15,750 bases of DNA, from the NCBI GenBank assembly GCA_017440445.1, contig JAFSHE010000011.1:1-15750 (forward strand), read 5' to 3'. Position 1 is the stretch's first letter; each line of letters begins with the position of its first letter. Source of the DNA: Oscillospiraceae bacterium. Lineage in GTDB: Bacteria > Bacillota_A > Clostridia > Oscillospirales > Ruminococcaceae. The notes beneath the pieces are model-generated. The model was not told the DNA's origin. It was given only the letters and a program-made list of their open reading frames with translations, and did not search any database. Below are positions 1 through 15,750 of the stretch, piece by piece. Made by a program: the position numbers and the translations under genes.

Positions 1-520
1 TATCCTCTCGGACGGAATGGGCAGCGGAAGCAGGGCACGTATAGATTCGGCACTCGCCTGCTCCATGACCGCAAAGCTGCTGAAAAGCGGAATTTCCCTC
101 GGTGCGGCGCTTGAAACGGTAAATACCTCGCTTATGGTAAAATCCTCAGACGAGAGCTTTGCCACCCTCGATATATGCAGGATAGACCTCAATACAGGAG
201 AATGTACCGTATTCAAGGCGGGAGCCGCCACTACCTATATCAAGTGCGCAGACAGGCTGATACGTGCGTCGCTGTCCTCGCCACCTGCGGGGACGGGAGG
301 ACGGCTTACCATTCCCGCACAGAGGTTTACTGTTGGTAAAGGAGATATCATTATTATGACAACAGACGGCGCATCCCTCGATGAGGAGTGGCTGAGCCAT
401 GAACTTTCTGTAAGAAGCGACCCGCAGGAGCTTTCCGAAAGGATAGCCCGCACGGCACGCTCCGCAGAAAATGGCAGGGACGACGATATCAGCGTTATTG
501 CAGTTGCCGTGGGATGGTGA
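1..520 (+). CDS. spoIIE: SpoIIE-type PP2C serine phosphatase, C-terminal part (5' truncated)
   Basis: The frame is open from base 2, so the gene begins left of the window; the internal ATG at 17 is not the start. The first visible residues are I-L-S-D-G-M-G-S-G, the metal-binding motif of the SpoIIE branch of PP2C phosphatases. The 'TTDGA' stretch and the closing 'GRDDDISVIAV' carry the later metal-binding aspartates. In Bacillus, SpoIIE is a polytopic membrane protein that dephosphorylates the anti-anti-sigma factor SpoIIAA to release sigma-F in the forespore. Only part of the phosphatase domain is visible, so the N-terminal membrane region cannot be checked. A RsbU/RsbP-type phosphatase is the main alternative, but DGMGSG with the following alanine fits SpoIIE better. 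The protein ends right after the domain. Confidence 0.85.
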   Translation, partial: ILSDGMGSGSRARIDSALACSMTAKLLKSGISLGAALETVNTSLMVKSSDESFATLDICRIDLNTGECTVFKAGAATTYIKCADRLIRASLSSPPAGTGGRLTIPAQRFTVGKGDIIIMTTDGASLDEEWLSHELSVRSDPQELSERIARTARSAENGRDDDISVIAVAVGW

Positions 521-549
521 TTGACAGGAAAGGGAAATCGTGCTAAAAT
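521..549 (+). promoter_or_regulatory. Promoter of the TetR gene
   Basis: TTGACA (521-526), a 17-base spacer and TAAAAT (544-549), with a TG extended -10 at 541-542. The -35 box begins at the base after the spoIIE stop codon, so tetR can be transcribed independently of spoIIE. Confidence 0.75.
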
Positions 550-582
550 TATAGATATCTCAGCTTTACGGGAGGTGTCTGA

Positions 583-1173
583 ATGCCACACGAGGACCTG
601 CGTGTTATCAAGACCAAACGAATAATCAAGAATGCACTTATCGACCTTATGTCAGAAAAAGAGGTCTCCCGTATCACGATAACGGAGCTTTCAGAGCGTG
701 CGCTGATAAACCGAAAGACATTCTACCGTCACTATGAAACTATTTCGGATGTGGTAAGGGAGCTTGAGCATGAACTTATCTCGGAGTTTGCAGACACTTT
801 ACGAAACAGCAATACAAGCTGCCTTGATGTGGCAGGTGTGGTAGCGGATATCAGCAATCTGATAGAGCGCCGCAGAGATTACTTCGTGAAGATAATGAAA
901 TTGAATCCTGCGATATTCAGCACAGGCAGGATAAAGGATATGCTGCGCCGCACAGTGGCGGTATCACTGAGGAATATCGGTGGTATACGTGACGGAGAAA
1001 CTCTTGCCGAGATATCACAGTTCATTGTTTCGGGAGTCCTTGCGCTGTATTCCGAGTGGTTTGATAATGGTTGCACAGGAAGTCTTGACAGGATAACCGA
1101 AACCTCTCAGAAGCTGATACTTAACGGTCTGCGCAGCTTTGTACCTGATGATAAGCTTTCTGAAATAGTATGA
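583..1173 (+). CDS. TetR/AcrR-family transcriptional regulator
   Basis: A 196-residue protein, normal for the family. Residues about 8-54 form the DNA-binding domain: 'ITITELSERALINRKTFYRHY' has the TetR helix-turn-helix with its terminal F-Y-x-H-Y. The remainder is an all-helical ligand/dimer domain ('LIERRRDYFVKIMK', 'FIVSGVLALYSEWFDNG') resembling the C-terminal domain of small DhaS-like TetR proteins. The ligand is unknown. The ATG at 583 is preceded by GGAGGTG at 571-577. No transporter or enzyme lies beside it: upstream is spoIIE, downstream the convergent jag gene, so its target cannot be read from context. A perfect inverted repeat 6 bases after its stop (1179-1201) recurs elsewhere in the window and is a possible binding site; that is inference. 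Confidence 0.88.
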   Translation: MPHEDLRVIKTKRIIKNALIDLMSEKEVSRITITELSERALINRKTFYRHYETISDVVRELEHELISEFADTLRNSNTSCLDVAGVVADISNLIERRRDYFVKIMKLNPAIFSTGRIKDMLRRTVAVSLRNIGGIRDGETLAEISQFIVSGVLALYSEWFDNGCTGSLDRITETSQKLILNGLRSFVPDDKLSEIV

Positions 1174-1178
1174 CATTT

Positions 1179-1201
1179 GTATAATATCTATATAATTATA
1201 C
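1179..1201. repeat. Inverted repeat GTATAAT-N9-ATTATAC (copy 1 of 3)
   Basis: Perfect 7+7 dyad between the tetR stop and the shared terminator. The same arms occur with an 8-base spacer at 4904-4925 and 8007-8028. No T-run follows, so it is not a terminator. An operator is possible; function unknown. Confidence 0.5.
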
Positions 1202-1229
1202 TTAATGTTAAATATCGTTATAATAATAT

Positions 1230-1260
1230 CCCCGCTTTTGTAACTAAGTCAAAAGCGGGG
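1230..1260. terminator. Hairpin terminator between convergent tetR and jag
   Basis: CCCCGCTTTTG at 1230-1240 pairs perfectly with CAAAAGCGGGG at 1250-1260 around a 9-base loop. It lies 16 bases after the jag stop and 56 bases after the tetR stop. Both flanks are AT-rich but lack a clean T-tract, so strength is uncertain; it probably serves both strands. Confidence 0.7.
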
Positions 1261-1276
1261 ATCATCTTATTGATAA

Positions 1277-2221
1277 TTAAAGCTCGATCTTGCCGTACAG
1301 TGTAGCATTTCTCTCTGCGTCAACTGTCTCTTTGGAGAACTCGCCTGCATTAGCGTTCTCGTCAGGCTCGTAGACCTTGCGCTTGTACTCACGCTCAAAG
1401 CTTGTGGAGAAGCCGCTGGACTGCTTGTAGTTCCTTGTAGCACGTGCGTCGCCGCTGCTTCTCTCGCCACGTCTGCGGCGGTTGTCGAACTTGGGCTTGT
1501 CTGCGTAGATAACGACCTTTCTGTAAGGCTCAACTCCTGTAGAGTGAGAGGATACTCCCTCTATTTCAGCTACACAGCTGTGGATTATTCTGCGCTCGTA
1601 GGGGTTCATAGGCTCCAGAGCGATCTTTCTGCCCTGCTTGATGACCTTTGCGGATGTTCTCTTTGCAAGAGCTTCGAGAGTTTCTCTGCGCTTGTCACGG
1701 TAGCCGTTGCAGTCAACTGCTATGCGGCAGTAGTTTTCCTCGGTGCGGTTGCTTGCGAGAATGGTCAGGTACTGAAGGCTGTCAAGCGTTTCGCCGCGTC
1801 TGCCGATAACGACGCCAAGCTTCTCACCGGAGATATCCAGAACAACGTTGCCGTCCTTCTTTATTGCGTTTATCTCGAAGTTCTCAAGACCCAGTGCGTG
1901 GAGTACGTCTGTCAGGTACTGCTTTGCTGCCTTTACCTTTGCGCTGCTCTCGATGTCGAAATCATCAGGAAGCTCACCTGCGCCCTCTGTTTCGTCCTCG
2001 AACACTTCGGGAGCTGCTTCCTCAGCTATCTCGGCAGCGGGCTGCTCCTCAACGGGAGCCTCGTACATAGCCTTTACTCTAGCCTCGCCCTTCATTCCGA
2101 AAAGACCTTTGCGGGGCTGCTCAAGTATCTCAAAATCGATCTCATCTACGGATACACCGAACTCCTGCGCTGCAAGAGCTTTGGCATCGTCCAGAGTTTT
2201 AGCTGTAAATTCTTTTACCAC
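1277..2221 (-). CDS. jag: Jag/KhpB (SpoIIIJ-associated) RNA-binding protein
   Basis: A 314-residue protein with the full Jag order. Jag-N domain is residues 1-52 ('FGVSVDEIDFEILEQPRKGLFG'). An acidic Glu/Ala/Pro linker spans 53-93. The KH domain spans about 94-172 with GxxG loop G140-R-R-G143. The R3H domain (about 173-240) has RxxxH at R210-H214. A polar Arg/Ser-rich tail fills 245-314. Jag proteins bind RNA and in other Firmicutes affect cell elongation; the gene commonly follows yidC, as here (24-base gap). Start is GTG at 2221 with AAGGGGAAG just upstream. The linker and tail make it longer than the roughly 208-residue B. subtilis protein. It is the last gene of the rpmH operon; the expected next gene mnmE is absent. 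Confidence 0.93.
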   Translation of the reverse strand: MVKEFTAKTLDDAKALAAQEFGVSVDEIDFEILEQPRKGLFGMKGEARVKAMYEAPVEEQPAAEIAEEAAPEVFEDETEGAGELPDDFDIESSAKVKAAKQYLTDVLHALGLENFEINAIKKDGNVVLDISGEKLGVVIGRRGETLDSLQYLTILASNRTEENYCRIAVDCNGYRDKRRETLEALAKRTSAKVIKQGRKIALEPMNPYERRIIHSCVAEIEGVSSHSTGVEPYRKVVIYADKPKFDNRRRRGERSSGDARATRNYKQSSGFSTSFEREYKRKVYEPDENANAGEFSKETVDAERNATLYGKIEL

Positions 2222-2245
2222 AATTCTTCCCCTTTCGTCGGATCG

Positions 2246-3841
2246 TTACTTGTCGTCATCGTCTTCGATATATTCCTCGCCGTATTTGATCGCATCCTGA
2301 CGGCGTGCTTCGGCAAGCTTTCTGCGGTTTATTTCCTTCTGAGTAAGCTTCTCACCGTTTACCTCCACAATGGAGTTGTCATTGTCGGTATCACGTACTC
2401 TGCTCGCTCTTGCATTAATGACCTTCATTCTCTCGGCATACTCTGCCTCGGCCTGCGCTCTCATTTTTTCGGGGCTGAATACCTTTGCAAGCAGCAGTGT
2501 CTGTGCAATACCGAACACATAGCTTACTGTCCAGTAGAAGCCCGCACCTGCGGGAACGTTAAGCACGAAGAACAGTGAGAATACAGGCATGATATACATT
2601 GTAAGCTTCATGCCGTTGCCCATTCCGCCGGGATTGTTCTTTTCCATCTGCTTGTTGGAGATGAACGCCTGTGCCAGTGACAGCAGCAGTGCTACAACGA
2701 TAAGCATTATCATCGGGAAGCTCAGATGCTGGCTGGGAACGCGAGATAGCTTTATACCGAGGAAATCAAGGTTTCCATAAAGCTCCTCTACTGCTTCGGA
2801 GTTCTGCACGGAATAGAACTGCTTGTAGGCTACCTTTGTGCCGTCTGCGTATTCCTTTTCTGTACCGAATGCCTCGATAGCGTAAAGCTCTCTCTGGAGA
2901 GATGTGGAGGCAACAAAGCTTGCGTTGCCGTTAGCGTCCATCTTATAGTAACCGTACTGCACCTGAAGTGTATTCAGTGCCTCTCTGGTCTTTTCACCGA
3001 ATGCATGCTCGGACTTATAGCCTGCCTTTGCAGCGTCATCGGAAAGTTTCTTAAGCTCGTCCTTTTCGCTGGGGATGGTGTTTCCTGCTGCGTCCTTGCG
3101 TGTATAGTCGGTAATGATGAACATATCAGATGTGTGAAGCTGAACTTCCTTACCGTTTCCGCCGTTGTTAGCCTTTACAGTCTCGTACTCATCCTTAAGG
3201 ACATCAGCGAATACGCTTTCTATTACCTTTATGGAGTCAGCAGAAACAGTAGCCCATACAGTTTCATCGTATGCTGTTTCGCCTGCTTCGAGATGGGTGT
3301 TGTAGTAGTTCAGTATCTTTGCTGCATCTGCAATTATCTCATTGTGCTTTGTAAGAGCGTCGCCCTTAAGCTCAACTGCGTTGTTGTTGTGCTCGTTTAC
3401 GAATATCTCAGCAGCCTTGACATTGTAGGATTCCTCGATCATCACGGGGATCTCCGTATCAGCGTTAAGGTGAGTGATGTGTGTAAGCGGTCTGTAAACT
3501 ACGTCCAGCACGCCGAACAGTATCAGGAATGTGAGTATCATGGAGCCGCAGCCGCCCATGGGATTGTAGCCCTGCTGCTGAAGCTTTGCAAGCTCCTCCT
3601 GCTGCTTTTCCTGGTTGTTCCTGTACTTCTGCTGTATCTCCCTTACCTTGGGAGCGAAAATAGCGGATTTTGCGGTGTTCTTCTGCTGTCTTATGGAAAG
3701 AGGAAGCTGTATCAGCCTTATAATAAAGGTGAACAGGATTATCGCAACTCCGACGTTCTTGATGCCGATCTCATAGATAAAATAGAGTACGTATCCAAGC
3801 GGCGTACCTATCAGACTATACAGAAAGTTTATTGCGTCCAC
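2246..3841 (-). CDS. yidC: YidC/Oxa1-family membrane protein insertase with large TM2-TM3 insertion
   Basis: YidC inserts proteins into the cytoplasmic membrane. The core is clear: TM1 at about 29-48 with the groove arginine R42 ('IILFTFIIRLIQLPL'), a charged cytoplasmic hairpin at 50-92, TM2 at 94-117, TM3 from about 372-393, and TM4/TM5 at 411-455. The C-terminal tail (456-531) is highly charged and ends in an acidic stretch. Gram-positive YidC is usually 260-290 residues; this has 531 because residues about 121-355 are inserted in the extracellular TM2-TM3 loop. No lipobox cysteine is seen at the N-terminus. Start is GTG at 3841 with GAAAGGA four bases upstream. It is the fourth gene of the rpmH operon, 113 bases after yidD. 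Confidence 0.93.
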   Translation of the reverse strand: MDAINFLYSLIGTPLGYVLYFIYEIGIKNVGVAIILFTFIIRLIQLPLSIRQQKNTAKSAIFAPKVREIQQKYRNNQEKQQEELAKLQQQGYNPMGGCGSMILTFLILFGVLDVVYRPLTHITHLNADTEIPVMIEESYNVKAAEIFVNEHNNNAVELKGDALTKHNEIIADAAKILNYYNTHLEAGETAYDETVWATVSADSIKVIESVFADVLKDEYETVKANNGGNGKEVQLHTSDMFIITDYTRKDAAGNTIPSEKDELKKLSDDAAKAGYKSEHAFGEKTREALNTLQVQYGYYKMDANGNASFVASTSLQRELYAIEAFGTEKEYADGTKVAYKQFYSVQNSEAVEELYGNLDFLGIKLSRVPSQHLSFPMIMLIVVALLLSLAQAFISNKQMEKNNPGGMGNGMKLTMYIMPVFSLFFVLNVPAGAGFYWTVSYVFGIAQTLLLAKVFSPEKMRAQAEAEYAERMKVINARASRVRDTDNDNSIVEVNGEKLTQKEINRRKLAEARRQDAIKYGEEYIEDDDDK

Positions 3842-3954
3842 GTCCTTTCATTGTTCTGCGGCGCTCAGCGCCATTATCTCTTGTTTGTTGGTAGCCCTTT
3901 TTTAGCTACGTTTTTTCTCATATATAAATTAATGCGGGAGTCCCGCAGTTATGT
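3842..3954 (-). other. yidD-yidC spacer with three small hairpins
   Basis: On the minus strand this spacer holds TGCGGG-ACT-CCCGCA (3933-3947) just after the yidD stop, a GTAGC/GCTAC stem with an A-rich loop, and GGCGC-TGA-GCGCC (3860-3872) about 18 bases before the yidC start. Two very short frames of 14 and 8 codons are joined by an overlapping TAATG, but neither has a visible ribosome binding site. The first hairpin may attenuate transcription after yidD; the last may affect yidC translation. No function is demonstrated. Confidence 0.45.
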
Positions 3955-4239
3955 TCATATCTGATTTGAGCTGCCCTCATCATCATCGGGCAGTATGTGG
4001 TGTACCCTGTCGGGCCTGAAGCAGAAGCGCTCGGGGATGGGATCGTATCCGCCCCTTCCGTAAGGGTTGCAGCGGATCAACCTCCATAACGTCAAATAAC
4101 CGCCCTTAACCGCACCAAAACGCCGAATAGCGAGGGTCGCATACTCGGAACAGCTTGGATAATAGCGGCAGCACGGCGGTAAGATCTTTGACAGCGTCAG
4201 TCTGTATAGCTTGATTATTCCCAAAAAAAGATATTTCAT
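3955..4239 (-). CDS. yidD: YidD membrane protein insertion efficiency factor
   Basis: A 94-residue protein with the family signature: an amphipathic N-terminal helix ('MKYLFLGIIKLYRLTLSKIL'), then the cysteine motif 'PPCCRYYPSCSEYA' (C23, C24, C30), then 'GGYLTLWRLIRCNPYGRGGYDPIPE'. YidD is an inner-membrane-associated protein thought to assist YidC-dependent insertion. Its ATG overlaps the rnpA stop in an ATGA (4236-4239), so the two are translationally coupled. Size and order are typical. The acidic tail 'LPDDDEGSSNQI' is the variable end of the family. Confidence 0.95.
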   Translation of the reverse strand: MKYLFLGIIKLYRLTLSKILPPCCRYYPSCSEYATLAIRRFGAVKGGYLTLWRLIRCNPYGRGGYDPIPERFCFRPDRVHHILPDDDEGSSNQI

Positions 4240-4589
4240 GACAGCTTTGACAGAATAGTTTTCTTCATCAGAGATAAGATCTGCGTCGATTTCTGCGACG
4301 GAGTCTTTCCTCGGGCTACGAAAACAAAATCGTAACGCTTTTGTGTTTTTTCTTTCAAAATCGGCTCAAAAAGGCGGAAGGCTTCCCTTATTACCCGCCT
4401 TGCCCGATTTCGCTTGACCGCATTTCCGACCTTTTTGCCTGTCACTATGCCGAGGCGATTGGCGCTGCCGCGCCTCTCCTTAACATAGCAGACAAAGGCG
4501 TAGGTCACGATGCTTTCTCCTCTTTTGAAAAGAAAGCTGAAATCACGGTTCTTTTTGATCACAATGTACCGTTTTCTGAACTCAGACAT
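4236..4589 (-). CDS. rnpA: Ribonuclease P protein component
   Basis: A 117-residue basic protein of normal length. It binds the RNase P RNA and helps process the 5' leader of pre-tRNAs. The family motif lies at about residues 52-72: 'KKVGNAVKRNRARRVIREAF', including the conserved R-N-R. The N-terminus 'VIKKNRDFSFLFKRG' and 'RLGIVTGKKVG' also fit. It starts 21 bases after the rpmH stop and overlaps yidD by four bases. The ATG at 4589 was chosen because the protein begins at the family's usual position. Confidence 0.96.
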   Translation of the reverse strand: MSEFRKRYIVIKKNRDFSFLFKRGESIVTYAFVCYVKERRGSANRLGIVTGKKVGNAVKRNRARRVIREAFRLFEPILKEKTQKRYDFVFVARGKTPSQKSTQILSLMKKTILSKLS

Positions 4590-4610
4590 TAAAGATAGAT
4601 CGCAATCAGA

Positions 4611-4745
4611 TTAGTAGGTCAGCTTTTTTCTGCCCTTTGCACGGCGGCGTGCGAGAACCTTGCGGCCGTTTCTTGTAGCCATTCTCTTCATAAATCCGTG
4701 CTCGCGCTTTCTCTGAAGCTTCTTAGGCTGGTAAGTTCTTTTCAT
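4611..4745 (-). CDS. rpmH: 50S ribosomal protein L34
   Basis: A 44-codon gene starting '[19 protein letters not shown]' and continuing '[20 protein letters not shown]' before 'KKLTY', an unmistakable L34 of standard length. It is the first gene of the minus-strand operon, with AAAGGGGG upstream of the ATG at 4745 and two promoters at 4787-4853. In most Firmicutes dnaA lies directly upstream and divergent; here a VTC-domain gene takes that place. Confidence 0.98.
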
Positions 4746-4786
4746 CTCTAAAGACCCCCTTTAAATTCATGTTATATCTGTGTGAG

Positions 4787-4815
4787 GATATAGTATGTCC
4801 GCACACAACTGTCAA
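4787..4815 (-). promoter_or_regulatory. Proximal promoter of the rpmH operon
   Basis: Minus strand: TTGACA (4815-4810), 17-base spacer, TATATC (4792-4787), about 42 bases before the rpmH start. Confidence 0.65.
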
Positions 4816-4824
4816 CAATAATTA

Positions 4825-4853
4825 ATTATACATTATCTCAAAAGCATTGTCAA
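4825..4853 (-). promoter_or_regulatory. Distal promoter of the rpmH operon, exact consensus
   Basis: Minus strand: TTGACA (4853-4848), a spacer of exactly 17 bases, TATAAT (4830-4825). It matches the housekeeping sigma consensus at all twelve positions. Together with the proximal promoter it forms a tandem pair, as expected for a translation operon. Confidence 0.8.
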
Positions 4854-4903
4854 GTCTTTTTTATAAAAAAATTTTCTAAAAAAACGCAATAAATAAACGA
4901 TTT

Positions 4904-4925
4904 GTATAATTGTTTTGGATTATAC
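4904..4925. repeat. Inverted repeat GTATAAT-N8-ATTATAC (copy 2 of 3)
   Basis: Perfect dyad in the rpmH/VTC divergent region, extended to 10 bp per arm (TTTGTATAAT / ATTATACAAA, 4901-4928). It lies 12 bases before the -35 box of the VTC promoter. Same arms and spacer length as the 8007-8028 copy, with a different spacer sequence. Likely a protein-binding site; identity unknown. Confidence 0.5.
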
Positions 4926-4936
4926 AAAAAAATCCC

Positions 4937-4965
4937 TTGTAATCGTTTAGAAAATGTGATATAGT
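4937..4965 (+). promoter_or_regulatory. Promoter of the VTC-DUF4956-ankyrin-coaX cluster
   Basis: TTGTAA (4937-4942), 17-base spacer, TATAGT (4960-4965) with a TG extended -10. The start codon is 66 bases downstream. The rest of the 285-base divergent region is AT-rich; apart from the promoters and the dyad I see nothing in it, and no DnaA box. Confidence 0.65.
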
Positions 4966-5030
4966 ATTATTATAGGTATGATAGAAATTATTTACATTTC
5001 CGACTAAATTGCGAAAGGAGGCATGGCAGC

Positions 5031-5804
5031 TTGTTTCTAGGCAGGATGAGGACACTCATACCCGAGCGCCCAAAAGCTGACCGCACCATGCTGTCAGGAG
5101 GGCGGCACCTCAGGCATGAGCTGAAATATATCATAGACGAGGGCACGTATCGTCTGCTTCATGCCCGCTTAAAACCGATAATGCGCCCTGACCGCAACGG
5201 TAACGACGGCGAATACCGTGTTACCAGCCTGTATTTCGACGATATCTACGGCAGCGGCTATAACGACAAGGTAAGCGGCATGGCTACAAGGCGAAAATTC
5301 CGCATACGCAGCTACAATCTGAATCCCGAAAGGATAATGCTGGAGGCTAAGCACAAGGATGACAGCTATGTTTCAAAGCTGTCAGGGCAGCTTACCACCG
5401 AGCAGTATCACTTGCTGTTAAAGGGCGACTGCTCCTTTATGGCGGGACATGACAGCGAGGAGGATGTTTTCGGTGAATATTACCGCTCCGACCTTGTTTC
5501 AAGGCTGAAGCCCAAGGTCATTGTGGATTATGTGCGACAAGCATTCGTGTATCCGCACGGAAATGTCAGGATAACGTTTGACAAAAAGCTCTCCACTTGC
5601 TATAATACAGATGATATGTTCGCAGAAAATGCGTTTTACTCGCCGATATACAACAGGGAGATAATCCTTGAGATAAAGTATGACAACTATCTTCCTTCGA
5701 GTATACAGGCGCTGGTGCAGGATATCCACTCCCCACGGCAGTCGGTATCCAAATATGTGATATGCAGCGACTGCGTATCCGATAAAAAATACAATACCCT
5801 TTAA
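5031..5804 (+). CDS. VTC-domain polyphosphate-polymerase-like protein
   Basis: A 257-residue protein consisting almost wholly of a VTC domain, the triphosphate-tunnel fold of yeast Vtc4, which polymerises ATP gamma-phosphates into polyphosphate. Tunnel-type motifs are present: R28-H-E-L-K-Y33, 'YRVTSLYFDD' (62-71), 'RRKFRIRSY' (87-95), L104-E-A-K-H-K109, 'VDYVRQAF', 'RITFDKKLS', 'ILEIKYD' and 'SKYVICS'. The catalytic charged residues therefore look intact. The TTG at 5031 was chosen because AAAGGAGG lies nine bases before it. A closer ATG at 5023 opens only a five-codon frame, and the ATG at 5046 is too far from the site. No membrane segment is seen; the DUF4956 gene 32 bases downstream probably supplies one. 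Polyphosphate synthesis is inferred, not shown. Confidence 0.85.
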   Translation: MFLGRMRTLIPERPKADRTMLSGGRHLRHELKYIIDEGTYRLLHARLKPIMRPDRNGNDGEYRVTSLYFDDIYGSGYNDKVSGMATRRKFRIRSYNLNPERIMLEAKHKDDSYVSKLSGQLTTEQYHLLLKGDCSFMAGHDSEEDVFGEYYRSDLVSRLKPKVIVDYVRQAFVYPHGNVRITFDKKLSTCYNTDDMFAENAFYSPIYNREIILEIKYDNYLPSSIQALVQDIHSPRQSVSKYVICSDCVSDKKYNTL

Positions 5805-5836
5805 ACCTTACATAAGACCATCCGGAGGAAAAAGAC

Positions 5837-6541
5837 ATGGTTTCTGAAAATCTTTTAAGCGCATCCAAGCTGACCGACGCTCTCGCAGTATTCGGTGACA
5901 GCTTCAACGTATCGGAGCAGTTTGCTAATCTTTCTGTTTCTACTATTATAATAACACTGCTGACAGCTACCCTGTGCGGAGCTATCATCTATCTTGTATA
6001 CCGTTTCTTTTACAGAGGCGTGGTGTACAGCGATAATTTCAATATCCTGCTGGTGCTTACCACTATCGTTACATCCTTTATCATCATGACCATCAGCGCA
6101 AACGTTGTACTGTCCCTCGGTATGGTCGGTGCGCTTTCTATCGTGCGTTTCCGTGCGGCGGTCAAGGACCCGCTGGATATCGGCTTCCTGTTCTGGGGAA
6201 TTGCTGCGGGCATCACCGCAGGCGCTCAGCTTTACTGGGTAGCTATCATCGGAACAGTTGTCATCGCAGTTATCTACATACTCCTCACCATCTTCAAGAA
6301 GGAGCGCAAGAGCTACCTGCTTATCGTTCGCTACACCGCTGAGAACGAGGTAAACGTAAACGGCATCCTCGGTGCAATAAAGTACAAGCTGAAGAACAAG
6401 ACCCAGACAGGAAACAGTATAGAGCTGACTGTTGAGGTTAAAATAAAGAACAACGACACAAGCTATATCAGCCGCTTCAATGCAGTTGAGGGCGTGGAGA
6501 GCGTTACACTTCTCGAATACAGCGGAGAGTATATGAATTGA
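5837..6541 (+). CDS. DUF4956 membrane protein
   Basis: A 234-residue protein with the hallmark DUF4956 stretch 'SLGMVGALSIVRFRAAVKDP' followed by 'LDIGFLFWGIAAGI'. About four membrane segments are visible: residues 35-57, 71-92, the 98-130 region, and 131-152. A soluble C-terminal domain (about 155-234) follows, with beta-alpha alternation. The start is supported by GGAGG at 5824-5828. The biochemical role of DUF4956 is unknown; these genes often sit next to VTC-domain genes, as here, so a membrane partner, channel or acceptor for the VTC enzyme is plausible inference. Its stop is 29 bases before the ankyrin start and no promoter lies between, so co-transcription is likely. Confidence 0.85.
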   Translation: MVSENLLSASKLTDALAVFGDSFNVSEQFANLSVSTIIITLLTATLCGAIIYLVYRFFYRGVVYSDNFNILLVLTTIVTSFIIMTISANVVLSLGMVGALSIVRFRAAVKDPLDIGFLFWGIAAGITAGAQLYWVAIIGTVVIAVIYILLTIFKKERKSYLLIVRYTAENEVNVNGILGAIKYKLKNKTQTGNSIELTVEVKIKNNDTSYISRFNAVEGVESVTLLEYSGEYMN

Positions 6542-6570
6542 TATGTTGACGGTTATTCAGAGGTACATTG

Positions 6571-7191
6571 ATGGATATATATTTTCTTGTTCTCGTAACA
6601 TGGTTAATATTTTACTTTGGTCCGATAACAGTACTGCTATGTATTCTCATATCACTGCCGCCTAAATACCGCTCAAAAAGCATAAACAAACGTAAATATC
6701 CTCTTACATGTGCGGTCTTGAACAAAGATGCTGAAAAGGCAGAGCATCTGCTGACGCACGGCAAACATCCCGATTCAGAGCGCTCACCGCATACACCGTT
6801 AGAATACGCTGCGGCAAGCGGAAATCTGTACATGTCCAAGCTGCTGCTTGACCATGGTGCTGACCCGAACTGCGGGCAGGAGCCACCGATGGCTTCAGCA
6901 GTGCGACATAAGAGATACGAAATGATTCAGCTACTGACAGAACATGGCGGGGATATTAACGGACTAATTAATGATGAGCCGTATCTGTTTGCGGCTGTTG
7001 ATGAGCTCGACCTGAAGCTTGCAGAGCTTCTTTTGAAAAACGGAGCTGACCCGAACAGGAACAACAGGGCTGGTTGCAGTCCGCTGTATCTTATCGAAGC
7101 GGGGCTTACATATTCACAATACAGCGCAGATGAGATATCCCGTGCGAACAGTATAAAGGAGCTGTTGCTGAGATACGGCGCTAAAGAATGA
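6571..7191 (+). CDS. Membrane-anchored ankyrin-repeat protein
   Basis: A 206-residue protein. Residues about 3-31 are a hydrophobic stretch ('YFLVLVTWLIFYFGPITVLL') that probably anchors it, followed by a basic segment ('KYRSKSINKRK') suggesting that the repeats are cytoplasmic. Three to four ankyrin repeats follow: 'TPLEYAAASGNLYMSKLLLD' then 'HGADPN'; a degenerate one around 'EMIQLLTEHGGDIN'; and 'AAVDELDLKLAELLLKNGAD' then 'PN'. The closing 'IKELLLRYGAKE' is a capping helix. Ankyrin repeats bind other proteins; no enzymatic domain is seen. The ATG at 6571 is preferred over the adjacent TTG at 6568; the ribosome site (AGAGG) is weak, suggesting low or coupled translation. Its placement after VTC and DUF4956 hints at a scaffold role, unproven. 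Confidence 0.75.
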   Translation: MDIYFLVLVTWLIFYFGPITVLLCILISLPPKYRSKSINKRKYPLTCAVLNKDAEKAEHLLTHGKHPDSERSPHTPLEYAAASGNLYMSKLLLDHGADPNCGQEPPMASAVRHKRYEMIQLLTEHGGDINGLINDEPYLFAAVDELDLKLAELLLKNGADPNRNNRAGCSPLYLIEAGLTYSQYSADEISRANSIKELLLRYGAKE

Positions 7192-7220
7192 ACAAAACGG
7201 CAAACACAAGGAGAAATAAT

Positions 7221-8000
7221 ATGATACTCACTATTGATGTCGGAAACACAAATACCTGCATAGGCGGATTTGATGACAACGACAAGCTTACCTTTGAGTC
7301 AAGGATAGACACCGACCGCTATCGCATGGCGGATCAGTATGCCATCATACTGAACGACATACTCCGTCTGTACGGTCACGAGCCGAAGGAGATAACAGGT
7401 GCGATAATATCCTCTGTTGTTCCTCCCGTTACAGGGCAGATAAAGGATGCTATCGAAAAGATATGCGGATGCAAGGCGCTTACAGTGGGTCCCGGGCTTA
7501 AAACAGGTCTGAATATACAGATAGACGAGCCTGCTTCCCTCGGTGCTGATATGGCGGCTGTCGCAGTCGGCGCAAAGGAGCATTACCCGCTCCCCGCTAT
7601 TGTTATCGACCTTGGTACTGCCACAAAGATTCTCGCCGTTACAAAGTCTGGTGCATTCATCGGCGGAATAATCGCCCCCGGTGTGAAGATATCCATTGAG
7701 GCTCTGGCAAACCGCACAGCGAGCCTCCCGCTTATCGGAATTAGCAACGATCCGCCCTTAAAGAACGTTATCGGCGCAAACACACTTGACTGCATGCGCT
7801 CAGGTCTGCTGTACGGAACAGCATTCATGATAGACGGAATGATAGAGCATTTCGAAAAGGAGATAGGCGAGAAATGTACCGTTATCGCAACGGGTGGTTT
7901 TTCCTCTGTGATAAAGCCCCTGTGCGAGTCAGATTTCATTCTCGACCGTAACCTTATCATGACAGGTCTGCTTGATATATACAAAAAGAATGTCAAGTGA
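7221..8000 (+). CDS. coaX: Type III pantothenate kinase (CoaX)
   Basis: A 259-residue protein, normal for CoaX, which phosphorylates pantothenate in the first step of CoA synthesis. The N-terminus 'MILTIDVGNTN' is the phosphate-binding motif (D6, G8, N9, T10). 'VGPGLKTGL' (89-97), 'LGAD' with the presumed catalytic D110, 'VIDLGTAT' (128-135) and 'GGIIAPG' (148-154) complete the ASKHA kinase pattern. The residue after D110 is Met, where the family usually has Arg. The ATG at 7221 is preferred because AAGGAG (7208-7213) sits seven bases before it; an earlier in-frame ATG at 7188 overlaps the ankyrin stop but would add 11 residues ahead of the first beta strand. The ECF S component follows and may import the substrate. 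Confidence 0.93.
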   Translation: MILTIDVGNTNTCIGGFDDNDKLTFESRIDTDRYRMADQYAIILNDILRLYGHEPKEITGAIISSVVPPVTGQIKDAIEKICGCKALTVGPGLKTGLNIQIDEPASLGADMAAVAVGAKEHYPLPAIVIDLGTATKILAVTKSGAFIGGIIAPGVKISIEALANRTASLPLIGISNDPPLKNVIGANTLDCMRSGLLYGTAFMIDGMIEHFEKEIGEKCTVIATGGFSSVIKPLCESDFILDRNLIMTGLLDIYKKNVK

Positions 8001-8006
8001 TTGGTC

Positions 8007-8028
8007 GTATAATCAAGTAAGATTATAC
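8007..8028. repeat. Inverted repeat GTATAAT-N8-ATTATAC (copy 3 of 3), overlapping a possible promoter
   Basis: Perfect dyad starting 7 bases after the coaX stop. A weak promoter can be drawn through it: TTGGTC (8001-8006), 17 bases, TATACA (8024-8029). The dyad would then cover the spacer and -10 box, as a repressor operator does. This is the copy whose position best suggests regulation. Confidence 0.45.
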
Positions 8029-8045
8029 AGAAAGTAAATTTATTT

Positions 8046-8130
8046 GGGGTCTGCGGAGCAGGATACGCTCCTGCCCGTAAATATATACCCGCGACATATC
8101 GGGACAAGGACCCGAATGTCAGCAAAGGAG
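8046..8130 (+). promoter_or_regulatory. Structured 5' leader of the ECF transporter gene (candidate cis-regulatory RNA)
   Basis: A first hairpin uses GGAGC (8055-8059) with GCTCC (8067-8071), or alternatively GCAGG with CCTGC. A second, stronger hairpin is GACAT/ATGTC plus TCGGG/CCCGA (8093-8120; 10 bp, one bulge, loop ACAAGGA), ending three bases before the AAAGGAG ribosome site. CCCG at 8088-8091 could instead pair with CGGG at 8100-8103, and GGGTC at 8047-8051 with GACCC at 8109-8113, giving mutually exclusive folds. No known riboswitch consensus (TPP, FMN, THF, preQ1) was recognised. Confidence 0.45.
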
Positions 8131-8136
8131 TTCCAA

Positions 8137-8724
8137 ATGGAAAACAAAAGCAAAGCACAGAAATTCGACACGAAGAAGATCACAGGACTTGCGCTGTTAA
8201 CAGCGGTCGTAGTGGTACTTCAGGTGCTGACCACGGTGGTCGGCAGGCTTGGATTTTTCAGCTTCACCATCGCACTTGTGCCTATCGTAGTAGGTGCGGC
8301 GCTGTATGGCTGGAAAGCAGGCGCATGGCTGGGATTTGTATTCGGCGCACTGACTCTCATTGACGCAGGTGCATTTTTTGCCGTAAATATCCCAGGCACT
8401 ATCATCACATGCCTTGTAAAGGGTACGATGGCAGGTCTTATGGCGGGAATCGTATACCGTCTGCTTGCTAAAAAGAACAGACTTGTTGCAGTTATCGCTG
8501 CGGCTGTAACCGCTCCCATCATGAATACAGGCTTCTTTATCATAGGCTGTCTGCTGTTCTTTATGGATTTCGTATCACAGCTTGCAGGCGGCACTGATGT
8601 GTTCGTGTTCATCCTTGTGGGTCTTGTGGGAATAAACTTCTTCATTGAGCTTGGTGTGAACCTTGTACTCAGTCCCACGATCGTAAGGCTTATCGGTCTT
8701 GGCAAAAGCAAGGCAAGCTCCTGA
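8137..8724 (+). CDS. ECF transporter S component, possibly pantothenate-specific
   Basis: A 195-residue, very hydrophobic protein with about six membrane helices. Near its start is A19-L-L-T-A23, the AxxxA motif through which S components dock on the shared EcfT subunit. 'LVPIVVGAALYGWKAGAWLGFVFG' and 'APIMNTGFF' fit the PF12822-type S family. S components bind a vitamin and use a shared energising module encoded elsewhere; no EcfA or EcfT gene is here. Adjacency to coaX suggests pantothenate (PanT-like), but the substrate cannot be fixed from sequence. The ATG at 8137 was chosen for AAAGGAG six bases upstream; an in-frame ATG at 8116 lies inside a leader hairpin and a TTG at 8044 has no ribosome site. 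The gene ends 13 bases before a strong terminator. Confidence 0.8.
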   Translation: MENKSKAQKFDTKKITGLALLTAVVVVLQVLTTVVGRLGFFSFTIALVPIVVGAALYGWKAGAWLGFVFGALTLIDAGAFFAVNIPGTIITCLVKGTMAGLMAGIVYRLLAKKNRLVAVIAAAVTAPIMNTGFFIIGCLLFFMDFVSQLAGGTDVFVFILVGLVGINFFIELGVNLVLSPTIVRLIGLGKSKASS

Positions 8725-8737
8725 TACATAACTTTAG

Positions 8738-8776
8738 ATACCCGAAAGGCAATACGCTTTTCGGGTATTGTTTTTT
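8738..8776 (+). terminator. Intrinsic terminator after the ECF gene
   Basis: A 13-bp stem (8738-8750 with 8756-8768, one G-T pair, loop AATAC), followed almost at once by TTTTTT at 8771-8776. It closes the VTC-to-ECF cluster. Confidence 0.92.
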
Positions 8777-8812
8777 CTCCACAAATTCCCTTGGAAAATT
8801 GCGTGAAAACAT

Positions 8813-8841
8813 TTGACAAACGGGGAAAAATATGCGACAAT
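8813..8841 (+). promoter_or_regulatory. Promoter of the GH25 gene
   Basis: TTGACA (8813-8818), 17-base spacer, GACAAT (8836-8841) with a TG extended -10 (8833-8834). The start codon lies 61 bases downstream. Confidence 0.6.
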
Positions 8842-8901
8842 ATATACATAACTCAAGGCATACTGACGGGAAAATATTTTCAGAAGGACGGAGCGTGCAA
8901 A

Positions 8902-10509
8902 ATGACTATACTAAAAAAGATAACAGCTTTGCTGCTGGCTGCCTCTATTTCGATAGGAGGAGCTGTAACAGCCTTTGCGGATGAGAGCGGCACAGCCGCA
9001 GGTACCGAAACATCTATCCTGACCGAGGCAATGCCTGAAACATCGCTTGCTGATACGCAGACAAAGCCAGAAACATCCATCATCCCACCTGACAAGCCCG
9101 AAACGGCTGTTACGGACGGAGAAAACGAGGACGCCAAGCCCGAAAGCGGAGTTGACCTCTCCGATATCAACTATACTCCGATAGACCTTACAGGCTATGA
9201 GCGTTGGAATGGCAAGACAAAGCTTAAAGCTGATACAAATTACTACATAAGCGGCAAGATGACCATATCCAAAAGCTTTACTGTGCCTGTCGGCTCTAAG
9301 CTTGTGGTTACTCCGGGGTCGGATATCGGCATCTCCAAGAGCGTTATCGCTCAGATAAAGGGAAGTATGGTGATAGAGCCGAAATCCACCGTTACATACT
9401 CCTGTACTTTCTCTGTTGCAAAGGGCGCAGGTTTTGAAAACTACGGTACATTAAAGGCTACCCTCAGTTCTGTTACCAGAATATCGGGCGAGTATATCAT
9501 CCGTCACGGCTCCACTGCGGCATACTCGGGAACAGTGAACATCTACAAAGACGGTATGTACCTCAATTACGGAGGAACAACTCTCACAAAAAGCGCAAGG
9601 ATGCTGGTGACAGGTGATTTCCAGAACCCTGTGGGCGGTCGCCTGACCCTCAGAGGCTATCTCGCTGTGACCATCAGCGGACGTGCAAGCTTTGCAGGCT
9701 CCCTGTATCTATACGGTGAGCTTATCAACAGCGGTGTAATGACGCTTGAGAAGAACATCAGATACTACAAGACAAAAGGCTCCAGATTTGCTATCTCCAA
9801 GAGCAGCCGACTTATCGACTACCGCTATTACAGACCCAGTTACAGCGAGGAGGAAGCCACCGACACGGGCAGAAAGGGAATAGACGTTTCTTATGCGCAG
9901 GGTGCTATCGACTGGGGCAAGGTAAAGATGGCAGGTATTGAGTTTGCTATCCTGCGTGCATCGAGAGGTTATATCAGCGAGGCTAAGCCCATGATGCAGG
10001 ACGTGACCTTTGAGTACAATGTTACTGAGGCGACTGCATACGGCATTGATGTGGGAGTATATCACTATCTGTATGCATCCACTGTCGAGGAGGCAAGACA
10101 GGAGGCTAAGTTCTTCCTTGAAACTATAAAGCCCTACAAGATAACATACCCTGTGGTGCTTGACGTGGAGGAGCAGTATCAGGCTGACTTCGGCAAGGAG
10201 AAGATAACCGAGATGTGCAAGGCATTCCTTGACGAGATAAAGGCAGCAGGCTACTATCCCATGATATACGCAAACAAGGCATGGCTCACAAACTACCTTG
10301 ATATGAGCAAGCTCTCCGAGTACGATGTGTGGCTGGCACAGTGGAACACCGTTCCCACCTACAAGGGCGAGTTCGGAATGTGGCAGTACAGCAGTAAGGG
10401 TATTGTTTCGGGAATTGACGGATACGTTGACCTCAATCTCTCCTACAAGAACTATGCAAGCATAATCGAGAAGGGCGGGTACAATCACCTGAAGGACGAA
10501 ACTGTATAA
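8902..10509 (+). CDS. Secreted GH25 lysozyme (N-acetylmuramidase) with beta-repeat N-terminal region
   Basis: A 535-residue exported protein. Residues 1-26 are a signal peptide ending AFA before DES. Residues 27-90 are a low-complexity Thr/Pro/Glu linker with repeated 'PETS/PETA' units. Residues about 100-315 show repeating short beta strands with 'NYGTL', 'NYGGTTL' and 'NSGVMTL', like a beta-solenoid or surface-binding region. The GH25 domain runs from about 325: 'KGIDVSYAQGAIDWGKVK' with D328, then 'VVLDVEE' with the catalytic-site acids D421 and E423, then 'DVWLAQWN' and 'GMWQYSSKG'. It should cleave the glycan backbone of peptidoglycan, for remodelling or attack on competitors. The ATG at 8902 is the start because the signal peptide begins there (GGAG 8890-8893); an upstream in-frame TTG is unlikely. 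It is monocistronic. Confidence 0.92.
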   Translation: MTILKKITALLLAASISIGGAVTAFADESGTAAGTETSILTEAMPETSLADTQTKPETSIIPPDKPETAVTDGENEDAKPESGVDLSDINYTPIDLTGYERWNGKTKLKADTNYYISGKMTISKSFTVPVGSKLVVTPGSDIGISKSVIAQIKGSMVIEPKSTVTYSCTFSVAKGAGFENYGTLKATLSSVTRISGEYIIRHGSTAAYSGTVNIYKDGMYLNYGGTTLTKSARMLVTGDFQNPVGGRLTLRGYLAVTISGRASFAGSLYLYGELINSGVMTLEKNIRYYKTKGSRFAISKSSRLIDYRYYRPSYSEEEATDTGRKGIDVSYAQGAIDWGKVKMAGIEFAILRASRGYISEAKPMMQDVTFEYNVTEATAYGIDVGVYHYLYASTVEEARQEAKFFLETIKPYKITYPVVLDVEEQYQADFGKEKITEMCKAFLDEIKAAGYYPMIYANKAWLTNYLDMSKLSEYDVWLAQWNTVPTYKGEFGMWQYSSKGIVSGIDGYVDLNLSYKNYASIIEKGGYNHLKDETV

Positions 10510-10510
10510 A

Positions 10511-10547
10511 AAACAGCGGAGGGAACTGATGTTCCTTCCGCTTTTTT
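10511..10547 (+). terminator. Intrinsic terminator after the GH25 gene
   Basis: A 12-bp stem (10515-10526 with 10531-10542, one G-T pair, TGAT loop) merges into TTTTTT at 10542-10547, just after the stop codon. Confidence 0.93.
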
Positions 10548-10558
10548 ACAGAAAGATC

Positions 10559-10716
10559 CGCCGCAGGGAAATAGGAGGAAACCTGCGGCGTAGAGAAATG
10601 TGACAGGAGAACAGGGGTCTGTATTCTCCTCGGTGAATTTATGTCAAAACCGTTTGTTCGGTCGTTATCTATATGATACTCTGTGTTTTTGAATTGTCGG
10701 TTATGGTTATGCGACA
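10559..10716. other. Gene-free stretch with stable hairpins, possible small RNA
   Basis: Between the GH25 terminator and the CIRCE element there is no open frame. CGCCGCAGG (10559-10567) pairs with CCTGCGGCG (10582-10590), leaving a 14-base loop that contains AGGAGG. AGGAGAA/TTCTCCT, with inner CAG/CTG, forms a second hairpin around 10603-10630. ACCG/CGGT and TGTCG/CGACA form weaker ones near 10650 and 10695-10716. No convincing promoter starts here on either strand; a minus-strand TTGACA (10647-10642) lacks a good -10. It could be a structured RNA or a decayed remnant. Confidence 0.35.
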
Positions 10717-10730
10717 GAACAGTGAAAATT

Positions 10731-10757
10731 TTAGCACTCTTTTGTGATGAGTGCTAA
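10731..10757. promoter_or_regulatory. CIRCE element (HrcA operator)
   Basis: TTAGCACTC (10731-10739), nine bases, GAGTGCTAA (10749-10757). This matches the consensus CIRCE inverted repeat at all 18 arm positions with the canonical 9-base spacer. CIRCE binds the repressor HrcA and normally controls groESL and dnaK operons. No chaperone gene is in the window; the next plus-strand genes are the aminotransferase and trpS. Confidence 0.9.
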
Positions 10758-10771
10758 TTTTGCTTTTTCGC

Positions 10772-10800
10772 TTTACAACAGGGATTTATTGTGATATAAT
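10772..10800 (+). promoter_or_regulatory. Promoter of the aminotransferase-trpS operon
   Basis: TTTACA (10772-10777), 17-base spacer, TATAAT (10795-10800) with a TG extended -10 (10792-10793). The CIRCE element ends 14 bases before the -35. The leader of about 85 bases holds a GGCAGA/TCTGCC hairpin (10815-10833) and an AGGCTG/CAGCCT pairing. No T-box consensus was found. Confidence 0.8.
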
Positions 10801-10891
10801 TATAATGTATTTTCGGCAGAAGAACTCTCTGCCCGTATATTGAGGCTGTATGGCATACGCTGTCCGCAGCCTGTGAAAAGGAGAAATTAAA

Positions 10892-12079
10892 ATGCTTAAA
10901 CCGTTTTCCGACAGAGTTTCGGGCTTACAGCCCTCTGCCATCAGAGAAATATTGAAATTCACCGCTGACCCCACTGTTATCAGCTTTGCTGCGGGAAATC
11001 CCGCTCCCGAAGCGTTCCCTGTTGATGTTATCTCCAGGATATCCGCTGATATCTTCGCTGAGGAGCCTATCAATGCGCTCCAGTACTCCATCACCGAGGG
11101 TTATACTCCTCTGCGTGACTGGCTGAAGGCAGACCTTGCTGCTAAGGGCATGTTCCGTGAAAATGACAATGTTATCATTACCTCCGGTGCACAGCAGGCT
11201 ATTGAAACTGTTGCCAAGATACTCTGCAACGAGGGCGATGTTATAATCTGCGAGGACCCTGCGTTCATCGGCTCGCTGAATGCTTTCCGTTCTTACGGCG
11301 TAAAGCTTGTAGGAGTTCCCATGGACGATGACGGAATGATAATGGAGCAGCTTGACGCAGCTCTTTCTGCAAATCCCACCGCAAAGTTCATCTATACAAT
11401 CCCGAATTTCCAGAACCCCACAGGCAAGACAACCACTCTCGAGCGCAGAAAGCAGATGCTGGAGCTTGCAAAGAAGCATGGCGTATACATCGTGGAGGAC
11501 AACCCCTACGGCGCACTGCGTTTCGCAGGCGAGGATGTTCCCTGCATCAAGGAGCTTGACAAGGATGGCTATGTGCTGTACTGCGGTAGCTTTTCAAAGG
11601 TGCTTGCTCCCGGACTGCGTGTAGGTTATCTCTGTGGCGACAGCGAGGTGCTGGCAAAGGCAGTAGTGGGACTTCAGACAAGCACCGTACATACCAATAT
11701 CTGGGCGCAGATGATAACATACCGCTTCTTAAAGGAAGTGGATTTCGATGCACACCTTGCAAAGCTGCGTACCATCTATAAGCACAAGTGCGAGCTGATG
11801 CTGAACGGTCTGAAGGCAGAGCTTCCCGAATTTATAAAGCTTACAAGCCCCGAGGGCGGTCTGTTTATCTGGGCTACTCTCCCCGAGAAGTACGACATGA
11901 ATGCATTCTGCACTGAAACAGTAAAGCGCAAGGTTGCGCTTGTTCCCGGTAATGCGTTCTCCGCTGATGAAAGCGCAGTTTCTCACTGCTTCCGTATGAA
12001 CTTCTCCACTCCTACCGATGAGCAGATAGAAAAGGGCGTGAAGATACTCGGTCAGGCAGCAAGAGAGCTTTTAAAGTAA
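10892..12079 (+). CDS. PLP-dependent class I/II aminotransferase
   Basis: A 395-residue fold-type I aminotransferase without the N-terminal DNA-binding domain of MocR proteins. N-terminus 'VISFAAGNPAPEAFP' (29-43), 'SGAQQAIE' cofactor-phosphate region (98-105), 'N175-P-T-G178', 'VEDNPYG' with D203 contacting the pyridine ring, and 'GSFSK' with PLP-binding K236 are present; 'FRMNFS' near the C-terminus carries the substrate-carboxylate arginine. The pattern resembles 2-aminoadipate/aromatic transaminases (LysN/KAT II-like). The exact amino acid is unclear; cotranscription with trpS, 26 bases downstream, makes an aromatic substrate a reasonable guess only. Start is supported by AAAAGGAG at 10876-10883. 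It is first gene behind the promoter next to the CIRCE element. Confidence 0.92.
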   Translation: MLKPFSDRVSGLQPSAIREILKFTADPTVISFAAGNPAPEAFPVDVISRISADIFAEEPINALQYSITEGYTPLRDWLKADLAAKGMFRENDNVIITSGAQQAIETVAKILCNEGDVIICEDPAFIGSLNAFRSYGVKLVGVPMDDDGMIMEQLDAALSANPTAKFIYTIPNFQNPTGKTTTLERRKQMLELAKKHGVYIVEDNPYGALRFAGEDVPCIKELDKDGYVLYCGSFSKVLAPGLRVGYLCGDSEVLAKAVVGLQTSTVHTNIWAQMITYRFLKEVDFDAHLAKLRTIYKHKCELMLNGLKAELPEFIKLTSPEGGLFIWATLPEKYDMNAFCTETVKRKVALVPGNAFSADESAVSHCFRMNFSTPTDEQIEKGVKILGQAARELLK

Positions 12080-12105
12080 ACGAATATCTCGAAAGGAATA
12101 ATATC

Positions 12106-13104
12106 ATGGAAGAACAGAAGAAAAATATGCTGAGTCTTATTCAGCCGACAAATACTCCGCATCTCGGCAACTATCTCGGTGCTATGCAGAACTGGGTAAG
12201 GCTTCAGAATGACTATAACTGCTTTTTCGGTATAGCAGACCTGCACTCCATTACGGTAAGACAGGACCCTGTAAAGCTCCGTGCGCAGATAAAGGAGAGC
12301 TATGCACTGCTTATCGCAGCAGGCCTTGACCCCGAAAAGAGCACTCTCTTTGTGCAGGGACACAACTGCCAGCACGCTGAACTGAGCTGGATACTCTCCT
12401 GCTACACCCAGTTTGGTGAGCTTTCAAGAATGACACAGTTCAAGGATAAATCGGCAAAGTACGCTGATAATATCAATGCAGGACTTTTCACCTATCCTGT
12501 ACTTATGGCTGCGGATATCCTGCTGTATCAGGCTGACCTTGTTCCCGTTGGCGCAGATCAGAAACAGCATCTGGAGCTTGCTCGTAATATCGCACAGCGT
12601 TTCAATGGAGTTTACGGAGATACCTTCACTATGCCCGAGCCGTACATCACAAAGACCACCGCAAAGGTGATGTCGCTGCAGGAGCCGACAAAGAAGATGT
12701 CCAAATCCGACGAAAATCCCAATGCCTCTGTATGGGTGCTTGATGACAAGGATACTATCATCCGTAAGTTCAAGAGAGCCGTTACAGACAGCGAGGCTGA
12801 GGTATGCGCAAGAGAGGGTAAGGATGGTATAATCAACCTTATGTCTATCTATTCTGCGGTCGCAGGCAAGAGCTTCGAGGAGATAGAGGCAGAGTTCAGC
12901 GGCAAGGGCTACGGCGACTTCAAACTTGCAGTCGGAGAGGCTACTGCGGATATGCTGGCTCCCATGCAGGCAGAGTTCAAGCGTATCTCGGCTGACAAGG
13001 CATATCTCGAAACCTGCATGAAGCAGGGCGCAGAGAAGGCTTACAGGGCTACAAGAAAGACCCTCCAGAAGGTGCATAAGAAGGTAGGATTTGTGGTACT
13101 GTAA
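12106..13104 (+). CDS. trpS: Tryptophanyl-tRNA synthetase
   Basis: A 332-residue class Ic synthetase that charges tRNA-Trp, with normal bacterial length. The HIGH-type motif is 'TPHLGNYLGA' (17-26), where the more usual start is TG-x-LHLGN. 'FFGIADLHSIT' (40-50), 'MAADILLYQADLVPVGADQKQH' split around 134-155, and K197-M-S-K-S201 are clear. It starts with AAAGGA ahead of the ATG and follows the aminotransferase by 26 bases with no promoter between, so both share a transcript. No T-box leader was found upstream of the operon. Confidence 0.96.
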   Translation: MEEQKKNMLSLIQPTNTPHLGNYLGAMQNWVRLQNDYNCFFGIADLHSITVRQDPVKLRAQIKESYALLIAAGLDPEKSTLFVQGHNCQHAELSWILSCYTQFGELSRMTQFKDKSAKYADNINAGLFTYPVLMAADILLYQADLVPVGADQKQHLELARNIAQRFNGVYGDTFTMPEPYITKTTAKVMSLQEPTKKMSKSDENPNASVWVLDDKDTIIRKFKRAVTDSEAEVCAREGKDGIINLMSIYSAVAGKSFEEIEAEFSGKGYGDFKLAVGEATADMLAPMQAEFKRISADKAYLETCMKQGAEKAYRATRKTLQKVHKKVGFVVL

Positions 13105-13239
13105 GCGGATATATTACAAACAGTAAACGTTAATGTTTGATTATACAATCAGTTTCGTTAAAAACAACGAAATTTGCGCCTGAGTGGTAGGGTTGAGATG
13201 TGATATTCCACAAACTTTGAGGAAAATTATAATTAACTC
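13105..13239 (+). other. trpS-rpmB intergenic stretch with a weak hairpin
   Basis: TTTCGTT (13153-13159) pairs with AACGAAA (13166-13172) around AAAAAC, and only TTT follows, so it is a weak candidate terminator for trpS. A short dyad TGATT-ATAC-AATCA lies just before it. I see nothing else in the remaining AT-rich bases. Confidence 0.4.
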
Positions 13240-13268
13240 TTGCATTTTAGGGCGATTTCTGATAAAAT
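13240..13268 (+). promoter_or_regulatory. Promoter of rpmB
   Basis: TTGCAT (13240-13245), 17-base spacer, TAAAAT (13263-13268) with a TG extended -10. The predicted leader is about 105 bases. Confidence 0.7.
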
Positions 13269-13292
13269 AATATACGTTACTGAAATGAGTTC

Positions 13293-13340
13293 GTGCGGTT
13301 TTGCGTGGCTATTGCTTAGCATCCCACCGCAAGGGCGCAC
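13293..13340 (+). promoter_or_regulatory. Hairpin in the rpmB leader
   Basis: Outer GTGCG (13293-13297) pairs with CGCAC (13336-13340); inner TTGCGTGG (13301-13308) pairs with CCA and CGCAA (13324-13332, one bulged C); GCTA/TAGC closes the tip. It ends about 20 bases before the ribosome site and has no T-tract, so it is not a terminator. It could be an autoregulatory site for L28, as other r-protein leaders are. Confidence 0.45.
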
Positions 13341-13379
13341 ATTAAGAATAATTGTATCAGAGAGGTAGGTGCTTCCACA

Positions 13380-13568
13380 ATGGCAAAGTGCGAAATCTGC
13401 GGCAAGAGCGTTACCTTCGGTATCAAGGTATCCCACTCTCACAGACGCAGCAACAGAACATACAAGCCCAACGTTAAGAAGGTTAAGGCAATCGTAAACG
13501 GCACACCTTGCAGAGTTAATGCCTGCACACGCTGCCTGCGTTCCGGTCTTGTACAGAGAGCTATCTGA
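13380..13568 (+). CDS. rpmB: 50S ribosomal protein L28
   Basis: A 62-residue protein: 'MAKCEICGKSVTFGIKVSHS' then 'HRRSNRTYKPNVKKV'. Both CxxC pairs (C4/C7 and 'CTRC' near residues 49-52) are kept, so this is the zinc-binding form of L28. Standard length and monocistronic, with its own promoter and a strong terminator. The ribosome site before the ATG at 13380 (AGAGGT, 13 bases away) is weakly placed, which would suit translation control through the leader hairpin. Confidence 0.97.
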   Translation: MAKCEICGKSVTFGIKVSHSHRRSNRTYKPNVKKVKAIVNGTPCRVNACTRCLRSGLVQRAI

Positions 13569-13604
13569 TTAACTTAGAAAAAAGTTATTTCGACAGAAAA
13601 AATT

Positions 13605-13639
13605 CCCCTTTCAGCATTGCTGAGAGGGGCTTTCTGTTT
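13605..13639 (+). terminator. Intrinsic terminator after rpmB
   Basis: An 11-bp stem (13605-13615 with 13619-13629, one T-G pair, ATT loop) with flanking GACAGAAA/TTTCTGT extension, followed by a broken T-run. Confidence 0.88.
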
Positions 13640-13711
13640 ATATATGATTATCTGACAGTTCTTCAGCGAATTAAATTGTTGTATTTTTTACAGTAATTTT
13701 CAATATACCTA

Positions 13712-13740
13712 TTGACAAACACCGCATAAAGGAGTAAACT
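13712..13740 (+). promoter_or_regulatory. Probable promoter of the ABC transporter genes
   Basis: TTGACA (13712-13717), 17-base spacer, TAAACT (13735-13740). The -10 is imperfect. The start codon is 61 bases downstream. Confidence 0.55.
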
Positions 13741-13800
13741 GTATATATCCGATATAAACACCTGTTTGTATCCAATTCCGAATGAAAGGACGGAAGAATT

Positions 13801-14691
13801 TTGATAACCATACGAAATCTTCAGAAACGTTACGGTGCTTATCCCGTGCTGCGTGGGCTGAATATGAACATCTCCCGTGGAGATGTGTACGGCTTCTTAG
13901 GGCGCAACGGATGCGGCAAAAGCACCACGATGAACATTATAGCTAACATAATCCCGAAGGACGGGGGCGAGATAATCCTCGGTGAGGGTCAGCCAGTAAA
14001 GATAGGCTATCTGCCCGAAAGTCCCACCATCTTCAGGTATCTTACAGCGAGGGAGTATCTCAGCTACATCGCCTCCTGCTGCAAGTATCAGGGAGATATT
14101 CCCGCACGTGTAAACGAAGTGCTGGATATCGTAGGACTTACTCAGGCTGCCGACAGACGTGCAAAGGGCTTTTCCCGTGGCATGACGCAGCGGCTTGGCA
14201 TGGGTGCTGCGATAATCGGCGACCCTGAGCTGCTGCTTTTTGACGAGCCTACCTCCGCCCTCGACCCGCAGGGAAGAAGTGAGGTAATCGCCATCATCAA
14301 CAGACTCAAGAGCATGGGAGCTACCATCATCCTCTCCACCCATATCCTGTCGGATGTGGAGCGTGTTGCAAACCGTATCGGCATAATGAACGGCGGTCAG
14401 CTCGTGGAGGAAGGCGGCATAAAGGAGCTTATGGCAAAGCATGGCGCAGACAGCATAAATCTCACCATCCGCAACCTCACACAGGAGAACAAGGTAAAGC
14501 TGCTTTCCGTGGATTTTGCAAGGGCGGAGTTCAACCCCGAAACGGCAACGTTCCGTTTTGCTTCGGATAATGTAAACAACGCAGCAGGCAGACTTGTTTC
14601 TGTAATGGCAGAGAACGGCATAATTCCCGATACTATGAGTTCAGGCTCACTGGAGGAGCTTTTCAGAAAGGTGGTGGACGGAAATGCGTAA
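13801..14691 (+). CDS. ABC transporter ATP-binding protein (ABC-2/CcmA-like)
   Basis: A 296-residue ATPase with all nucleotide-binding motifs: Walker A G34-R-N-G-C-G-K-S-T42, a 'GYLPES' Q-loop region with Glu as common in this subfamily, signature F124-S-R-G-M-T-Q-R-L, Walker B 'LLLFDEP' (144-150) and switch His H181. The last 90 or so residues are the extra C-terminal region typical of BcrA/CcmA-type ATPases that partner ABC-2 permeases. Start is TTG at 13801, chosen because AAAGGACGGA ends six bases before it. Its end overlaps the permease gene by 8 bases. The transported substrate (antibiotic, peptide, lipid) cannot be inferred. Confidence 0.93.
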   Translation: MITIRNLQKRYGAYPVLRGLNMNISRGDVYGFLGRNGCGKSTTMNIIANIIPKDGGEIILGEGQPVKIGYLPESPTIFRYLTAREYLSYIASCCKYQGDIPARVNEVLDIVGLTQAADRRAKGFSRGMTQRLGMGAAIIGDPELLLFDEPTSALDPQGRSEVIAIINRLKSMGATIILSTHILSDVERVANRIGIMNGGQLVEEGGIKELMAKHGADSINLTIRNLTQENKVKLLSVDFARAEFNPETATFRFASDNVNNAAGRLVSVMAENGIIPDTMSSGSLEELFRKVVDGNA

Positions 14692-15514
14692 TAAGTTCGG
14701 CTTTGCAAAGGAATGGATGCACTTTACACGCACGTTCCGTTTCGGAGGAATGCTAATAGGAGTATTCTCCATGGCACTTGCCAATCCGCTGCTGTATAAG
14801 TTCCTTGTTTCAATGATGAGCTGGATGGAGGCAGAGTTCGGCGCAGGCAACCTGTTCAGTCAGGAGGAGCTTGCAGAGTTCGAGAGCCTATCTGCCATGA
14901 CCATGATGTTTGATAACTCAGGGGTGGTATTCAGCGGAACGATGATGGAGCTTTGCGGCACTGCGCTGCTTATCACCATGCTGCTGCTTATGGCTCCCTG
15001 CGGAGGCGAGCAGAAAAAGCGTGCTACCATCATCCCGCTGTGCAGCGGACTGGATTACAAGGACTATCTCATCCCTAAGTTCCTGCTGTATCCGCTGACA
15101 TACTTTGCCACAAACTTCGTTGCGGCATGCGTGGCAGGCTTCCTGTGCGACGCTATGTTCACTGCGAATAAGGTAGGTGCGGGGAATATACTTCTTGCAG
15201 CTGCGTTGTGTGCAGTTTATACCACATTCATTCTTTCACTGTATATGGCTATCGGACTTTGCAACAGTCGCCCGGGCGTTGCTACTATCATCATCTATCT
15301 CGGTCAGAATTTAGTGGTGCTGATACTCGCAAGTCTCGGTCTTACACGTTTCAATCCATTTACGCTGTACAGCCTTATCACTGGCGGAATAACGGCAGAG
15401 GGCTTCTCTCTCGAAAAGGAGATGGCAAGTGTCCTTGTTGCAGTGGGACTGTCGATAGTTATTGCAGTGCTGATGTTCTTCCTCACTCTTGCTGTTCTAG
15501 AGCAAAGAGGATAA
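14684..15514 (+). CDS. ABC-2-type transporter permease
   Basis: A 276-residue membrane protein with about six hydrophobic segments near residues 19-45, 84-105, 133-155, 165-190, 199-222 and 246-270. There are no recognisable catalytic motifs, as expected for ABC-2 permeases. The ATG at 14684 lies inside the last codons of the ATPase gene, so the two are translationally coupled and presumably form one transporter. Whether it exports a drug, a peptide or a lipid is open. A TCAGGC/GCCTGA hairpin (15519-15539) follows the stop, before a strong terminator. Confidence 0.85.
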   Translation: MRNKFGFAKEWMHFTRTFRFGGMLIGVFSMALANPLLYKFLVSMMSWMEAEFGAGNLFSQEELAEFESLSAMTMMFDNSGVVFSGTMMELCGTALLITMLLLMAPCGGEQKKRATIIPLCSGLDYKDYLIPKFLLYPLTYFATNFVAACVAGFLCDAMFTANKVGAGNILLAAALCAVYTTFILSLYMAIGLCNSRPGVATIIIYLGQNLVVLILASLGLTRFNPFTLYSLITGGITAEGFSLEKEMASVLVAVGLSIVIAVLMFFLTLAVLEQRG

Positions 15515-15564
15515 ACAATCAGGCAGAGGATAAGCCTGAGTTTTAATAATTGCTTATAATAGAC

Positions 15565-15595
15565 AAAAGACCTGAGAGATCATCTCAGGTCTTTT
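15565..15595. terminator. Bidirectional terminator after the ABC operon
   Basis: AAAAGACCTGAGA (15565-15577) pairs perfectly with TCTCAGGTCTTTT (15583-15595) around GATCA. The 3' T-run suits the plus strand and the A-run does the same for the minus strand, facing the convergent regulator gene. Confidence 0.92.
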
Positions 15596-15625
15596 CTGCG
15601 TTTATATCTAAAGAAAACTTACACG

Positions 15626-15663
15626 TAAAACAAAAGCGGCATGTATTGAGATAACATGTCGCT
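15626..15663 (-). terminator. Terminator of the XRE-type gene
   Basis: On the minus strand AGCGACATGT (15663-15654) pairs with ACATGCCGCT (15644-15635), one mismatch, followed by TTTTGTTTT. The stem begins within the stop codon of the partial gene. Confidence 0.7.
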
Positions 15664-15750
15664 TATTTTTCATCTGTACGTCCAAGCAGGTAGTCAAGTG
15701 AAACATCGAAATAGTCGGCGAAGGCTATCAGGGTCTTGTAATCTGCCTCA
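15663..15750 (-). CDS. XRE-family regulator, C-terminal end (truncated by the window)
   Basis: The last 28 residues read 'EADYKTLIAFADYFDVSLDY' then 'LLGRTDEK'. The 'ADYFDVSLDYLLGR' block is the closing helix of an XRE/Cro-type helix-turn-helix domain. The stop is at 15663-15665 (minus strand) and the start lies beyond the window's right edge. The protein ends just after the domain, so it may be a small stand-alone regulator. Its target is unknown. Confidence 0.82.
   Translation of the reverse strand, partial: EADYKTLIAFADYFDVSLDYLLGRTDEK

Follow-up and report, generated by a model that had tools for sequence, protein, structure and literature searches.

A perfect CIRCE operator beside a predicted hsp20-kind promoter and small RNA in an Oscillospiraceae bacterium

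The window analysed here is a stretch of 15,750 nucleotides from an Oscillospiraceae bacterium. Its plus strand carries a gene for a PLP aminotransferase (10892-12079, Pfam Aminotran_1_2), for short called aspC below, followed by trpS (12106-13104, Pfam tRNA-synt_1b). A promoter scan placed their promoter, TTTACA-N17-TATAAT, at 10772-10800 on the same strand, with 11 of 12 matches to the consensus. Upstream of this promoter, with 14 nt between the repeat and the -35 box, a motif scan found TTAGCACTC-N9-GAGTGCTAA at 10731-10757 with no mismatch, a perfect CIRCE and thus a predicted HrcA operator. CIRCE is the operator of HrcA in class I heat-shock operons (groESL, hrcA-grpE-dnaK). In the usual description HrcA, which is the oldest-known heat-shock repressor of Gram-positive bacteria, represses chaperone operons from a site on or just after their promoters. 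The initial annotation had described the perfect repeat, the promoter and its distance, the two downstream genes and the absence of a nearby chaperone gene, and all of this was borne out. The window contains 54 ORFs of at least 60 aa, many of them overlapping or antisense frames, and no chaperone gene was found among the 19 ORFs scanned with Pfam. Elsewhere in the window, rnpA, yidD and yidC-like and jag-like genes lie on the minus strand (1277-4589) in their usual, ordinary order.

The repeat is the sole match to CIRCE in the window at three or fewer mismatches. Shuffled windows contained a mean of 0.01 such matches (a match was present in 3 of 200 shuffles), and the number of perfect copies expected from base composition is 2.5e-7 in the window and 3.8e-5 in 2.4 Mb. 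Shuffles and expectation together rule out a chance match as the origin of this CIRCE.

As the nearest annotated genes are aspC and trpS, we compared 80 loci with a related aminotransferase, taking up to 400 nt upstream of each gene; 79 of them had at least 140 nt of upstream DNA and one was too short. No CIRCE with fewer than five mismatches was present upstream of the aminotransferase gene in any of the 79 relatives: the best match had five mismatches (L067), and all others had at least six. The aspC-trpS promoter itself recurs in many relatives without a CIRCE, so that the operator is not among the conserved features of the aspC promoter, and a CIRCE common to aspC promoters is rejected. 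In a separate comparison of aspC promoters within the genus, the aspC start was not placed in 12 of 42 loci, which have the opposite orientation. HrcA might nevertheless act on the aspC-trpS promoter of the window, alone or together with the RNA described below, from 14 bp upstream of the -35 box, for instance by obstructing the polymerase alpha subunit; the operon would then belong to the heat-shock regulon. The proximity of the genes and the strength of the promoter speak for such control, but we consider it unlikely, because the promoter is widespread without CIRCE. One distant relative (L047) has an aminotransferase-trpS pair followed directly by a CIRCE (6318-6344) and hrcA, which is probably a coincidence of gene order.

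The use of CIRCE was surveyed in 43 genomes of the same genus at up to one mismatch. All 43 contain CIRCE (142 sites), and 40 have an HrcA match, including the nearest relative (G001). The lack of an HrcA match in the other three (G014, G020 and G022), where CIRCE is present, is probably due to incomplete assemblies. After sites with identical core and flank were collapsed, 131 distinct sites remained besides that of the window: 38 at hrcA, 36 at groES, 38 at htpG, 16 at hsp20 and three unassigned. At 111 of the 112 sites of hrcA, groESL and htpG, CIRCE comes just after a -35/-10 pair and begins 4-11 nt beyond the -10 box; the one remaining site is cut by a contig end. This agrees with the canonical geometry, in which the start site is closely followed by CIRCE, as given in the excerpts consulted of PMC6212727 and also covered in those of PMC2662882 and PMC3207917. 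Two of the three unassigned sites have the canonical promoter and are located at contig ends. At the third (L112), a CIRCE with one mismatch occupies the canonical position (TTGACA-N17-TATAAT-4 nt-CIRCE) and precedes the gene for a 401-aa CD-NTase (2610-4031, minus strand; PADLOC Cyclase E 5e-90, Pfam SMODS 1.6e-10), so that a CBASS-like defence gene possibly belongs to the HrcA regulon there. In four loci (L099, L101, L103 and L125), hrcA is preceded by two CIRCE copies that overlap at a distance of 23 bp, and the second of them has two mismatches.

Against this background the position of the window CIRCE upstream of a -35 box is unusual, as had been suggested from the sequence. No promoter with a -10 box just before the CIRCE was found on either strand, and none of the 131 genus sites was seen upstream of a -35 box in the way of the window CIRCE, which further argues against control of aspC-trpS. 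On the minus strand, the repeat itself contributes to a promoter-like match, TTAGCA-N18-TGC-TAAAAT, which has an extended -10 and 9 of 12 promoter matches and could be an HrcA-controlled start of a longer RNA. However, this match consists mostly of CIRCE sequence, so that it would arise at any CIRCE with AAT after it, and AAT or AAA does follow CIRCE at several canonical genus sites. A start at this position is therefore very improbable.

The 16 hsp20 sites of the genus fall into two layouts. Seven sites have one mismatch and carry the TTGACA -35 box of the promoter inside the right half of CIRCE (L113, L120, L124, L130, L131, L218 and L221). The other nine have a perfect CIRCE upstream of the promoter; an ungapped alignment places the -10 box at 50 nt in all nine, and TTTCACA-like boxes lie between CIRCE and -10 in 11- or 22-bp phase, with a different box arrangement in three sites (S45, S72 and S126). 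Five hsp20 loci of the genus that have no CIRCE were examined and lack the boxes too, showing that boxes and CIRCE go together at hsp20 in this genus. In 396 genomes of the family, we searched for a CIRCE half-site followed by an exact TTTCACA within 8-20 nt. This pattern occurred in 30 genomes, a count that is too low since an exact TTTCACA was required, compared to one for a reversed-pattern control. At a gap of 12 nt (23 loci) or 13 nt (one locus), hsp20 lies downstream in 24 of 24 loci, with a perfect CIRCE in 20 of them, whereas none of the six loci with other gaps (9, 16, 16, 17, 17 and 18) has hsp20 within 900 nt. In most hsp20 promoters CIRCE is directly followed by a TTTTCA element.

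The boxes also occur outside this context. TTTCACA-N15-TTTCACA-N9-TATAAT at up to three mismatches was found 153 times in the 43 genus genomes, compared to 13 times for the reversed pattern, and some of these sites lie near ORFs for small basic proteins (L345, L365, L368 and L369). They may represent a wider regulon of a box-binding regulator. An 11/22-bp phase is associated with OmpR/PhoB-type binding, and our guess is that the regulator is of this type. CssR sites may contain TTTTCACA, which our literature search did not confirm. CtsR recognises heptads of the form AGTCAAA/GGTCAAA 3 nt apart, and the boxes were rejected as CtsR sites on comparison with this consensus.

The minus strand of the window appears to carry a promoter of this hsp20 kind. 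Read from 10757 downwards, CIRCE is followed after AA by a TTTTCA element (10723-10728), by TGTCGCA (box 1, 10710-10716) and, after 15 nt, by ATTCAAA (box 2, 10688-10694), both of them degenerate forms of TTTCACA in 22-bp phase, and after another 9 nt by a predicted -10 element, TATCAT (10673-10678). The latter lies 52 nt from CIRCE, compared to 50 nt in the hsp20 promoters. The five nearest relatives (L001, L002, L003, L004 and L009) show more distinct boxes in this position upstream of aspC, and the window boxes are the most degenerate of the six. None of the five retains a remnant of CIRCE; the window is alone among the six promoters in carrying the operator. Conservation in close relatives, which the initial annotation had proposed as a check, thus fails for the operator and holds for the promoter and the RNA that it would drive, both of which are present in all six.

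The likeness to hsp20 promoters was scored with matrices. In a matrix of 28 hsp20 promoters (23 from the family and five from the genus), with CIRCE left out of the scored part, the six RNA promoters rank 1-6 of 256,554 positions. The window promoter is sixth with 11.2 bits, the best other position has 7.98 bits, and the training sites themselves score from 30.0 to 46.9 bits. A matrix of the nine genus sites places the relatives' promoters at ranks 1, 2, 3, 7 and 9 of 256,268 positions and that of the window at rank 21, second in its own locus. We also trained a reverse matrix on the RNA promoters of the five relatives and scored the 28 hsp20 loci and the window. Of 205,380 positions, the seven with the highest scores comprise six promoters of hsp20 genes and that of the window, at rank 6 with 17.3 bits; the eighth position has 7.3 bits. 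A profile HMM search of the promoter gave weak E-values of 0.25 to 7.8 (L004 0.25, window 0.64, L002 2.3), with background matches of similar E-value next in the ranking. On these comparisons, an hsp20-type CIRCE promoter on the minus strand is the favoured description of the site, and its recurrence at hsp20 stands against control of aspC-trpS.

In place of hsp20, the promoter is followed by a predicted small RNA of approximately 160 nt (10508-10666, minus strand), whose start was derived from the -10 element and whose end from the T-run after a terminator stem (10508-10542). Neither hsp20 nor any other minus-strand gene lies between promoter and terminator in the window, and the six RNAs have no ORF in common. 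The terminator stem also has a plus-strand T-run, for the gene that ends at 10509. By eye, minus-strand T-runs are clear in the window, L003 and L004, weak in L001 and L009 and not visible in L002. The minus-strand RNA, terminator included, folds with -53.2 kcal/mol (z -5.02), compared to a weaker z of -1.25 for the plus strand, the stretches compared having different ends. An RNA on the plus strand was rejected because of this weaker fold and because no promoter is in place for it. The structured stretch that had been noted at 10559-10716 is real, although its extent is revised to about 10666 to 10508 and it is assigned to the minus strand on the evidence of promoter and conservation.

At the centre of the RNA lies a conserved hairpin (10559-10590, minus strand) with a 9-bp stem and the loop TTTCCTCCTATTTC, which is complementary to Shine-Dalgarno sequences. 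The window and four of the relatives share the loop (T)TTTCCTCCTATTT, L003 has a variant of it, and the stems differ widely in sequence across the six RNAs. As alignments put the hairpin arms out of register, the arms were compared by script: 48 of 48 inner stem pairs form within species, compared to a mean of 4.0 of 8 with arms taken from different species. The hairpin structure is thus conserved through compensatory changes. Among the 80 loci, such a hairpin precedes aspC in five, and these are exactly the five relatives with the promoter. The exact 13-nt loop occurs 17 times in the 43 genus genomes. Four occurrences belong to this RNA (G001, G002, G004 and G009). Each of the remaining 13 is complementary to a Shine-Dalgarno-like stretch with ATG after it and has a stem of no more than six pairs. 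This makes the loop a ready-made antisense of ribosome-binding sites of the genus. The words TCCTCC and CCTCCT, which mark this kind of hairpin, were absent from all 23 hsp20 leaders. No Rfam family reached its gathering score in the window, and weak matches of the RNA were taken as chance; among these, LhrC (RF00616) was rejected at 22 bits and E 0.51, compared to a gathering score of 110.

In a tree of aspC proteins, the window and the five RNA carriers form one clade (support 0.992), within which the window groups with L001 (1.000), an Oscillospiraceae MAG that is 95% identical in the aminotransferase and the nearest relative compared. On this identity, the source of the window is most likely an uncultured member of the Oscillospiraceae. 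On the far side of the RNA, the window has a GH25 gene, as does L004 by similarity, and other sequence is found there in L001, L002, L003 and L009. As this left neighbour varies, the RNA travels with the aspC promoter and not with the neighbour. Pfam Hsp20 was found in 21 of the 43 genus genomes and in none of the five RNA carriers (G001-G004 and G009), an absence that is suggestive only, since the carriers are MAGs and form one clade. An hsp20 gene beside aspC as the source of the site was rejected: no match to the aspC, trpS or GH25 proteins of the window was found in the 28 hsp20 loci.

The CIRCE was either kept from an hsp20 ancestor, with at least two losses in the relatives, or newly acquired in the lineage of the window. 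By parsimony, the tree taken alone speaks for a single gain. Retention is favoured by the near-identical spacing and by the improbability that 18 exact positions arise de novo at the right place. The window has a perfect CIRCE and decayed boxes and its relatives have the reverse, as if HrcA control and box control could replace each other. It could also be that the CIRCE is a leftover without present function, the operator having stayed undecayed after the RNA took over an hsp20 promoter or the promoter lost its gene. The hsp20-like promoter without hsp20 is consistent with this, as is the operator's loss or original absence in the five relatives, where Hsp20 was not detected. However, all 18 operator positions are intact beside boxes that have drifted, which is unexpected for a neutral relic, and we regard this account as quite improbable.

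Taken as a reading of the sequence, the CIRCE is probably a functional HrcA operator of a divergent, minus-strand promoter of the hsp20 kind (-10 at 10678-10673) that drives the small RNA, with HrcA silencing it and heat releasing it. The promoter would combine CIRCE, TTTCACA-type boxes in 11/22-bp phase and a -10 about 50 nt from CIRCE, as in the hsp20 promoters of this bacterial family. At normal temperature, HrcA on CIRCE would keep it off by obstructing either RNA polymerase or the regulator that binds the boxes; as the HrcA site adjoins the boxes, exclusion of that regulator, or cooperation with it, is likely. Heat or misfolded protein would titrate GroEL, disabling HrcA, and the RNA would be made. 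Its C-rich loop would then pair with the Shine-Dalgarno sequences of target mRNAs and lower their translation. Control of aspC-trpS by CIRCE is less likely than this divergent arrangement, for which the computational support is good. The initial annotation had offered either that operon or an unannotated transcript in the structured stretch; the transcript is favoured and the operon weaker. It had recognised the operator and its placement, while the strand and the connection to hsp20 were absent from it.

The locus resembles several known systems in part. It shares with the class I operons groESL and hrcA-grpE-dnaK the operator in its perfect 9-9-9 form, but in those operons CIRCE closely follows the promoter, whereas the window has it 52 nt before the -10, with no chaperone gene following. 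The hsp20 promoters of the family share CIRCE, the TTTTCA element, the boxes at 22 bp and the -10 at 50-52 nt; unlike these, which have hsp20 downstream in 24 of 24 family loci, the window has a small RNA, degenerate boxes and a CIRCE 2 nt further off. Listeria LhrC, together with RsaE-type small RNAs with C-rich loops, is like the predicted RNA in having a stem-loop with a C-rich loop complementary to Shine-Dalgarno sequences. LhrC is without sequence kinship to it, as the Rfam scores indicate, and is not known to be HrcA-controlled. The part of PMC4132741 consulted describes LisR control, UCCC motifs and Shine-Dalgarno binding for LhrC, whose promoter resembles that of the predicted RNA in its candidate regulator box. 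At the Lactobacillus plantarum hsp1 promoter, an HrcA site is likewise joined with that of another regulator (excerpt of PMC3842655); there the second regulator is CtsR, unlike in the window. HrcA and HspR bind cooperatively at co-regulated promoters in Campylobacter, where HrcA covers the start site, in contrast to its distance from the -10 in the window (excerpt of PMC7464140), and dual control is also covered in an excerpt of PMC9696931. The portions of the CIRCE, HrcA and small RNA literature that were covered contained no report of an HrcA-controlled small RNA.

Tentatively, an hsp20 promoter may have been captured in this clade by a Shine-Dalgarno-blocking small RNA. With Hsp20 lost, the HrcA circuit would answer heat by lowering the translation of selected mRNAs and not by making a holdase, and the window species would keep HrcA control where its sisters have only the box-binding regulator; we hold this history to be possible, though short of probable. 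More generally, the locus suggests a second HrcA promoter architecture, common to it and to hsp20 genes throughout a family of gut Clostridia, as well as a non-coding member of the HrcA regulon, and it links HrcA to translation control of the small-RNA type. It also makes an evolutionary question testable, namely whether the acquisition of an RNA allows a promoter to persist once its chaperone gene is gone.
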